From NCBI GenBank assembly GCA_035609245.1, contig CP141202.1, forward strand, positions 62,001-126,000: a DNA stretch of 64,000 nucleotides. The letters are read 5' to 3'. This stretch comes from Bacteroidales bacterium MB20-C3-3 (GTDB lineage: Bacteria; Bacteroidota; Bacteroidia; Bacteroidales; UBA932). The notes beneath the pieces were generated by a model. It worked only from the letters and a program-made list of their open reading frames with translations. It was not told where the DNA came from and did not search any database. Shown here in pieces: positions 1 to 64,000 of this stretch. Both the position numbers and the translations under genes were made by a program. How positions within the stretch are numbered: the first letter of the stretch is position 1; each line of letters starts with the position of its first letter.

Positions 1-1255
1 TATAATTGCTATATGTTTCACTGTAGCCTCTTACAGCATCTGCCAGAGCTAAATAATTTTCAGATGTAGGATCTTCTAAATAATAATCAAATAAGATCCA
101 TTCTATATCACCGGGAAGCATAAGCCCTTTATTCATTGAAAAAATATAGTATGCCATAAATGCTTCTATCTCGGTGTTTAAATTATTAGATAACATCAGG
201 TTTTGTTCTTTTTGAAGAGCATGGACAAGTTCATGTATTAAGTCATTAGCATTTGGTGTATTAGTTTTCCATGAAATGATATGTCCATTATTACTTGAGT
301 AGGCATATGATAAACTATAAGTTTGATTTGGATTATGATTTATGTATATATTTCCGGAAATATTTGAAACAATACTGTTGCCTGCACAAGTAGCATATAA
401 TTCTTCAATTTTATCTTTTACTGATAAACTCTCTTCATCAAATTTGATTTTATCATCCGGAGATTGGTTGTCGTTAGAATCAACATATCCACCCCCTTCG
501 GACCCTGAGCCTCCTCCTCCTCCTCCGGAATATGGATAATCAACGGTCCAACAGTTTATCTCTTCATTTACTTCAATATTTGATATATCCATTGCAGGAC
601 TATTATTATATGTCCACTCAATCCAACTTATATGATAAGTGGATTGACAGTATGTAACAGAGTTTTTTGTAGGGACATTATGACTTGAGACCCTAAGTTT
701 TGATATTATTTTCCCCTCTTCATATTTCCAGCCACCAACATATTGTCCTTCTAAATTTTTATATAATACAAGACCGTCAAATTTTCTGTCTCTAAAAAGA
801 TAAGTCATCTTTGCTAAAGAATTACCGCTATTTCTTACAAACTTCTCTGATGGTACAACAATCATAAAAAACGCCCTGTAGATTCCTTGATTGTTGGATT
901 CAATGACCAAAGATTCCTTATTGACTAAAGACAATATTTCCTGATTACTAGGTTTATGTATAAATAATTTAGTCGAAATAATATCTTGGAAAAGATATGA
1001 TAATGGAACCTCTAAAGTTTTGGAAGTGTCATTGTGAAATATAAGTCCTTTTTCCCACATGGGCATCCATTTGGCATTGGATTTCGTCAAAAAAGAGTTC
1101 TTACTTAACCAGTTTATTGACTTTTTAATCTCTTCCTCTTTTTTTACAAAATAAATTTCCTGAGAAATAGGTGTATTCGTTGGTTCAATTTTTTCACAAG
1201 AGATTATTAACATTGTAAAAATCAATTTTAGTAATACAAAAGATAATTTATTCAT
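1..1255 (-). CDS. Putative secreted lipoprotein with HExxH motif (partial, C-terminus off window)
   Basis: The reading frame is open from ATG at 1255 to the window edge, so about 418 residues are visible and the C-terminus is missing. The N-terminus is a lipoprotein signal ending in LIISC, so the mature protein should be lipid-anchored. A Gly-rich linker (SGGGGGGSGSEGGG) near residue 240 separates an N-terminal domain from a C-terminal one. The C-terminal domain carries HELVH at about residues 341-345, the zinc-peptidase pattern HExxH, followed some 17 residues later by TEIEAF, where a third metal ligand could lie. A metallopeptidase-like role is inferred from this motif and linker only; I do not recognise the family. 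It lies 48 nt downstream of the small secreted gene at 1303-1701 on the same strand, so the two may be co-transcribed. Confidence 0.6.
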   Translation of the reverse strand, partial: MNKLSFVLLKLIFTMLIISCEKIEPTNTPISQEIYFVKKEEEIKKSINWLSKNSFLTKSNAKWMPMWEKGLIFHNDTSKTLEVPLSYLFQDIISTKLFIHKPSNQEILSLVNKESLVIESNNQGIYRAFFMIVVPSEKFVRNSGNSLAKMTYLFRDRKFDGLVLYKNLEGQYVGGWKYEEGKIISKLRVSSHNVPTKNSVTYCQSTYHISWIEWTYNNSPAMDISNIEVNEEINCWTVDYPYSGGGGGGSGSEGGGYVDSNDNQSPDDKIKFDEESLSVKDKIEELYATCAGNSIVSNISGNIYINHNPNQTYSLSYAYSSNNGHIISWKTNTPNANDLIHELVHALQKEQNLMLSNNLNTEIEAFMAYYIFSMNKGLMLPGDIEWILFDYYLEDPTSENYLALADAVRGYSETYSNY

Positions 1256-1302
1256 ATTAATATGTGTAAGTTATTATTTTTTTGTTTCCCTACCATGCCT
1301 AT

Positions 1303-1701
1303 TTACAGCCAATCGTATATTTTATCGTTCATTAGTTCAATTTCACCAACATATTTGTCATCATCGCTTATTATGACGATATTGTAATAACCATGAACAG
1401 TAGTAATAAAATTGTATTTATGAATTGAACCATCGCAGATAATTGGTGATAGACAAATAATATTACCCAGATTATCAATTATATAAAATATATTATTGCT
1501 TTGCAGTTTATTAAATGATATTGAGATAGTATTATCCCCATAATTTATCCACACAGATGGTAATGCATTCAAAGTTCGAGGTCCGGGATTCACTGGCTCA
1601 GTTTTTCTCATCTCTACCTCAGTGCTGTTGCTTTGAGAGTACAAGGAGATTGTTGAAATCCAAAAGAAAGAAATAATTAACAGGATAGATTTAATTTTCA
1701 T
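1303..1701 (-). CDS. Small secreted protein, DUF3244-like
   Basis: 132 residues with a Sec signal peptide (hydrophobic segment at about 5-20, likely cleavage after LYSQ). The rest is rich in short beta-strand-like stretches (NTISISF, IFYIIDNLGNIICL, YYNIVIIS), which resembles the small beta-sandwich proteins filed as DUF3244 in Bacteroidales. The resemblance is of pattern and length only. It lies between a TPR/HTH regulator and an HExxH lipoprotein, all on the minus strand. Small secreted proteins of this kind are often found next to secreted proteases in Bacteroidales, so a partner or inhibitor role for the 1-1255 product is possible but unproven. Confidence 0.55.
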   Translation of the reverse strand: MKIKSILLIISFFWISTISLYSQSNSTEVEMRKTEPVNPGPRTLNALPSVWINYGDNTISISFNKLQSNNIFYIIDNLGNIICLSPIICDGSIHKYNFITTVHGYYNIVIISDDDKYVGEIELMNDKIYDWL

Positions 1702-1840
1702 ATAATCAAATTTTTATATATCCAAAAATACTTACAAAAGACTACCTATCAGTCGAAATCACTGATAATATTTAGTCATTTTTGGATCTGTAAAAATTTG
1801 ATTACTAACGATAAATAGTTTTAGGAAGTCATTGCGATTG

Positions 1841-3532
1841 TTAGCTGGAAATTATCCTAATTTCACCACTGATATAATCGTCAATATTTGATTCAATTTT
1901 CATCTTTTGCGTGAGGCGTTTTTTTCTTCCATAAATGGATTTTTCGTTTGTATAATTAAAAAATACAGTCATTTCTATAGCAGAAAAATTACAACAAATA
2001 AGTGCAATTAGTTTTAAATCATCTGAATTTAATTCAGGGTGTTTTTTTGCAAGATGATCAATGATTCTATTATGCTGAACATTAACAATATCAACAAGGT
2101 CATTTAATACGCCCTCATCGAGATTATCTGTCCTAATAATTGATTTAAAATGCTTGATAAAGGCCTTAGGTGTGGACTCATATCTATATGAAAGATCTAT
2201 TAATTGTCTGATTGTATGTAATTTTCTATCAAGGAATTTTTTTAATTTTTCTTCATTACTGATTGTGGTAGAGATTTCGCAATTTAGAGTATTTGCCCTC
2301 ATTAATGAGCTGGATTTCAACTGTTCTAAAAAAAATCGGATCTCCTCAAGTTCTTTTTGTTTCCTTTTTATAATAAGTAACTCCACAAATAATAAACCGG
2401 CAAAAAATATTGATACTAGAATAATTACCAAAAGTCTGGATTGATTTTTGATTTGCAGATCTTGGTTTTTAATTACCAATTTCTGATAGTCATATCTTTT
2501 TTCAACATCGTAGATATCCATCTTTCTGGCACTATTTATAATTGAATCGGATATTCGCTGTGACAATGTGAAAAAATCAAATGCTTTTTTAAAATCGCCT
2601 GATTTCTCTGCTATAATTTTATTAGTAAGATAATATGATAGAGAATCATTCTTTCTGATATTTATCAATCCGGAATAATGGTAAGCAGAGTCAATCATGT
2701 AAAGAGCTGCATACGATCTACTCAGACAGTTATATACTTCGTCAGATAGTGTTGAGTTATTTTTGTTTCTGATAATAAACAGACATATCTCCTTTGCTGT
2801 TTTGTAGTTACCATCTAAATAATAAGTATTGGCCAGCAATGCCTTATTGTAGAGTAAGCTTACCGAATCCTCTCGCTGTTGTGCCAGTTCAATTGCTTGG
2901 TTAATATAATAGTATGCGCTATCCCTGTTTGTTTGCCCCACTCTATAGTGTTGTCCAATCAGACTTAGTATGGAATTAAGATTTGCGTAGTGCCTCGCTT
3001 TGTTGAAATAATCCTTTGCATTTTTATAGTACTTTATATCTTCGTTGTTCTCAATCAATTTCTTTGAATACAACATCCCTATTCTTGAATTGATTAGTCC
3101 TTTTAGTAAAAAATCAGAACTCTCAGCTGATATCTCTTCGGCCTTTTTGTACATCTCCATTGCCATAGTATTCATGTACATCTCCTCAAGAGAAATACCC
3201 TTATATATAAGTGATTTTGCATACTTATCCCATTCTTTCTCATGTAAATAATAATCAACTGCTAGAGAAATCAAAGAGTCATTAACTATAGGGAGGTAAT
3301 TTTTATGAAGGCATTGGGTATACAAAAGGGCGTAGTAGGCTTTTTCCTGATTTGTTTTAAGTGCACTATATCGGATAGACTTCAATATATTAAGTGAACT
3401 GTCAGGCAAATAGTTCATTAAACTATCTGCTTTTTCTAAACTAATATACACATTACTGTTGGTAATGCAGGATATTATTATAAGTGCTGCAAAAATAAAT
3501 ATTACTATTTTTCTCATAATAATAAATTTCAA
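1841..3532 (-). CDS. TPR / transmembrane / HTH regulator
   Basis: 563 residues. The N-terminus is a lipoprotein-type signal (ALIIISC), followed by about 300 residues of TPR-like helices containing patterns such as AMEMYKKAEEIS and AKDYFNKARHYA. A single membrane segment (LLVIILVSIFFAGLLFVELL) lies near residues 365-390, then a coiled coil, then a cytoplasmic C-terminal helix-turn-helix-like domain (HPELNSDDLKLIALICCNFS...NEKSIYGRKKRL). This TPR-TM-HTH layout recurs in Bacteroidota as membrane-bound transcription regulators that sense periplasmic cues. If both the lipid anchor and the TM segment are used, the protein is tethered twice. A second ATG lies 15 nt downstream (MRKIVIF) and gives a more usual signal length. 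Its target is unknown; the minus-strand genes downstream of it are candidates. Confidence 0.65.
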   Translation of the reverse strand: MKFIIMRKIVIFIFAALIIISCITNSNVYISLEKADSLMNYLPDSSLNILKSIRYSALKTNQEKAYYALLYTQCLHKNYLPIVNDSLISLAVDYYLHEKEWDKYAKSLIYKGISLEEMYMNTMAMEMYKKAEEISAESSDFLLKGLINSRIGMLYSKKLIENNEDIKYYKNAKDYFNKARHYANLNSILSLIGQHYRVGQTNRDSAYYYINQAIELAQQREDSVSLLYNKALLANTYYLDGNYKTAKEICLFIIRNKNNSTLSDEVYNCLSRSYAALYMIDSAYHYSGLINIRKNDSLSYYLTNKIIAEKSGDFKKAFDFFTLSQRISDSIINSARKMDIYDVEKRYDYQKLVIKNQDLQIKNQSRLLVIILVSIFFAGLLFVELLIIKRKQKELEEIRFFLEQLKSSSLMRANTLNCEISTTISNEEKLKKFLDRKLHTIRQLIDLSYRYESTPKAFIKHFKSIIRTDNLDEGVLNDLVDIVNVQHNRIIDHLAKKHPELNSDDLKLIALICCNFSAIEMTVFFNYTNEKSIYGRKKRLTQKMKIESNIDDYISGEIRIISS

Positions 3533-3563
3533 ATGGATATAATCATTTGGATTGCAATATAAT

Positions 3564-3581
3564 CACTTTTCCTCTGAGGCA
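3564..3581 (+). promoter_or_regulatory. Palindrome-cored activator site upstream of tpl leader
   Basis: The 18-nt string CACTTTTCCTCTGAGGCA occurs here and again at 5435-5452 (and inverted at 5397-5414). Its core CCTCTGAGG is a 9-nt palindrome apart from the centre base. It ends 5-6 nt before the -33 element of the promoter at 3585-3614, and the second copy sits likewise before the crp-like gene's promoter. This position suits a class II activator. The Crp/Fnr protein encoded at 5495-6172 is the natural candidate; that is inference. Confidence 0.6.
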
Positions 3582-3584
3582 GAG

Positions 3585-3614
3585 TTGTGGTTTTAAATTT
3601 TTTCCATACATTTG
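3585..3614 (+). promoter_or_regulatory. Bacteroidota-type promoter for the tpl leader
   Basis: TTG at 3585-3587, 19 nt, then TACATTTG at 3607-3614, matching the Bacteroidota sigma-70 pattern TTTG-N19-TAnnTTTG. The predicted start point is only a few nucleotides before the ATG of leader peptide 1 at 3621, so that peptide may be translated almost leaderless. Confidence 0.7.
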
Positions 3615-3620
3615 CAAACG

Positions 3621-3674
3621 ATGAAATTTAACAGCACATATTATTACTCGTATTACTACTTCAACAGGGGTTGA
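3621..3674 (+). CDS. Leader peptide 1, tyrosine-rich (17 aa)
   Basis: ATG to TGA encodes MKFNSTYYYSYYYFNRG: six Tyr codons in two runs of three, plus Phe. The stop codon lies 32 nt before an intrinsic terminator at 3706-3731. A run of regulatory codons just ahead of competing hairpins is the layout of amino-acid attenuators such as those of trp, phe and his operons. Here the sensed species should be charged tRNA-Tyr (or tyrosine itself). The peptide is too short for routine gene calling. No Shine-Dalgarno-like sequence is visible, which is usual in this phylum. Confidence 0.75.
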   Translation: MKFNSTYYYSYYYFNRG

Positions 3675-3675
3675 T

Positions 3676-3714
3676 ACGGGATTGATATGTTATGAAACCA
3701 TATTTGGCTCCCGT
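3676..3714 (+). promoter_or_regulatory. Candidate antiterminator hairpin of module 1
   Basis: ACGGGA (3676-3681) is perfectly complementary to TCCCGT (3709-3714), and ATATG (3685-3689) to CATAT (3699-3703), with a loop at 3690-3698. This hairpin uses the left arm of terminator 1 (3706-3712), so the two structures exclude each other. A ribosome stalled on the Tyr codons would leave 3676 onward free and favour this hairpin. A ribosome at the stop codon (3672-3674) would cover it and favour termination. Derived by hand pairing; no folding energy was computed. Confidence 0.6.
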
Positions 3715-3731
3715 TTTTGGGGGCCTTTTTT
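3706..3731 (+). terminator. Intrinsic terminator 1 of the tpl leader
   Basis: GGCTCCC (3706-3712), loop GTTTTT, GGGGGCC (3719-3725): a 7-bp stem with one G-U pair, then six T (3726-3731). It lies between leader peptides 1 and 2, so transcription would stop here unless antitermination occurs. Confidence 0.7.
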
Positions 3732-3738
3732 GTTTATA

Positions 3739-3831
3739 ATGAATATTAACCGCGCATATTACTACAGCTATTATTATTACCGCACTTACAGGGGTTCGGC
3801 CGTAGTACTATTGTGTAATTCTGAAACATAA
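3739..3831 (+). CDS. Leader peptide 2, tyrosine-rich (30 aa)
   Basis: ATG at 3739 to TAA at 3829-3831. The N-terminal half reads MNINRAYYYSYYYYRTYRG: eight Tyr codons, a pattern close to leader 1 (N-x-A/T-YYY-S-YYY...RG), followed by SAVVLLC and a short tail. Both peptides share the nucleotide string ACAGGGGTT right after the Tyr runs, which suggests the two modules arose by duplication. The peptide begins 7 nt after the T-tract of terminator 1 and ends 27 nt before terminator 2. No equally clear antiterminator pairing was found for this module. Confidence 0.72.
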   Translation: MNINRAYYYSYYYYRTYRGSAVVLLCNSET

Positions 3832-3858
3832 CCACAGAAAACATAAATGAAGTATATG

Positions 3859-3886
3859 AGTCCGGGCCCGCAGCCCGGACTTTTTT
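3859..3886 (+). terminator. Intrinsic terminator 2 of the tpl leader
   Basis: AGTCCGGGC (3859-3867), loop CCGCA, GCCCGGACT (3873-3881): a perfect 9-bp GC-rich stem followed by a run of T. It ends 47 nt before the tpl start codon, so it must be bypassed for tpl expression from the leader promoter. Confidence 0.85.
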
Positions 3887-3933
3887 ATTTAATAACTAAC
3901 TAACAAATTACTTAACATTTAATCATTCAATTT

Positions 3934-5382
3934 ATGAACGAAATTAAATTCCACACAGGCGAAAACATTCCCCTGGAACTTCACAAGGTAAGAATCGTCC
4001 AAAAGTTACATCTTATTCCGGTGGAGGAGCGGCTGGAGGCGATTAACAGATCGGGCTTTAACACATTCAAACTGAATACCCGCGAGGTCTTTCTGGACAT
4101 GCTAACTGATAGCGGCACAAACGCAATGAGCGACGAACAGATGTCGGCAATGATGAGGGCCGATGATGCCTATGCGGGCTCTCAGAGTTTTGAGAGGCTG
4201 CTGGAGGCTGTGCGTGAGGTTCTAGGCGCCGGGCATTTTCTGCCTGTCCACCAGGGGCGTGCAGCGGAGAATATTATTTGCAGGGTTTTTCTCAAGAACG
4301 GAAGTGTTGTTCCCACAAACTACCACTTCACAACTTTTCAGGCGCACACGCTGGACAAAGGGGGGCGGATTGAGGAGCTGCTCTATGAAGATGCACTTAA
4401 GATAGAATCGGATAATCCCTTTAAAGGGAATATGAATATTGAGAAGCTCAGCGCCTGTATAGTTGAGAATGGCCCTGAGAATGTTCCCTTTATACGGATG
4501 GAGGCTTCAACAAACCTTATAGGGGGGCAGCCCTTTTCGCTCGCAAACCTGAGGGCAGTTAGGGGTGTAGCAGACAGATTCGACATCCTACTGGTGCTGG
4601 ATGCCAGTCTGATAGGGGAGAATGCATACCTTATCAAGAGGCGGGAGGCCCAATGGCAGGGTGCTCAGATAGGGGAGATTATCAGGGAGATGACCTCGCT
4701 TGCTGATATTGTTTACTTCTCTGCCAGAAAACTGAGCTCGTCAAGGGGTGGTGGAATTTGTACAAACCGAAGGGATCTTTACTTGCAAATGGAGACCTTG
4801 ATACCGCTCTACGAGGGTTTCCTGACATACGGAGGAATCTCTACCCGTGAGATGGAGGCAATGGCAGTGGGATTGCGTGAAACCCTTGACGAGACTGCAA
4901 TTTCGCAAAGTCCCAGATTTATTGAGTTCCTTGTTGATGAGTTTAAAAAGCGAGGTATCCCTGTAGTAACTCCTGCCGGAGTCCTTGGCTGCCACATAGA
5001 TGCAAAGGCATTTTGCTCTCATGTGCCCCAGAGCCAATATCCTGCCGGTGCACTTGCTGCCGCCCTCTTTATCGCCTCCGGAGTCCGCGGAATGGAGCGG
5101 GGAACCCTCTCATCAGTACGGGACCAAAATGGTAATGATATTCTTGCCGATATTGAGCTGCTCCGCTTAGCTGTGCCGAGGCGCGTCTTCACCCTCTCCC
5201 AGCTTAAATATGTAGTTGACCGTGTTCAGTGGTTGTGGGAAAACAGGCACCTGATTGGTGGCCTCACCTTCTCCTATGAACCCGCCGTTCTCCGCTTCTT
5301 TATGGGCGAACTCCAACCCGTAGGTGACTGGCCGCAAATCCTTGCCGCAAAATTCCGTGCGGACTTTGGGGAGAGTTTGTAG
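3934..5382 (+). CDS. tpl: Tyrosine phenol-lyase homologue (beta-eliminating lyase)
   Basis: 482 residues, a PLP fold-type I enzyme of the tryptophanase/tyrosine phenol-lyase family; TPL splits tyrosine to phenol, pyruvate and ammonia, reversibly. Residues that set TPL apart from tryptophanase are present (Citrobacter freundii numbering from memory): Thr124=T133 (in NYHFTTF; tryptophanase has Asp), Met379/Arg381=M387/R389 (in GMERG) and Phe448/449=F455/F456. Tyr71=Y80, Asn185=N194, Asp214=D223, the PLP lysine Lys257=K266 and Arg404 are also kept. Two departures: the Arg of the D-x-x-R segment (Arg217) is Leu226, and the sequence after the lysine is LSSSRGGG instead of the usual DCLVNIGG type. 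Activity may therefore be altered. The tyrosine leader upstream independently points to tyrosine. A downstream crp-like gene shares its upstream motif. Confidence 0.8.
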   Translation: MNEIKFHTGENIPLELHKVRIVQKLHLIPVEERLEAINRSGFNTFKLNTREVFLDMLTDSGTNAMSDEQMSAMMRADDAYAGSQSFERLLEAVREVLGAGHFLPVHQGRAAENIICRVFLKNGSVVPTNYHFTTFQAHTLDKGGRIEELLYEDALKIESDNPFKGNMNIEKLSACIVENGPENVPFIRMEASTNLIGGQPFSLANLRAVRGVADRFDILLVLDASLIGENAYLIKRREAQWQGAQIGEIIREMTSLADIVYFSARKLSSSRGGGICTNRRDLYLQMETLIPLYEGFLTYGGISTREMEAMAVGLRETLDETAISQSPRFIEFLVDEFKKRGIPVVTPAGVLGCHIDAKAFCSHVPQSQYPAGALAAALFIASGVRGMERGTLSSVRDQNGNDILADIELLRLAVPRRVFTLSQLKYVVDRVQWLWENRHLIGGLTFSYEPAVLRFFMGELQPVGDWPQILAAKFRADFGESL

Positions 5383-5392
5383 TCGCACAGCA

Positions 5393-5456
5393 AATTTGCC
5401 TCAGAGGAAAAGTGTCAAACAACTGAATATTTGACACTTTTCCTCTGAGGCAAATT
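5393..5456. repeat. 27-bp perfect inverted repeat between tpl and the crp-like gene
   Basis: Arms 5393-5419 and 5430-5456 are perfect reverse complements of 27 nt with a 10-nt loop (5420-5429). Each arm contains the CACTTTTCCTCTGAGGCA motif also found at 3564-3581. It could be a double operator for the downstream promoter, an mRNA 3'-end hairpin for tpl, or both. There is no clean T-tract directly after the right arm. Confidence 0.85.
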
Positions 5457-5481
5457 GTGTTTTGGGTTTTTACTATATTTG
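5455..5481 (+). promoter_or_regulatory. Promoter of the crp-like gene
   Basis: TTG at 5455-5457, 16 nt, TATATTTG at 5474-5481 (TAnnTTTG). The spacing is shorter than the usual 19, and a second TTTTG lies closer. The CCTCTGAGG core (5442-5450) ends 4 nt upstream of the TTG, as at the tpl leader promoter. Confidence 0.5.
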
Positions 5482-5494
5482 TAAAAAATGAACA

Positions 5495-6172
5495 ATGGCG
5501 AACAACTGTCAGTTTTGCGAATACAAATCACCGGCGGAGGAGAAGTTGTCAGCAGAGGAGCTTAAGATGTTATCTCCAAATTGCCTGACCGTAAAATTTA
5601 AGAAAGGTGATGTGATTATAAGGCAGGGAACATACTCTACTAATGTTGCCTATCTTAAAAAGGGGCTGGCCAAGATTCATATTGACGGCCCATATCATGT
5701 TCAGGTGGTGAGGATTGTTAAGCCTAGAAATTACCTCGGCCTACCCACTACTTTTGGAGATAAGATAAACCAGTATTCGGTGACAGCGATTGATGAATGT
5801 GAGGTTTGTTTCATAGATATTACAGTATTCCGTAAGATGCTTGAGACTAATCCTGCATTTACCAATCAGATTATGATTGAGTTGTGCAAAAGCGAGCTCG
5901 AGTCATATCAGAAATGTGTGAACCGGACTCAGAAGCAGACCCGCGGTAAACTTGCCGATGTACTTCTGGAATTCGCAAATGTCATTTTTAAAAATGACGA
6001 ATTTACACTTAATGTTACTCAGGAAGAGATTGGAAATCTTGTGGATGCCTCTCGTGAAAGTGTCTCCAGAGTATTCACTGAATTTGGAAAAGATGGGATT
6101 ATTGAGATGAACGGCAAATCGGTGAAAATTCTGGACAAAAATGGCCTGATGACAATTAGCAAGAATGGATAA
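5495..6172 (+). CDS. Crp/Fnr-family transcription regulator
   Basis: 225 residues. An N-terminal cNMP-binding-type beta barrel (FKKGDVIIRQGTYSTNVAYLKKGLAKI, about 35-61) is followed by a dimer helix and a winged HTH at about 170-215 (LNVTQEEIGNLVDASRESVSRV), the standard Crp/Fnr order. Five cysteines are notable: C5 and C8 (a CxxC), C30, and C102/C105. Their number and N-terminal placement recall Fnr-type redox sensing, but the spacing differs from E. coli Fnr, so metal or Fe-S binding is only a possibility. The gene follows tpl and a 27-bp palindrome, and its promoter shares a palindromic motif with the tpl leader, suggesting autoregulation and control of tpl. The glycosylase gene starts 12 nt downstream and is probably co-transcribed. 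Confidence 0.85.
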   Translation: MANNCQFCEYKSPAEEKLSAEELKMLSPNCLTVKFKKGDVIIRQGTYSTNVAYLKKGLAKIHIDGPYHVQVVRIVKPRNYLGLPTTFGDKINQYSVTAIDECEVCFIDITVFRKMLETNPAFTNQIMIELCKSELESYQKCVNRTQKQTRGKLADVLLEFANVIFKNDEFTLNVTQEEIGNLVDASRESVSRVFTEFGKDGIIEMNGKSVKILDKNGLMTISKNG

Positions 6173-6184
6173 ATAATTCTGGAA

Positions 6185-6835
6185 ATGGCTAAACCCGGAT
6201 ATCTCAAATATGGTGAACGGGAGGTTCGCCACCTCTCCACAGTCTGCCCTGAATTGGGTAGAGTCATTGACAGACTCGGCTTTCTTGAACGCCCCGTTGA
6301 ACCTGACCTCTTTACCGCTCTCGCCTCCAGCATAGTCTCACAGCAGATAACAGGCAAGGTGGCGGAGACCATATGGGGCCGGCTTGTGAAAGCGGTTGAG
6401 TTAAAATTGGCGGCTGAGCCATCAAAATCAGTTGAACCAGGTAAGTCGGCTGTTTCTCCGGAAATCTTTTCGCTTCTCTCAACAGAAGAGCTCAGAGCCT
6501 GCGGACTCTCCCAGCGCAAGGCAGAATACATAACCGGCATAGCATCGGCAGCAGTTGAAGGCACCCTTGATTTTAAGAGCCTGCGTAGTTTAGACGATGC
6601 CGATTTTATCAGGGAGCTTGTTAAGCTACGAGGGGTGGGAGAGTGGACTGCCGAGATGATGCTCATCTTCTCTCTTGAGCGTCCCGATGTTCTCAGCTGG
6701 GGTGACTTTGCGATCAAAAATGGCATAAAGAAACTCTTTGGACTTGAGACACTTTCCCGCATGCAGTTTGAAGAGATTCGTGAGACATTCTCACCATACA
6801 ATACCGTCGCTTCGCTCTATCTCTGGGAGCTGTGA
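6185..6835 (+). CDS. DNA-3-methyladenine glycosylase (AlkA-like, HhH-GPD)
   Basis: 216 residues, base-excision repair of alkylated purines. An HhH-GPD domain is clear: SIVSQQITGKVAETI near the N-terminus, the hairpin LRGVGEWTAEMMLIFSLERPDV at about 145-165, and the catalytic aspartate in SWGDFAIKNGI. The stretch EPSKSVEPGKSAVSP at about 80-95 is a low-complexity insertion not expected in the core fold. The length fits the short AlkA-like bacterial form without the extra N-terminal domain of E. coli AlkA. It is 12 nt behind the crp-like gene. Functional identity beyond the HhH-GPD alkylpurine group cannot be fixed from sequence alone. Confidence 0.85.
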   Translation: MAKPGYLKYGEREVRHLSTVCPELGRVIDRLGFLERPVEPDLFTALASSIVSQQITGKVAETIWGRLVKAVELKLAAEPSKSVEPGKSAVSPEIFSLLSTEELRACGLSQRKAEYITGIASAAVEGTLDFKSLRSLDDADFIRELVKLRGVGEWTAEMMLIFSLERPDVLSWGDFAIKNGIKKLFGLETLSRMQFEEIRETFSPYNTVASLYLWEL

Positions 6836-6852
6836 ACCCCCTCTGCGCATCT

Positions 6853-7050
6853 CCTCCCCGGTCAACCGCAGCCCCTCCGGAACTTTTCCTCCTCATCCGC
6901 TTCGCTTCTTCCGGCGGAGGTTCCTTCGTCCCAAAAGGTGTCCTTGACTCCCTCCCCGGTCAACCGCAGCCCCTCCGGAACTTTTCCTCCTCATCCGCTT
7001 CGCTTCTTCCGGCGGAGGTTCCTTCGAGTCTCGGTTGACCGGGGAGGGAG
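6853..7050. repeat. 76-bp direct repeat with inverted flank
   Basis: Positions 6853-6928 recur almost exactly at 6951-7026. The segment CTCCCTCCCCGGTCAACCG (6949-6967) recurs inverted at 7032-7050. The repeat contains a GC-rich core ending GGCGGAGGTTCCTTC that is related, in reverse orientation, to the repeat pair at 7088-7227. No gene is visible here; short frames across it are compositional artefacts. Confidence 0.8.
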
Positions 7051-7062
7051 TACTGCATGCCT

Positions 7063-7227
7063 TTTCACAGAGTAGTCCGCATAAGTGAAGGAGTCTCCGC
7101 CACAGCGAACGAAGAGAGCGAGGAGGAAAAACTCCGGAAGTAATGCGGACTACTCTGTGAATGCATCAAGACTACCTGATAACATTGAAGGAGTCTCCGC
7201 CACAGCGAACGAAGAGAGCGAGGAGGT
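7063..7227. repeat. 40-bp direct repeat within a 19-bp inverted repeat
   Basis: TTCACAGAGTAGTCCGCAT (7064-7082) is inverted at 7142-7160. Between and after these arms, a 40-nt segment starting GAAGGAGTCTCCGCC and ending GAGGAGG occurs at 7088-7127 and again at 7188-7227. Reverse-complemented, the 76-bp repeats upstream share GAAGGA..CTCCGCC...CGAA...GAGGAGG with it, so the 6853-7227 interval holds four related repeat units in two orientations. Confidence 0.75.
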
Positions 7228-7252
7228 GGCAGGCCGGAATCGCGGCCAGGAA

Positions 7253-8137
7253 TCAGGCGGCGTTTTTGTAAATGAGCCAGAAGGACATTGCAAAGACGGC
7301 GATGGCGATTATGTAGTTGACTGCTTTGGCTCCCCATTTTACTGCGTAACGGGATGCAAGAATTGCTCCGGTCACATTGCCTATTGAATAGATAAGGGCA
7401 ACAGGCCAGTTGACCTGACCGTGGATTATAAAGATTGTCAGGGCTATCGGGGTGTAGATTACAACCGCAAATTGTTTTATTCCATTTGCTCTGAGGATGT
7501 CAAGCCCAAGAAGGTAAAACGATCCAAAGATTATTAGGATTCCTACGCCTGCATGAGTGAATCCGCCATATGCTCCAATGAATATAAAAGCGATGAATTT
7601 TGCTGCACTGAAGGCTTGAGATTTTGCGGCTGCGGCTGCGGTTGAGCTTATGGCTGCGGTTGAGCTCGCGGTTGACCTTGTAGTTGAGTTCGCAGTTGAG
7701 CTCGCGTCTGCTTTTGACCGGCGGTGCTGTGAGTAGAGGAGCATAATGGCCATAATCGGGAGCATGATACCCATGGCTATCTCCATTACAGATGGGTTGA
7801 GCACTGCGGCGGCCTGGGCGCCGGCCAGGGAGCCTATGGCTACAGGGATACCCACTTTAGTTGCAAGTTTTGTGTCCAGGTATCCGCTTTTTTTGAACAT
7901 TACTGAGGAGACAGCGAATTGAGCAAGGACACCTACACGGGTGGTGCCGTTGGCGACATTAATCGGCATTCCCATAGCCATAAAGAGTGCGTATGAAAGG
8001 GCTGTGGCCATACCCGCCAAAGTATTTACAAAGCCGACAAAAATTCCTACTCCTATCAGTAGTGAAATCATTCCTGCCGATAGAGGGTCTGCTGTCTGAA
8101 TGTAATTTGTAAAATTCTCAATCATAAAACGGGGCAA
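7253..8137 (-). CDS. TauE/SafE-family membrane permease
   Basis: 294 residues with about eight hydrophobic segments and the TauE/SafE look: a conserved first helix (LLIGVGIFVGFVNTLAGMA), NVANGTTRVGVL in the first repeat and GVGILIIFGSFYLLGLD in the second. The family exports or imports sulfite and other sulfur-containing anions; the substrate here is unknown. The central cytoplasmic loop (about 145-180) is an unusual Ser/Thr/Ala stretch encoded by a degenerate tandem repeat of GGTTGAGCTCGCG type (7620-7715). A downstream in-frame ATG (MIENF, 8125) is a possible alternative start. The gene is monocistronic and opposite to grpE-dnaJ, with the repeat cluster just beyond its 3' end. Confidence 0.8.
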   Translation of the reverse strand: MPRFMIENFTNYIQTADPLSAGMISLLIGVGIFVGFVNTLAGMATALSYALFMAMGMPINVANGTTRVGVLAQFAVSSVMFKKSGYLDTKLATKVGIPVAIGSLAGAQAAAVLNPSVMEIAMGIMLPIMAIMLLYSQHRRSKADASSTANSTTRSTASSTAAISSTAAAAAKSQAFSAAKFIAFIFIGAYGGFTHAGVGILIIFGSFYLLGLDILRANGIKQFAVVIYTPIALTIFIIHGQVNWPVALIYSIGNVTGAILASRYAVKWGAKAVNYIIAIAVFAMSFWLIYKNAA

Positions 8138-8243
8138 ATGTAATAATAAAGTGCCATTTTGTCCTTTTTATCCTGCTGGCAAAAATTTTGTTGTTATTTT
8201 TGCGGCTTGGTAATTTTGAATAATAATGAAAATCATATAGGTA

Positions 8244-8789
8244 ATGAAGAGAAAGAACAAGGAAAAAGAGATTGAGGAACAGGTAGATCAAGAGGTATCT
8301 GAAGAGCAGCAAAATAAAAATGAAAAGAGTGAGGAGGTTACTGAAAATAATGATTCTCAGAAGCTGTCAGAGTTGAACGACAGGTATTTAAGACTTGTTG
8401 CTGAGTTTGATAATTTCAGAAGAAGAACAGCAAAAGAGAGGATGGATCTTGTAGTAAATGCTGCAGAGGATACAATTAAGGGGTTGCTGCCTGTGCTTGA
8501 TGATTTTGAGCGTGCCATAGATATTCTTTCCAAGTCCACTGGTGACATAAAGGCTGCTCTTGAGGGGACTGAACTTATTCATAATAAGCTAATGGTTTAT
8601 TTAATTTCTAAAGGTCTTAAGAAAATTGAGGCTGTCGGTGAGAGTCTTGACACTGATTTTCACGAGGCCGTAGCTCAGTTCCCTGTAGAAGAGGATGCTA
8701 AGAAAAATAGAATTATTGATGTCGTACAGCAGGGTTATACGCTTAACGGCAAGGTTATAAGATTTGCAAAAGTTGTTGTTGGTGTATAA
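8244..8789 (+). CDS. grpE: Nucleotide exchange factor GrpE
   Basis: 181 residues, the exchange factor for DnaK. A highly charged N-terminus (KRKNKEKEIEEQVDQEVSEEQ) leads to the long dimer coiled coil, then the beta-domain signature: LRLVAEFDNFRRRT, LLPVLDDFERA and DTDFHEAVAQFPVEED, with C-terminal GYTLNGKVIRFAKVVV. Length is normal. It is 10 nt upstream of dnaJ, so grpE-dnaJ form a chaperone operon; dnaK is not in this window. A promoter-like TATTTTTG (8195-8202) lies 41 nt before the start codon. No HrcA/CIRCE inverted repeat is seen upstream. Confidence 0.95.
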   Translation: MKRKNKEKEIEEQVDQEVSEEQQNKNEKSEEVTENNDSQKLSELNDRYLRLVAEFDNFRRRTAKERMDLVVNAAEDTIKGLLPVLDDFERAIDILSKSTGDIKAALEGTELIHNKLMVYLISKGLKKIEAVGESLDTDFHEAVAQFPVEEDAKKNRIIDVVQQGYTLNGKVIRFAKVVVGV

Positions 8790-8799
8790 AATTTAAAAG

Positions 8800-9960
8800 A
8801 TGGCAAAAAGAGATTACTATGAGGTGCTTGGCGTAACCAAGGGGGCCTCCGCAGAGGAGATCAAAAAGGCCTACAGAAAGATGGCTCTCAAGTATCACCC
8901 GGATAAAAACCCGGGAGATAAACAGGCCGAGGAGAACTTTAAAGAGGCTGCCGAGGCTTATGATGTTCTTAGCAATCCTGACAAAAAGGCCAGATATGAT
9001 CAGTTTGGACATGCAGGAATGAATGCAGGCGGAGGTGGAGGCGGATTCAGCGGTGCCGGCTTCTCTATGGAGGATATTTTCAGCCAGTTTGGAGACATTT
9101 TTGGAGGCCATTTCGGCGGATTCGGAGGCTTTAGCGGATTCGGAGGAAGCAGAGGTGGCAGAAGGGTCAATAAGGGTTCCGATATAAGAATAAGAGTTAA
9201 ACTTGATCTTAAGGAGATTGCAAAGGGGACTGAGAAAAAAATCAAGATAAACAAGCAGGTATCTTGTCATGAGTGTTCGGGAAAAGGTGCAAAATCTGAG
9301 GCCGATATAAAGACCTGTACAACCTGTAATGGATCTGGCCAGGTTACCAGGGTTCAGCAATCAATATTTGGAGCTATGCAGACTGCCTCTGTTTGTCCCA
9401 CTTGCGGAGGTGAGGGGAAAACAGTAGTCAAGCCTTGTGGTAAATGTGGTGGTGACGGACTTGTTAAGGAGAGCGAGGAGATCAGCTTCAAGATACCTGC
9501 AGGCGTAGCTCAGGGAATGCAACTTAATGTTCAGGGCAAGGGTAACGCAGCGAGAAGAGGTGGGGTAAACGGAGATCTACTTGTTGTAATTGAGGAGGAT
9601 GAACATCAGGAGTTTCAAAGAGATGGAAATGATCTTATCTACACTCTATTTGTCTCTATTACAGATGCTATATTGGGTGGTGATGCCGAGATTCCCCATT
9701 TTGATTCAAAACTGAGGATTAAAATTGAACCCGGAACTCAGTCAGGAAAAATACTGAGATTAAGATCAAAAGGGCTGCCTGATGTTAACGGATATGGATC
9801 AGGAGACCTCCTTGTCTATATTCAGATATGGACTCCTAAAAAGCTGGATAAAAACGAAAGAGAACTTCTTGAAAAACTGAAAAATTCAGATAATTTCAAG
9901 CCTAATCCTACAAAGGATGAGCGCAATTTCTTTGACCGGATGAAGAAGATCTTCTCATAA
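8800..9960 (+). CDS. dnaJ: Chaperone DnaJ
   Basis: 386 residues, type I J-protein that stimulates DnaK. Domains in order: J domain with HPD (YHPDKNPGD, about 32-40); a long Gly/Phe region (about 75-122); four zinc-finger repeats [24 protein letters not shown] and CGKCGGDG (about 150-220); then the two C-terminal substrate domains with GDLLV-type strands. All four CxxCxGxG repeats are intact. It is translated just after grpE. The next gene (M23 peptidase) starts 22 nt downstream and may share the transcript. Confidence 0.96.
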
Positions 9961-9982
9961 TTTTCAATCAAAATAAGCAATT

Positions 9983-11680
9983 GTGAGAAAATTATTTATA
10001 TCAGCCGCTCTGTCAGCATTATCATTTTTTACAGCAGTAGGTGCTATTGCACAAACTGCAGCCGGGTATATAAAGCCGCTTGATTTACCTATCTCCCTTT
10101 CCGGTAATTATGGGGAGTTAAGAGCCACCCATTTCCACGCCGGGTTGGATTTTCGCGTAGGCGGGGTATCCGGAGCACCTGTAAAGGCTGTAAAAGATGG
10201 GTATATATCAAGATTATCAGTCTCTCCCACAGGATACGGCAATGCTGTTTATATAACTCATCCGGATGGTACTACTACTGTTTACGGTCACCTTCACTCA
10301 TTCAGCACAAAAGTTGCCGATTGGGTCAGAGCGATACAGTACGAGAGAGAGAGTTTTTCTGTTAACATCAATCCTGATCCCTCTCTGTTTCCTGTGAAAA
10401 GGGGTGATGTTATTGGTAAAGCCGGAAATACAGGCTCTTCCGGAGGACCCCATCTCCATTTTGAGATCAGGGATACAAAAACAGAAATCCCACTTAACCC
10501 CCAGATTGTTGCAGGATATGATATTCATGATAATATTGCCCCGACTATTGAGAGGGTCTCTTTTTATGGTATTACCGGTGCTGGAACAATACCATCTATC
10601 ATATTTCTAAAGAGTTTTACCCAAAATGAAAAGGATGTTGTAGTTAATGTTCCGGATACATTTTATGTGGCTGTTGCAGGGGTTGACAGGATGAATGGTA
10701 CAGGTGCCCGTCTTGCAATTTCAGAATATGAATACTACATTGACGGAGAGAAGATTTTTTCTTTCAGGGCAGATAAGATTCCTTTTGATAAAGGTCGGTA
10801 TGTTAATTCAATTGTGGAGTATCCCCAAAAGGTCAATTTTAAGAGGAGTATGGTCAAGAGCTGGGTGGAGCCCGGAAGCGCACTGACAACACACACAGAG
10901 AGCACTAATCACGGGTTATTTGTTATTAGTGATGACGCTATTCACACTGTGACTGTTAAACTAAGTGATTTTGCAGGTAATTCGGCAAAAAGATCATTCT
11001 CGGTTAAAAGAGAGACCTCTCTTAAGCCAAAGCAATTTGATTCGCTCGCTCTTTCAGCCGGGAAAGTAATGCCTTGGTTTATTCCCAATATTTTTGAAAA
11101 GGGTTCGTTGAAAGTTACACTGCCTGTTGGTTCCTTGTACAGAACAATCCTCTTCTATGCCGATAGTTTATCGGGAGTTGGAACTAATTATCCGGTATGG
11201 AGGGTTTTCAGCGAGAGCACCCCTATACACGCCGGTGCAGAGATCTCTTTAAGGGTAACTGTTCCTGAAAATTTAAAAGATAAAGCCTATATTGCAAAGT
11301 TAGATGAGGGGGGAAAACTCTCTTACAGAGGCGGAAGATGGAGTGGTGACAGACTATCGGCAAGCCTAAGTGAATTTGGTACATATACTGTTGCTTTTGA
11401 TACAATTGCACCTATTGTGAAACTTGCATTAACTGAAGGGGCTAAAATTGTATCGGGGTTAATTCCTGTTACTTTGTATGACCAGATTTCCGGTATTGCT
11501 GAGATAAATGCACAGGTTGACGGGGTATGGATTCTGCCTCAGTATGATCCAAAGAGCAGAAAGGTCACGCTTATACTGGATAGTAAAAGAATTCCCAAAG
11601 GTGGAAATAAGAAGCTTCTTCTACTGGTAACTGATGGAAGGGGAAATACAACTGAAATTAAAAGAGGTTTTATATGGTAG
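9983..11680 (+). CDS. Secreted M23 family metallopeptidase
   Basis: 565 residues, starting at GTG (9983); this start gives a clean signal peptide (MRKLFISAALSALSFFTAVGAIAQ). The M23/LytM zinc-peptidase domain lies early: HFHAGLDFRV (about 45), a GYGNAVYITHPDGTTTVYGHLHSF strand pair, and GGPHLHFEIRD (about 155-165), giving the H...D and HxH zinc ligands. The long C-terminal part (about 190-565) looks like beta-sandwich repeats, likely for envelope or peptidoglycan contact. Such enzymes cleave peptide cross-links of peptidoglycan. It overlaps anmK by 7 nt, linking wall turnover with muropeptide recycling. Confidence 0.88.
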   Translation: MRKLFISAALSALSFFTAVGAIAQTAAGYIKPLDLPISLSGNYGELRATHFHAGLDFRVGGVSGAPVKAVKDGYISRLSVSPTGYGNAVYITHPDGTTTVYGHLHSFSTKVADWVRAIQYERESFSVNINPDPSLFPVKRGDVIGKAGNTGSSGGPHLHFEIRDTKTEIPLNPQIVAGYDIHDNIAPTIERVSFYGITGAGTIPSIIFLKSFTQNEKDVVVNVPDTFYVAVAGVDRMNGTGARLAISEYEYYIDGEKIFSFRADKIPFDKGRYVNSIVEYPQKVNFKRSMVKSWVEPGSALTTHTESTNHGLFVISDDAIHTVTVKLSDFAGNSAKRSFSVKRETSLKPKQFDSLALSAGKVMPWFIPNIFEKGSLKVTLPVGSLYRTILFYADSLSGVGTNYPVWRVFSESTPIHAGAEISLRVTVPENLKDKAYIAKLDEGGKLSYRGGRWSGDRLSASLSEFGTYTVAFDTIAPIVKLALTEGAKIVSGLIPVTLYDQISGIAEINAQVDGVWILPQYDPKSRKVTLILDSKRIPKGGNKKLLLLVTDGRGNTTEIKRGFIW

Positions 11681-12744
11681 TAGATATTATTGGATTGATG
11701 TCAGGGACATCTCTTGACGGACTGGATTTATGCTACGCAAGATTTACGCTTGATGAGGCTCTTGGAAAATGGGGATATGAAATTCTTGCCGCTGAAGATG
11801 AACCATATCCGGCCGAACTTAAACATAAACTTGCTACTGCACAGAATATGACTGCAGAGGAGTATGCTCTGCTTAACTCGGACTATGGCATTTACTTAGG
11901 TATGAGGGTTAAAGAGTTTATTGTCAGAAACAGATTGAAACCTGATTATATTGCATCTCACGGACATACAATATTTCACCAGCCATCCAGAAGGTTTACA
12001 ACCCAGATAGGAAGCGGAGCCGGTATTGCTGCCGAGAGTGGTGTTGATACTATCTGTGATTTCCGTACTACAGATGTTGCACTGGGAGGGCAGGGTGCTC
12101 CTCTGGTGCCTGTAGGTGACAGAAATCTTTTCTCTGAGTTTGCTTATTGTCTGAATTTGGGAGGCTTTTCAAATATCTCATTTGACAGAGCCGATGGTTC
12201 CCGCGGAGCTTATGATATCTCTCCTGTTAACTATGTTTTAAATCACTATACCCGTGCAATAGGCCTCGAATATGATAAAGATGGTGAGATTGCCGGAAGT
12301 GGTAATGTAAATCTTGAGTTGCTTGCAAAATTAAACAACCTGGATTTTTACCGTCAGACCGGTCCAAAGTCTCTGGGAAGAGAGTGGGTGGAGCAGAGTG
12401 TGATACCACTGATTGATTCTTCAGGAATAAAAATGGAGGATAAACTTGCTACATTTGTAGAGCATGTAGCAATTCAGATTTCCGGTCACATAAAGGAGGG
12501 AAAGGTACTGCTTACAGGAGGAGGAGCTTTGAATAAGTTTCTGGTTAAGAGAATGCAGGCGAATGCACCTCAGTGTGAGTATTTTGTTCCTGACAAACAG
12601 ACAATTAACTTTAAGGAGGCGCTTATCTTTGCCTTCCTGGGTGCACTTTGGGTGGCCGATATGCCAAATTGCCTGAGTTCGGTTACAGGGGCCAGATATG
12701 ATAATATTGGAGGAGCTCTATACAAGTCAGGGTTAAAAAGATAA
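11674..12744 (+). CDS. anmK: Anhydro-N-acetylmuramic acid kinase
   Basis: 356 residues. AnmK phosphorylates and opens 1,6-anhydro-MurNAc released during peptidoglycan turnover, feeding MurNAc-6-P into recycling. Family motifs: [13 protein letters not shown] at the N-terminus (ATP site), [31 protein letters not shown] (catalytic Asp region), NLGGFSNIS and a C-terminal LLTGGGALN. Length is typical. The 7-nt overlap with the upstream M23 peptidase suggests translational coupling and a shared role in wall recycling. Confidence 0.95.
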
Positions 12745-12750
12745 ATATTT

Positions 12751-12781
12751 TTTGTCAAGTAAAATATAATTTCTATTTTTG
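12751..12781 (+). promoter_or_regulatory. Promoter of rplS
   Basis: TTTG at 12751-12754, exactly 19 nt, TATTTTTG at 12774-12781: a perfect Bacteroidota promoter. It leaves a leader of about 67 nt before the rplS start at 12855. Confidence 0.85.
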
Positions 12782-12854
12782 CAGTCCCAAAAATAATGGC
12801 AACCGCTTGAGTGAACGCAGGAGTCTTCAATGTTGCGCAAATACTGAATTTACA

Positions 12855-13232
12855 ATGGATTTAATTAAAATTGCAGAACAAGCATTTGCCGGTGAGGTAA
12901 AGACACTGCCTGATTTCAAGGCAGGTGATACTATTACAGTCACCTACAAAATCAAAGAAGAGAACAAGGAGAGACTTCAGAATTATCGCGGAGTTGTTAT
13001 CCAGAGAAGAGGGTCAGGTACTACTGAGACTTTTACCGTAAGAAAGATGTCTAATGGTGTTGGTGTTGAGAGAATCTTCCCTGTTACATCACCTTTCATC
13101 GATTCAATAGAGGTAAATAAGAGAGGTAAGGTACGCCGTGCCAGAATATTCTACCTTAGAGAGCTTACCGGTAAGAAAGCTCGTATCAAGGAGAGAAAAT
13201 ATGTTTCAGTTCCAAAGGATACTGATAAATAG
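12855..13232 (+). CDS. rplS: 50S ribosomal protein L19
   Basis: 125 residues. L19 sits at the 30S-50S interface. Signatures: [51 protein letters not shown] and [23 protein letters not shown]. The frame extends 48 nt further upstream to another ATG, but the added residues (rich in Cys/Arg/Ser) are not L19-like and [11 protein letters not shown] is the usual beginning in this phylum, so the start is placed at 12855. The C-terminus has a short extension common in Bacteroidota. A tRNA-Arg gene follows after 9 nt. Confidence 0.95.
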
Positions 13233-13241
13233 ACTGATACT

Positions 13242-13315
13242 GGCCCCGTAGCTCAACTGAATAGAGTATCTGACTACGGATCAGACGGTTACAGGTTTGA
13301 ATCCTGTCGGGGTCA
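13242..13315 (+). tRNA. tRNA-Arg (anticodon ACG)
   Basis: A 74-nt cloverleaf: acceptor GGCCCCG/CGGGGTC, anticodon stem TCTGA/TCAGA around loop CTACGGA (anticodon ACG, read as ICG), T arm ACAGG/CCTGT. CCA is not encoded. It lies 9 nt after rplS and is followed by a strong terminator. Confidence 0.95.
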
Positions 13316-13320
13316 CATAA

Positions 13321-13354
13321 AAAGACCGGCTAAAGAAATTTTTAGCCGGTCTTT
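13321..13354 (+). terminator. Terminator after tRNA-Arg
   Basis: AAAGACCGGCTAAA (13321-13334) pairs perfectly with TTTAGCCGGTCTTT (13341-13354) and T residues follow. The A/T flanks make it usable in both directions, which suits the convergent gene ending at 13358. Confidence 0.92.
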
Positions 13355-13357
13355 TTT

Positions 13358-13753
13358 TTACTTAATCAACTCGAGTGTTTGTACTAAATTATTGCCATCA
13401 GTTGATTTCCATTTCTGGCTCTTTTTCCGATTTTCAATAATAATCCAAGTTTTTGAGAAGTCTGAGCCCTCACTCTCAATAGTAACATATTTATCGTCTG
13501 CCCATATCCATTTGAAAGGTGTTTTGTCCTCTCTGCGGATACCAAGTACTAAATAGTTTATGTTTTTTTCACCTGTACCATTGTTACTGAAATTGATTGT
13601 TCCAATGTTACTGAGTGATGTTCCGGGCTCTCCGGGTCTTGCACTTTCAAATCTCTTAACCTGCCACTCTCCTGTAAGTCTGTGGGAGCAGGAGAAGATG
13701 ATTGTAAATGAGAAGGCAATTAGAAATAGTTTTAAAAATTTATTTCTCATCAT
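13358..13753 (-). CDS. Lipoprotein, lipocalin-like
   Basis: 131 residues. The N-terminal signal ends in IIFSC, a lipoprotein box. The mature part starts HRLTGEWQVKRFE, and LTGEW-type starts are common in small lipocalin-like lipoproteins of Bacteroidota. Short strands follow (TINFSNNGTGEK, KWIWADDKYVTIE, TWIIIENRKKSQKW). The fold assignment rests on this pattern only; the ligand is unknown. The gene is convergent with the rplS/tRNA unit and 108 nt downstream of the PAP2 gene on the same strand. Confidence 0.6.
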   Translation of the reverse strand: MMRNKFLKLFLIAFSFTIIFSCSHRLTGEWQVKRFESARPGEPGTSLSNIGTINFSNNGTGEKNINYLVLGIRREDKTPFKWIWADDKYVTIESEGSDFSKTWIIIENRKKSQKWKSTDGNNLVQTLELIK

Positions 13754-13861
13754 TTTATAAGTTTTTTTGCATCCATATTATATCAAACTATCGTTTCTTA
13801 CAAGGTAAGAATAAATTGTGAAAAAGTTGTCTTAATGTTAACTATTAATCTGTTAAAAAGT

Positions 13862-15094
13862 TTAGTAAAGAGAGATTGACATACTGCCCCCAACAGAGAT
13901 AGTGTTGAGATCTGGTGCAGGTTTTGGATGAAAAGAGTTTCTATTTCTGGTAAAGACTCTTAATAAAATACCATTAATTATCTCTCTCTCGCAGAATAGG
14001 GATGCTCCGGTGTAAAATCCATTATAGTTTTTTTCATTTGATTGAATATCAACCAGCGATAATCTTGAGTAGCCTGCTTCTGCAGTTACTCCAAAGCGCA
14101 TAATATTACCAACTTTTAAGGAGAGAGCAGGTCCTAAGGAGAGAGATAATGTTTTTATATTTATATCAGAGCCACTTAGATTATTTTTTTTGCCAATTGT
14201 TGTTCCTGAATTCCCGGAGAGATGGATTCCAAAATTGGAAGATTTAATTTTAAGTGACGGGATATAATATATGCTTTCAAGGGAAATTCCGGTACCTGTT
14301 GCAGGATAGTAACGGCTCCCATCAATAGAAATTTTATTTAGTATTCTTTGATATTCCAGGCCTATTCCTGTAAATGAATATCCGCTATTGGAGACATCTT
14401 TTATTATCCCTGCTGACTCATTATTCAACAGCCCTCTATCTCTATAAATAAGGCCCCCAAACATATATCCCAGTTCAGTTGAAAGAATGCCCATACCGGC
14501 TCCCATTATCACATCATGAACATAGTGCTTATTGTTCAATACTCTCAAAACGGCCGTTGCAGATGCTGCTGAATAGGCAGCAACTGTGTACCAAGGAGAT
14601 TTGTGACCAAATTCTTTGTGAACCATATGAGCACCCATAAAGGCAATAGCAGTATGGCCGCTGGGAAATGCGTCGGACTCACTGCCATCCGGTCTGGGCT
14701 CTTTAACAACTCTTTTAATCGCATTAACGCTTCCTGTTACAATTATTGCAGATAATGCATTTGTTGCAAGCAACCTTCCCCAGGTACTTCTGCTCTCTAC
14801 ACCTGAAATTTTAAGAGAGTATAGTAGAAGTGAGGGGGCAAATCTAAGATAGTTATCTGCTGTGGTTTTAAAATTAGGTGTAAAGCTCTGACGGAGTTGT
14901 TGAAAACGTTCACCAGATTTGCCGTACAATGAAATTCCGGCAATAATAAATGGGGCAGGAATTATTACTTCTTTTATTGATATGCTTGATGAATCAACTC
15001 TATCTGGATGAATTTTGCCTTTAGTAACCTCTTGTCCCAAGAGGCTTTGAGTAATTATAATCCAAATTATTGCCGGAAGGATAATTCTTTTCAT
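13862..15094 (-). CDS. PAP2-family phosphatase with C-terminal barrel-like domain
   Basis: 410 residues. After a signal/TM segment, the PAP2 acid-phosphatase motifs occur in order: K-x6-RP (KRVVKEPRP), PSGHT (FPSGHTAIAF) and R-x5-H-x3-D (RVLNNKHYVHD), all catalytic residues present. The C-terminal 180 residues alternate polar and hydrophobic residues and end in aromatic strands (...SVGGSMSISLY), resembling an outer-membrane beta-barrel. Fusions of this kind in Bacteroidota are thought to act on lipid or undecaprenyl phosphates at the envelope. It sits 6 nt downstream of the cardiolipin synthase, so a phospholipid role is plausible. Confidence 0.8.
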   Translation of the reverse strand: MKRIILPAIIWIIITQSLLGQEVTKGKIHPDRVDSSSISIKEVIIPAPFIIAGISLYGKSGERFQQLRQSFTPNFKTTADNYLRFAPSLLLYSLKISGVESRSTWGRLLATNALSAIIVTGSVNAIKRVVKEPRPDGSESDAFPSGHTAIAFMGAHMVHKEFGHKSPWYTVAAYSAASATAVLRVLNNKHYVHDVIMGAGMGILSTELGYMFGGLIYRDRGLLNNESAGIIKDVSNSGYSFTGIGLEYQRILNKISIDGSRYYPATGTGISLESIYYIPSLKIKSSNFGIHLSGNSGTTIGKKNNLSGSDINIKTLSLSLGPALSLKVGNIMRFGVTAEAGYSRLSLVDIQSNEKNYNGFYTGASLFCEREIINGILLRVFTRNRNSFHPKPAPDLNTISVGGSMSISLY

Positions 15095-15100
15095 TTGATT

Positions 15101-16579
15101 CTAAAGCAGTGGGCTAAAAAGCCTTGCAAATGACTCCTTTACCTGATTTTTTATACTCCTCTTCGCCCATTTGGATCCGGCAAGGGATATACATTTATCA
15201 ATATCTTTTATAAACTGCTCCTCCAGTTTAATGGCTATCTCTTTGTTGTAAATTATGCTTGTTATTTCAAAGTTATGCTCCATTGATCTGTTGTCAAAAT
15301 TGGCAGATCCAATTATACAAAATTCACCATCGATGCTTATAACCTTCGAGTGGTTAAAACCTTTTGAAAAGAGGTAAACTTTAACACCGGCGTCCATCAT
15401 CTCTGCTGCGTAAGAAAGTGTACACCAGTGAGTAATTGTTGAATCACTCTTTTCCGGCAGCATGAGACAAACCTCAATTCCGCCAAGTGCTGCAATTTTA
15501 AGTGCATTTAACAGGGATTCACTTGGGGTAAAGTATGGCGTAATCAGATAAATATGGTGCGTCGCTTTGGAAATAGCTGCAAAATAGCATTGCATAATGC
15601 TCGCCCAGTCACTGTCAGGGCCTGATGTAATTATTTGAGAGTAATAGGTTGAGTTTGTTCCGTCAATTCTTATGTCAGGAAGGCTTAACTGAGGATAATA
15701 CTTCTTCTTTCTTCTGAATTGCTGATTAATGATAAAGTATCTGTCCAGCAAAAAACTGGATTGTAATGCAGCTACAGACTCCCCGGCAATTCTCATGTGA
15801 GTATCTCTCCACTCCTCAAAATTTCCGCCATTGTAGTATCTGTCTGCAATATTAACTCCACCCAGGTAACCTGTTTTGCCATCTACTACAAGAATTTTTC
15901 TGTGGTTTCTGTAGTTGAGTTTTGAGAGAGGGGAGAGGAACCATCTGACTGTTGCGAAGGCAAGAAATTCAATTCCTTTATCTGTAAACTCATTTTTAAA
16001 TGAAACCGGAAGGTTCCAGCAACCTACATCGTCATAAATAACTCTTACCTCTACACCTTGCGATGCTTTTTCAATTAACAGATTTTTAAATCTATTTCCA
16101 ATAATATCATCTTCAATTATATATGACTGAAAGTGTATGTGTTGAGTAGCATTTGAAATAGCCTGATACATTGAGTCTAATGCCTCTTTCCCGGAGAAAA
16201 AGAGTTCAATTTCTGAATTTACACCAAGAAGACTTTTGTTCCCTCTTAAATTCAAGTTGATTAGTTTTCTGTATCTGTTAAGTTCTGAAGGGAGAAGATC
16301 CGGGTTCTTCCTAAACTCTTTCAGTTGCTTGTAACTTCCAAGCCTTCTGAATCGTTCGTCTCTTACCCCTTTCCTGTTATATATCTTTGTTTTTCTGAAA
16401 TTTTGACCAAAGAAAAGATATAGTATTAGACCAATATATGGCAACATAAGTATAACCACAATCCAGGAGAGTGATTTTACCGGATCTAGTTTCTTGTACA
16501 TTATTATAAATGAGGCATAAATTGCCAGAATAAAATATACAAAATAGAGAATAATTGATATTACCTCCCAGTAGGTCAT
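15101..16579 (-). CDS. cls: Cardiolipin synthase (phospholipase D family)
   Basis: 492 residues. Two N-terminal membrane helices (IILYFVYFILAIYASFII and SLSWIVVILMLPYIGLILYLFFG) are followed by two PLD half-domains with intact HKD motifs: NHRKILVVDG (about 225) and NHSKVISIDG (about 400), each with the following GGVN/GSANFDNRS segment. Such enzymes condense two phosphatidylglycerol molecules to cardiolipin. Length and layout match bacterial Cls. It lies 5 nt from the menaquinone methyltransferase upstream and 6 nt from the PAP2 gene downstream: a compact minus-strand membrane operon. Confidence 0.93.
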   Translation of the reverse strand: MTYWEVISIILYFVYFILAIYASFIIMYKKLDPVKSLSWIVVILMLPYIGLILYLFFGQNFRKTKIYNRKGVRDERFRRLGSYKQLKEFRKNPDLLPSELNRYRKLINLNLRGNKSLLGVNSEIELFFSGKEALDSMYQAISNATQHIHFQSYIIEDDIIGNRFKNLLIEKASQGVEVRVIYDDVGCWNLPVSFKNEFTDKGIEFLAFATVRWFLSPLSKLNYRNHRKILVVDGKTGYLGGVNIADRYYNGGNFEEWRDTHMRIAGESVAALQSSFLLDRYFIINQQFRRKKKYYPQLSLPDIRIDGTNSTYYSQIITSGPDSDWASIMQCYFAAISKATHHIYLITPYFTPSESLLNALKIAALGGIEVCLMLPEKSDSTITHWCTLSYAAEMMDAGVKVYLFSKGFNHSKVISIDGEFCIIGSANFDNRSMEHNFEITSIIYNKEIAIKLEEQFIKDIDKCISLAGSKWAKRSIKNQVKESFARLFSPLL

Positions 16580-16584
16580 ATAAT

Positions 16585-17298
16585 TTATAGTTTGCTTGCT
16601 GTGTACAAAACAGATACACCTCCTGTCAAGGGTCTAAATGAGGTGTTAATAAAACCTACCTCCTCAAGTTCTTTGCAAAATGCAATATACTGAGGGAATT
16701 GGCTTACCGATTGGGGTAGATAGGTATATGCCTCCATATCTTTTGATACAAGCTTACCTATTAAAGGGAGGATGTTATGAAAATAGAACCTGTACAAGGC
16801 TCCCCATATTTTGTTTTTGGGTGAAGCAAACTCAAGTATTGAGAGCTCTCCTCCATTTTGAAGTACTCTGAAAATCTCTTTGAGCGCTCTCTTCCTGTTT
16901 TCAAAATTTCTTATACCAAATCCAATTGTAACCAATTGAAAACTTTTTTCTTCAAATGGAATATCATCAGCAGATGCTATAAAAAAAATTGGTTTGGAGA
17001 TATTGCTCTCTTTAAGTTTTCTGCATTTCTCTTTAGCAATTTCTACCATCTGATCTGCAATGTCAATTGCTGTAGTTTCTACCCCTGCTTTGTAAAGGGC
17101 AATTGCTATGTCACCTGTTCCAGTGGCAATATCCAAAGCCTTTGCAGGCCCTTTTTTCATTGAGTGGCTTATTAATACTCTTCGCCAGTACTTGTCTATT
17201 CCCAATGAAAGCAGGTGGTTAAGAAGGTCATAGCTGCCGGCAATGCCATTAAACATTGCGGATATTTTATTCCGCTCCTTGCTGATATCCCCGGACAT
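16585..17298 (-). CDS. menG: Demethylmenaquinone methyltransferase
   Basis: 237 residues of the UbiE/MenG family, the last step of menaquinone synthesis. The SAM site is ALDIATGTGDIAIAL (about 55-70), followed by AIDIADQMVEIAKEKC, then the UbiE-type block FQLVTIGFGIRNFENRKRALKEIFRVLQNGGELSILEFASP. The C-terminal YTYLPQSVSQFP is also family-typical. The start follows the upstream gene's stop by 2 nt (17301/17298), so translation is probably coupled to the 188-residue AIR-synthase-like gene. Menaquinone as sole quinone is the rule in Bacteroidota. Confidence 0.94.
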   Translation of the reverse strand: MSGDISKERNKISAMFNGIAGSYDLLNHLLSLGIDKYWRRVLISHSMKKGPAKALDIATGTGDIAIALYKAGVETTAIDIADQMVEIAKEKCRKLKESNISKPIFFIASADDIPFEEKSFQLVTIGFGIRNFENRKRALKEIFRVLQNGGELSILEFASPKNKIWGALYRFYFHNILPLIGKLVSKDMEAYTYLPQSVSQFPQYIAFCKELEEVGFINTSFRPLTGGVSVLYTASKL

Positions 17299-17300
17299 GG

Positions 17301-17867
17301 TTAGTTAATGAAATCAGAGATATATCCAAATGAAGTGTCATCCATTCTTAGCTCTCCTTTGGTAACATGTCCCAGTAAAGTAAGGGGTATGGAGTTGTTA
17401 AAGAAAAAATCAACAAACTGGCCCTCTTTATCTGCTGATACACTCACTAGAATTGCCGAGTTTTTATCTTTGAACAGAAAATCTTTGTCGCTTATCTCTG
17501 CATCACCTGTAATGTCAAAACCAAGTTTCTTAATACTGCAGGCTTCAATAAGTCCGCAGAAAAGACCTGATTTTTCAAGTGAGTGAGCACTGGTAACAAG
17601 GTTCTGAGAAATGGCATCATAAAGAATCTCCAGAATAGAGCTTTTGTCTTTAATATGCTTTTTATAATCGCCAAGAAGATATATGGTATCACTCTTTTTT
17701 ACAAAATTCATCTGGATAGGATGTCCCTCCTTTTCAAATTGAGAATCAACAGGTTTTTTGGCATATTTGGCAATTCTCTCACGCAGTTCTGTACTCTCTG
17801 AGATCAAATTGCCTATCTCAACGAGGTCCTCCATGTTTTCTATCTGTTTCTTAAAGTTGTCGTTCAT
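17301..17867 (-). CDS. Stand-alone AIR-synthase/PurL C-terminal-like domain protein
   Basis: 188 residues without a signal peptide. The segment LVTSAHSLEKSGLFCGLIEACSIKKLGFDI is close to the SAHDVSDGGL...LAES block of the C-terminal domain shared by AIR synthase, PurL and related ATP enzymes. The glycine-rich ATP-site residues of full-length members are only partly kept, and the N-terminal half of those enzymes is absent. It may therefore be a repurposed domain rather than a catalyst. It is translationally adjacent (2 nt) to menG and the cls-PAP2 genes, with no purine gene nearby. Function is unknown. Confidence 0.5.
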   Translation of the reverse strand: MNDNFKKQIENMEDLVEIGNLISESTELRERIAKYAKKPVDSQFEKEGHPIQMNFVKKSDTIYLLGDYKKHIKDKSSILEILYDAISQNLVTSAHSLEKSGLFCGLIEACSIKKLGFDITGDAEISDKDFLFKDKNSAILVSVSADKEGQFVDFFFNNSIPLTLLGHVTKGELRMDDTSFGYISDFIN

Positions 17868-17960
17868 GCCTTTTACATTAAGATTTATGTAAAGTTAAGA
17901 TTTTTTTCTGAATCTCTTTTAAATTCTCGAAAAGCGTATTATCTTTGTGCTCCCAAAAAA

Positions 17961-18047
17961 GCCCAGATGGTGAAATTGGTAGACACGCTACTTTGAGGGG
18001 GTAGTGCCGGCAACGGTGTGCAAGTTCGAGTCTTGTTCTGGGCACCA
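17961..18047 (+). tRNA. tRNA-Leu (anticodon GAG)
   Basis: An 87-nt class II tRNA: acceptor GCCCAGA/TCTGGGC, anticodon stem CTACT/GGTAG around loop TTGAGGG (anticodon GAG), variable arm GTGCCGGCAACGGTGT, T loop GTTCGAGTC, encoded CCA (18045-18047). A -7-like TATCTTTG lies at 17940-17947. It marks the left border of the accessory region, but no copy of its 3' end was seen at the right border. Confidence 0.95.
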
Positions 18048-18051
18048 ATAT

Positions 18052-18088
18052 AAAAACCAAAATACTGAAATACAGTTTTTTGGTTTTT
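18052..18088 (+). terminator. Terminator after tRNA-Leu
   Basis: AAAAACCAAAA (18052-18062) pairs with TTTTGGTTTTT (18078-18088) and more T follow. AT-rich but symmetrical, directly after the tRNA. Confidence 0.65.
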
Positions 18089-18191
18089 CTCTTTTTAATC
18101 CACGTCCGCACCACGTCCGCAATTAAAGAAAAGTAATTTATTGAATAATCTTATTTACTGGCTATATAGACCATCCCTTGAGGTCAAAAAT

Positions 18192-18356
18192 TTAAGATGC
18201 AAATTCATATTTTCCGATCCTGTCTTTCAAGATAATCTTAAGGTAATCAATAGAATTATGTTTATACCTAACAATTTCAGCCAGCCTTAAGTATATAGTT
18301 TTGAGATATTCTCTAATATTATGTTCTTCAGGCCGTTGATATTTAGAATAAATATT
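18192..18356 (-). pseudogene. C-terminal gene remnant, family unknown
   Basis: A 54-codon open stretch without a start codon ends at TAA 18192-18194. The deduced peptide (...REYLKTIYLRLAEIVRYKH... ending ...KYEFAS) has an ordinary composition and looks like the tail of a lost gene. The rest of 18089-18546 shows no gene, only AT-rich sequence. This could equally be chance; I do not recognise a family. Confidence 0.3.
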
Positions 18357-18546
18357 CTAAATTTGGTTCGTTGTTCTAGATTTTGTTGAGTAGCTGATCT
18401 TGTGTCTTAAAAGCAAAATTAATGCTGTTTGAGGGGTTTAAGAATTTGGCCAAAATCTTTAATCAATCTGTATATACCTTACGAAAATATAGTGTCTATT
18501 TTAAAATAATACACTTAACTCAACAAAAAATCAAATAAAAACTTTT

Positions 18547-19767
18547 ATGGATGAAAGATTTGAAATCAGTTTCTCAGAAGGTGGTGTAGGCGCCTTAGAA
18601 ACTATTATTACAGGTGGCCTTGCTAAGGCAGTAGAGAAAGGTCTGGATACAATAACTGGAAGCGATGAGCATGGATGGTATTGTACGATTGAAGATAGTA
18701 TCACAGAATTAAAAGTAACATGTTGGGGACCAACAAAGGAAAAGGCCCAAGAAAAAGCACTTACTTATATCTGGAAAGATATCGAGGATTTTGAATATGA
18801 ACAAGAAAAAGAAGAAAGGGAAGAGGAAGAAGAACGAAAACGAATACAATTTGAAAAGGAGCAATCGGAGCGCAGAAGAATATCAAACGAATCAAACAGT
18901 GATAGCTCATCTTCTTCTGATGCTATTATAAAAATAATTGCCTGGATAGTTGGAATTTGCTTAGCAGTCTTTGTAGTTATTTGGCTTGCTATAAATGTTG
19001 TGATCCCTGTAGCAATGTTAAATTCAGCATTAATATTTGCCATTTTAACTTTTGTCTTCATGAATAAAAAGACTTTGTTTGCATCTCTTGCGTTAGTTGG
19101 AGGAGCGTATTTGATAATTGATGTGACTAATGGATGGCTCTCATTACTTTTCGTAGAAAATGTAGTTAAAAGTCCTTATTGGATAAGTGCTTTTGTATAT
19201 ATCAATGCTGCTGCAATTGGATTCTGCACTTGGCTTTTAATAAGCCCTCTTTGGTTAAAATCCAACCAATTGGAACCAAATAATAAAAGGAAGAATTTGA
19301 TTCTAAAGAGTAGCTTGATTTTAATTGTTGCTTTTACAGTAGCGATAGCTCCGATTATTTATAATAGTGTAAATAATCCATTTAATAGTCCATTTAATAA
19401 TAGCCATTACGATGAAACTTCTATGACAAATAGCACACCCCAAAGTAAATTAAATAAGTTTGTTGGAACTTGGACTGTTGATTTATATCCCATAGTTGAA
19501 ATAAAAATAATCGATAATCAAATACGGATTAGAGAGTGTTATGGAGCTGATGCAGAATCCGGTATAGAATATTGGGGTTCTTTCGAAAATGATGTAATTA
19601 CTGCCAAAGGAAATCCACAAGATTTCTACAAATTCCAATTACCTACATTTAAATTATTGGAAAATGGAAATTTGTATTTTGATTGTGGTGCTGGACCATA
19701 TGAATTAAACAAATCAAACAAGAAATTAACAGCTTCAAGATTTGATGCTCCTGTAAATAATGATTAA
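18547..19767 (+). CDS. Hypothetical membrane protein with N-terminal coiled coil
   Basis: 406 residues, family not recognised. Visible parts: an N-terminal soluble domain (1-80) containing a Gly-rich helix (GGVGALETIITGGLAKAVEKG); a strongly charged Glu/Arg coiled coil (about 80-115); a Ser-rich linker (SNSDSSSSSDA); four or five membrane segments (about 130-270); and a C-terminal domain starting NKFVGTWTVDLYPIVEIKI that looks like a small beta-barrel/lipocalin-like fold (NGNLYFDCGAGPYEL). It is alone on its strand in AT-rich sequence right after tRNA-Leu, at the beginning of the accessory region. Role unknown. Confidence 0.6.
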   Translation: MDERFEISFSEGGVGALETIITGGLAKAVEKGLDTITGSDEHGWYCTIEDSITELKVTCWGPTKEKAQEKALTYIWKDIEDFEYEQEKEEREEEEERKRIQFEKEQSERRRISNESNSDSSSSSDAIIKIIAWIVGICLAVFVVIWLAINVVIPVAMLNSALIFAILTFVFMNKKTLFASLALVGGAYLIIDVTNGWLSLLFVENVVKSPYWISAFVYINAAAIGFCTWLLISPLWLKSNQLEPNNKRKNLILKSSLILIVAFTVAIAPIIYNSVNNPFNSPFNNSHYDETSMTNSTPQSKLNKFVGTWTVDLYPIVEIKIIDNQIRIRECYGADAESGIEYWGSFENDVITAKGNPQDFYKFQLPTFKLLENGNLYFDCGAGPYELNKSNKKLTASRFDAPVNND

Positions 19768-19944
19768 CAATTTTGTTAATCACAATAGTAAAAATTATTG
19801 CAGAAGAATGAATGGTAATTAGAAATATTCAAAATTGTAGATTTAGTTGTGAGATGGTCTAGTTTTTCAGACAGTTTTTTATTGAATTTTTAATTTATTC
19901 GCGTAAGTAGTTCTTTGACAAGTATATAAATTTTAAACTAGGAG

Positions 19945-20366
19945 TTATGCCGCTTTGTTGAATATTTTTGCCGGCGTTGTGTAATCCAGGCTTGAATGCT
20001 CTCTCAAATTATTGTAAAAATTTACAAACTCGCTGCAGCACCTTTGCAAATCTGTACCATTCTCAGGGAGTTCTAAATATATTTTATCATATTTGATAGT
20101 CCTGAAAAACCTCTCAACGAATTAATTGTCTGTTGCTCTTCCTTTTCCGTCCATAGATATTTGTATATCTTGGTCTTTAAGGAAATTGATATATTCTTTA
20201 GAATTTCAAGCTCTAAAGAACTCGCAACGGATGGCGTATAATAAAGAGAGCTTCTGCTGATGTTGAGCAACTCACATTGTTTGCAAAGAGAAAGCTCCGC
20301 GCTCTCTTTTTCAATCAGATTCTTCCGCTGATCCATAGGAATCATAGTACTTTTTTTTTGAGCCAA
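19945..20366 (-). pseudogene. Transposase OrfB remnant (IS3 family)
   Basis: The N-terminal part (EKESAELSLCKQCELLNISRSSLYYTP) is typical of IS3 OrfB. The frame then jumps to a short segment and stops. A different frame downstream restores the C-terminal signature EFVNFYNNLREHSSLDYTTPAKIF, ending at 19945. The whole DDE catalytic core is lost by deletion and frameshift, so no active transposase can be made. Confidence 0.85.
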
Positions 20367-20629
20367 TCGTTTTCTACCTTTAACTGACCTATTTGTTTGA
20401 AAAGTTCTTCCTTTTCCTTTTCGGCGTCTTGAATAGTCTTTTTGTCCTCATTCCCTTTGCTGAAAACACTTGCTGCATTTTCCAGAAACTCTCTTTTCCA
20501 AATGGAAATCAGATTGGGGTGTAATTCAAACTGTTCTGCCAGCTCGCTAAGAGATTTGTGTTCTTTAATAGCCTCCAAAACTACCCGGGCTTTGAATTCG
20601 GCTGTGAATTTGCGTCGTGATCTTTTCAT
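20342..20629 (-). CDS. IS3-family transposase OrfA
   Basis: 95 residues: an N-terminal HTH of the IS3/IS911 type (RRKFTAEFKARVVLEAIKEHKSLSELAEQFELHPNLISIWKREFLENA) followed by a leucine-zipper coiled coil (KEELFKQIGQLKVENDWLKKK). OrfA normally binds the element ends and is fused to OrfB by programmed -1 frameshifting. An A/T slippery run (AAAAAAAAAGT on the coding strand) overlaps the orfA/orfB junction at about 20347-20356. The partner orfB is broken, so only a DNA-binding fragment would be made. Confidence 0.85.
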   Translation of the reverse strand: MKRSRRKFTAEFKARVVLEAIKEHKSLSELAEQFELHPNLISIWKREFLENAASVFSKGNEDKKTIQDAEKEKEELFKQIGQLKVENDWLKKKVL

Positions 20630-20734
20630 AATGACAGAAATTTAATTGTTTATTAATTCCTGTCCAAAATTTTTAGACCATTACAGTCTTTATGCAGCAA
20701 ATTTTTCACTGTGGCTCTGTCTTTCTACGCTTGT

Positions 20735-20867
20735 GCACAACGGACGAGGCTATAAGCAGTTGGGGACTTCGTGGACGCTTCCTTATCAACCGAGCAGAAA
20801 GCTTGCAAGCGAGAGCGACGCACGACCAACCACTTAAACCCCAATTGCTTATGAGCCTGTGTTAGCC
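20735..20867 (-). other. attC-like recombination site 1
   Basis: Ends GCACAAC (20735-20741) and GTTAGCC (20861-20867). Long inner arms GGCTATAAGCAGTTGGGG (20748-20765) and CCCCAATTGCTTATGAGCC (20839-20857) are imperfect inverted repeats. The stop codon of the 20862-21635 gene lies inside the GTTA end, as in integron cassettes. Structure and length match the eight sites in 28370-38002. Confidence 0.72.
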
Positions 20868-21635
20868 CCAGTTTTTTATTATTTTTTTGTTGTAATATTT
20901 ACATTTATCATAAAAATCAACGATAGTAGAATCCTGTGATTTTTCAACCAATTCTTCCCACGTTATCAATTTGACATCAAGTTTATCAATAAAATTATCA
21001 AGATTAGAATTTATCCAATCAAAAATATCTCTCTTTTTATCATCATCTGTCGGATAATGCGAAATCCTATTTTTTATTGTAGTTTTAATATTATCCTTAT
21101 CCGTAAAGCTTTTAAAAGTCGGCTCCATAACAATCTGTTCTTCTGGAAGTAATACATAAAAAGCTAACTTTTTAAAATTATCAATCTGTATTGTTTTATT
21201 ATCATAAATCAGTTTGGCAATACAGGCAACATTTCGTGCAGCTTGATTATAATTATCAGCATTTTTAGTTCCTGTCGACAATTTACTATACATTTTAGCC
21301 TCAGTCACATAAAAGAAATCGCAAGAATCTTTTAGAATCAAGTCTCCTGTGTCTTTTTTGCCAATTTCAAATTTACCAACAACACCATCGGCATGAGTCC
21401 AAGACTCTGAAAGATTATCTCCTCGTGTTCTTGCTAAAAATGGTGAAGGCAATAACGCTTCTGAAAACCAATCTACATTATCAGGGAATAATAAATCCTG
21501 ATGAATTATCCTTTTTTCTTTGATTTGCTGCAAAATAATCCTAAGAATCCAGCCCTCATTATACAATAAAGTTGGTGGAATATTTGTGTCAGATTTATCT
21601 GCTTTTTCTAATATTTGAAGAATCTCATTTTTCAT
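20862..21635 (-). CDS. Cassette protein, PD-(D/E)XK nuclease-like
   Basis: 257 residues, no signal peptide. The central part TGDLILKDSCDFFYVTEAKMYSKLS, at about residues 95-120, has the D...(E)xK spacing of PD-(D/E)XK nucleases (D of GDLI, E and K of EAK). It is followed by YNQAARNVACIAKLI, which resembles the helix after the core. Whether it cuts DNA is unknown; it may be a defence or restriction-type protein. The gene is a single-gene cassette: its stop overlaps attC-like site 1, and upstream it abuts a roughly 230-bp repeat (21671-21899) that also precedes the large array. Confidence 0.6.
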   Translation of the reverse strand: MKNEILQILEKADKSDTNIPPTLLYNEGWILRIILQQIKEKRIIHQDLLFPDNVDWFSEALLPSPFLARTRGDNLSESWTHADGVVGKFEIGKKDTGDLILKDSCDFFYVTEAKMYSKLSTGTKNADNYNQAARNVACIAKLIYDNKTIQIDNFKKLAFYVLLPEEQIVMEPTFKSFTDKDNIKTTIKNRISHYPTDDDKKRDIFDWINSNLDNFIDKLDVKLITWEELVEKSQDSTIVDFYDKCKYYNKKIIKNWG

Positions 21636-21670
21636 ATATCATTGTGCTGTGTGTCGGTTTGTAAAATTGG

Positions 21671-21899
21671 GGCTAACGATTTTATAGATTCATGTTTATT
21701 GGATATATCTTTCCAAAAATTGGAGATATGTACATATTTATTGAATAATATATTTCTTATAAAATCTTATTGTTTTAACGATCAAAATTCTTTCTAAAAT
21801 AAAATATAGCATTTGTAAGAATGTCATCAAGTTAACTATTTTTTTATTATTACCAATACACTTTTATCCACCATTTCCAATCCCGAATCATTAATCACC
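21671..21899 (-). repeat. Array-start repeat, left copy
   Basis: This segment aligns over its length (by eye roughly 75-80% identical) with 38268-38500. Shared stretches include TTTATAGAT, CATGTTTATTG, AGATATGTACA and AAGTTAACTATT. On the minus strand each copy ends in a GTTA core (GTTAGCC here, GTTATGA at 38268) immediately before the first cassette gene. It behaves like an attI- or attC-type entry point. A short inverted pair (GATTTTATA/TATAAAATC) has changed in step in the other copy (TTGTTTATA/TCTAAAACAA), hinting at conserved structure. Confidence 0.75.
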
Positions 21900-21901
21900 A
21901 A
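21836..21901 (-). pseudogene. 3' fragment of a homologue of the 38440-38739 gene
   Basis: The minus strand reads FLVINDSGLEMVDKSVLVIIKK-stop, which aligns with LALLIEEMELEMVGVKRFGN-stop at the C-terminus of the 99-residue protein at 38440-38739. No upstream part of the gene remains. It is the proximal end of the repeat at 21671-21899, so the duplicated unit included the tail of this gene. Confidence 0.6.
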
Positions 21902-21930
21902 AAATAAAGTCACCCGTGCGACACCTTTTG

Positions 21931-21952
21931 TCCTACCAGTAGGATAAATTTG
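21931..21952 (+). promoter_or_regulatory. Palindrome next to a TAnnTTTG element
   Basis: TCCTACCAGTAGGA (21931-21944) is a 6-2-6 palindrome between TTTG (21927-21930) and TAAATTTG (21945-21952). The spacing between the two promoter-like elements is only 14 nt. It precedes the small ORF and the WYL regulator gene and could be an autoregulatory operator. Confidence 0.45.
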
Positions 21953-21961
21953 AAATAAAAA

Positions 21962-22093
21962 ATGTTTTCATTTCTTACTTTTTGCTTATTGGTTTTGATT
22001 ATAGTCTTGTATTTGCTGAAAGTAGTTGTTCGGGATATTGTAGAATTTATTGAATTTCTGATAGATGAAATTCGGAAAAAGCCAAAAAAATAG
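21962..22093 (+). CDS. Small single-pass membrane peptide (43 aa)
   Basis: ATG at 21962 to TAG at 22091-22093. It begins MFSFLTFCLLVLIIVLYLLK, a full membrane helix, and ends in an amphipathic charged tail (DIVEFIEFLIDEIRKKPKK). It starts 10 nt after a TAnnTTTG element and ends 26 nt before the WYL-regulator gene on the same strand, so it could be the first gene of that operon. Small one-helix peptides of this form appear as toxins or membrane anchors in several systems; nothing here decides between these. Confidence 0.5.
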   Translation: MFSFLTFCLLVLIIVLYLLKVVVRDIVEFIEFLIDEIRKKPKK

Positions 22094-22119
22094 TATAGAT
22101 TTACATTAAAGAATTAATT

Positions 22120-23028
22120 ATGTCCAGACGAGAGACACTACAAAGACAAGTACTTATAGTATCTATTTTAAGAAAGCGCCCGGCTTCATTCTCCGAGGTT
22201 TCAGAGATACTTGAAAAGGAATCAGAGCTAAATGGCTACAACTTCAATATCTCAAAGCGTACCTTTCAGCGGGACTGTCAGGACATCTCATCCTTGTACA
22301 ATATTGAAATCGTATATGATAATTCTATAAGAGCATATTGCATCAAATACGACGATCACTCCGGGCTGAGCGAAAAGATGCTGGAGACTTTCGATACTCT
22401 AAACGCACTGAAATTAGGCAATACTCTATCTGAATATATTCAGTTTGACAACAGACGCCCTAAAGGAACAGAAAACCTGTACGGGCTGATTCATTCTATA
22501 AAGAATAGCCTTGTAATAAGTTTTACATACGAGAGATTCACAGATTCAGGAGCGTTCACAAGAAGAGTCGAGCCTTATGCGCTTAAAGAGTTCAAAAACA
22601 GATGGTATCTGATAGGAAAAGATCAAATGAATGGAAATGTCAGAACCTATGGCCTTGACCGGCTCGAAGATCTTGAAATCATTAAGCAGAAATTTCTCTA
22701 TCCGGAGGACTTCAGTCACGAACAACACTTCAGATACTCATTCGGGATTATAATTCCTGATGAGAATAAACCTGAAGAGATTATTCTCTCTTTCGACAGA
22801 GTAGCCAGTAAGTATATAAAATCAATGCCCCTTCACAGTAGCCAGAAGATTCTTCTGGACAGGGAGGATGAGCTGATAGTATCACTTAACCTTTGTGTAA
22901 CCTTTGACTTGGTTGTAGAGGTTCTCTCATATGGCAAACATGTAAAAGTTATTCAACCACAATCATTGATTGACCAAGTTGTACACTCCCTGCAAAGTTC
23001 TATTTCAAGATACAGCGACACGAATTGA
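22120..23028 (+). CDS. WYL-domain transcription regulator
   Basis: 302 residues. The N-terminal winged HTH (about 1-75; RRETLQRQVLIVSILRKRPASFSEVSEILE) is followed by a WYL domain at about 130-200 with the signature KNRWYLIGKDQMNGNVRTYGLDRLEDLEI, and a C-terminal WCX extension. WYL regulators bind nucleic-acid ligands and often control defence loci. Its stop codon overlaps the possible TTG start of the AAA ATPase gene, so both are one operon, and a VWA gene follows. A palindrome at 21931-21944 is a candidate operator. Confidence 0.88.
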   Translation: MSRRETLQRQVLIVSILRKRPASFSEVSEILEKESELNGYNFNISKRTFQRDCQDISSLYNIEIVYDNSIRAYCIKYDDHSGLSEKMLETFDTLNALKLGNTLSEYIQFDNRRPKGTENLYGLIHSIKNSLVISFTYERFTDSGAFTRRVEPYALKEFKNRWYLIGKDQMNGNVRTYGLDRLEDLEIIKQKFLYPEDFSHEQHFRYSFGIIIPDENKPEEIILSFDRVASKYIKSMPLHSSQKILLDREDELIVSLNLCVTFDLVVEVLSYGKHVKVIQPQSLIDQVVHSLQSSISRYSDTN

Positions 23029-24719
23029 CGCACATCTCATTTAGCTTTGAAATAAAAAAGCAAATGCAGAGTGTAGATTCAAAATTGTTACTAAAGAATA
23101 TTGATATTATTTTCCGGGAGTCTCGCAGGATTATTTCAGACGACCAGCCTTTTAACTCTGTTAAAAAAAGTCTTTCAACGATATCAAACTATTTTAGTAC
23201 CACAGAAAGAGAGTCATTTATTTTTGCGATTCTTTTTGTTTTAAATCTCAGTGAAACAAAAATTTCCTTTGTAAACCTCACTGAGCACTTTTCCAATCAG
23301 CCAACAAATATCCTTTTATTTAAAAGTGAACTTGAATCACTTTGCACTAAGGGAATTGTAAGAAAAAATTTTTCGGGTGGTGACGAAGATCCTTTCGGAG
23401 TAAGATATATGGTTAACCGCAAAGTAGTGGCAGATATACTGGATAATAAGCCTTTCTGTAAAGAGACTTTAAAGGAGCGTGACCTCTATTCATTACTGGA
23501 GAAGATATTTAAGACAATAGATAACAGAGAGAGCATTTTTGGCGGATCCAACTTATTATCGGCAGCAGTATTGGATATCATGAATGAGAACTTGGATATT
23601 CCATTCATAAATGCAATTCTTGATATGAAGTTGAAAGATGAGAACAATCTGATTTTTTTGTATGTTATATGGGCTATTCTTGACGAAAATCTTGAGCCGG
23701 ATGCAGGAATTGTACTTTATTCAATATACAGCAAAGCATCAGAAAGGATAAGAGTAATGCAAAGGCTCATTGACGGCAGCCATGAGCTGATTAAGAAAGG
23801 GCTCTTAGAGACAGGAGAAGGATTGTTTTCATCTGATATTCATTTAAAATTGAGTGAAGCAACGATTATCCTGGCAAAAAGCTATGGCGTCATATTTAAC
23901 AGAAGACCAAAATCGTCAAGGAAAATAATCACCCCTTCACAAATTAGATTTAAACAACTAATATTTAATGATAAAGCGATTAGCCAACTTAATACATTTA
24001 GAGATTTGCTAAGTCATAATCGCTATGAAAATCTGGCTAAAAACTTTGAGGCAATGAACCTGCCGGAATGTATAACGGCGATATTTTATGGAAGTCCCGG
24101 AACCGGGAAAACAGAGTCGGTTATGCAGATTGCCCGAGAAACCGACAGAGAGATTTTAAAGGTTGATATAAGTCAGACCAAATCGATGTGGTATGGAGAG
24201 AGTGAGAAAATAGTCAAGCAGATTTTCAAAGACTACAAAAACTTTATGAATGAGAGTGTCAGAACGCCCATCCTATTGATTAACGAAGCCGACGCTCTTA
24301 TTTCTAAAAGATTAGACATCTCTTTTTCTAGTACACAACATACAGAAAATACAATCCAGAAAATTATCCTGGAGGAGCTTGAAAATTTTAAGGGGATATT
24401 AATTGCCACGACTAACCTACTTCAGAATTTTGATAAAGCATTTGACAGACGATTTCTATATAAGATTCATTTTCCGAAACCAAATCAGGAGATAAGAATA
24501 AAGATCTGGAAGAATAAAAAAACCGACCTTTCAATTAGCGATTGCAATATGTTAGCATCAAAATTCCCCTTTTCAGGAGGTCATATAGATAATATCATAC
24601 GAAAGATCTCAATAGAGGAGGCAATTCAGGATTTACCCCTGCCAATTGATAAAATTGTAGAAATCTGTTCCACTGAATTACTTCAAAAAAATGGCGATCT
24701 AAAAACGATAGGATTTTAA
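23025..24719 (+). CDS. AAA ATPase of a WYL-AAA-VWA locus
   Basis: 564 residues from TTG (23025), which overlaps the WYL stop; an ATG at 23064 is the alternative start. Residues 1-300 are an all-alpha domain without recognised motifs. The AAA module is C-terminal: Walker A GSPGTGKT (356-363), Walker B ILLINEAD (416-423, Asn replacing the usual Asp but Glu kept), sensor-1 IATTNLLQNFDKAFDRRF with arginine-finger candidates, and a small helical lid. Single-ring AAA proteins of this type remodel protein partners. With a VWA protein next to it, a chelatase-like or MoxR-VWA-like pair is a reasonable model, not shown here. Confidence 0.8.
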   Translation: MTHISFSFEIKKQMQSVDSKLLLKNIDIIFRESRRIISDDQPFNSVKKSLSTISNYFSTTERESFIFAILFVLNLSETKISFVNLTEHFSNQPTNILLFKSELESLCTKGIVRKNFSGGDEDPFGVRYMVNRKVVADILDNKPFCKETLKERDLYSLLEKIFKTIDNRESIFGGSNLLSAAVLDIMNENLDIPFINAILDMKLKDENNLIFLYVIWAILDENLEPDAGIVLYSIYSKASERIRVMQRLIDGSHELIKKGLLETGEGLFSSDIHLKLSEATIILAKSYGVIFNRRPKSSRKIITPSQIRFKQLIFNDKAISQLNTFRDLLSHNRYENLAKNFEAMNLPECITAIFYGSPGTGKTESVMQIARETDREILKVDISQTKSMWYGESEKIVKQIFKDYKNFMNESVRTPILLINEADALISKRLDISFSSTQHTENTIQKIILEELENFKGILIATTNLLQNFDKAFDRRFLYKIHFPKPNQEIRIKIWKNKKTDLSISDCNMLASKFPFSGGHIDNIIRKISIEEAIQDLPLPIDKIVEICSTELLQKNGDLKTIGF

Positions 24720-25069
24720 TATTATAATAGCCAGAAAAAACCATTTTTTGCTCCACTTTAGATTACTTTCCACAAGGTTATCTATTTTGTCAAAACTTGT
24801 CAATCCATTAACTGATCTTTGTTAAAAATTATCGACAACTTTATAAAAATATCAATTATGGAAAACAAGCATCAGGTTCACAACTTAATTATTCTTGACG
24901 AGAGTGGCTCAATGGGGTCAATAAAAAACACCATTATCAAAGGATTTAATGAGCTGGTTCAGACTATTTGACTATTCCGGTGATATAGGGCCACTATTCT
25001 GGAGCATATGGGGCCAGTTACAGTTTTCTCGCTTTCATAGCAAAAGTGCATAAAAATTTTTAATGTTAT

Positions 25070-25792
25070 TTATTCTCGAAGAGATTTCTTTGATTTTATT
25101 TCTATTCTAAAAGCTCCATTTACCAGTCTATCCATAATTGCATCAGCAATAGTGCTTTCTCCTATTATATCATACCACACTTTTACCGGTAGCTGAGAGC
25201 TGATTATAGTTGATTTTATTCCGTATCTGTCTTCCATTATTTCAAGCAGTATAAGTCGGTCAATGTCATCCAGTATGTGTAGTCCAAAATCATCTATAAT
25301 CAGTAGGTCCTGCTTTGCGATCTTGGCTATTAACTTGCAGTAAGTATCATCTGCTTTAGCATTTTTAAGTTTTGCGAAGAGTTTTTGAGCATTATGATAC
25401 ATCACCTTATATCCGTTATAACAAGCTTGATGTCCAAAGGCAGATGCAAGATAACTTTTCCCTGTTCCTGTAAAGCCGGTTATTAATATATTCTTCGCTT
25501 GTGTAATGTAAGAGCAGTCTGACAATCTGATTATTTGTGACTTATCCAATCCTCTATCATCGTCATATCTTATATTTTCAATAGCTGCCTGGTACCTGAA
25601 CTTAGCCTCTTTTAAGGCCCTCTCTACCCTGTTATTCTCTCTGTTGTCCCATTCAGCGTTAATTAACATCGTCAAGAATTCTTCATTAGTTATAGCATCA
25701 CACTGTCCTGATCCTACCATGTTTTTGTAGAGGCTATACATCCCATCTAACCTCATTGAACTCATTTTACTTAGTATGTTATTACTATCCAT
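25070..25792 (-). CDS. istB: IS21-family ATP-binding protein IstB
   Basis: 240 residues, AAA+ helper of IstA. Walker A GFTGTGKS (about 107-114, in NILITGFTGTGKSYLASAFGHQA), Walker B DLLIIDDFG and a C-terminal DRLVNGAFRIEIKSKKSLRE, the DR(L/I)-x-H-type tail of the DnaC-like family. Length is typical and no frameshift is seen. Its start lies 7 nt after the istA stop. Confidence 0.94.
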   Translation of the reverse strand: MDSNNILSKMSSMRLDGMYSLYKNMVGSGQCDAITNEEFLTMLINAEWDNRENNRVERALKEAKFRYQAAIENIRYDDDRGLDKSQIIRLSDCSYITQAKNILITGFTGTGKSYLASAFGHQACYNGYKVMYHNAQKLFAKLKNAKADDTYCKLIAKIAKQDLLIIDDFGLHILDDIDRLILLEIMEDRYGIKSTIISSQLPVKVWYDIIGESTIADAIMDRLVNGAFRIEIKSKKSLRE

Positions 25793-25799
25793 AACTATG

Positions 25800-27353
25800 C
25801 TATTTATAATATTGAGCTCCTCTGATATTTTCGTGTCGTGGCAGTTTTACGATATTCTTCGCAGTAGTACCAATTTGATTATCCAGGCTATTTGACAGGA
25901 TATTCTTTAAAGTTGTATAATCATACACCCTATAAGCTAAAGCCCTTTTGCATGCATTTGTAAGCCTGTAGTTCCCGTATTTCTTACTCAAGTGTACAAC
26001 TCCTTCGTACATTCTTCTGGCCAAATGAGGATATGTGCTTTGAGACATCATATTCCTCATATATTCTTCTACCAGCGGATCTACAGTACTTCCCCATATG
26101 TAAGCAACAGAAGGCTCCCATTGGTCTACATATCTATGATTTGGATGCCTGTGTTCAACTTTTGTAGAGTATCCATTTTCCTTGCTACTCCTTATGTGGG
26201 AAGCAATTTGCTGATTATTGTAATAGAAGGATATTGTCCCGGACGACACAACAGCTTTAATCCTCTTTCCGGCATATTTATACGGTACACTATAGCTGTG
26301 TCTGTCCTTGTTAAAAAATACATGATACTCTGTGTTTACCTTAAGTTTATATGATTTAGTTATCTCGTATCTATTTACAGGTAATGACATAAGAGCACTT
26401 TTTTCGTACTTTTCAAACAGGTCTTTACGACTATAATCTCTGTTCTGGAAGTTCTTAGCTACTGCAATAGCAACAAGCTCTTTTATCCTCTTATTAAGTT
26501 CTGTTAGTCCACAGGGCAGTTTATCCCTAAGAGGAGCAAATACTGAAGAGTAAACCACATTAATTATACTCTCTACTAATGCCTTATCTTGAGGTTTTCT
26601 GGACCTGGCTGGACTTACCGTTGCTCCATAATGGTTAGCCATAGAGAGAAAAGTATTGTTGATTACGGGCTGATACTTATCTGAAGAAGTAACTCCAGCC
26701 TTTAGGTTGTCCGGGATAAGCACCTTGGGTACTCCTCCAAAATTATGGAGTGCATTACTTACTGCCATTGTAAAGTCTTCCACTTTTTGACTCCCAACGG
26801 CCTCTGCTTCAAACATTCTGCTTCCACCAAGAATGGTTACAAGAACTTCTGCTTCTATAGCTTTACCGGAATTGGGACAAAAATAATTAAGCTTGTCTCC
26901 TGTGAAGTCTATAAACATCTCCTCTCCATATTCGTGTTCAAGATGCATTGAGACATTTTCACTATTTAGCCATTGTTGGTAATGATGACACATTTGCGAG
27001 TAACTGTAGCCTTGAGAGCGGGCTCTACGATATTCCTCCCATAAAATAAACCTGGTAACTCCGGTTCTCTTGAGTTCTTTCCTAAAATAGGGAAATAGTT
27101 TTTCCAAGTACTTATACTCTTCGCTTGAATCAAAGTACGAAGCTTCTGATTTAAATAATGCTTCCAGTTCTTCGTCAGGAATAGTTTGAAGATTTTCTTT
27201 AGTTAAGTTTAACTCCTTGTTTTTTGAGAAGTACTGACTTACTGTTTTTCGGTCAATCTGTAAACACCGAGATATCTCTCTTTGAGAGATCCCCTGTTCA
27301 ATTAATTGCAAAATTTGCTTTACTTTGCTCATTGTTATTAGTTTTCCAGCCAT
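25800..27353 (-). CDS. istA: IS21-family transposase IstA
   Basis: 517 residues. The N-terminal HTH (KVKQILQLIEQGISQREISRCLQIDRKTVSQYF) is followed by an rve-type DDE domain: first Asp in EEMFIDFTGDKLNY, second in VLIPDNLKAGV, and Glu in KPQDKALVESIINVVY. A C-terminal beta-barrel-like region follows. It is full length for the family and appears intact. It is transcribed away from the right end of the element. Confidence 0.94.
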   Translation of the reverse strand: MAGKLITMSKVKQILQLIEQGISQREISRCLQIDRKTVSQYFSKNKELNLTKENLQTIPDEELEALFKSEASYFDSSEEYKYLEKLFPYFRKELKRTGVTRFILWEEYRRARSQGYSYSQMCHHYQQWLNSENVSMHLEHEYGEEMFIDFTGDKLNYFCPNSGKAIEAEVLVTILGGSRMFEAEAVGSQKVEDFTMAVSNALHNFGGVPKVLIPDNLKAGVTSSDKYQPVINNTFLSMANHYGATVSPARSRKPQDKALVESIINVVYSSVFAPLRDKLPCGLTELNKRIKELVAIAVAKNFQNRDYSRKDLFEKYEKSALMSLPVNRYEITKSYKLKVNTEYHVFFNKDRHSYSVPYKYAGKRIKAVVSSGTISFYYNNQQIASHIRSSKENGYSTKVEHRHPNHRYVDQWEPSVAYIWGSTVDPLVEEYMRNMMSQSTYPHLARRMYEGVVHLSKKYGNYRLTNACKRALAYRVYDYTTLKNILSNSLDNQIGTTAKNIVKLPRHENIRGAQYYK

Positions 27354-28213
27354 GTGAGGTTCTTTTTGTGTTGCAACTACAAAAGTAACCCGCTTGCTTA
27401 AAAACTGTAACAGGAGGAGGGCCTGCTCTCCTCCTTTATTTTATAAAATGGCCCGGTATGCTCCAGAACGGTGGCCCAGTATCCGCCAGAATGGTGGCCC
27501 AGTATGGACCAGAATAGCTACTATTCACGGAATTGAAAAACAGTTTCCAGAGCAGGAGCACTTTATCTCCTTTGTAACATTCAACAGCCTTGGTACAAAA
27601 TTTATACACCTTGTCGATCCTGCAGGTAAACTATCACAGATAGATGACAGAAAATACTGCCCTAACGCATGCACTCCTCTTTTTGATGCAATGGGTTTTG
27701 CGTTAGTTTCTCTGAAACAGGCTTTGACTGATAAAAGCAACTACAATGTTCTGGTAACCGTACTCACAGACGGAGAAGAGAATAACTCTAAGGAGTACTC
27801 GGTAAACGCTATTAAGGCAATGGTTGAGGAGCTAAAACAAGAGAACTGGACATTCACATATATTGGAACAGACCATGATGTAGAGAAAATTGCTCTCTCA
27901 ATCTCCATAACCAACACACTGAAATTTAGCAGATCTGACGAAGATATTAAACAAATGTTCGATATTGACAAAAATGCCAGGATCAAATACAGTAAGAATG
28001 TATCTATGTTCGCAAACTTCAGCGACAATGATAATTATTTTGATAAAGAATAAATGAAACACTTCAACTTTTTTCCTAAATCTTTTTTTCCAGGGACAAA
28101 TCAGATTAAGCTTATGTTTAACCTGCTTGCGAGTTTGCATGAAAAAATATATAACCATTAAACCTCAACCTGAATATTCAAAATATAGCCGACCTGATAA
28201 ATAAGATGTAAAA

Positions 28214-28247
28214 AATCGCCCTCAAATTGGGGGCGATTGTTTTTTTG
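28214..28247 (+). terminator. Terminator after the VWA gene
   Basis: AATCGCCC (28214-28221), loop, GGGCGATT (28231-28238), then a run of T from 28240. It closes the WYL-AAA-VWA operon and separates it from the cassette array on the opposite strand. Confidence 0.88.
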
Positions 28248-28369
28248 GTGTCCTGTCCCATTTTAATAGCGGGACAGATGGGACACTTGAGACAAATTTT
28301 GCCTGGCACTATCGTACTATACCCGCTATTGGTTGGATATAATGCTTATTTATTTGTATTTTGTATGTG

Positions 28370-28500
28370 TGGTAACGTTTCGCGGCTTGGCGAAGGTGGC
28401 GATTTTACCACAAATGTTCATACGAAGCACACTCTTCAAATTTACGATAAACTGTCATACGAAGAACTGAACCGCCACTTTTGCCAAACCGCTGTTAGTG
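28370..28500 (-). other. attC-like site 2
   Basis: Core TGGTAAC (28370-28376) and GTTAGTG (28494-28500). Inner arms GCGGCTTGGCGAAGGTGGCG (28382-28401) and CGCCACTTTTGCCAAACCGC (28473-28492) match at 17 of 20 positions. It follows the ArsR-MerTP-Cys-rich cassette and is the last full site of the array. Confidence 0.8.
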
Positions 28501-28525
28501 GCTGGGCTTCTTTGTTTTTCGTCTG

Positions 28526-28732
28526 TTAGCAACATTTTTTGTCCTGCTGAATTGGTGGACAAGCAACACTTCCGTAACTACAATAAACACAGCAGTCGCC
28601 TTGTTTTGGTTTTAGAACTTGTTTACATTTTTCACATTCGTAAAAATATTGACAAGCGTCTGTCGGCATTGTTTCTTCTTTCTTGTGTCCGCAGTTGGGA
28701 CAAGTTATTGTTGATTGTAATTTGATTTCCAT
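28526..28732 (-). CDS. Small Cys-rich protein with GDCCVYCSYG motif
   Basis: 68 residues with 12 cysteines. The N-terminal CPNCGHKKEE and CEKC form a zinc-ribbon-like part, followed by GDCCVYCSYGSVACPPIQ, a motif I associate with small proteins encoded beside MerT/MerTP genes. This suggests a metal (Hg2+ or other thiophilic metal) binding role, inferred from context. It starts 1 nt after the MerTP stop, so it is translated with it, as the third gene of a three-gene cassette. attC-like site 2 begins 25 nt after its stop. Confidence 0.65.
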   Translation of the reverse strand: MEIKLQSTITCPNCGHKKEETMPTDACQYFYECEKCKQVLKPKQGDCCVYCSYGSVACPPIQQDKKCC

Positions 28733-28733
28733 T

Positions 28734-29333
28734 TTAATTTTCTTTTTTGTCAGCTACAGAATATCCTGTTGAGTTTATTGCTTTTTCGATTTCAGAAATG
28801 TTTGTTTTTGAGTTGTCAAATTCTACAATTGCGTTTCCATTTTCGTATGAAGCGTTTGAACTTATTATTCCTGTCAATTTATTTACTTCGTGATTTACGT
28901 GTTCGCCACAACTTGCACAAGTCATTCCGCTAATGGTAAATTCTACTTTTTGAATATTGGATTTGTCTACTACTATGATTTGCTTTTCTGACTTTGGATA
29001 GAAAATGTTGGAGTAGTGTGGAAAGGCAAGCATAACGATTGCAAATGCTGTTACAATTCCTAAAAACTTTTTTGATTGAATGAATTTAGGTTTTACTTCT
29101 GTTTCACAGTTACAGTTAATTTGTTTTTTTGGTTTCAACTTTTGATACCAAGCAAAACCAAGAACCAAAATTGTCAAACCGATAAAATACGGTCGGAAAG
29201 GTTCAAGCCAAGAAAAAGTTGAAGCAAGTCCGCTTGTCCCTGCAATGAGAGCCAAGACTGGTGTAATGCAACACAATGAAGCGGCAATTGCTGTCAAAAG
29301 CCCTGCTCCAATTAGTTTGTTGTCTGTTTTCAT
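28734..29333 (-). CDS. MerTP-like mercuric transport fusion protein
   Basis: 199 residues. The MerT part has three membrane segments with the vicinal cysteines of helix 1 (AIAASLCCITPVLALIAGTSG), a cytosolic NCNCE pair, and a third helix (LGIVTAFAIVMLAFPHYS). The C-terminal MerP/HMA-like domain has the GMTCASC metal-binding loop. MerT takes Hg2+ from MerP and passes it into the cytosol for reduction. No merA or merB is visible here, so uptake without reduction would be harmful unless the enzyme is encoded elsewhere or another metal is handled. The start overlaps the ArsR-type regulator stop by 4 nt (ATGA). Confidence 0.85.
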   Translation of the reverse strand: MKTDNKLIGAGLLTAIAASLCCITPVLALIAGTSGLASTFSWLEPFRPYFIGLTILVLGFAWYQKLKPKKQINCNCETEVKPKFIQSKKFLGIVTAFAIVMLAFPHYSNIFYPKSEKQIIVVDKSNIQKVEFTISGMTCASCGEHVNHEVNKLTGIISSNASYENGNAIVEFDNSKTNISEIEKAINSTGYSVADKKEN

Positions 29334-29704
29334 ATTGTTTCTAATATTTTATTCTCGTCAAGTATTTTGAAAAACGGTCTCAGCATTTTTTCATACTCTT
29401 TTGTCAATGAGTAAAAAATGGTTTGAGCTTCTCTTTCTGTTTCAATTAGTTTTCTGTCTTTTAGTTTTCGCAAGTGTTGTGAAACTGCTGAAATTGTCAT
29501 TCCAAGAATGTCGCTTATATCACAGACACAAAGTCGTTTTTCTTCATAGAGCAGAAACAGAATTTTGAGTCTTACGTTGTTTCCCGCTAATTCAAGTCCG
29601 TTCGATAAATAGTCAAACGAGCCGTTGAGTTCTGAAACTCGGTCTTTACAGCGATTTATTTGTTTAATGTCTGCTTGTTGTCGTATGCAAGAATTATTGT
29701 CCAT
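29330..29704 (-). CDS. ArsR/SmtB-family metal-responsive repressor
   Basis: 124 residues, winged HTH. The recognition region VCDISDILGMTISAVSQHLRKLKDRKLIE is typical, and the preceding LCVCD gives the ELCVCDL-type CxC metal site of ArsR proteins. Additional Cys at residues 5 and 18 could contribute. It is the first gene of the metal cassette and overlaps the MerTP start by 4 nt. It likely represses its own cassette until metal binds. The cassette would then carry its own promoter, unlike classical promoterless cassettes. Confidence 0.85.
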   Translation of the reverse strand: MDNNSCIRQQADIKQINRCKDRVSELNGSFDYLSNGLELAGNNVRLKILFLLYEEKRLCVCDISDILGMTISAVSQHLRKLKDRKLIETEREAQTIFYSLTKEYEKMLRPFFKILDENKILETI

Positions 29705-29804
29705 TGAGCAAAGATAGTTAATTTGTTTATTTAAGCAATTGCTAAAATATGAAATGTCAAAAAGAACCCGATTTGTCTGTCGGGTTGTGTCGTCATAGCC
29801 TTGC

Positions 29805-29935
29805 CACTAACGGTAAAGTATAAAAGCAGTAGCGGAATTCAAGGTGATTTCCTTTCCACCGCCACAAAAGTTTGTTAAATGCACAGACCTTGATTTAATC
29901 ACTAAACCCGCTATTGCTTTTATACAATGTTAGGT
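29805..29935 (-). other. attC-like site 3
   Basis: Cores CACTAAC (29805-29811) and GTTAGGT (29929-29935, a perfect GTTRRRY). Arms GTATAAAAGCAGTAGCGG (29818-29835) and CCGCTATTGCTTTTATAC (29908-29925) differ at one or two positions. The stop of the amidotransferase gene lies inside the GTTA core. Confidence 0.85.
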
Positions 29936-30679
29936 GCATACTCTTTTGTTTGAATATTCAGTTACAAGTTTGTCAAGAAATTGAAACAGTTTGCTATTCA
30001 TTTCAGTATAGTTATAACTTCTTATTTCATCGGGCTTTTGAACATACTTGTGTGTAACGTTATTGCTTAAAATATTTTCTTCTTCTGCAATCAATAACTC
30101 AATGACTTCGGGGTTAAATTCTATATGGCATTGGAAGCCGTAAACCAAATTTGAATAAGCTACTATTTGTCTTGGGCAACCTGTGCTGGTTGCCAAAATT
30201 TTACTGTCGGTGGTAAGTCCGGGCATATCATTGTGCCAATGTCCTACAAGTAATGATGAACCGAAGTGGTTTATTTTCTCATCTTTTAATCCGTCATCAG
30301 TAAGTTGAATAGGGAAAACACCAATTTCCTTTTCGGGGCTATGTTCAAAATTTGCACCCAACGCTTCGCCAATGAGTTGTGAACCCAAACAAACGCCAAT
30401 GACTGCTTTTTCAGATTTTATACATTTTTGTATTAAAGTAATCTCGGCTTTTGCATTAAAATGCGGACATTCTTTCTGTGTTGTAGCGGGGCTTTGAGGT
30501 CCGCCCATTACAATTAGTAAATCAATATTTTCTGCTGTTTCAGGCAAAGCTTGGTTTTCATACACCTTTGAAAAAGTGATTGTATGATTTCTTTGTTTTG
30601 CCCATTCCAAATAAGCCGCAGGTGCTTCGAATGTTTCGTGTTGAATAAAATGCACTTTCATCTTTTGATTATTTTTCAT
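29930..30679 (-). CDS. Class I glutamine amidotransferase-like protein
   Basis: About 249 residues. The GATase fold is clear: LLIVMGGPQSP, nucleophile Cys in AVIGVCLGSQLIGEALGA (about 95-112) and catalytic His-x-Glu in YGFQCHIEFNPE (about 180). No synthase domain follows, so this is a stand-alone amidotransferase of the type annotated as GMP-synthase-like. Substrate unknown. ATG at 30679 overlaps the YggS stop as ATGA and is preferred to an ATG 12 nt further upstream. With yggS it forms a two-gene cassette ending in attC-like site 3. Confidence 0.82.
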   Translation of the reverse strand: MKNNQKMKVHFIQHETFEAPAAYLEWAKQRNHTITFSKVYENQALPETAENIDLLIVMGGPQSPATTQKECPHFNAKAEITLIQKCIKSEKAVIGVCLGSQLIGEALGANFEHSPEKEIGVFPIQLTDDGLKDEKINHFGSSLLVGHWHNDMPGLTTDSKILATSTGCPRQIVAYSNLVYGFQCHIEFNPEVIELLIAEEENILSNNVTHKYVQKPDEIRSYNYTEMNSKLFQFLDKLVTEYSNKRVCT

Positions 30680-31404
30680 TTTTCGTTCCAATAGTAATTG
30701 TCGGGATAAATCCTTTGTCCAAAAATAGCAGTGCCTACTCTTACAATGGTTGCGCCTTCTGCAATGGCTGTATCTAAATCGCTACTCATACCCATTGATA
30801 ATTCTTGCATCTCTACATTGGGAATTTTCAAGGCAATGATTTTTTGTTGAATATCTTTGAGCAAACGGAAACATTTACGCACTTTTTCCGTTTCTGCACT
30901 GAAAAGACCTATTGTCATTAAACCTTTTATTTTCAAGGTTTCCAACTGTGCAACCTGCCTTACCAATTCAATGGCATTATCAGGACTTACACCAAATTTG
31001 CTTTCTTCAAACGAAGTATTCACCTGTATCAACACTTCTATTGTTTTGTTTTCAAGCAGCAAACGTTGATGTAATTTCTCAGCCAAATTCAAACGGTCTA
31101 GCGATTGAATACAAGAAACATTGTATTTCAAAAGTTCTTTGATTTTGTTGGTTTGTAAATGTCCTATAAAATGATTTGTATGTGGAATTCCTTGTAATGC
31201 TTCAAATTTTTCTTTGAGTTCCTGTATTTTGTTTTCGGCTATCAATGTCTGTCCTGCATTTAATACAATTTTGATACGATCGGCATTTACGGTTTTTGTA
31301 GCCAACAGCAATTTTACTTCGCTTGGATCTCTGCCATTTTCTTTACAGGCATTGTTTATCCGTTTTTTTACGTGGGCAATATTTTCTATGATTTGTTTGC
31401 TCAT
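30676..31404 (-). CDS. YggS-family PLP homeostasis protein
   Basis: 242 residues from ATG 31404 (MSKQIIENIAHVKKRINNAC). The upstream extension in the same frame runs into attC-like site 4 and is basic and unstructured, so it is not counted. Signatures of the YggS/PLPBP family: LLLATKTVNADRIK with the PLP lysine, HFIGHLQTNKIK, IQVNTSFEESKFGVSP, GLMTIG and ELSMGMSSDLDTAIAEGATIVRVGTAIFG. The family buffers pyridoxal phosphate. A housekeeping-type protein is unusual as a mobile cassette cargo; whether the chromosome has another copy cannot be seen here. Confidence 0.88.
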   Translation of the reverse strand: MSKQIIENIAHVKKRINNACKENGRDPSEVKLLLATKTVNADRIKIVLNAGQTLIAENKIQELKEKFEALQGIPHTNHFIGHLQTNKIKELLKYNVSCIQSLDRLNLAEKLHQRLLLENKTIEVLIQVNTSFEESKFGVSPDNAIELVRQVAQLETLKIKGLMTIGLFSAETEKVRKCFRLLKDIQQKIIALKIPNVEMQELSMGMSSDLDTAIAEGATIVRVGTAIFGQRIYPDNYYWNEK

Positions 31405-31469
31405 ACTTCTTCGTCTTTTTTTATTTTCCGGGTGTCCGCTGATGTTTGTGCGGACATTCGGAGAGTTGC

Positions 31470-31600
31470 ACCTAACGGTTGCGTGTATGAAACGTTTGGC
31501 ATTTCGAAGCACTTTCCTGTCAAGTTACAACTACTTTTGATACGAGCTGTAACACTTGAATAAGCACTGTCTGCCAAATGTTTTATACACGTTGTTGGCG
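31470..31600 (-). other. attC-like site 4
   Basis: Cores ACCTAAC (31470-31476, perfect RYYYAAC) and GTTGGCG (31594-31600). Arms GCGTGTATGAAACGTTTGGC (31481-31500) and GCCAAATGTTTTATACACG (31573-31591) pair with few mismatches. The stop of the MBL gene (31583) lies within the right arm. Confidence 0.85.
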
Positions 31601-32890
31601 TTTCGTTGTTCTTTTTATCTCAATAAGTGTATCATCAATTTTCTTTGTTTCCGTAATTATTTTGTCTTTTAGTTCTTCTTTAATTGGCAGTTTTTGATAA
31701 TCAGCAGAATTTTCAGAATGTATTGGAATAATTCCTGTTTTCGGATTTACAAGATTACAAACATCAGCGAGACATTCCGCAGAAGCGTGTCCGCTTGTAT
31801 GTATTTTACTTACTTTGGAAAACTTATCAATAAAATCCAAATATTTCTTATTTGCATGTTTGCATTGCGGATTTATATATTCTTTCCACATTGAATAAAT
31901 CAGAATGGTTTTGTCTTTCTCTAATAATGGCAACAAAAACTCTGTGTAATCATCGAATTTATCAGTTGCACGAACTAACATACAAAAACCTTTATCTTTC
32001 ATCCAATTTATTAGTTTCTCGTTGTCTTTCCGGAAAATATAAGGTTTCTCAAAATCAAATAATGTACTTTTTTTACCCGCAGTATCTGAAAATATTTCTA
32101 AAACACTTTCTTGAAAATCATCACAAACAAAAGGTCTGCCGTTCATTTTTTGATTTGCTGCATGAAAAGTAGCTAATCGTTCCATGTCAGTTGATGAACA
32201 CAAAACAAATACATTTTTATTTTGCTTCATAAGCTCTACAACTTCTCCTTTCAATTCATTTTCGTGTCGAACTCTTTCGTCTAAACGTGCAAGCATTGTT
32301 CCTTCAGTAATTAGAAAATCAATCTTCCCTTGTTTAAGAATTAGTTTTTCAATAGTTGGAAGAAGACCTTTACCAAGATAACCGTGCTCCCGAAAATCGC
32401 CAGTATGCAAAATCCTCTTCCCATTTACTTCAATTAAAAACATATAGGCATCGTAAGCCGAATGGCTTACGAAATATGGTATTATTTTAATATCTCCAAC
32501 TTTAAATATTTGTTGAGATTCAAAAGATTGCATTGCTTCTATTCTATCAATTTCTTTTTCCGACTGTTCTTTGCGGTCTTTGATGTATGAAAGGCGTTGA
32601 TGTTTACATAAAGCTACTCTTTTTGCAACTTTACCAATATATTGAGTAATTGAATTAGGAACAAGATGAAATAGACCTAAATGGTCTCCGTGATAATGTG
32701 TGTAAAATATTGCATCAATATCTTTTGTTATCTTTTCAATTGCATCTGAATTAGCAAAATCATCGTTTACAACACCTTCGCCATTAGGAAGATTTTGCCC
32801 CAAATCTATTAGGATTTTTGCGTTGTTAGTTGCAATTTCAGTTATGCAACCTCCAATTTGGTCTATACCTCGATTGATTGTAATTCTCAT
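31583..32890 (-). CDS. Metallo-beta-lactamase-fold hydrolase, RNase J/Z-like
   Basis: 435 residues. MBL metal motifs: FYTHYHGDHLGL (HxHxDH, about 62-70), then FVSHSAYDAY with His, and LHTGDFREHG with Asp. A C-terminal beta-CASP-like part follows (VLCSSTDMERLATF, ending IHTSGHASAECL and IIPIHSE, the last histidines). The beta-CASP order suggests a nuclease acting on RNA or DNA, comparable with RNase J-type proteins, but the RNase J C-terminal domain is lacking. It overlaps the upstream PD-(D/E)XK gene by 4 nt (ATGA) and both share one cassette, so they probably act together, perhaps in defence. Confidence 0.75.
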   Translation of the reverse strand: MRITINRGIDQIGGCITEIATNNAKILIDLGQNLPNGEGVVNDDFANSDAIEKITKDIDAIFYTHYHGDHLGLFHLVPNSITQYIGKVAKRVALCKHQRLSYIKDRKEQSEKEIDRIEAMQSFESQQIFKVGDIKIIPYFVSHSAYDAYMFLIEVNGKRILHTGDFREHGYLGKGLLPTIEKLILKQGKIDFLITEGTMLARLDERVRHENELKGEVVELMKQNKNVFVLCSSTDMERLATFHAANQKMNGRPFVCDDFQESVLEIFSDTAGKKSTLFDFEKPYIFRKDNEKLINWMKDKGFCMLVRATDKFDDYTEFLLPLLEKDKTILIYSMWKEYINPQCKHANKKYLDFIDKFSKVSKIHTSGHASAECLADVCNLVNPKTGIIPIHSENSADYQKLPIKEELKDKIITETKKIDDTLIEIKRTTKRQQRV

Positions 32891-33675
32891 TTTAGCTTGT
32901 AATTGTTATCGCTCACAACTATTAGTTTATGTCGATTTTTGAGTTCATTCGAAAATTCTGCAATTTGCGAATTGGTGTCAGGATGAAAAACAAAAACTAA
33001 TTCAGGGTTTTGCTTTTCAAAAGCATCGGAGAAACTGAAATTATCAATGATTCCTAATTTAATTTTGTCTTCGATAATATTCTGAATGTCTTTTACCAGA
33101 TTCGTTTTAAATGTTTTTGCGTTTTTTCCAAATAGATATTTTTCAAAATCACAAATATGCTCCTCAATCCCAGATTTACCTTTTGTAGCACCCATTCCTT
33201 TTTTTACTTCAAAGAATATAATTCTATTTGTTTCTTTGTCTATTCCTAACAAGTCAAAAACACCACGTTTTTCTCTACTAATTTTTTCAATTTGATTTTG
33301 CTCAAAAGCATATTCCATATCAAGAATGATATACTTATCACTTTTGTCTTGGTTGTTTTTTGCGATATTTTGTTGTGAGTCAAATTCCGCTCTTTGTTTT
33401 TTGCTTTCAAGCCAATTATCAATTGTTTTTTTTATCAGTTTGAAATATTCTTTTGGATTAGAAACCGCTAAATCAGTATTTGGGACATTTCCGTACTTCG
33501 TATCAACTTTTAATTTCTTAATTTCTAATGCTTTTCCTTTTCGATAATAAACAAAGGCATCGCCATTTTGACGAACTTCCAAACGTAATTCGTTATCTGA
33601 TTTGATGTAGTTTAACAAAGGCAATAAATCACCATTTGTCAATCTTTCAATAAGTTTATCATCAATTTTTCGCAT
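32887..33675 (-). CDS. PD-(D/E)XK nuclease-like cassette protein
   Basis: 262 residues, no signal peptide. The C-terminal half contains the core REKRGVFDLLGIDKETNRIIFFEVKKGMGATKG (about 135-168): Asp of FDLLG, then E-V-K, the PD-(D/E)XK arrangement. A following helix and a strand (LVFVFHPD) fit the fold. The N-terminal 110 residues are charged and unassigned. It is translationally coupled to an MBL-fold hydrolase gene. A nuclease plus a beta-CASP-like hydrolase in a single integron-type cassette suggests a two-component anti-phage or nucleic-acid processing module; that is inference. Confidence 0.6.
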   Translation of the reverse strand: MRKIDDKLIERLTNGDLLPLLNYIKSDNELRLEVRQNGDAFVYYRKGKALEIKKLKVDTKYGNVPNTDLAVSNPKEYFKLIKKTIDNWLESKKQRAEFDSQQNIAKNNQDKSDKYIILDMEYAFEQNQIEKISREKRGVFDLLGIDKETNRIIFFEVKKGMGATKGKSGIEEHICDFEKYLFGKNAKTFKTNLVKDIQNIIEDKIKLGIIDNFSFSDAFEKQNPELVFVFHPDTNSQIAEFSNELKNRHKLIVVSDNNYKLK

Positions 33676-33698
33676 ATCGTCTGTCTTTTTACAATGAA

Positions 33699-33830
33699 CG
33701 CCAACGTTCCGCGTATATGATTAGGTGCGGATTACGGGGTACTTTCCTGTCGAAAAGCACCGAGGTTTTTGCGGGTGAAAATGCTGATTATCAGCACCAA
33801 AACCGCACTTAATTATATACGCTGTTGGCG
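33699..33830 (-). other. attC-like site 5
   Basis: The ends AACGCCAACGTT (33697-33708) and GTTGGCGTT (33824-33832) mirror each other. Inner arms CGCGTATATGATTAGGTGCGG (33710-33730 region) pair with CCGCACTTAATTATATACG (33803-33821). It closes the DUF2806 cassette. Confidence 0.8.
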
Positions 33831-33835
33831 TTTCG

Positions 33836-34879
33836 TTATTTTTTTTCTTCGTTTTCTCTCTTTTTATTTTCTTGTTCAATTTCTGTCAATGGCACATCCA
33901 TGAGAGGCGTGTGTCTTATTTGTCCAGTTGGAAGATATTGCAAAATCTGACCATATTGAACTGAACCATTCATTCGATTAAGTTTAGTCGTAAGTAATTG
34001 TATGTAATCTAATTGAGGTGCAAAATTCACTAAACTCAAAAGTTCTTGTCCAATTTTTGTGAAAACTAAAACTTGTAATTGTTGTTCTGCCTTATTTTCG
34101 AGTTTGTTTTGTATAACACAAATATTACCAATAATAAAAACTATTTGTCTAGATGAATTCTCAGTTTTTCCGATTTTGAATTGTAAATCATTAGCTGTAA
34201 TAAAACCCAATTCTTCTAATAATAATCTTTCATTAAATTTCAACTTATATTTTTCCTCAAGGATTTTTTCATCTTTAAAGTTAAGGATAAAGGAAACTCC
34301 ACTTGACTTAATGCTTAATGAGGCAAATTTCATAAAAACTTGAGCCTCTTCTTTTGATAAGTTTCTCAGAATTTCTAAAGTTCTTAATGAATAAGACCTT
34401 GGCTTTTTAATCTCTCCTGCTAGTATTCTGCCCCATAAAACTTGCATTTCTTCATTTGAAATGTCTTCAGCATAATTAAAAAACCTTGTTGTCCAATCTT
34501 CATCAACAGGTTCTTCAGATACCGTTGTTTCTGATTCTAAGTTTTCAACAGCTTTTTGAGTTATGCTCTCAATATTTTTTTGTCGCTTTTGTTCTTTGAA
34601 ATCAATTCTTTGCTGTGTTCTTTCTTCGATAGACAACTCTTTCTGTATTGAATTACTATCTAAAGACATTAAACTTAATTTTTCATCGTTAAATCCAATC
34701 TCTTTTAAATCCTGCTGATTGTCACGAATTGCTTGAGAAATAACTTTTATCTCATATGCTTTTGCATCAGCAGTTTTGCGAATTAGATAGGGTTTGCCAA
34801 CAGCCCCAATCCCTTGAGAAATCACTTCTATTAATTTTTTCAAGGGTTCGCTAAGTCCGGTTAAATCTTTTATATCCAT
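33836..34879 (-). CDS. DUF2806-like cassette protein
   Basis: 347 residues, soluble. Residues 125-170 (WTTRFFNYAEDISNEEMQVLWGRILAGEIKKP...SLRTLEILRNLS) match the pattern I know from DUF2806 proteins, whose function is not established. An N-terminal helix (GLSEPLKKLIEVISQGIGAVGKPYLIRKTADAKA) precedes a charged coiled region, and the C-terminal part is alpha/beta (LVFTKIGQELLSLV). It ends with a Glu/Lys-rich tail just before attC-like site 5, from which its stop is 6 nt away. As a lone-gene cassette its function is open. Confidence 0.6.
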   Translation of the reverse strand: MDIKDLTGLSEPLKKLIEVISQGIGAVGKPYLIRKTADAKAYEIKVISQAIRDNQQDLKEIGFNDEKLSLMSLDSNSIQKELSIEERTQQRIDFKEQKRQKNIESITQKAVENLESETTVSEEPVDEDWTTRFFNYAEDISNEEMQVLWGRILAGEIKKPRSYSLRTLEILRNLSKEEAQVFMKFASLSIKSSGVSFILNFKDEKILEEKYKLKFNERLLLEELGFITANDLQFKIGKTENSSRQIVFIIGNICVIQNKLENKAEQQLQVLVFTKIGQELLSLVNFAPQLDYIQLLTTKLNRMNGSVQYGQILQYLPTGQIRHTPLMDVPLTEIEQENKKRENEEKK

Positions 34880-34904
34880 GATGTTTCTGGTTTTTTATAA
34901 TGAA

Positions 34905-35033
34905 CGCCAACGTTTGTAGTTATGGGCAGTGCGGGATTTCAAGGCAGTCCGTGTCGTTACAAACAAACTATGCATAGAGCGGAAACGCTGAATACCATAC
35001 TGACACCCGCATTGGCTATAGCTGTTGTTAGCG
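34905..35033 (-). other. attC-like site 6
   Basis: Cores CGCCAAC (34905-34911) and GTTAGCG (35027-35033). Arms GTTATGGGCAGTGCGGG (34919-34935) and CCCGCATTGGCTATAGC (35006-35022) pair imperfectly. It follows the 35041-35502 gene. Confidence 0.8.
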
Positions 35034-35040
35034 GCAGTAT

Positions 35041-35502
35041 TTAATTCTTTTCAAATTTGATGTCATATGAACCAAATGAATTTATCGTTTTCATCAAATC
35101 TTCATAGATGATATTTTGAACATTATTTTTTCCAGAAGCATACTCCCAGTCATAAAAGTTTGTTTCAGATGTACCAGCAATAATACTTGAATTGAGCCTC
35201 CATTTTATTTTAATTATGACTGTCCCAGAGTCATTTACTGATGAAATTACAATAAAATCATAATTGAATTTACTTGTGTTTTTTGGGCCAGTTGTCATAG
35301 TGAGAAAGTTATTATCACTTTTGTCTATTGAGTATCCATTTTGAGCAAGATGCTTTCCCCATTTTGTAAAACAGTCACTGTCCGGGAGTTTTGTCTCGAT
35401 TAAAATTGTATTTGCTTTTTTAAATGGCTCACTTATTGTCTGTCCAAAAGAATAAACTGACATAAGAATTAAAATAACTGCTAATAAGAATTTTGTCTTC
35501 AT
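35041..35502 (-). CDS. Small secreted cassette protein
   Basis: 153 residues with a clear Sec signal (MKTKFLLAVILILMSVYSFG, cleavage likely before QTISEP). The mature part contains NTILIETKLPDSDCFTKWGKHLAQNGYSI and a strand-rich middle (FNYDFIVISS, VIIKIKWRL), reminiscent of small alpha/beta periplasmic proteins. I do not recognise the family. It is a single-gene cassette in front of attC-like site 6. Confidence 0.6.
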   Translation of the reverse strand: MKTKFLLAVILILMSVYSFGQTISEPFKKANTILIETKLPDSDCFTKWGKHLAQNGYSIDKSDNNFLTMTTGPKNTSKFNYDFIVISSVNDSGTVIIKIKWRLNSSIIAGTSETNFYDWEYASGKNNVQNIIYEDLMKTINSFGSYDIKFEKN

Positions 35503-35608
35503 AATTTTGTCTTTAAAGTGATTGATATTTCATTTTATAATTTCTGTCTGGCTCAAATCGTTCTCATTATAAGAAAAATCGTCTGCGTAGCCTGCGACTC
35601 AATATTGC

Positions 35609-35740
35609 CGCTAACGGTCGGCGGTATGAAACGTTGGGGATTTCGGAGCTGCGAACCTATCAACCGATAAGAACCTTGCCAGCGAGCGATGCACTTGGCA
35701 TACCACTTAAACCCCAATGTTTTATGACCGCGTGTTAGGC
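35609..35740 (-). other. attC-like site 7
   Basis: Cores CGCTAAC (35609-35615) and GTTAGGC (35734-35740, perfect GTTRRRY). Arms GCGGTATGAAACGTTGGGG (35621-35639) and CCCCAATGTTTTATGACCGC (35712-35731) are nearly complementary. The MFS gene's stop (35735-35737) lies in the GTTA core. Confidence 0.87.
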
Positions 35741-36940
35741 AACGTTAATTTTTTCTTTTTTCTTGTCTAAAACTGTAAATATTATCATTAGTATAGTAGC
35801 AATTAATGCCATTATAGAACCAAAATAAAATGGCGCATTTGAATTAACCTTATCATACAATAATCCTGCAATTAAACTCGCAGGTAATAAAGTAATTCCA
35901 AGTACAGCATGATAAATTCCAAATCCCGTCCCTATTAAGTCTTTACTAACAATATCAGAAATCATTGCTTTCTGGCTACCATCAGTCAATGCACTGTAAA
36001 ATCCATACAGCATAAACAAGAAAATAAAAACATTTATACTATTAAACCTACCGAAAAAATAATAAACAATTGCATATACTATAAAACCCAGAATAATCAA
36101 TTTTTCACGACCAATTCTATCCGATAATTTTCCAATCGGTATGGCCAGCAAAACAGATACTGTATTAAATATCATATATACAAAAGGAATGTATGATTTA
36201 TCTATACCTGTTTCGCTTGTTTTTACAAGCAATAATGCATCTGCTGAATTACCAAGAGTAAACACGAAAATTATAATAAGAAAGAAATAAAACTTTTTGG
36301 GTAAAAGTTTTAATGAAATCTTATTGGTGGTTTCATTTTTTTCTGCCTTTGCTTCTTTTATGAAAATAATAATCGTTAATACACCAAGAATTGCTGGAAT
36401 GGTTGCTAATAAAAATATGTAAGAATAATTTAATGGAAAAATAGATAACAATAAGAAAGCAATCAAAGGACCAACAATAGCCCCACTATTATCCATTGCT
36501 TTCTGAAACCCAAAAGTTTTACCAGCTTCATTTTTTTTAATAGAGCCACTTATAAGGCTATCTCGTGGTGCCGCTCTTAAACCTTTTCCTATGCGTTCAA
36601 AAAACCGAAAAAATAAAATCTGAATTGGTATTCTTGCTAATGCATATAAAGGTGTTATAATGGCTGTAATACCATATCCGATAATCATGAATGGCTTGTT
36701 TTTACCAATCTTATCACTCCAGTACCCCGAAATTGCTTTTAATAATGATGCCGTACTTTCTGCAATCCCTTCAATTAAGGAGATAGTTGTTTTTGATGCT
36801 CCTATCGACAATAGGAATAGTGGCATCACACTATATACCATTTTGGTAGATGTGTCTGTGAAAAAACTTGTTAATCCGGTGAAAAAAGCATTTTTCTCTA
36901 ATCCAAATATTTTTTTCTTTTCATTCATTTTATTAGTCAT
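35735..36940 (-). CDS. MFS transporter (cassette)
   Basis: 401 residues with about 12 membrane helices. MFS motif A-like loops are present (GYWSDKIGKNKPFMIIGY after TM2, and GKLSDRIGREKLIILGF in the second half). The N-terminal FFTGLTSFFTDTSTKMVYSVMPLFLL and ERIGKGLRAAPRDSLISGS match a group of bacterial MFS proteins often found in accessory DNA and annotated as drug/efflux-type. The substrate cannot be told. It is the only transporter in the array apart from MerTP, and its coding region ends in attC-like site 7. Confidence 0.88.
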   Translation of the reverse strand: MTNKMNEKKKIFGLEKNAFFTGLTSFFTDTSTKMVYSVMPLFLLSIGASKTTISLIEGIAESTASLLKAISGYWSDKIGKNKPFMIIGYGITAIITPLYALARIPIQILFFRFFERIGKGLRAAPRDSLISGSIKKNEAGKTFGFQKAMDNSGAIVGPLIAFLLLSIFPLNYSYIFLLATIPAILGVLTIIIFIKEAKAEKNETTNKISLKLLPKKFYFFLIIIFVFTLGNSADALLLVKTSETGIDKSYIPFVYMIFNTVSVLLAIPIGKLSDRIGREKLIILGFIVYAIVYYFFGRFNSINVFIFLFMLYGFYSALTDGSQKAMISDIVSKDLIGTGFGIYHAVLGITLLPASLIAGLLYDKVNSNAPFYFGSIMALIATILMIIFTVLDKKKEKINVA

Positions 36941-36963
36941 TCCGCAGTGTCTTTTTTAATGTT

Positions 36964-37093
36964 GCCTAACGTTGGCAATATGGCCAGTGGCGGTTTGCGG
37001 GCTACGTCCTTATCCACCGTTACAAACCTTGATACGGGACAGAAAGCTTCAAACTCCCACAGCCCCCGCCATTGGCTATATTGCGTGTTGTAG
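36964..37093 (-). other. attC-like site 8
   Basis: Cores GCCTAAC (36964-36970, perfect RYYYAAC) and GTTGTAG (37087-37093). Arms GCAATATGGCCAGTGGCGG (36975-36993) and CCGCCATTGGCTATATTGC (37066-37084) pair at most positions. Confidence 0.85.
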
Positions 37094-37116
37094 CCAGTTT
37101 TTATTTTTTTAATCAT

Positions 37117-37896
37117 CTATTTATCTGTCCATTCTGGTGTTTTGCAATTACCCCCAATTATTTTCCAGTTATTAGTCTCCTTGTCATAAACAAATCGGAA
37201 ATCAGGTATATATCCATTTGTTCCACCACATGCAATGGAATAATTTGCTTCTCGAAAATGTAATCCATTTTTAAAGAAAATTCCTTTTTTTACTTTTAAT
37301 GCCAAATAGCCGAAGTTTATATCAATAGTATCATTTGAAATCTGTTTATGAGTAACTCTATATAACTTTAATGACTTGCCGTGCTTATAGGCGTAATCAA
37401 ATAATTCATCTGCTGAAAGAAATTTATAAACACTATTATGGTCAAAGTTATTTTTAATCCTATCAATCTGCTCGTTTGGCTCAATGAATTTCCATCCACT
37501 CGATAATTGCAAATCAATCCGGCTGTTTAAGGCTTTTAAATAAATACTATCCAATGTCTGTTTGTCAATCTGCTCTTGATTGTTCGGTATTGTTTCAAGC
37601 AGCGAACTAATCTGTTTGAAATATTTTTTCTTGGGATAAATTAAAACTACTCCATTCCCGTTTCCATAAAGATATTTTTGCTCCTCACTTTTTAAAACTT
37701 CAATTTTATCTATCCAATTGGGATTTATGGAATTTGGAATTGAGTCTAAAAAATATTCAGTTTTGTCCATTTTAATCACAAACTTGGGTAACGAATCAAG
37801 AGGCTCGTTATTTATTCGAACATTTATATCATTTTTATCCTGTCCGTAAGCTAAAAGTGAAAGCGAAAAAATCAATATTGAAAATATGTATCTCAT
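37117..37896 (-). CDS. Secreted cassette protein of unknown function
   Basis: 259 residues with a signal peptide (MRYIFSILIFSLSLLAYG, then QDKND). The segment INPNWIDKIEVLKSEEQKYLYGNGNGVVLIYPKKK (about 57-91) resembles the plug-type sequence IxxIEVLK...YG..GNGVVLI found in TonB-linked and carboxypeptidase-regulatory-like proteins of Bacteroidota. The C-terminal half (FGYLALKVKKG, CGGTNGYIPDFRFVYDKETNNWKII) looks like a NTF2-type cone. Function unknown. It is a single-gene cassette preceding attC-like site 8. Confidence 0.6.
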   Translation of the reverse strand: MRYIFSILIFSLSLLAYGQDKNDINVRINNEPLDSLPKFVIKMDKTEYFLDSIPNSINPNWIDKIEVLKSEEQKYLYGNGNGVVLIYPKKKYFKQISSLLETIPNNQEQIDKQTLDSIYLKALNSRIDLQLSSGWKFIEPNEQIDRIKNNFDHNSVYKFLSADELFDYAYKHGKSLKLYRVTHKQISNDTIDINFGYLALKVKKGIFFKNGLHFREANYSIACGGTNGYIPDFRFVYDKETNNWKIIGGNCKTPEWTDK

Positions 37897-37921
37897 TTGC
37901 TGTTCGGTTTTCTAAAATTGG

Positions 37922-38002
37922 CTACAACGGACGGGGGTATGGGGCGGCCACTGTCTATATCTGTCTCAAATAAAAGTGGCTGCACTATACCTTGTGTTAT
38001 GA
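37922..38002 (-). other. attC-like site 9 (short form)
   Basis: Only 81 bp: cores CTACAAC (37922-37928) and GTTATGA (37996-38002). Arms GGTATGGGGCGGCCACT and AGTGGCTGCACTATACC match at about 14 of 17 positions. The DUF2007-like gene's stop lies in the GTTA core. It is the first site of the array. Confidence 0.78.
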
Positions 38003-38251
38003 GTTAGTTAATAAATCTTTGTATTCGCTTTTCGTCATTATTTCGGTAGCTTTCAAGTAGTCAATCTTATTAATTCGGATGCTTATGTTTTCTATCGGAG
38101 CAAATCCAGAATAGACATTTAATACAGAAGAGGCCGGATTATCTGACATCAGTACTGAATAGATCTGATAATCCTCCAAAAGCTGCTGTATATCTTCTGC
38201 GATGAATTTATCTTCAATCTCAACTAGCGTAATCAAATCACTTTCAGTCAT
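37997..38251 (-). CDS. DUF2007-like small protein (first cassette)
   Basis: 84 residues. Its first half (LITLVEIEDKFIAEDIQQLLEDYQIYSVLMSDNPAS) has the pattern of DUF2007 proteins, which begin with a strand and a helix around a switch of two subunits (xxAxxxxxLLExxGI), and the second half (ISIRINKIDYLKATEIM) completes a small ferredoxin-like fold. These proteins are suggested to be regulatory or signal-transducing; the role here is unknown. It is the first gene after the array-start repeat (38268-38500), so it is the most recently added cassette if the array grows like an integron. Confidence 0.7.
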   Translation of the reverse strand: MTESDLITLVEIEDKFIAEDIQQLLEDYQIYSVLMSDNPASSVLNVYSGFAPIENISIRINKIDYLKATEIMTKSEYKDLLTNS

Positions 38252-38267
38252 ATTATTTATTAATTAC

Positions 38268-38500
38268 TCATAACTTGTTTATAGATCCATGTTTATTGAA
38301 TATATCATTCGAAAAAATAGAGATATGTACACGTTTATGGAATAATGCATTTCTCTAAAACAAAATTAATTAATTGACAAAATTCTTTTAGGATAAAATA
38401 TGACATCTATAAGAATGTCATGAAGTTAACTATTCTTTTTTAATTCCCAAACCTCTTCACCCCCACCATCTCCAATTCCATCTCTTCAATCAACAAAGCC
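38268..38500 (-). repeat. Array-start repeat, right copy
   Basis: Diverged direct copy of 21671-21899. It covers the 3' end of the 38440-38739 gene and about 170 nt of non-coding sequence. Read on the minus strand it ends in GTTATGA next to the first cassette. This is where an integron would have its attI site, or it may be the attC of an ancestral cassette carrying the 99-residue gene. Confidence 0.72.
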
Positions 38501-38739
38501 AGCTCTTCTTCGTTACCAAAATCCCCCAGCTCCTTAACCTTCAGAAATGTCATATTCTTCATCGGATCCCTCTGCTCCTCAACCGGAATAATCGGAATAT
38601 ACTCTTTCCGGTGCTGCCTAATCAACAGGTCCGCAATATACACATGGTTGATTCTGTCCTCCTCAGTGGCACTCTTCTCCAGGATGTCAGAGACTGTTAT
38701 ATCAAGATCCTTTATTTGAGACAACTTCTCCTTCCACAT
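38440..38739 (-). CDS. Hypothetical 99-residue protein at the array border
   Basis: 99 residues, soluble and rich in Glu, Lys and Ile (VSDILEKSATEEDRINHVYIADLLIRQHRKEYIPIIPVEEQRDPM). Not recognised; it looks like a small helical protein with a proline-rich central loop. A fragment of a homologue lies at 21836-21901 in front of the other cassette. That makes this gene part of the duplicated array border. It is on the minus strand, facing away from the hydroxyacid dehydrogenase at 38874. Confidence 0.6.
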   Translation of the reverse strand: MWKEKLSQIKDLDITVSDILEKSATEEDRINHVYIADLLIRQHRKEYIPIIPVEEQRDPMKNMTFLKVKELGDFGNEEELALLIEEMELEMVGVKRFGN

Positions 38740-38873
38740 GTGGTTTATTTAACCGATGGGTCACCTCGGAAAATTCAGTTACCAAAACAGAGAATTCTTT
38801 AAAAAATATAGATATCTTTGTAGTGTCTTGAGACATATTGGCCAATCTCGTTCAGAATATCAGGTAAAAAAAT

Positions 38874-39818
38874 ATGAAAATTGTATTTCTAGATTCTTCA
38901 ACTTTAGGTGAGGGAGTGGATTATTCTATAATTGAAAGAGTGGGGGAGTTAACTCTCTATCCTCACACATCAACCTCAGAGATTCCGTCAAGAGTCTCTG
39001 CTGCAGAGGTTGTTATTGTGAACAAAGTTAAAATGTTCAGGGAGCAGATTGATGCTGCTCCTAAGCTAAAGCTTATATGTGTGGCAGCTACCGGTACAAA
39101 TAATGTGGATAGTGAATATGCTGCTTCAAAGGGTATTTTAGTTAAAAATGTTGTTGGATATTCAACTGAAAGTGTTGTTCAGATTACATTCGGAGCAATA
39201 CTTGCCCTGGTAAATCATACTATCTATTTTGATAATCAGGTAAAGAGCGGAGAGTACTCAAAGAGCCTCCATTTTACTGATACAGGAAGGTCTTTTTCTG
39301 AAATCTCCGGGAAAAATTTTGGAATAATTGGAATGGGTAATATTGGAAAACGGGTAGCTGAAATAGCAACAGCCTTTGGTGCAAATGTTATGTATTACTC
39401 AACTGCGGGAAAGTCTCACTGTAAAAAATATCCAGCTGTATCTCTGGAAGAGCTGCTGACAAAATGTGATATTGTATCCATTCATGCTCCGCTAAACGAG
39501 AAAACAAGTAACCTTATTTCAATGAAGGAGATTAAGCTTATGAAGCCTGATGCTATTCTTGTAAATATGGGCAGAGGGGGTATTGTAAACGAGGCAGACC
39601 TGGCCAAGGCTATTGATTATGGCCTGCTTGGAGGTGCTGCATCTGATGTTTATGAGCAGGAGCCTATTCCTGTTAATCACCCATATCTTAAGGTCTTGAA
39701 AAGGGAGAGACTAATTCTAACTCCCCATATAGGGTGGTCTGGTGAAAGTGCAAAAAAAAGGCTGCTTGAGGGAATTGCAGCCAATATTGAGTCATATCTT
39801 CAGAGCCGGTCACTTTAG
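38874..39818 (+). CDS. D-isomer-specific 2-hydroxyacid dehydrogenase
   Basis: 314 residues. NAD-binding Rossmann motif NFGIIGMGNIGKRVAEIATAFG (about 143-165) and the catalytic Arg, Glu and His sites of the family (VNMGRGGIVNEADL, SDVYEQEPI, LTPHIGWSGES). An N-terminal half completes the flavodoxin-like substrate domain. The family includes glycerate, lactate, phosphoglycerate and formate dehydrogenases; sequence alone does not say which 2-oxoacid is used. It marks the return to core genes. A -7-like TATCTTTG (38813-38820) lies about 50 nt upstream. Confidence 0.9.
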   Translation: MKIVFLDSSTLGEGVDYSIIERVGELTLYPHTSTSEIPSRVSAAEVVIVNKVKMFREQIDAAPKLKLICVAATGTNNVDSEYAASKGILVKNVVGYSTESVVQITFGAILALVNHTIYFDNQVKSGEYSKSLHFTDTGRSFSEISGKNFGIIGMGNIGKRVAEIATAFGANVMYYSTAGKSHCKKYPAVSLEELLTKCDIVSIHAPLNEKTSNLISMKEIKLMKPDAILVNMGRGGIVNEADLAKAIDYGLLGGAASDVYEQEPIPVNHPYLKVLKRERLILTPHIGWSGESAKKRLLEGIAANIESYLQSRSL

Positions 39819-40622
39819 GGGTGAGTCCGGCTCTTTTTTCATAAATGAGTACTCCAGTCTGTCAACCAATCTTGGGAAAAATTTATTAAGATTAACTGTC
39901 AATCTTCCTATAAATGTGAGGATTACCTGAGACTTTCTCTTTTTTATCCCTTTGACAAGATGCTGAGCACACTCTTCTGCCGACATCATTTTGCCTTCAT
40001 CTCTCGGTGTTGATCCCTGTTGAGTCCCGTCTGCCACCAGAGCCTTTTCTCTGATTGATGAGGCTGTGAAGCCGGGGGCAAATATCATTACATGGAGATT
40101 CTCTTTCAAATGTTCAATTCTTAGTGTGTCAAGAAATCCGTATACAGCAAATTTTGAAGCTGAGTATCCTGTTCTCGCCGGGAGACCTTTAAAGCCTGCA
40201 ATAGAGATAACTCCAACTACAGAGCCCCTGGTTTCAAGAATCCATGGGAGTGCATATTTTGTGCAATAGACAGTTCCCCAGAAATTCACATCCATAAGAT
40301 TTTTGATTACGGAGAGATCAAGATCTTTGAACATTGCTCTCATTGATATTCCTGCGTTATTAATCAGAATATCTATTCTTCCGTATTTAGTGATGGTCTG
40401 TTCAATGAGATTTTGACACTCCTCCTCAACAGTAACATCTGTCTTAATACAAATAATTTCATTTTGAGAGAGTTCTTCCTTGAGCTTATTTAGTTTTTCA
40501 ATATTTCTGGCTGCAACAGCCAGCTTTGAACCTTCGGCGGCAAAAGCCTTTGCCGCCGCCAGTCCAATACCGGAACTTGCACCTGTTATTACAACAACCT
40601 TGTCTTTTAGAGATTGTTTCAT
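39810..40622 (-). CDS. Short-chain dehydrogenase, probable 3-ketosphinganine reductase
   Basis: 270 residues, classical SDR. Cofactor motif TGASSGIG (about 14-21), NNAG (about 89), and catalytic Ser/Tyr/Lys in ISIAGFKGLPARTGYSASKFA (YxxxK). The C-terminal part (LIKRKSQVILTFIGRLTVNLNKFFPRLVDRL type) is hydrophobic, hinting at membrane contact. It lies 3 nt downstream of the serine palmitoyltransferase-like gene on the same strand, so reduction of 3-ketosphinganine to sphinganine is the likely step. That is an inference from context; SDR sequence alone does not give the substrate. Its 3' end overlaps that of the dehydrogenase at 38874 by 9 nt (convergent). Confidence 0.8.
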   Translation of the reverse strand: MKQSLKDKVVVITGASSGIGLAAAKAFAAEGSKLAVAARNIEKLNKLKEELSQNEIICIKTDVTVEEECQNLIEQTITKYGRIDILINNAGISMRAMFKDLDLSVIKNLMDVNFWGTVYCTKYALPWILETRGSVVGVISIAGFKGLPARTGYSASKFAVYGFLDTLRIEHLKENLHVMIFAPGFTASSIREKALVADGTQQGSTPRDEGKMMSAEECAQHLVKGIKKRKSQVILTFIGRLTVNLNKFFPRLVDRLEYSFMKKEPDSPLK

Positions 40623-40625
40623 TTT

Positions 40626-41888
40626 TCAGACTACAGCTTCTGTAGATTTGTCCTGCATCTCTTCTGCTTTATATGCACCTTTTTTAAGGTTCTCTCCAAT
40701 CTGTCCAAAGGCATTTAAAGTGTACTCAACATCCTCAAGTGAGTGCATAGCGGTAGGGATGATTCTGAACATAATAACTCCCTTAGGCACTACAGGATAT
40801 ACAACTACTGAACAGAAGATTTTGTGGTTTTCCCTTAAGTCGATAAGTATATTTGTTGCTTCGGCAACATTTCCCTGAAGAAATACAGGTGTAACGCAAG
40901 CCTCTGCTTTTCCAATATCAAACCCTCTCTCTCTTAGCCCTTTTTGTAGAGCTCTTGTAATTGTCCAGAGTTTCTCTCTCAATTCAGGCATTGAGCGAAT
41001 CATATCCAGTCTCTTGAGGTTTCCCTCTACAAGTGGCATAGGTAATGATTTTGCGTAAATCTGAGAACGGAGGTTATATCTTAGATAATTGATAATCTGT
41101 TTGTCCCCTGCAACAAAACCTCCGATTGATGCCATTGATTTTGCAAAGGCTCCAAAATAGAGATCAATTTCATCTATAACTCCATAGTATTCAGAGGTTC
41201 CTCTTCCGTTATCCCCCATTACTCCAAATCCATGAGCATCATCAATAAGAATCCGGAAATTGTACTTTTTCTTGAGTTCAACTATCTTGTCAAGAATACC
41301 CAGGTCTCCGGTCATCCCGTAAACTCCCTCTGTGATTAGAAGGATTCCTCCACCTGTCTCCTCTGTAAGTTTGGTGGCTCTTGCAAGTGCCTTTTCACAC
41401 TTTTCAATATCGTTGTGAGGGTATACAATTCTCTGACCCATGTGAAGTCTGACGCCATCCATAATACAGGCATGAGCCTCTGAGTCGTAAACAATAATAT
41501 CGTGTCTGTTGACCAGTGCATCAATTGTGGATACCATTCCCTGATAGCCAAAGTTGAAGAGGTAAGCGTCCTCTTTTAATTCAAATTCGGCAAGTTCTCT
41601 TTCAAGTTGCTCATGAAGTGCTGTCTGTCCTGACATCATTCTGGCGCCCATTGGGTAACCCAGGCCCCACTTAGCAGCAGCATCTGCATCGGCTTTGCGA
41701 ACTTCAGGATGGTTTGCCAGGCCAAGGTAGTTATTGAATGTCCAGGCAAGAACCTCTTTTCCGTTGAAAGTCATCTTTGGTTGTATCTGACCCTCAAGCT
41801 TTGGGAACATAAAATATCCGTGAGCTTTTTTTCTGTATTGGCCGAGTGGTCCTCCCTCGTCGTTTTTTATTCTGTCAAAAATGTCCAT
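40626..41888 (-). CDS. spt: Serine palmitoyltransferase-like alpha-oxoamine synthase
   Basis: 420 residues, PLP-dependent. Motifs: KEVLAWTFNNYLGLANHPEVRKADADAAAKWG, ILIDDAHGFGVMGDNGRG (PLP aspartate/histidine) and the Schiff-base lysine in YFGAFAKSMASIGGFVAG. The N-terminus (MDIFDRIKNDEGGPLGQYRKKAHGYFMFPKLEG) matches what I remember of Bacteroides serine palmitoyltransferase rather than KBL or BioF. SPT condenses serine with palmitoyl-CoA to 3-ketosphinganine, the first step in sphingolipid synthesis, which is characteristic of Bacteroidales. It is paired with the SDR at 39810. The neighbouring LysM peptidase gene lies 11 nt upstream. Confidence 0.85.
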   Translation of the reverse strand: MDIFDRIKNDEGGPLGQYRKKAHGYFMFPKLEGQIQPKMTFNGKEVLAWTFNNYLGLANHPEVRKADADAAAKWGLGYPMGARMMSGQTALHEQLERELAEFELKEDAYLFNFGYQGMVSTIDALVNRHDIIVYDSEAHACIMDGVRLHMGQRIVYPHNDIEKCEKALARATKLTEETGGGILLITEGVYGMTGDLGILDKIVELKKKYNFRILIDDAHGFGVMGDNGRGTSEYYGVIDEIDLYFGAFAKSMASIGGFVAGDKQIINYLRYNLRSQIYAKSLPMPLVEGNLKRLDMIRSMPELREKLWTITRALQKGLRERGFDIGKAEACVTPVFLQGNVAEATNILIDLRENHKIFCSVVVYPVVPKGVIMFRIIPTAMHSLEDVEYTLNAFGQIGENLKKGAYKAEEMQDKSTEAVV

Positions 41889-41899
41889 TATAAAAATGT

Positions 41900-44795
<2,896 letters not shown>

Positions 44796-44831
44796 TTATT
44801 AAAGAGGCAAAGTTAATCAAAAGCATAAAAA

Positions 44832-44864
44832 AAACCTAATTATTTTTGATAAATAATCAGGTTT
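44832..44864 (-). terminator. Inverted repeat with minus-strand T-run, gyrB upstream region
   Basis: AAACCTAATTATTT (44832-44845) pairs with AAATAATCAGGTTT (44851-44864) with one mismatch. Read on the minus strand it is followed by a run of T (44831 downwards). It would end the TPR/barrel transcript ahead of gyrB. Confidence 0.6.
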
Positions 44865-44889
44865 ACGAAAGGATGTATATTCATGGATA

Positions 44890-46620
44890 TCAAAGAGTTA
44901 TAATTACTCCTGCTGTTATGTTTATACCTCGGTATCCGTAGTCGGCCAGCCATAACCCTTGTGAGTTAAAGAGGTTGTTCCCCTTTAGGTAAAAGCTGAA
45001 TTTTGAGTTATAGGAGTAATTGGCAAAAATGTTAAGAGTTGTGTATGGTTTGGTCTCAATCATAGCTGGTACTCCTGTTAAGTCAATAACACCTGTTCTT
45101 ATAATAACAGGCATTGATGATTTATGAATCAGCTCTGCACCCGCGCTTACTCTTCCTCTCCAGTTATACCTTGCATGAAGGCCTGCCTCAAATGGAGAAT
45201 GGTTGTAAGAGGGAAGTGAGTCTGGTCGTGAATAGTGGTTGTAAACCGCTTTTGCTCCTGCTTCAAACTCGTTAGATCTCCAGGATACCTCAGCGCCTGC
45301 TGAGTATTTATTCAATGATGCATAGTCTGCGTGAAAGATATTTACCATTCCGTCCCAGTTTTCGTCGTCTGATATTCTGAAAAATATCTCATCTCTGTAT
45401 CTTGTATATCCTCCATATATATGGTAAGAGAATCTGTCCATTACTTGTCCCTTGAATCCTGCCTGACCGGTGAATGGTATCTCTGTATTCTTCAATTGTA
45501 TGGATTGTGATATATAGTTATTCTCCTTAAGAAGCAATCCGTAGCCTCTGAAAATGGTTCCTCCGTCAGCTTCTGCATAAAACCAAAGATTGGAAGGGAT
45601 AAGGGCAATTGAGGCTTTACCGTTGAAGTAAAAATCAAAGCCCTCCTCATCAGCTTCTGCCCATTTGTTTATCTTTACTCCGGCTTCCAGCAGCCACCTT
45701 CTTTGAGTGAAGATGTATCTCGGGTGTGCTGTAAGTGAGTATCTTCCAAAATCAGGATTTAATGAACTTTTTGAGTTTTCAAGATCGATGCCTACCATAA
45801 ATTTATGGTTATCTCCAAATGATGGTCCAAAATCTGCCTTTATCTTAAAATAGTCCTCCTGAACCTTTTTTCCGTTGAACCTGGAAAGGTCATCCGTGAA
45901 CATATAATCTGCAGATAGAAGGTAATTAAAGGCTCTTGGGGAGGGGTTAGCTGAACGAACAAAAAATCCCCCCTCAAAATTATTGAATCTTCTGGAGAGG
46001 GTGTCTCGCATATATCTCCACGAAAGTGATTCAGGTATCAATGTTTGTGCGAAATCTCCGAATCCGTGAAGTGATGCCTGTCTGTTTGTCCCTTTTATGT
46101 CAATTCCAGCCTCTCCCCGTTTCCATGAGTATTCAAATGCAACTCCACCTGTGTTCAGATGTTCCGGAGCCTGTACATCATCTATTTTTCCAAAATATGA
46201 TGAATGCTCTCCAAACAGAAGCAAATTAAGTCCGTTGGGAAGGTTTGGCTGATAGTAAATATTTGCAAATGGGGCAAGAGGAAAGGATGTAGCCAGCTGA
46301 GCCTGGAATACAGGGTGTCTCTCCCTTCCCCTTTTCTCAATTTGTGCGGAGGGCAGGGGGGAGAATTCATACAGGTCCCGGACTGGTTTGTTGAAAACAG
46401 TATAGTCAAATATCAGATTAAATCTTGATATTGAGTCTGCAATTTGAAAGGGTAATTTGCTTTTGGTTATCTCCATCAGTTTACCGTCAAATTCTCTTCG
46501 TACCTCAAGTGTCGGGTCAATTTTCTGTTGTCCGTAAAGTGATGGCGATTTTGTTGCAAAGAGGGAAAAAAGTATTATTGCTACCCCAAATTTTATGTGT
46601 TTGTTAACTGTTTTCATCAT
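44890..46620 (-). CDS. Outer-membrane beta-barrel protein (TonB receptor-like, no plug)
   Basis: 576 residues: signal peptide (about 1-30), an N-terminal stretch without a TonB plug, then alternating aromatic beta-strands. The C-terminus contains the TBDT-like strand pair NIFANYSYNSKFSFYLKGNNLFNSQGLWLADYGYRGINITAGVIITL, with the terminal leucine/aromatic residue needed for BAM insertion. The missing plug indicates a porin- or scaffold-like barrel rather than an active transporter. It overlaps the 1003-residue TPR gene by 1 nt and is probably produced with it. The two together look like an envelope complex; its function is not known to me. Confidence 0.78.
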   Translation of the reverse strand: MMKTVNKHIKFGVAIILFSLFATKSPSLYGQQKIDPTLEVRREFDGKLMEITKSKLPFQIADSISRFNLIFDYTVFNKPVRDLYEFSPLPSAQIEKRGRERHPVFQAQLATSFPLAPFANIYYQPNLPNGLNLLLFGEHSSYFGKIDDVQAPEHLNTGGVAFEYSWKRGEAGIDIKGTNRQASLHGFGDFAQTLIPESLSWRYMRDTLSRRFNNFEGGFFVRSANPSPRAFNYLLSADYMFTDDLSRFNGKKVQEDYFKIKADFGPSFGDNHKFMVGIDLENSKSSLNPDFGRYSLTAHPRYIFTQRRWLLEAGVKINKWAEADEEGFDFYFNGKASIALIPSNLWFYAEADGGTIFRGYGLLLKENNYISQSIQLKNTEIPFTGQAGFKGQVMDRFSYHIYGGYTRYRDEIFFRISDDENWDGMVNIFHADYASLNKYSAGAEVSWRSNEFEAGAKAVYNHYSRPDSLPSYNHSPFEAGLHARYNWRGRVSAGAELIHKSSMPVIIRTGVIDLTGVPAMIETKPYTTLNIFANYSYNSKFSFYLKGNNLFNSQGLWLADYGYRGINITAGVIITL

Positions 46621-49600
46621 TACCTCTTTTGAATTTTTTCAAGTCTTACGGCTAATTGATCTGCTATATCATCTTTTCCGTTTGATTTATAACTCTCTTT
46701 AATACTTTCGTATGTGGCACGTGCCTGTTCGATATTATCTCTCTCTGCATAGGAGTCTCCCAGCAGAATAAAGCTTTTTGCCAGCCAGTATGTCTGAGGA
46801 GAGCCGGAGTCTGAGAATGAGAAAGTCTCTTTTTCAACGGCTTCGAAATCACCATTGTCAAAATGATTGGCTATTATCAGGTAAGCAGCCTCTGCCCCCT
46901 CCGGTGTAACTTTATTTGATGAAATCTCTCTGAGGATTGGTAGAGCTTTACTTCTGTTACCGGTCAGATAATGAGATTTACCCTCAATGTATTTTATCTC
47001 TCTTAACTGAGCTTCGGTTAATCCGCTTTTATCCATCCTGCCGGACTCAGCTATGGCGTTTTCATACTGCCTCTCCATAAAAAATGATTTAAGCCGACCC
47101 ATAACAGCCTCTTTTCTGTTGTTCTCCAGCTTAGCTATAAGTACAAGAGTTGAGTACCCTTCCAGTGCCTGTTTGTAATTTTCAAGTGAGTATGAAATCC
47201 TTGAGTAATTGAGGGTGGCTAGTTCCGTAAAAGAGCCCTCTCCTAGATCCATAACTCTCCGGTAGGAGTCAAGGGCAAGCTCGGGCTTCCCTGTTCTGTT
47301 GTAGGAGTCTCCAAGATAGAAGAGTGCTTGTGCTTTTTTAATGCTGTTAGGATAGGTGTTGAGAAAAGAGGAGATTGAGCTGATTGCCCCTCCGTAATTT
47401 CCATTAAGATAGAGTCTTTCTGCTGCTGTGAAAAGAATTGACTCTCTGTCAGATACGCTTCTGGTTTTTGAAAGACCTGTCTGATCCAGATATGAGAGGA
47501 ATTCCTGAGCCTCTCCGCGTTCCTGATATATGCTCTCCAGTCCTGCGATGGCATCCTGTGCCTCTTGGGATTGCGGGGCAACAGAGAGAATCTGTTTATA
47601 GTAATTCATTGCTTCATTGTGATCTCCCCTGTTGAGCGAAATCAATCCCAACTCCAGTAAGGATTTTGGATAGTAGCCGCTCTCTCTGTATCTTGAATTT
47701 AATTCCTGGAAATATTTAATTGCTGTTTCATTATCTCCCGTCTGTACAAGAGTTCTTCCCAGTTCATATATAATTTCCGGATGGAGAGTACTTCTCTCAG
47801 CTGTATTGACAAGCTTCTCAAGAGCTTCAATTTTTGAATTATCGTCTCCTGAAAGTCCTTTTGCAATAGCAAGCTGGTAATTTGCGTAGGCGTATGAGTT
47901 AATATCAGATGCAGGTACCAGGGAAAACATATCTGCTGCTGCCTGAAACTTCCTCTGCATAAAGAGAGCATCTCCCAGTCTCAGCCTTGCTTCTGTAACG
48001 AATTTGCCGGAACCCGGCTGTGAAATGTATCTGGCAAACCACTGCTCGGCCTGAGAAAAATTACCATTCTTAAAATATGAGTATGCAAGGTTGTAAACTG
48101 AAAGAGGATATTCTGCAGTTTGTCTGAACCTGGAATTATTTACAAGAGATTGATTAATATCCACTGATTTCTGGAACTGGTTGTCCCTGTAATAGGCCTC
48201 TGCTAGCCAGAATCTTGCAAGCTCTTTTATTCTGTCATTGTAATTCCCGTTGGCTGCAGAGAGTTCCAAAACCGGTACAGCCTCTCTGAAAGCACCTAGT
48301 TCAATAAGTTCAATCCCTCTCAAAAGGGAGGCTTTTTGCAGGTTTACTGCATCTTTTGGCTGAGGGAATCTGATTTGCCTAAGCGCTTCAATTGCTGATT
48401 TATAATCTTTATTGATTATTGACGCTGTTGCAATATAATTTTGAATTTCATTGTACTTGGAATCAGCCGGAGAGTACTCTGTAAGATATCTTTTGAAAAC
48501 TGATATGTCTTGATTCAGGTCAAATGAGAGTTTTGCAAAATTAAACATTGCATCCTCTCTGATTGCCGGATCAAAATTATATCTTGTTGCATTTCTGAAT
48601 GCAATGAGTGCTGCTTGTTTGTTTTTTATCTGGATATAGCTGTGGCCCAGATGGTATTGGGAGTTCTGAGCTATAGTATCCTCTGTGTCTCCTAATTGGT
48701 TAAATGCATCTGCTGCCTGCTGGAAGTTGCCGAGTGAGTATGATATTATCCCTGAATAGTATATGTCTTTTCTGCTGAGATCAGTTGTGGAAAACTTGAA
48801 TTGTTCAAAGAAAAAGTTTGCCTTCTGAGAGTTTCCTGTAGCAAAGTATGCCTCAGAGAGAAATCGGGCTGCCTTGGTGCGGAACTCTCCTGTTAATTCA
48901 GGGAAAATCTTCTCTCCTCCTGAGATTACCTCTTCATATCTCTTAAGCATAAATGCCGATTCTATCTTGTAGTACACGGCCATGTTCCTGAATCTTGGGT
49001 CGTTCTCAATTTCTGAAAACCTCTCAATTGCCTTCCTGAAATCTTTTTGCATATATGAGAGGTAAGCCAGATAATATTTGGCAGGATTTGTAAAAGAGGT
49101 GTGTTTGAAACTTACCACTTTGTTAAAAAATAGTTCTGACTCAGACAATCTTCCTGTCCTCATAAGGCCGTATCCCTTCATAAAGTTGAATTCGTTGCCC
49201 TGGACAGGTGTGAGACTCCTGATATTAATCATATCCATTATCTCTCCTGCACGGATATAGTCCTGCAGATTGAAAAAATAGGCTGCCTGATTAAGTCTTA
49301 TACTCTCTTTTTCGCTTGAGTGCGGGTATTTATCAATATACTCATCAACTAATCCGTCAATATTAGGGAAATTTAGTTTAATAGCGCACAAAACACCAAT
49401 AGCTTCTGCATCAGATAGTTCTGTTTGTGTAATTTGATTTTTTCCGCTTTCAGAGATTATATCATTGACAATTTTCATTGCAGCCGGATACATTGCTCTT
49501 TCGTATAAACTTTTGGCATTGTGCAATTTCTCCCTGCGGCCGGGATTATTTTGTGCAGCTATTTGTGAAGAGATTAGCGCTGTTAGCAGGGTTGCATATA

Positions 49601-49631
49601 TAAGTTTGCAGATTACTTTCATTTTTGTCAA
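46620..49631 (-). CDS. Large secreted TPR protein
   Basis: 1003 residues with a signal peptide (IYATLLTALISSQIAAQ), then consecutive tetratricopeptide-like repeats over nearly the whole chain, for example FNFMKGYGLMRTGRLSESELFFNKV, AYFATGNSQKANFFFEQF, YNLAYSYFKNGNFSQAEQWFARYIS and LFYLGDSYNRTGKPELALDSYRRV. Such periplasmic superhelices scaffold protein complexes. Its stop overlaps the start of the beta-barrel gene by 1 nt, so the two are translationally coupled. This pair recurs in Bacteroidota, in my recollection, without a settled function. Confidence 0.85.
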   Translation of the reverse strand: MTKMKVICKLIYATLLTALISSQIAAQNNPGRREKLHNAKSLYERAMYPAAMKIVNDIISESGKNQITQTELSDAEAIGVLCAIKLNFPNIDGLVDEYIDKYPHSSEKESIRLNQAAYFFNLQDYIRAGEIMDMINIRSLTPVQGNEFNFMKGYGLMRTGRLSESELFFNKVVSFKHTSFTNPAKYYLAYLSYMQKDFRKAIERFSEIENDPRFRNMAVYYKIESAFMLKRYEEVISGGEKIFPELTGEFRTKAARFLSEAYFATGNSQKANFFFEQFKFSTTDLSRKDIYYSGIISYSLGNFQQAADAFNQLGDTEDTIAQNSQYHLGHSYIQIKNKQAALIAFRNATRYNFDPAIREDAMFNFAKLSFDLNQDISVFKRYLTEYSPADSKYNEIQNYIATASIINKDYKSAIEALRQIRFPQPKDAVNLQKASLLRGIELIELGAFREAVPVLELSAANGNYNDRIKELARFWLAEAYYRDNQFQKSVDINQSLVNNSRFRQTAEYPLSVYNLAYSYFKNGNFSQAEQWFARYISQPGSGKFVTEARLRLGDALFMQRKFQAAADMFSLVPASDINSYAYANYQLAIAKGLSGDDNSKIEALEKLVNTAERSTLHPEIIYELGRTLVQTGDNETAIKYFQELNSRYRESGYYPKSLLELGLISLNRGDHNEAMNYYKQILSVAPQSQEAQDAIAGLESIYQERGEAQEFLSYLDQTGLSKTRSVSDRESILFTAAERLYLNGNYGGAISSISSFLNTYPNSIKKAQALFYLGDSYNRTGKPELALDSYRRVMDLGEGSFTELATLNYSRISYSLENYKQALEGYSTLVLIAKLENNRKEAVMGRLKSFFMERQYENAIAESGRMDKSGLTEAQLREIKYIEGKSHYLTGNRSKALPILREISSNKVTPEGAEAAYLIIANHFDNGDFEAVEKETFSFSDSGSPQTYWLAKSFILLGDSYAERDNIEQARATYESIKESYKSNGKDDIADQLAVRLEKIQKR

Positions 49632-49698
49632 TCTTTAGAAAGATGTCACTATTTAGATGTCAAATTTAGTAAATTTGCACCAATTAACAGCAATCATC

Positions 49699-50430
49699 AT
49701 GCCTACAGAGCTTTTTAAACCAATTATAGAGATAACAAATGCAGATATTGTCAAGGAGGAGAGTCTGATTATATCAGATCTCAATATTTCAATAAACAAG
49801 GGAGAGATTGTGTACCTGGTTGGTCGTGTAGGCAGTGGTAAAACCTCTGTCATTAAAACAATCATAGGTGAGATTCCCCTGAAGAGGGGGGAGGCAAAAA
49901 TTGCGGGGTTTAATCTTGCAAAACTCCCGGCAAACAAAATCCACCTTTTAAGAAGAAAGATAGGTGTTGTTTTTCAGGATTTTCAGCTTCTCACAGACAG
50001 AAGTGTATATGATAATTTGAAATTTGTATTACAATCTACCGGTTGGAGGGATAGGGCAACAATGGATTCTGTTATTAAAGCAAGGCTTGAAAGTGTTGGT
50101 ATGCAGCTTAAAGCGCATAAAATGCCACATCAACTCTCAGGAGGCGAGCAGCAGAGGGTTGCCATTGCAAGGGCGTTGCTCAATAATCCAGAGATCATTC
50201 TGGCCGATGAACCCACAGGTAATCTTGACTCGGAAACAGCATCTGAGATAATGAACCTTTTAATGAAGATTCACAGGGAGGAGGAGCCGGCTATTGTTAT
50301 AGTAACTCACAACAGATCAATTGTAAAAAGATACCCCGGCCGGGTTCTGCTTTGTGAAAACCTTACTTGTTCAGAGATTGAGGCTATTCAGGAGATTGAT
50401 ATCTCCAGATTGATGGAGGACGATTTTTGA
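49699..50430 (+). CDS. ftsE: ABC transporter ATP-binding protein, FtsE-like
   Basis: 243 residues. Walker [12 protein letters not shown]-loop FQDFQLL, signature [16 protein letters not shown], Walker [15 protein letters not shown]-loop IVIVTHN. The sequence around [12 protein letters not shown] is FtsE-like. FtsE with FtsX regulates envelope hydrolases at the division site. No ftsX is adjacent here. The start is placed at ATG 49699 ([21 protein letters not shown]); upstream extension in frame is not FtsE-like. A -7-like TAAATTTG occurs at 49670-49677. The gene overlaps no other and precedes nth by 4 nt. Confidence 0.82.
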
Positions 50431-50434
50431 TATT

Positions 50435-51073
50435 ATGAACAGAAGGGAGCGATATTCAAAAGTTCTTGGGTGGTTTAAGGAGAATGTTCCTGTGGCAGAG
50501 ACGGAGCTAAAATATGATTCTCCTTTTGGCCTGATAGTGGCTGTTATTCTATCGGCACAATGTACCGACAAAAGGGTTAACCTTGTGACACCGGACCTTC
50601 TTAAAGCATATCCTGATGCCGATACTATGGCAAAAGCCACGCCTGAGGATATTCTCCCATATATTTCATCAGTTACTTTTCCAAATAATAAAAGCAGGCA
50701 TCTTGCAGCTATGGCGAGAGAGCTGGCAGTAAGATTTAATTCTGTGGTTCCGGATGATCCTGAGGAGCTGCAAAGACTCCCCGGGGTCGGCAGAAAAACG
50801 GCAAATGTTATAGCCTCTGTAATATACGGTAAACCTTTTATTGCTGTGGATACGCATGTCTTCAGAGTATCGAGGAGGTTAGGCCTCTCGTCCGGAGATG
50901 ATGTTTTGAAGGTTGAAATGGATTTGACAAAAAATATCCCTGCTGAGCAGAGAGCAATTGCTCACCATTGGCTGATTCTTCATGGCAGGTATATATGTAC
51001 AGCCAGAAAACCAAAATGCACCGGCTGCGGGCTCAGTGCATTTTGTAAATATTATGAAGATACAGCTTTATGA
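50435..51073 (+). CDS. nth: Endonuclease III
   Basis: 212 residues, DNA glycosylase/AP lyase for oxidised pyrimidines. The HhH with the catalytic lysine is LPGVGRKTANVIAS (about 112-125), the catalytic Asp is in AVDTHVFRVSRRLGL, and the C-terminal 4Fe-4S ligands are CTARKPKCTGCGLSAFC (Cys spacing C-x6-C-x2-C-x5-C). Everything needed is present. It lies 4 nt downstream of ftsE. Its 3' end overlaps the convergent pyk by 6 nt. Confidence 0.95.
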   Translation: MNRRERYSKVLGWFKENVPVAETELKYDSPFGLIVAVILSAQCTDKRVNLVTPDLLKAYPDADTMAKATPEDILPYISSVTFPNNKSRHLAAMARELAVRFNSVVPDDPEELQRLPGVGRKTANVIASVIYGKPFIAVDTHVFRVSRRLGLSSGDDVLKVEMDLTKNIPAEQRAIAHHWLILHGRYICTARKPKCTGCGLSAFCKYYEDTAL

Positions 51074-52486
51074 GATCATATTCTCAATAGTGCTTACTTC
51101 AATAAATGATGCACCTGCTTGCACTCCAAAGCTGCCGGCAAGGACACCAATCATATCGGACTTAGTTACCATTTTGTCTGCAAGTAGTTTTTGTGCAGAC
51201 TCTTTTACAAAGTCATCTTTTGATGGTACAAGGGATACAAAATAGCTGTATACCCCAAAAGAGAGTGCAAGTTCCCTCATTACATTTGGTTTGTAGCATT
51301 TAGCATGGATAGGAACTTTAGGTCTTAGAGCTGATACATATCTTCCTGTTCTGCCTGTCATTGTGTCAATTACAATATGTTTAATCGGTAATTGAGTTGT
51401 GGCATATACAAGTGACCTTGCAAGCACCTCGGCTGTTGGCCATGTAACGCTGCCTACTTTAAGATCAGTGCAGGGAGCCATATGCTGCTCTATCTCCATC
51501 GCAATGGTTTTCATAGTTCTTACAGACTCAACCGGGTATTTACCGTTTGCTGTTTCGCCGCTAAGCATTATTGCGTCTGTACTTTGAAATATTGCACTGG
51601 CTATGTCGTTTACCTCTGCCCTTGTTGGTCTTGGGTTGTCAATCATAGTATGGAGAAGCTGGGTTGCAATAATTACAGGTTTGTGCCTGGAGTGGCATTT
51701 GCAAATAATCTCTCTCTGTATAACAGGTATTTTTTCTGCCTCAATTTCAACACCAAGATCTCCTCTGGCAACCATTACTCCGTAACAATTATCAATAATT
51801 TCATCAATATTATCTACCCCCTCTTTATTTTCAATCTTGGCTATAACCTTAAGGTGCCCTTTGTGTTTTTTAATTATTCCGTTTATCTCATCCAGATCTG
51901 ATTTGGATCTTACAAATGAGTGAGCTACAAAGTCCAGGTCATTTTCAACAGCCCATACAATGAAATCATGATCCTTTTGAGTAATTGAGGCTAATTTGGT
52001 TGAAACATTAGGTACATTAATACTTTTCTTCCCTTTGATTGTACCATCATTATCAACCACACATTTTAACTTGCCGTTCTTTTTCTCCTCTACAACAAGC
52101 TTAATCTCACCATCATCTATAAGAACACTTGCTCCAACAGGTATATCCTTGACAAAGCCGGAGTAATTTGTGTACAACAGGTAGTTTCCTGATATTCCGT
52201 TAATGTCGTCCGCGAAATAGACAATATCACCCTTTTTTACCTTGAATCCTTCAGGGGGATTCATTTCAGTGAGTCTGATTTCAGGACCCTTTGTGTCAAT
52301 TAAAATAGCTATTTTATCTGATACCTTTCTGGTGTTGTTAACAATCTCTAATGATGATTGCAAAGTAGTGTGGGCTGAGTTTATTCTTACCACATTCATC
52401 CCCTCTTTGTACAGAGATTCAATAAACTCAGGGCTGCAGTTTCTGTCTGAGATAGTACAAACAATCTTTGTTTTCTTTTGAATCAT
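51068..52486 (-). CDS. pyk: Pyruvate kinase
   Basis: 472 residues. The N-terminal KIVCTISDRN-x-SPEFIESLYKEGMNVVRINSAH block, IDTKGPEIRLTEM, KIENKEGVDNIDEIID, the signature VMVARGDLGVEIEAEKIPVIQREII and MLSGETANGKYPVESVRTM. Final step of glycolysis, PEP to pyruvate. The frame is open 33 nt beyond ATG 52486 but MIQKKTKIVCTISD is the expected N-terminus. A -7-like TACTTTTG on the minus strand lies at 52506-52513, only 20 nt upstream. The C-terminal regulatory domain ends in SFIEVSTIENM. Divergent from xerD. Confidence 0.95.
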   Translation of the reverse strand: MIQKKTKIVCTISDRNCSPEFIESLYKEGMNVVRINSAHTTLQSSLEIVNNTRKVSDKIAILIDTKGPEIRLTEMNPPEGFKVKKGDIVYFADDINGISGNYLLYTNYSGFVKDIPVGASVLIDDGEIKLVVEEKKNGKLKCVVDNDGTIKGKKSINVPNVSTKLASITQKDHDFIVWAVENDLDFVAHSFVRSKSDLDEINGIIKKHKGHLKVIAKIENKEGVDNIDEIIDNCYGVMVARGDLGVEIEAEKIPVIQREIICKCHSRHKPVIIATQLLHTMIDNPRPTRAEVNDIASAIFQSTDAIMLSGETANGKYPVESVRTMKTIAMEIEQHMAPCTDLKVGSVTWPTAEVLARSLVYATTQLPIKHIVIDTMTGRTGRYVSALRPKVPIHAKCYKPNVMRELALSFGVYSYFVSLVPSKDDFVKESAQKLLADKMVTKSDMIGVLAGSFGVQAGASFIEVSTIENMIS

Positions 52487-52524
52487 ATTTCTCCTAAATT
52501 TGTTGCAAAAGTAATCCATTTTAT

Positions 52525-53433
52525 TTGAAAAGCGAAAGAGATAGCGGTTTACTAAGGGAGTTCATCTCATATTTAAGGCTTGAGAGATCAATGTCTAAAA
52601 ACACTATTATATCATACTCCTCTGATCTTGAAAATTTTTTCACCTTCTGTTTAAATAAAAATTTTAATTTACTGAATAATGAGGGTGATACAGAGTTATT
52701 AATAGCATCTTATCTTGAATCAAGAGTGGCGGATGGTATATCAAAAAGATCTCAGGCAAGAGTAATCAGCTCTTTACGCGCCTTTTTTAAATTTCTTGAG
52801 ATGGAGGGCAAAACAGAGAGCAATCCTACAGAGCGGATTGATTCACCAAAAATTGGAAGACATATACCTGTTGTTTTGTCTGTAAATGAGATTGAAAGAA
52901 TTATCTCATCAGTAGACCTTTCTGCTCCTGAGGGACATAGAAACAGAGCAATAATAGAGGTTTTATACTCATGTGGCTTACGGGTAAGTGAACTGGTTTC
53001 GTTAAAAATTTCTGACCTTTTTCTGGAGGAGTCATTTTTAAGAGTAACAGGAAAAGGGGATAAACAGAGATTGATTCCAATAGGGGATCCCGCTTCCGAT
53101 GCACTTAATCTCTATTTTTCTGTCAGGAGGCTCGGCAAAATATCTAAAGGGAGTGAGGATGTTGTTTTTCTTAACAGAAGAGGTGGAAAACTTTCAAGAG
53201 AGATGATATTTATTATGCTTAGAAAGCAGGCTGAAGCCGCTGGTATTGATAAAGAGATTTCTCCGCACACTTTCAGACACTCCTTTGCATCTCATCTTGT
53301 TGAAAATGGAGCTGATCTTAGGATTGTACAGCAGATGCTGGGGCACTCAAGTATTCTAACTACTGAGATATATACACACATAAATAGCGAGAGGTGGAGA
53401 GAGGGAATTTTAAAAGCACATCCCAGAAGATAG
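52525..53433 (+). CDS. xerD: Site-specific tyrosine recombinase XerD
   Basis: 302 residues. A TTG start at 52525 gives the usual length; the next ATG would cut the N-terminal core-binding domain. Catalytic residues: Arg in SCGLRVSELV, Lys in TGKGDKQRLIPIG, H-x-x-R in SPHTFRHSFAS, His in MLGHSSILTTEIY, and Tyr of IYTH. The pattern and length fit the chromosome-dimer resolvase XerD rather than an integron integrase: the extra IntI patch near the HxxR motif is not seen. It is divergent from pyk. Confidence 0.9.
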   Translation: MKSERDSGLLREFISYLRLERSMSKNTIISYSSDLENFFTFCLNKNFNLLNNEGDTELLIASYLESRVADGISKRSQARVISSLRAFFKFLEMEGKTESNPTERIDSPKIGRHIPVVLSVNEIERIISSVDLSAPEGHRNRAIIEVLYSCGLRVSELVSLKISDLFLEESFLRVTGKGDKQRLIPIGDPASDALNLYFSVRRLGKISKGSEDVVFLNRRGGKLSREMIFIMLRKQAEAAGIDKEISPHTFRHSFASHLVENGADLRIVQQMLGHSSILTTEIYTHINSERWREGILKAHPRR

Positions 53434-53470
53434 AGGAATTTCATATATTTGCCTATCAAAATATTTTTTA

Positions 53471-55351
53471 ATGCGTATACTGACAATTTTTATTGCCATT
53501 CTCATGTCACTCTCTTCCGGGAGTTTATTTTCTAAAGACACAACATCCCAAAGGAATATTGATTCTCTTATAATAACCACCTCCAGAGTTTTGTTAAAAC
53601 GGACACTCGTTCCAAACTCTGTTAATATTGTAAATAAATCAAAACTGGAGGCTTCTGCTAACTCAGCACTACTCCCCTCACTTGGAAGAGAGGTTCCGGG
53701 TCTGTTTGTTACTCAAAAAGGTGTTACAGGTTTTGGAGTATCTGAAGGCTCTGCCGGTGTTGTTAATATCAGAGGAATTGGGCAGGGAAACAAAGTTCTT
53801 CTGATGATGGACGGACAACCTCAGTTTGCGGGGATTTTTGGTCACGCTCTGCCTGATGTATATGTTGCCTCTGATGCAGAGAGAGTAGAGGTAGTAAGAG
53901 GGCCAGGCTCTTTGATTTATGGATCAAATGCAGCAGCTGGCGTAATTAATGTAATTACTCACAGACAGATGGAGGAGGGAGTCTCATTAAGAGGCCGGTT
54001 TATGTTTGGCTCTTACAATACTCAGAAGTATCTCCTTAACAGTGGTTTTTCAAAGGGCAAATTCTCAGGTTTTGTATCGTTAAATCATGATAGAACTGAT
54101 GGTCACAGGGAGAATTCTGATTTTAGAATAACTAATGGATTTATTAAGACTGCTTATAATTTTAGCAAAACTTTTAAGTTACTGGCAGATTTCTCTGTTG
54201 CCAAAACAAATTCACAGAATCCGGGAAGAGCAGACAAACCAATTTATGATAATATAATAGATATTCTCAGAGGAAATGCCTCAATTTCCCTAGAGAACTC
54301 AAACGGAGATTTTACCGGCGCTCTTAAGGGGTTTTATGGTTTTGGAGATCATTACATTAATGATGGATATTTTACCGGAGAGCAACCCAGGAGTATGATG
54401 TTTAAGTCTATTGATCATAATTACGGATTGATGCTCTATCAAAGCTATTCAGGATTAAAAGGCACAACCGTGACTGTTGGCCTGGATTACAAAAACTGGG
54501 GGGGAAGAGCCTCCAATGTCCCGATACCAACATCGTCTGCTATAGAGGTTGAGCTTGTAAACAAAAGTGTATCAGAATTTGCCGCATATATAGTTGCTCA
54601 GCAAGAGCTGTTTAGCATACTCTCAATTAATGCCGGAATAAGGTATGAGAATAATTCTGTATTTGGAGGTGAGTGGGTTCCTCAGGCGGGTGCTAATCTC
54701 AATATTTTTAAAGGCACCACTGTTAAGTATATTTTTTCTAAAGGGTTCAGAAGCCCTAATATAAGGGAGATGTATATGTTTCCTCCTCAAAATCCCAATC
54801 TGCTGCCGGAGAGATTTTTTAACAATGAAATATCTATACTTCAGAACTTTTGGGGTGGAAGATTGACTGCAGAGGCTGCTGTGTTTCTGATTACAGGAGA
54901 GAACTTGATACAGTTTGCAATTGTTGATGGAAAACCAAGAAATATTAATTCCGGGAGAGTAAACAACAGAGGTTTTGAATTAGAGTTAAGAGGCAGAGTA
55001 ACTGAAAATTTTGAGATCTCCTCAAACTACTCCTTTTTAAGTATGAAGAATCCTGTTTTAGCTGCTCCGGAGAGGATGTTTAACGCGAATATTCATTATT
55101 CTCCCGGGAAGTTTAAACTCTCAGCAGGAATACAGAGTATCAAAAATCTCTATCTTTCAATTGCTCCTGTACTTGAGATGGAGAGCTATACTTTGTTAAA
55201 TGCATCAGTCTCCTATAGTGATAAAATTAAAAGATTAGGCTACACACTGTTTATAAAAGGAGATAACCTTACAGGTGCAAAATATTCAATTAATCCGGGA
55301 TTCCCTATGCCGGGAGCAATGGTGTTTGCAGGTGTGAACCTGGATATTTAG
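53471..55351 (+). CDS. TonB-dependent outer-membrane receptor
   Basis: 626 residues. Signal peptide (about 1-22), then a TonB plug: VVNIRGIGQGNKVLLMMDGQP, RVEVVRGPGSLIYGSNAAAGVINVIT (the plug consensus), followed by the 22-strand barrel, ending in the barrel closing strand. It lacks the N-terminal carboxypeptidase-like domain and has no SusD next to it, so it resembles siderophore, cobalamin or metal receptors rather than glycan systems. Substrate unknown. It starts 37 nt after xerD and is followed by convergent guaA. Confidence 0.88.
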   Translation: MRILTIFIAILMSLSSGSLFSKDTTSQRNIDSLIITTSRVLLKRTLVPNSVNIVNKSKLEASANSALLPSLGREVPGLFVTQKGVTGFGVSEGSAGVVNIRGIGQGNKVLLMMDGQPQFAGIFGHALPDVYVASDAERVEVVRGPGSLIYGSNAAAGVINVITHRQMEEGVSLRGRFMFGSYNTQKYLLNSGFSKGKFSGFVSLNHDRTDGHRENSDFRITNGFIKTAYNFSKTFKLLADFSVAKTNSQNPGRADKPIYDNIIDILRGNASISLENSNGDFTGALKGFYGFGDHYINDGYFTGEQPRSMMFKSIDHNYGLMLYQSYSGLKGTTVTVGLDYKNWGGRASNVPIPTSSAIEVELVNKSVSEFAAYIVAQQELFSILSINAGIRYENNSVFGGEWVPQAGANLNIFKGTTVKYIFSKGFRSPNIREMYMFPPQNPNLLPERFFNNEISILQNFWGGRLTAEAAVFLITGENLIQFAIVDGKPRNINSGRVNNRGFELELRGRVTENFEISSNYSFLSMKNPVLAAPERMFNANIHYSPGKFKLSAGIQSIKNLYLSIAPVLEMESYTLLNASVSYSDKIKRLGYTLFIKGDNLTGAKYSINPGFPMPGAMVFAGVNLDI

Positions 55352-55368
55352 CGATTAAGATTTTGGAG

Positions 55369-56898
55369 CTATTCCCACTCAATTGTAGCTGGTGGCTTGG
55401 AAGAGATGTCGTAAACAACTCTGTTTACCCCTTTAACCTTATTTATTATATCATTAGAAACTTTTGCAAGAAACTCATAAGGAAGGTGTACCCAGTCTGC
55501 TGTCATTCCATCTGTTGATGTAACAGCCCTGAGGGCTATTGTATATTCGTAAGTCCTCTCATCTCCCATTACGCCTACACTCTTTACAGGAAGAAGAATT
55601 GCAGCTGCCTGCCAGACTTTATCATAAAGTTCGCTCTCTTTCAGTGAGTTTATGAAAATATAATCGGCCTCTTTAAGTATATTAAGCTTCTCTTCATTTA
55701 TTTCTCCCAAAACTCTGATACCTAGACCAGGACCGGGGAATGGGTGTCTTGAAATAAGAGAGTGTGAAATTCCAAGTTCTCTTCCAACCCTTCTTACTTC
55801 GTCTTTGAACAGGGACTTGAGGGGCTCTACAACTTTCAATTTCATATAAGCAGGGAGACCGCCCACATTGTGGTGAGATTTTATTGTTGCTGAGGGGCCG
55901 TTTACTGATACCGATTCTATTACATCCGGATAAATTGTCCCCTGAGCGAGCCAGCTTACATTCTCTATTTTATGTGATTCTGTGTCAAATACATCAATAA
56001 ATGTCTTACCTATTGCTTTTCTTTTCTTCTCTGGGTCAGAAACGCCTCTTAATGACTCCATAAATCTTTCACCAGCTCTGACTCCAATGACATTTAGTCC
56101 CATATGTTTATATGAATCAAGAACTGACTCAAATTCATCTTTTCTTAAAAGGCCGTTATCTACAAATATGCAATACAAATTTTTCCCGATTGCTCTGTTA
56201 AGAAGAACTGCTGCAACAGTAGAGTCTACACCTCCGGATAAGCCTAATATAACTCTGTCGTTTCCCAGTTGTGATTTAAGGCTGTTAACGGTTGTTTCGA
56301 TAAATGATGCCGGAGTCCAGCTTCCGGTACATCCGCAAATATTCATTGCGAAATTTCTAAGTATATCTAGTCCGTTTGTTGTATGATAAACTTCCGGATG
56401 AAACTGAACTGCATATGTCTTCTCTCCCTCTATTCTGTATGCTGCTGTTGCAATATCCTCTGTTGTGGCTACAGGTATTGCCCCTTTTGGCAACCTGGTG
56501 ATTGTGTCGCCGTGTGACATCCAGACTTGAGAGCCGGATTCAATTCCACTGAAAAGGGGGCAGGTGGGATCGTCAATATTCAGGATTGCTCTGCCATACT
56601 CTCTTGTTACAGATGCATTTACATCTCCTCCGTAATGTTTTGCCAGATATTGAGCACCATAGCATACTGCAAGGAGGGGCAGGGTTCCCTTAACCAAACT
56701 CAGGTCCACCCGGGGAGCCATCTCATCTCTTACCGAAAAAGGGCTTCCGGACAAAATAACACCTTTAACATCTGAATCCAGTTGAGGAATTTTGTTAAAA
56801 GGAAATATCTCACAATAAACATTTAGTTCTCTTAATCTTCTGCCTATCAGTTGTGTAAACTGTGAGCCGAAATCAACGATAATGATTTTTTCTGTCAT
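55369..56898 (-). CDS. guaA: GMP synthase (glutamine-hydrolysing)
   Basis: 509 residues from ATG 56898 ([22 protein letters not shown]). Glutaminase: nucleophile Cys in [17 protein letters not shown], and His-x-Glu in [14 protein letters not shown] pyrophosphatase PP-loop [16 protein letters not shown], then the dimerisation domain ending in KPPATIEWE. It makes GMP from XMP. The frame is open another 37 codons upstream, but this overlaps typA's promoter region and is not conserved-looking. It runs divergently from typA. Confidence 0.95.
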
Positions 56899-56964
56899 GG
56901 GGAGGAGTTTTTCTTGAAATCGGGGGCAAAAATAATATTTTATATCTACTTTTGCGGCCACTAT

Positions 56965-58770
56965 ATGCAAAAAATACGAAACATAGCCATCATCGCACAC
57001 GTCGATCATGGCAAAACCACATTGGTGGACAAGATGATACAGCAGGCAAAGATTTTCCGTGATTCGGAAAAAGTTGTCGACCTTATCATGGACAACAACG
57101 ATCTTGAGAGAGAGCGAGGAATAACGATACTTGCAAAGAATGTATCAGTACCATACAAGGATTACAAAATTAATATTATTGACACTCCCGGGCACGCCGA
57201 TTTTGGAGGTGAGGTAGAGAGAGTTCTCAATATGGCAGATGGAGTTCTTTTACTGGTTGACGCCTTTGAAGGGACAATGCCTCAGACAAGATTTGTACTT
57301 CAGAAGGCTATCCAGATGGGCAAGAAGCCTGTTGTGGTAATTAATAAAGTTGATAAACCTAATTGCAGACCGGATGAGGTTAATGAGCAGGTTTTTGACC
57401 TTATGTTCAGCCTGGATGCTACAGAGGAGCAACTTGATTTTAAAACAATTTATGGTAGTGCAAAACAGGGGTGGATGTCCAGGGACTGGCGAAATCCAGC
57501 CCAGGATATTACTGCACTTCTGGATACTATTATAGACGAAATTCCCGAACCGGAAGAGCTTGAGGGAACTCCTCAAATGCTTATTTCTTCACTTGAATAC
57601 TCTCCCTATGTTGGCAGAATAGCTATCGGCAGACTTCACAGAGGTATTCTAAAGGCTGGTATGAACCTGACCCTTTGTAAAAGAGACGGAGTAGGGATGG
57701 ATAAGGTTAGAATAAAAGAGCTGATGGTCTTTTCAGGGCTTGAAAAAGCTAAGGTAGACTTTGTTAAAAGTGGTGATTTGTGCGCTGTGGTTGGAATTGA
57801 AGGATTTGAAATAGGTGACACTCTTGCAGATGCTGAGAAACCTGAGGCACTTCCTCCTATTGCAATTGATGAGCCAACAATGAGTATGCTCTTTACAATA
57901 AATGATTCCCCATTTTTTGGGAAAGAGGGTAAACTTGTTACATCAAGACACCTAAAAGAGAGGCTTGAAAAGGAGCTGGAGAAAAATCTTGCTTTAAGAG
58001 TTAAAGATGGACAGACTGCTGATTCATTTATTGTTTACGGCAGAGGTGTTCTTCACCTTTCAGTTCTTATTGAGACAATGAGACGAGAAGGTTTTGAGGT
58101 TCAGGTTGGCCAGCCAAAGGTTCTGGATAAAACAATTAACGGACTCAGATGTGAACCTGTGGAGCATCTTACTATTGATCTTCCTGAAGATATGGTGGGC
58201 AGGGCAATAGAGATGGTTACAAGGAGAAAGGGTTCACTGCTTCACATGGAGCACAGGGGAGAGAGGGTTCATCTGGATTTTGATATTCCATCCAGAGGTT
58301 TGATAGGGTTGAGGAGCAATCTTATGACTGCTACTCAGGGAGAGGCTGTTGTTTCACACAGGTTTAAGGCGTACGAACCATTTAAGGGAGAAATTGAGAA
58401 GAGAACAAATGGTTCTCTTATAGCAATTGAGACGGGTACTGCAATTGCATACTCGATGGATAAACTCCAGGATAGAGGTAAGTTTTTTATTCATCCGGGA
58501 GATGAGATATATGCAGGCCAGGTTATTGGAGAGAATTCCCGCGGAGACGATATGGGGGTAAACCTCTGTAAAACTAAAAAGCTTACAAACGTTAGAGCTT
58601 CAGGAACAGATGACAAGGCAGTTTTAACACCACCAATCATATTTTCACTTGAAGAGGCGCTGGAATATATTCAGGAGGACGAACTGGTTGAATTAACACC
58701 AAAATCTATCAGACTTAGAAAGATATATCTTGATGAGAATGAGAGAAAGAGGAGAAAGAATCAACAATAG
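56965..58770 (+). CDS. typA: Translational GTPase TypA/BipA
   Basis: 601 residues from ATG 56965 ([20 protein letters not shown]; upstream frame not TypA-like). G motifs: [23 protein letters not shown] and NKVDKP; domain III-V with [25 protein letters not shown], and a C-terminal end in [14 protein letters not shown]. TypA is a ribosome-associated stress GTPase. A -7-like TACTTTTG at 56947-56954 leaves only about 10 nt of leader. Adjacent and divergent from guaA. Confidence 0.95.
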
Positions 58771-58771
58771 G

Positions 58772-58801
58772 TTTGAATTTTGAAAAATTAGATTAACTTT
58801 G
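58772..58801 (+). promoter_or_regulatory. Promoter of the yceD-rpmF unit
   Basis: TTTG (58772-58775), 18 nt, TAACTTTG (58794-58801), matching the Bacteroidota pattern, 16 nt before the start codon at 58818. Confidence 0.7.
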
Positions 58802-58817
58802 CAGGCTCATTTTGGAC

Positions 58818-59342
58818 ATGAGTAAAGCAGTTCATAACGATTTTTTGATACCTATAAAGGGACTTTCAACCGGGAAACACAATTATAATTTCACGCTTGA
58901 TACTCCGTTTTTTAGTCAATTTGACAACTCTCTGGTATCAGAGGCTCTTTTAACTGCAGAAATTGTGCTTGACAAACAACCTTTGTGGATAGGGATTTCG
59001 GGGAGAATAAAAGGAGATGTTTTAACTGAGTGCGACAGATGTCTTGATGAGCTTAGAGTCCCTTTAGATGCTGAAGTGAAGCTGATAGTTAAGTTTTCGC
59101 GTACAGAGGGAGAAGAGGATAGTGATGAGGTGATGATTCTGGAACCTGGCGAAGCAGAGCTTGATCTGGAACAGTTCTTTTACGATTATGTTTGTTTGAG
59201 TCTCCCTTTACAGAGAGTTCACCCTGAGGGTAAGTGTAATGGAGATATGGAGAGAAAACTAAAGGCTCTTTCAGGCAGTAATAAAGTAAAAGAGGCTGAT
59301 GATTATTCACCTTTTGGTAAACTTAAAGATTTGTTGAATTAA
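58818..59342 (+). CDS. YceD/DUF177-family protein
   Basis: 174 residues from ATG 58818 (a TTG two codons earlier is possible). Signature GDVLTECDRCLDELRVPLDAEVKLIVKF, with the paired Cys of the DUF177 zinc-like knuckle, and DLEQFFYDYVCLSLPLQRVHPEGKC. YceD genes usually precede rpmF; the protein has been linked to 23S rRNA maturation in plants and bacteria. The L32 gene follows after 19 nt, the usual order. Confidence 0.9.
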   Translation: MSKAVHNDFLIPIKGLSTGKHNYNFTLDTPFFSQFDNSLVSEALLTAEIVLDKQPLWIGISGRIKGDVLTECDRCLDELRVPLDAEVKLIVKFSRTEGEEDSDEVMILEPGEAELDLEQFFYDYVCLSLPLQRVHPEGKCNGDMERKLKALSGSNKVKEADDYSPFGKLKDLLN

Positions 59343-59361
59343 ATAGATAAAAGATAGAAAA

Positions 59362-59544
59362 ATGGCACATCCAAAACACAGAATTTCCAAGACACGCAGA
59401 GACAAGCGCAGAACTCACTATAAAGCTGAGGTGCCTACGCTGGGAACTTGTTCAAACTGTGGCTCCGCAGTACTTTATCACAGAGTATGCCCAGAGTGTG
59501 GCTTCTACAGAGGTCGTCTTGTAATGGAAAAATCAAACGCGTAA
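59362..59544 (+). CDS. rpmF: 50S ribosomal protein L32
   Basis: 60 residues. MAHPKHRISKTRRDKRRTHYKAEVP followed by the four-Cys zinc ribbon GTCSNCGSAVLYHRVCPECGFYRGR. It is the zinc-binding (C+) form of L32. 19 nt after yceD. Between its stop and fabH lie 122 nt without a gene; plsX, common at this place, is absent. Confidence 0.95.
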   Translation: MAHPKHRISKTRRDKRRTHYKAEVPTLGTCSNCGSAVLYHRVCPECGFYRGRLVMEKSNA

Positions 59545-59666
59545 CTACCAGGTAGTTCAAAGTTGCAGTGTAATTTTGTTAAGCGCGGTCGGTCTTTTGG
59601 CACAAATTATGTGCAGATTCACCAGACCACTTATTAATTTACACTACAAACCTAAACCTGAAATTT

Positions 59667-60659
59667 ATGAGTACCAAAAGAGCAATCATAACCGGAATTG
59701 AGGCTTTTCTGCCTGAATATATTCTTACAAATGATGAACTTTCCACAATGGTTGATACAACCGATGAGTGGATAATGACTCGGATTGGAGTAAAGGAGAG
59801 GAGAATACTCAAGGAGGATGGACTCGGTACTTCATATATGGGTGCTGAAGCTGTCAGAAAACTACTTGAAACAACAGGTACAAATCCGGATGATATTGAT
59901 ATGGTGCTTTGTGCAACCGTATCCCCTGATATGTTATTCCCTGCAACGGCTAATATCATTTCTGACAAAGTTGGTATTACAAATGCGTGGGGTTATGATA
60001 TAAATGCAGGTTGTTCAGGTTTCCTCTTCTCATTTGCAACAGCGGCTGCCTTTGTTCAATCCGGACAAGCTAAAAAAATGATTTTGGTTACCGGTGAAAG
60101 GATGTCGGCAATGACCGATTATACAGACAGAACTACTTGCCCTCTGTTTGGAGATGCTGCAGTAGCAATGCTAATAGAGCCATCTGAGGATGATAGTGTA
60201 GGTCTGTACGATCAGATTTTGCGTGTAGATGGAATCGGAAGGCATTATCTCTACCAAAAGGCTGGAGGTTCTGCTTTTCCCCCTTCTCCGGAGACTCTTA
60301 AAAACAGAGAGCATTATATTCATCAGGATGGACAGACCGTCTTTAAGTATGCAGTAAGCAGAATGGCAGATGTCTCAGTTGAGATAATGGAGAAGCACTC
60401 TTTAAAAGCTGAAGATATTGCATACCTGATTCCTCACCAGGCTAACCTGAGAATAATTGAGGCTACAGGAAAAAGAATGGGGCTAACACCTGAGAAGATT
60501 TTGATTAATATTGAAAAATACGGAAATACTGCCGGAACTTCAATCCCGTTAGTCTTATGGGAGTCCAGTAAACTCTTTAAAAAGGGAGATATATTGGTAT
60601 TTTCAGCCTTTGGAGCGGGATTTACCTGGGGCTCAATGCTCTATAAATGGGCTTATTAA
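59667..60659 (+). CDS. fabH: 3-oxoacyl-ACP synthase III
   Basis: 330 residues. Catalytic triad Cys in YDINAGCSGFLFSF, His in LIPHQANLRII and Asn in EKYGNTAGTSIPL. The N-terminal TDEWIMTRIGVKERRI is family-typical. It starts fatty-acid synthesis by condensing acetyl-CoA (or another primer) with malonyl-ACP. Downstream of yceD-rpmF, usual in Bacteroidota. Followed by a tRNA-Arg. Primer preference, including branched ones, cannot be told. Confidence 0.94.
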   Translation: MSTKRAIITGIEAFLPEYILTNDELSTMVDTTDEWIMTRIGVKERRILKEDGLGTSYMGAEAVRKLLETTGTNPDDIDMVLCATVSPDMLFPATANIISDKVGITNAWGYDINAGCSGFLFSFATAAAFVQSGQAKKMILVTGERMSAMTDYTDRTTCPLFGDAAVAMLIEPSEDDSVGLYDQILRVDGIGRHYLYQKAGGSAFPPSPETLKNREHYIHQDGQTVFKYAVSRMADVSVEIMEKHSLKAEDIAYLIPHQANLRIIEATGKRMGLTPEKILINIEKYGNTAGTSIPLVLWESSKLFKKGDILVFSAFGAGFTWGSMLYKWAY

Positions 60660-60672
60660 TAGTAAAATTGCC

Positions 60673-60747
60673 GGCCCTATAGTTCAAGGGATAGAACGGA
60701 AGTTTCCTAAACTTCAGATTCGCGTTCGAGTCGCGGTGGGGCTACCA
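60673..60747 (+). tRNA. tRNA-Arg (anticodon CCT)
   Basis: 75 nt including encoded CCA (60745-60747). Acceptor GGCCCTA/TGGGGCT with G-U pairs, anticodon stem GAAGT/ACTTC around TTCCTAA (anticodon CCT), T-arm CGCG-TTCGAGT-CGCG. A terminator follows. Confidence 0.93.
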
Positions 60748-60776
60748 AGGAGTGAAGATTTATCACTCCTTTTTTT
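60747..60776 (+). terminator. Terminator after tRNA-Arg (CCT)
   Basis: AAGGAGTGA (60747-60755) pairs with TCACTCCTT (60763-60771), then T residues to 60776. Confidence 0.88.
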
Positions 60777-60852
60777 CTGCTTCTAAATTAGTAAAAGGTG
60801 ATACTTTCTTTTAAATAATGTATATTTGAATTATAATTCAAACTTTCCAACT

Positions 60853-62118
60853 ATGAAAAAATTTCTAATTGCTTTAAGTTTACTGCTTTTTGCAGGTTCC
60901 GCACCGGTGAAAGCTCAGGAGAATAAAATCACCTATAAATTCGGGGGCTTTATCGAGTTTAAAAGCTATTTTGATGATTACAGATCGAGGGTCTCCAGGT
61001 ATGATCATATTTATTTCTATCCACTTGCTCCAAAACTTAATACAAGTGGTACAGATATGAACAGTACAGGCTCTCTCAATTTTTCAGTTGCTACTTCCCG
61101 CCTTACTTTCACTGTGTCTGGAATGCGTCTTCTTAATGCAAACATAACATCATATATTGAAGCTGATTTCACGGGGTCTGCAGAGAACTATATAGGAATG
61201 CTCAATCTCAGACACGCATATATAAATATGGAGTGGGAGAAGAGTTCTCTTCTCTTTGGTCAGACAGATCACCTTAATAGCGTTAAAGAGGTTGTCGGGC
61301 AGACAGTCGGCTTTGGAGCAGGTTACCCCTTTAATCCTCTTAACAGAAATATGCAAATTAGATTTACCCATAAACTTGCTAAAGGTGTTGATCTGATACT
61401 TGCAGCCCATATGTTTAGCGGCCATAACTCATTAGGCCCTGCAAAAGCTCAGGCTCAGGCAGGACTCCCGAATCTGCAGGCACAACTTAAATTTGGTAAT
61501 CCCGATAAGATATTCGGTGGGGTTACATTTGGGTATAAATTATTAAAACCGAGAGTCTCTGATAATTCAAACTTCTATAAAGAGACTATCGGCTCTTATG
61601 ATATAAATGCCTTTTTCCGGGCAAATATCGCAAAAGGTTACACTCTCCGTTTGTGGGGTATTTATGGTGAAAACCTGTCTCATTTAGGAATGATTGGTGG
61701 ATATGGTAAATATGTTGATTATCTCTCAAGTTCAACATCTCCAATAGGTGATTATCCTTACGCAAATATTAAGGCATACTCTACATGGATAGATTTCGAG
61801 ACACCATCTTTTAATAATTTCAAATTTGGAGTTTTTGCTGGTTATCAGAAAAATCTTGGTACAAGCAAGAGTATGGATATGACATTTGTTGGTGGTGACT
61901 ATGCCTTTGGTTTTTATAAAGATCCTAAGCTCAACTGGTTTTCCAGAATTTCTCCACGGGTGACATATAGTCTCACAAAGAAGCTTATCTTTGGTCTTGA
62001 ATACTCTCTTTCTCATGCCAGATGGGCAAAGAGTGTAGATATGTACTTTAAACCTGTTGAGCAGTTTGATGTTAATCATAACAACAGGATAGAGTTCATG
62101 GCAAAATACCTGTTTTAG
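60853..62118 (+). CDS. Outer-membrane porin-like protein (DcaP-like)
   Basis: 421 residues from ATG 60853 (MKKFLIALSLLLFAGSAPVKAQ signal; a further upstream ATG adds nine residues). The mature part starts NKITYKFGGFIEFKSYFDDY and runs in alternating strands with DcaP-like passages (LRHAYINMEWEKSSLLFGQT and QAQAGLPNLQAQLKF), ending in a barrel-type C-terminus (NRIEFMAKYLF). Porins of this type pass small solutes; the substrate is unknown. A -7-like TATATTTG lies at 60821-60828. The flippase gene follows after 9 nt, though no functional link is evident. Confidence 0.75.
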   Translation: MKKFLIALSLLLFAGSAPVKAQENKITYKFGGFIEFKSYFDDYRSRVSRYDHIYFYPLAPKLNTSGTDMNSTGSLNFSVATSRLTFTVSGMRLLNANITSYIEADFTGSAENYIGMLNLRHAYINMEWEKSSLLFGQTDHLNSVKEVVGQTVGFGAGYPFNPLNRNMQIRFTHKLAKGVDLILAAHMFSGHNSLGPAKAQAQAGLPNLQAQLKFGNPDKIFGGVTFGYKLLKPRVSDNSNFYKETIGSYDINAFFRANIAKGYTLRLWGIYGENLSHLGMIGGYGKYVDYLSSSTSPIGDYPYANIKAYSTWIDFETPSFNNFKFGVFAGYQKNLGTSKSMDMTFVGGDYAFGFYKDPKLNWFSRISPRVTYSLTKKLIFGLEYSLSHARWAKSVDMYFKPVEQFDVNHNNRIEFMAKYLF

Positions 62119-62127
62119 TAAACAAGA

Positions 62128-63474
62128 ATGGAGTTAGGCAGGAGAGACTTGCTTTGGAATTACGGCGCCAGTTTTATGAGGGTGGCTTCTGCCCTCATAA
62201 TTCTGCCGCTTATTTTAAAGATGCTCTCCACTGAAGATTACGGTTTGTGGAGTATAATGCTCAGTATAAAGGCAATAACTGAGCTTTTAGATTTTGGCTT
62301 TTCACCAACATTTTCCAGGGCTGTCACTTATATTTACAGTGGGGCAAAAAGTCTAAAGGCAGTTGGATTTGATCCTGTTGTTGATGGAGGAGAGGTTAAT
62401 TACTCACTTCTGGGTGGTTTAATAAAGGCAGTTAAAAGGTTCTACGGTGGCGTTGCAATAATACTGCTTCTCTTTCTAGGGAGTGCAGGTATCCTCTATT
62501 TGGAACATCTCCTTTCCGGATACGGAGGCGATTTAATGATGGCAAGGATCTCATGGTATGCATACGGGGCACTCTTGTGCTATCAGTTTTATACATACTA
62601 TTACGACTCTATGCTGGTTGGCAGGGGAATGATCAGAAGAGCCAGGCAAATTGTTGTTTTATCCCAGACATTACATATTGTCGTTGCATCAATTATGCTA
62701 AGTTTGGGTTATGGAATTATATCAATGGTTGCAGGCCAGGTTGTATCTGTTTTAGTAAACAGAATATTAGCATATAAAGCATTTTATGATAACCAGACAT
62801 TGTCTGATTTGCGATCGGCTTCACCTTATGATTGGAGGGTTACCCTAAGAAACTTGTGGAGTACTGCTTATAAATCCGGTCTTACTGGGCTCAGCTGGAT
62901 TATTTCAAACAGAATGCTTGCTGCATTTGCCGGTTTGTATATTCCTCTCTCTGTTATTGGAGACTATGGTCTAAGCAAACAGGTAGCAGAGATTACCTAT
63001 ACTCTCAGTGTTGTATGGTTTGTTACTTTTTACCCCAAAATTACTCAGCATAAAATTTCAAATAACAAACAGCAGTTAAGACGGATGTATTTTAAAGCTC
63101 TTTTTATTGCCTCTGCTGTTTTTATAGTTTGTCTCTCAGGAGTTCTTCTTCTTGGAGATTTTCTGCTGAACTTTATTGGTAGTCAGACTCATTTTATTTC
63201 ATTATGGCTTCTTATTTTATTGATGTTTTCTGCACTATTTGACGGATTTACCTATATATCAACTTCACTTCTGCTGGCAGGGAATGAAGTCCCTCATTAT
63301 AAGGCACAACTGTTAACAGCAATTTTTACGGTTATCTTATTGTTTCTGTTTTTACACTTTACGGATCTTGGAATAATCGCAATTGTACTGGTTCCATTTG
63401 GCTCCAATCTTTTGTACAATCACTGGAAATGGGCATCTGTTGTAATTACTTCTTTTAAAAAAGAGACCGATTAA
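62128..63474 (+). CDS. Polysaccharide flippase-like (MVF/MATE superfamily)
   Basis: 448 residues with about 12-14 hydrophobic segments and no signal peptide. The start WNYGASFMRVASALIILPLILKMLSTEDYGLWSIMLSIKAITELLDFGFSPTFSRAV is like the Wzx/RfbX flippases that move lipid-linked oligosaccharides across the inner membrane. No glycosyltransferases lie beside it, so the substrate is open; it could serve capsule or lipid-linked glycans elsewhere on the chromosome. It begins 9 nt after the porin-like gene. Confidence 0.8.
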   Translation: MELGRRDLLWNYGASFMRVASALIILPLILKMLSTEDYGLWSIMLSIKAITELLDFGFSPTFSRAVTYIYSGAKSLKAVGFDPVVDGGEVNYSLLGGLIKAVKRFYGGVAIILLLFLGSAGILYLEHLLSGYGGDLMMARISWYAYGALLCYQFYTYYYDSMLVGRGMIRRARQIVVLSQTLHIVVASIMLSLGYGIISMVAGQVVSVLVNRILAYKAFYDNQTLSDLRSASPYDWRVTLRNLWSTAYKSGLTGLSWIISNRMLAAFAGLYIPLSVIGDYGLSKQVAEITYTLSVVWFVTFYPKITQHKISNNKQQLRRMYFKALFIASAVFIVCLSGVLLLGDFLLNFIGSQTHFISLWLLILLMFSALFDGFTYISTSLLLAGNEVPHYKAQLLTAIFTVILLFLFLHFTDLGIIAIVLVPFGSNLLYNHWKWASVVITSFKKETD

Positions 63475-63506
63475 TACAAGATTAACCGGTCCTCTCATTC
63501 ATTTCA

Positions 63507-63638
63507 TTATTCAGCCAGAGTTCTGCCGGCGTCAAATCCCGAGAGAAAAGCCTCCCAGTTGAAAAGTACAAACAGAACAATAATTGCTGCAAGAGCAATA
63601 GCTACCCATAGTAATACCATTTTTTTGCTGGTTCTCAT
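63507..63638 (-). CDS. Small single-pass membrane protein (43 aa)
   Basis: ATG at 63638 to TAA at 63507. It begins MRTSKKMVLLWVAIALAAIIVLFVLF, one membrane helix with a positive N-terminus, then NWEAFLSGFDAGRT and a short tail. Codon use is normal and the frame is intact, but 43 codons is short enough that chance cannot be excluded. It is convergent with the flippase gene and divergent from hydF. Confidence 0.55.
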   Translation of the reverse strand: MRTSKKMVLLWVAIALAAIIVLFVLFNWEAFLSGFDAGRTLAE

Positions 63639-63761
63639 AATTTTTGAATTTGTTAATCCATGTCAAAATTAACTCTCATATTACCATTTGGGTAAATTGG
63701 TTAACTTTGAAGTGACGATTTTTCCAAAAACGGAGAATATATATTCAATTCTGGAATTACT

Positions 63762-64000
63762 ATGAACAAACCTAAATATATTGGTGTCTTTGGACGACGA
63801 AATTCTGGCAAAAGTTCAATTATTAATAAATTGACAGGAGAGGAGGTGGCAATCGTATCTGACACTCCCGGAACAACTACAGATCCTGTTAAAAAGAGGA
63901 TGGAAATTTTTGGGCTGGGCCCTACCGTATTGGTTGATACAGCCGGAATTGATGATGAGGGGGTATTAGGTGTAAAGAGGGTGGAGAAATCCAGGCAGAT
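63762..64000 (+). CDS. hydF: [FeFe]-hydrogenase maturation GTPase HydF (partial)
   Basis: The window ends after 79 codons. Visible: G1 GRRNSGKSS, the switch region VSDTPGTTTDPVKKRM and G3 DTAGIDDEG, with the spacing of HydF. HydF is the scaffold on which the H-cluster 2Fe subcluster is assembled, with HydE and HydG (not in the window). It implies an [FeFe]-hydrogenase and an anaerobic, hydrogen-metabolising life. The C-terminal Fe-S domain is beyond the edge, so the assignment relies on the GTPase domain. Confidence 0.85.
   Translation, partial: MNKPKYIGVFGRRNSGKSSIINKLTGEEVAIVSDTPGTTTDPVKKRMEIFGLGPTVLVDTAGIDDEGVLGVKRVEKSRQ

What the first reader, a model, noticed from the sequence alone, without database searches (positions are those of the whole stretch)
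3585..3934. Tandem tyrosine-rich leader peptides, each with its own terminator, before a tyrosine phenol-lyase gene
Sequence: promoter, 17-aa peptide with YYY-S-YYY, 7-bp terminator, then a second 30-aa peptide with YYY-S-YYYY, 9-bp terminator, then the lyase gene. An antiterminator (3676-3714) competes with terminator 1. Known: runs of regulatory codons before competing hairpins form attenuators, usually for biosynthetic operons. Inference: tRNA-Tyr supply gates expression, in two serial steps that would sharpen the response. Oddly, classic logic would switch on a tyrosine-degrading enzyme when tyrosine is scarce. Either the mechanism is reversed (as with TnaC for tryptophan) or the enzyme runs in the synthetic direction. 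Serial duplicated attenuators before a catabolic lyase look undescribed to me.
Basis: partly seen in the sequence, partly recalled or inferred. Interest (0 to 1): 0.9.

Follow-up and report, generated by a model that had tools for sequence, protein, structure and literature searches.

The report
Tandem tyrosine attenuators before lyase gene
Two back-to-back RNA switches that appear to sense a shortage of tyrosine sit in front of a tyrosine phenol-lyase-like gene, in bacteria that mostly lack the usual tyrosine-making enzyme; this suggests that an enzyme known for breaking tyrosine down is used here to make it.

Summary
Two Tyr-rich leader ORFs (3621-3674, 3739-3831), each followed by an intrinsic terminator (3706-3725, 3858-3882), precede a beta-eliminating lyase (3934-5382). 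Folding predicts classical attenuation: a ribosome on the Tyr codons leaves the antiterminator free, one at the stop codon does not. Tyr-rich leaders of about eleven types precede 37 of 106 orthologues examined in the family, in seven genera; 18 of 20 modules tested fold with the same logic. The tandem form was seen only in the window genome and two near relatives.

The enzyme is below NCBI's equivalog cut-offs for tyrosine phenol-lyase and tryptophanase but keeps the phenol-pocket residues of the former. The window genome has chorismate synthase but no detectable TyrA, PheA or phenylalanine hydroxylase. TyrA is found in 2 of 36 leader-bearing against 19 of 27 leader-less orthologue genomes; corrected for relatedness this rests on few independent changes (p = 0.5).

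Best reading: serial starvation-on attenuators for an enzyme that probably makes tyrosine from phenol, pyruvate and ammonia. The attenuator is well supported by computation; the synthetic direction is inferred. A TnaC-like reversed mechanism is not supported.

The parts
3585..3614 (+). Promoter-like element of the Bacteroidota type: TTGTG at 3585-3589 and TACATTTG at 3607-3614
   Evidence: Read from sequence; TACATTTGCAAACGATG identical in the two tandem relatives while the flank diverges. Consensus recalled, not tested.
3621..3674 (+). Leader ORF 1, MKFNSTYYYSYYYFNRG, 6 Tyr codons at 3639-3659
   Evidence: kept in G012 and G022
3632..3694 (+). Hairpin 1:2 of module 1 (anti-antiterminator); its 5' side holds the Tyr codons
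   Evidence: MFE of full and half transcripts
3676..3714 (+). Antiterminator 2:3 of module 1
3706..3731 (+). Intrinsic terminator 1 (3:4) with T tract
3739..3831 (+). Leader ORF 2, MNINRAYYYSYYYYRTYRGSAVVLLCNSET; 7 Tyr codons at 3757-3780 plus one at 3787
   Evidence: kept in G012 and G022
3752..3816 (+). Hairpin 1:2 of module 2 (in the full transcript; the half transcript prefers 2:3)
3792..3869 (+). Antiterminator 2:3 of module 2
3858..3886 (+). Intrinsic terminator 2 (3:4) with T tract
3934..5382 (+). Tyrosine phenol-lyase-like PLP enzyme, 482 aa
   Evidence: PF01212; NF009709 subfamily over cut-off, TIGR02618 433.5 bits against a cut-off of 720.7; best PDB match TPL 1c7g; pocket residues

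Best explanation
The region is two ribosome-mediated transcription attenuators in series. RNA polymerase starts just before leader ORF 1. When charged tRNA-Tyr is plentiful, the ribosome runs to the stop codon of the leader, covers the 5' arm of the antiterminator (module 1) or has passed it and sits between the two arms (module 2), and the terminator forms. When charged tRNA-Tyr is scarce, the ribosome waits on the Tyr codons, region 2 pairs with the 5' arm of the terminator, and polymerase reads on. It then meets a second copy of the same device, so the lyase is made only if both are passed. Inferred further step (about 0.45): the lyase then runs in the direction phenol + pyruvate + ammonia to tyrosine and supplies the tyrosine that the missing TyrA cannot. 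Shown by computation: ORFs, terminators, exclusive folds, recurrence of Tyr-rich leaders, pocket residues, lack of detectable TyrA. Not shown: translation, termination, induction, enzyme activity and direction.
For: Anatomy and folding z-scores -4.93 and -3.47. Half-transcript folding with a 15-nt ribosome edge: in module 1 the terminator's 5' arm is paired upstream 0.62-0.66 with the ribosome on the six Tyr codons and 0.18-0.32 on the last two codons and the stop; in module 2 0.79 on the seven-Tyr run and 0.01-0.09 on the last three codons and the stop. Same sense in 18 of 18 modules tested outside genus g21: 0.57-0.96 at mid-Tyr against 0.00-0.35 at the stop. Tyr-rich leaders in 37 of 106 fetched orthologue loci of the family, seven genera, about eleven types by eye, where shuffles give 4.35 of 105. 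TPL pocket residues T124, M379, R381, F448, F449 in 37 of 37 leader loci; the genome's own tryptophanase has D, V, I, H, F there. TyrA: 0 of 9 genomes with the orthologue against 12 of 15 without it in the window's genus; 2 of 36 leader+ against 19 of 27 leader-. G033 keeps aroC, pheA, aminotransferase and DAHP synthase/chorismate mutase in a row, but the tyrA that follows the last two in congener G109 is missing. Phenylalanine hydroxylase found in 0 of 20 genomes. TPL has been used to make tyrosine analogues from phenols in a Tyr-auxotrophic E. coli (PMC12631008, passages).
Against: Letter shuffles of the spacer reach the observed switch in 8 of 40 (module 1) and 3 of 40 (module 2) for the window itself; 11 of 18 modules have at most 2 of 40, L020 has 21 of 40. 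The folding model leaves out RNA 5' of the ribosome, which for module 2 and other leaders whose antiterminator arm lies inside the ORF decides the result at the stop codon. Without a ribosome module 2's half transcript prefers the antiterminator (0.79; module 1 0.30), so untranslated RNA would not be fully shut off. The two genus g21 modules tested do not switch (delta 0.14 and -0.06). The leader/TyrA link is not significant once relatedness is counted: 3 leader changes on the enzyme tree, 1.5-2 concordant and 0 discordant independent pairs, p = 0.5. G101 and G109 have both leader and TyrA; genus g20 (4 genomes) has neither. None of the 78 genome-contig loci other than the two tandem relatives shows such a leader with a terminator. 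PheA is not found in 16 of 18 leader+ genomes, so they may simply live on peptides. The enzyme is below the TPL cut-off and has Leu where TPL has Arg217. No source of phenol was found.
Confidence: 0.75

Rival explanations
1. Reversed, TnaC-like control: excess free tyrosine arrests the ribosome through the nascent Tyr-rich peptide and thereby turns on a tyrosine-degrading enzyme.
For: TPL is described as catabolic and, in Erwinia and Citrobacter, activated through TyrR (PMC1173090, passages). 19 of 27 leader-less orthologue genomes have TyrA, compatible with a catabolic role there.
Against: A ribosome at the stop codon favours termination in the folding of 18 of 18 non-g21 modules. By eye the leader types share Tyr runs but no fixed residues or stop context, unlike an arrest peptide with conserved residues (recalled). 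The terminators are intrinsic; Rho dependence was not tested.
Confidence: 0.07
2. Classical attenuators that turn on the lyase in tyrosine shortage, but the enzyme's task is not tyrosine synthesis (other substrate, detoxification of phenol, or control inherited from an ancestor).
For: Arg217 of TPL is Leu in 183 of 183 aligned loci of the family, and the score is below the TPL cut-off. PheA is not found in 16 of 18 leader+ genomes, so peptides must supply Phe and could supply Tyr.
Against: The ring-side pocket is that of TPL; a Tyr-specific sensor kept in seven genera is hard to explain if tyrosine is not the product.
Confidence: 0.3
3. The ORFs are chance Tyr-rich frames between ordinary terminators of small RNAs or upstream genes.
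For: TAY runs occur by chance in AT-rich DNA: 23 pattern hits in the genome against 35 for the backwards control.
Against: 38 of 105 against a shuffle mean of 4.35; leader and post-stop sequence nearly invariant in three genomes while the promoter flank diverges; terminators and mutually exclusive folds.
Confidence: 0.03

Closest known systems
Ribosome-mediated amino-acid attenuators (E. coli trp, his, pheA leaders; recalled)
   Same: Leader ORF with runs of regulatory codons, 1:2, 2:3 and 3:4 hairpins, intrinsic terminator, starvation-on logic
   Different: Two full copies in series; controls a TPL-like lyase, not a standard biosynthetic operon; Bacteroidota; no Rfam family matches the region
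Leader-peptide attenuators proposed in Bacteroidota: Flavobacterium psychrophilum (PMC9723704, passages) and a putative attenuator before the B. thetaiotaomicron pheA operon (PMC1173090 Table 7, passage)
   Same: Phylum and principle; amino-acid genes
   Different: Those precede biosynthesis operons; the passages seen name none before a TPL-like gene
Serial attenuators: 2 or 3 adjacent T-boxes before thrZ and trpE (PMC2494555, passage); a second terminator in tandem in some rimP leaders (PMC2965389, passage)
   Same: Two or more termination devices in a row before one gene
   Different: T-boxes read tRNA directly; here translation of leader ORFs is the sensor
Tyrosine phenol-lyase of Citrobacter and Erwinia, TyrR-activated (PMC1173090, passages)
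   Same: Same Pfam family; phenol-pocket residues T124, M379, R381, F448, F449
   Different: 433.5 bits against a cut-off of 720.7, Arg217 to Leu; control by attenuation, predicted to be on in tyrosine shortage
TnaC leader of tryptophanase (recalled)
   Same: Leader peptide with the relevant aromatic residue before a gene of the same enzyme family
   Different: TnaC acts on excess Trp through stalling at the stop codon and Rho; here intrinsic terminators, and stop-codon stalling would favour termination

Membership tests
Ribosome-mediated transcription attenuator | Short ORF with a run of codons for one amino acid | tested here: met
   Two ORFs with 6 and 8 Tyr codons; translation itself not tested
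Ribosome-mediated transcription attenuator | Mutually exclusive antiterminator and intrinsic terminator after the regulatory codons | tested here: met
Ribosome-mediated transcription attenuator | Stall on regulatory codons favours the antiterminator, end of ORF favours the terminator | tested here: met
   Folding only, RNA 5' of the ribosome left out; 8 of 40 and 3 of 40 spacer shuffles reach the window modules
Ribosome-mediated transcription attenuator | Measured termination and induction by starvation | not testable with these tools
   Needs term-seq and reporters
Known Rfam leader families | Match over gathering score | tested here: not met
   Only three tRNAs in the window
Tyrosine phenol-lyase (TIGR02618 equivalog) | Score over curated cut-off | tested here: not met
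   433.5 bits against 720.7
Tyrosine phenol-lyase | Phenol-pocket residues T124, M379, R381, F448, F449 and PLP lysine K257 | tested here: met
   37 of 37 leader loci; roles of the residues recalled
Tyrosine phenol-lyase | Arg217 near the cofactor (role recalled) | tested here: not met
   Leu in 183 of 183 aligned loci, some genomes counted twice
Tyrosine phenol-lyase | Activity on tyrosine or phenol | not testable with these tools
   No assay
Tryptophanase (equivalogs NF053783, TIGR02617) | Score over curated cut-offs; tryptophanase pocket | tested here: not met
   371.1 and 361.3 bits against 750 and 825.8; the broad subfamily NF009709, named tryptophanase, is met with 576.8 against 285; paralogue L002 meets NF053783 with 881.8
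TnaC-type arrest leader | Stalling at the stop codon prevents termination | tested here: not met
   Folding: stop-codon ribosome favours the terminator
TnaC-type arrest leader | Rho-dependent terminator | not tested
   Intrinsic terminators are present; no search for Rho sites was made
T-box riboswitch | Rfam T-box match | tested here: not met
   No match

The most novel reading that the evidence does not exclude
In this Bacteroidota family a tyrosine phenol-lyase-like enzyme has become the tyrosine synthase: it captures environmental phenol and joins it to pyruvate and ammonia, replaces the lost TyrA, and is put under tyrosine-starvation attenuators, doubled in the window's lineage, as a biosynthetic gene would be.
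Probability: 0.4. Interest if true: 0.87.

Novelty: new variant of a known kind. Interest (0 to 1): 0.68.

Why it matters
Tyrosine phenol-lyase is presented in the papers seen here as a catabolic enzyme (PMC1173090) and as a gut source of phenol, a precursor of uremic toxins (PMC11259132, abstract and passages). A starvation-on sensor in front of its relative, mostly in genomes without detectable TyrA, points to use in the opposite direction and to phenol as a shared resource in anaerobic communities. It would add a route by which bacteria obtain tyrosine and would change how tyrosine auxotrophy is called from genomes. The doubled leader-peptide attenuator is a natural case for testing whether serial attenuation sharpens a response. 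Searches for attenuation of TPL, for TPL with tyrosine biosynthesis or auxotrophy and for TPL regulation listed no paper whose title or abstract start describes either idea; I opened four of those listed. The library holds open-licence papers only.

Tried and rejected
Other Tyr leaders in the genome: of 23 pattern hits none besides the two has a terminator (the offsets printed are mis-scaled, presence or absence is valid; leaders with shorter or broken Tyr runs would be missed). Equilibrium folding of the full transcripts gives the terminator in every ribosome position, so half transcripts were used. Internal phenol from chorismate through a UbiD decarboxylase: UbiD is found in 17 of 20 genomes, with and without TyrA, and not in G033, G052 and G205, so it is uninformative. 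Phenylalanine hydroxylase as tyrosine source: 0 of 20. TyrA at first seemed absent in more genomes because a second, divergent type scores weakly with PF02153; a census with a protein of that type was made, five very weak PF02153 hits (G140, G167, G186, G229, G269) were dropped and G035, with a fragment at a contig end, was counted as TyrA+. Fisher p of 5e-8 for leader against TyrA is not to be taken at face value. From that table I dropped L030 (145 nt upstream, partial gene) and L216 (partial gene), counted G207 once, and scored L173 (G104) as leader-less by eye although it meets the loose criterion (no Tyr run, no terminator). The states were typed by hand. 13 of the 119 orthologue matches, all of the 52-56% type, were not fetched. 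Upstream stretches reached 450 nt at most, so modules further away would be missed. The folding test used 20 modules of 18 loci, chosen by me as examples of the leader types, out of 37 leader loci; its score counts any upstream pairing of the terminator's 5' arm, and its shuffles keep letters, not dinucleotides. Leader types were told apart by eye; some (g1 types, g15 types, g3 and g5) resemble each other. Structure prediction was not run. One search had minus-strand loci the wrong way round and is superseded.
Full report
WHAT IS THERE. The window is part of a single-contig genome of 2.38 Mb; the nearest named records by the lyase are Bacteroidales bacterium STF1_254 (98%) and Bacteroidetes bacterium 41-46 (96%). 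Upstream of the lyase at 3934-5382 lie two short ORFs: 3621-3674, MKFNSTYYYSYYYFNRG, and 3739-3831, MNINRAYYYSYYYYRTYRGSAVVLLCNSET. Each is followed by a hairpin with a T tract, 3706-3725 and 3858-3882. The two modules share repeats 118 and 124 nt apart: they look like a duplication in which the second copy lost the TGA stop (AGG GGT TGA against AGG GGT TCG, read from sequence) and so reads further. No Rfam family matches the region.

FOLDING. Full modules fold with z = -4.93 (3621-3733) and -3.47 (3745-3890), none of 200 shuffles as good. In the full transcripts the Tyr codons lie in the 5' side of a hairpin (1:2) whose 3' side can instead pair with the 5' arm of the terminator (2:3). With the transcript cut before the terminator's 3' arm and only RNA beyond 15 nt from the A site folded, the terminator's 5' arm in module 1 is paired upstream 0.62-0.66 with the ribosome on the Tyr codons (0.74 on the Ser between them) and 0.18-0.32 on the last two codons and the stop. 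In module 2 it is 0.79 on the seven-Tyr run, 0.52 and 0.27 on the next two codons, 0.00-0.05 on the four after those, up to 0.43 in the later ORF and 0.01-0.09 on the last three codons and the stop. Without any ribosome it is 0.30 in module 1 and 0.79 in module 2, so module 1 but not module 2 would be shut off when untranslated. RNA 5' of the ribosome is left out of this model, which matters for module 2, whose antiterminator arm lies inside the ORF. The anatomy thus predicts readthrough in tyrosine shortage and termination in plenty.

CONSERVATION. An orthologue search over 299 genomes of the family found 119 matches in 118 genomes; 106 were fetched. Tyr-rich leaders precede 37 of them, in genera g1, g3, g5, g11, g15, g17 and g21. 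The peptides differ in most residues outside the Tyr run: MNRIFTNNYYYYYYRRSTDRG, MKQIVNIRYYYRQS, MKAMNSYCYYYCYCLQPIRSPKR, MIRFQSTYYYYCYCNSTLRIA, MKSTNYNINSLYYYYRRLPRVGYGIGLC. By eye there are about eleven types, some of which resemble each other; the enzyme tree needs only 3 changes of leader state, so one old leader that has drifted is as likely as many gains. The loose criterion is met 38 of 105 times on the sense strand, 7 of 105 on the other strand and 4.35 times on average in shuffles. Among 80 genome-contig loci from the wider order only the two tandem relatives (L032, L033) show a Tyr-rich frame followed by a terminator before the gene. In 18 of 18 modules tested outside g21 the antiterminator side is favoured at mid-Tyr (0.57-0.96) over the stop codon (0.00-0.35); 11 of the 18 are reached by at most 2 of 40 spacer shuffles, the window's two by 8 and 3, L020 by 21; the two g21 modules tested do not switch. 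Two modules in tandem were seen only in G000, G022 and G012; in these three the leader and post-stop sequences are almost invariant while the promoter flank has diverged.

THE ENZYME. It is a PF01212 beta-eliminating lyase. It scores 433.5 bits with the TPL equivalog (cut-off 720.7), 371.1 and 361.3 with the tryptophanase equivalogs (cut-offs 750 and 825.8), and passes the broad subfamily NF009709. The best solved relatives are TPLs (376.5 bits against 320.1 for the best tryptophanase). The genome has a separate tryptophanase over its cut-off, and I saw no Tyr leader before it. Aligned to Citrobacter TPL, residues T124, M379, R381, F448 and F449 of the phenol pocket (roles recalled) are kept in 37 of 37 leader loci, 27 of 27 leader-less family loci above 60% identity and 80 of 80 genome-contig loci; tryptophanase L002 has D, V, I, H, F. 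Arg217 is Leu in 183 of 183 loci, some genomes counted twice. So it is a TPL-like enzyme outside the named equivalogs; its activity is not shown.

THE GENOMIC SETTING. In the draw of 99 relatives chorismate synthase is found in 91, the window genome included. TyrA (PF02153) in the window's genus: 0 of 9 genomes with the orthologue and 12 of 15 without it; a further genome of the window's own species, 84% complete, shows neither. After adding a census of a divergent TyrA type, TyrA is found in 2 of 36 leader+ genomes (G101, G109) and 19 of 27 leader-less genomes of the same enzyme clade; at completeness of 90% or more 2 of 19 and 6 of 8. The independent pairs on the enzyme tree agree 1.5 to 2 times and disagree never, which cannot reach significance (p = 0.5). 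The sharpest single case is G033: aroC, pheA, aminotransferase and DAHP synthase/chorismate mutase stand in a row; in congener G109 tyrA directly follows the last two, in G033 another ORF does, and no TyrA of either type was found in that genome. Its lyase has a Tyr leader and is followed by a tryptophanase-like gene. Against a simple story: PheA is not found in 16 of 18 leader+ genomes tested, though in 4 of 4 TPL-less genomes of the genus, so most leader+ genomes would also need phenylalanine from outside. Phenylalanine hydroxylase is found in 0 of 20.

MECHANISM. The attenuator reading is the one that anatomy, folding and recurrence agree on. It makes the lyase a gene wanted in tyrosine shortage. 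TPL is reversible, and in a Tyr-auxotrophic E. coli it has been used to make fluorotyrosines from added fluorophenols with the cell's own pyruvate (PMC12631008, passages). I therefore think synthesis from phenol likely (0.4 to 0.45), with the source of phenol unknown; phenol made by other bacteria of the same habitat is the obvious candidate (inference). A reversed, TnaC-like mechanism would need termination to fail when the ribosome reaches the stop codon, and the folding says the opposite.

WHAT IS KNOWN. TPL is described as catabolic and TyrR-activated (PMC1173090, passages); the same paper lists a putative attenuator before the pheA operon of B. thetaiotaomicron. Leader-peptide attenuation was proposed before amino-acid operons of Flavobacterium (PMC9723704, passages), and short ORFs in long 5' UTRs of B. 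thetaiotaomicron were likened to leader peptides (PMC7366714, passages). In 2010 the authors of PMC2965389 knew of no leader-peptide system outside Proteobacteria and Actinobacteria before their Firmicutes case, an atypical ermC leader aside (passages). Two or three adjacent T-boxes precede thrZ and trpE in bacilli (PMC2494555, passage). A high number and fraction of regulatory codons raises the sensitivity of attenuation (PMC1183508, passages). One search for TPL with leader peptide and attenuation gave one review, irrelevant in the passages seen. So the device is a new variant of a known kind: a starvation-on attenuator, doubled, on a TPL-like gene.

Noticed in passing
window 3564-3587, 5393-5456: A repeat CACTTTTCCTCTGAGGCA lies just upstream of the leader promoter and again, within a perfect 27-nt inverted repeat, between the lyase and the Crp/Fnr-type gene at 5495-6172; relative L003 holds three copies in 3 kb. 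It may be a shared operator, a bidirectional terminator or a dispersed repeat.
   Followed up: partly
L041, L074, L075, L076, L084, L085 (variants in L083, L097, L099), 50-90 nt upstream of the orthologue: Several orthologues, mostly from Paludibacter records, lack a Tyr leader but share a hairpin like AGGGTGCTTGT...ACAGGCACTCT followed by a T-rich stretch: perhaps another kind of attenuator.
   Followed up: no
genus g21: L006, L141-L145, L147, L149-L151, L157, L165, L166: Leaders like MHS...CYYYSYCRS; in the three looked at (L006, L141, L144) a long hairpin GCTCCTGA...TCAGGAGC or similar follows instead of a standard terminator next to the leader; mechanism unclear.
   Followed up: partly
L231:3192-5207 (-): Type I dehydroquinase and EPSP synthase are fused in one 671-residue protein in the window genome; an ORF of like size with both matches lies in G012.
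   Followed up: no
family orthologues of 52-56% identity: Among 39 loci of this type 11 have Gly at position 124, 11 Gly at 381 and 9 Cys at 448 (TPL numbering): probably another substrate.
   Followed up: no
L229 and L218: tyrA is missing after DAHP synthase/chorismate mutase in G033 but present there in congener G109: a recent, specific loss.
   Followed up: yes
G033:C34:70219-73222 and G052:C10:71090-74108: The leader-controlled lyase is followed about 200 nt downstream, on the same strand, by a tryptophanase-like gene, possibly one operon.
   Followed up: no
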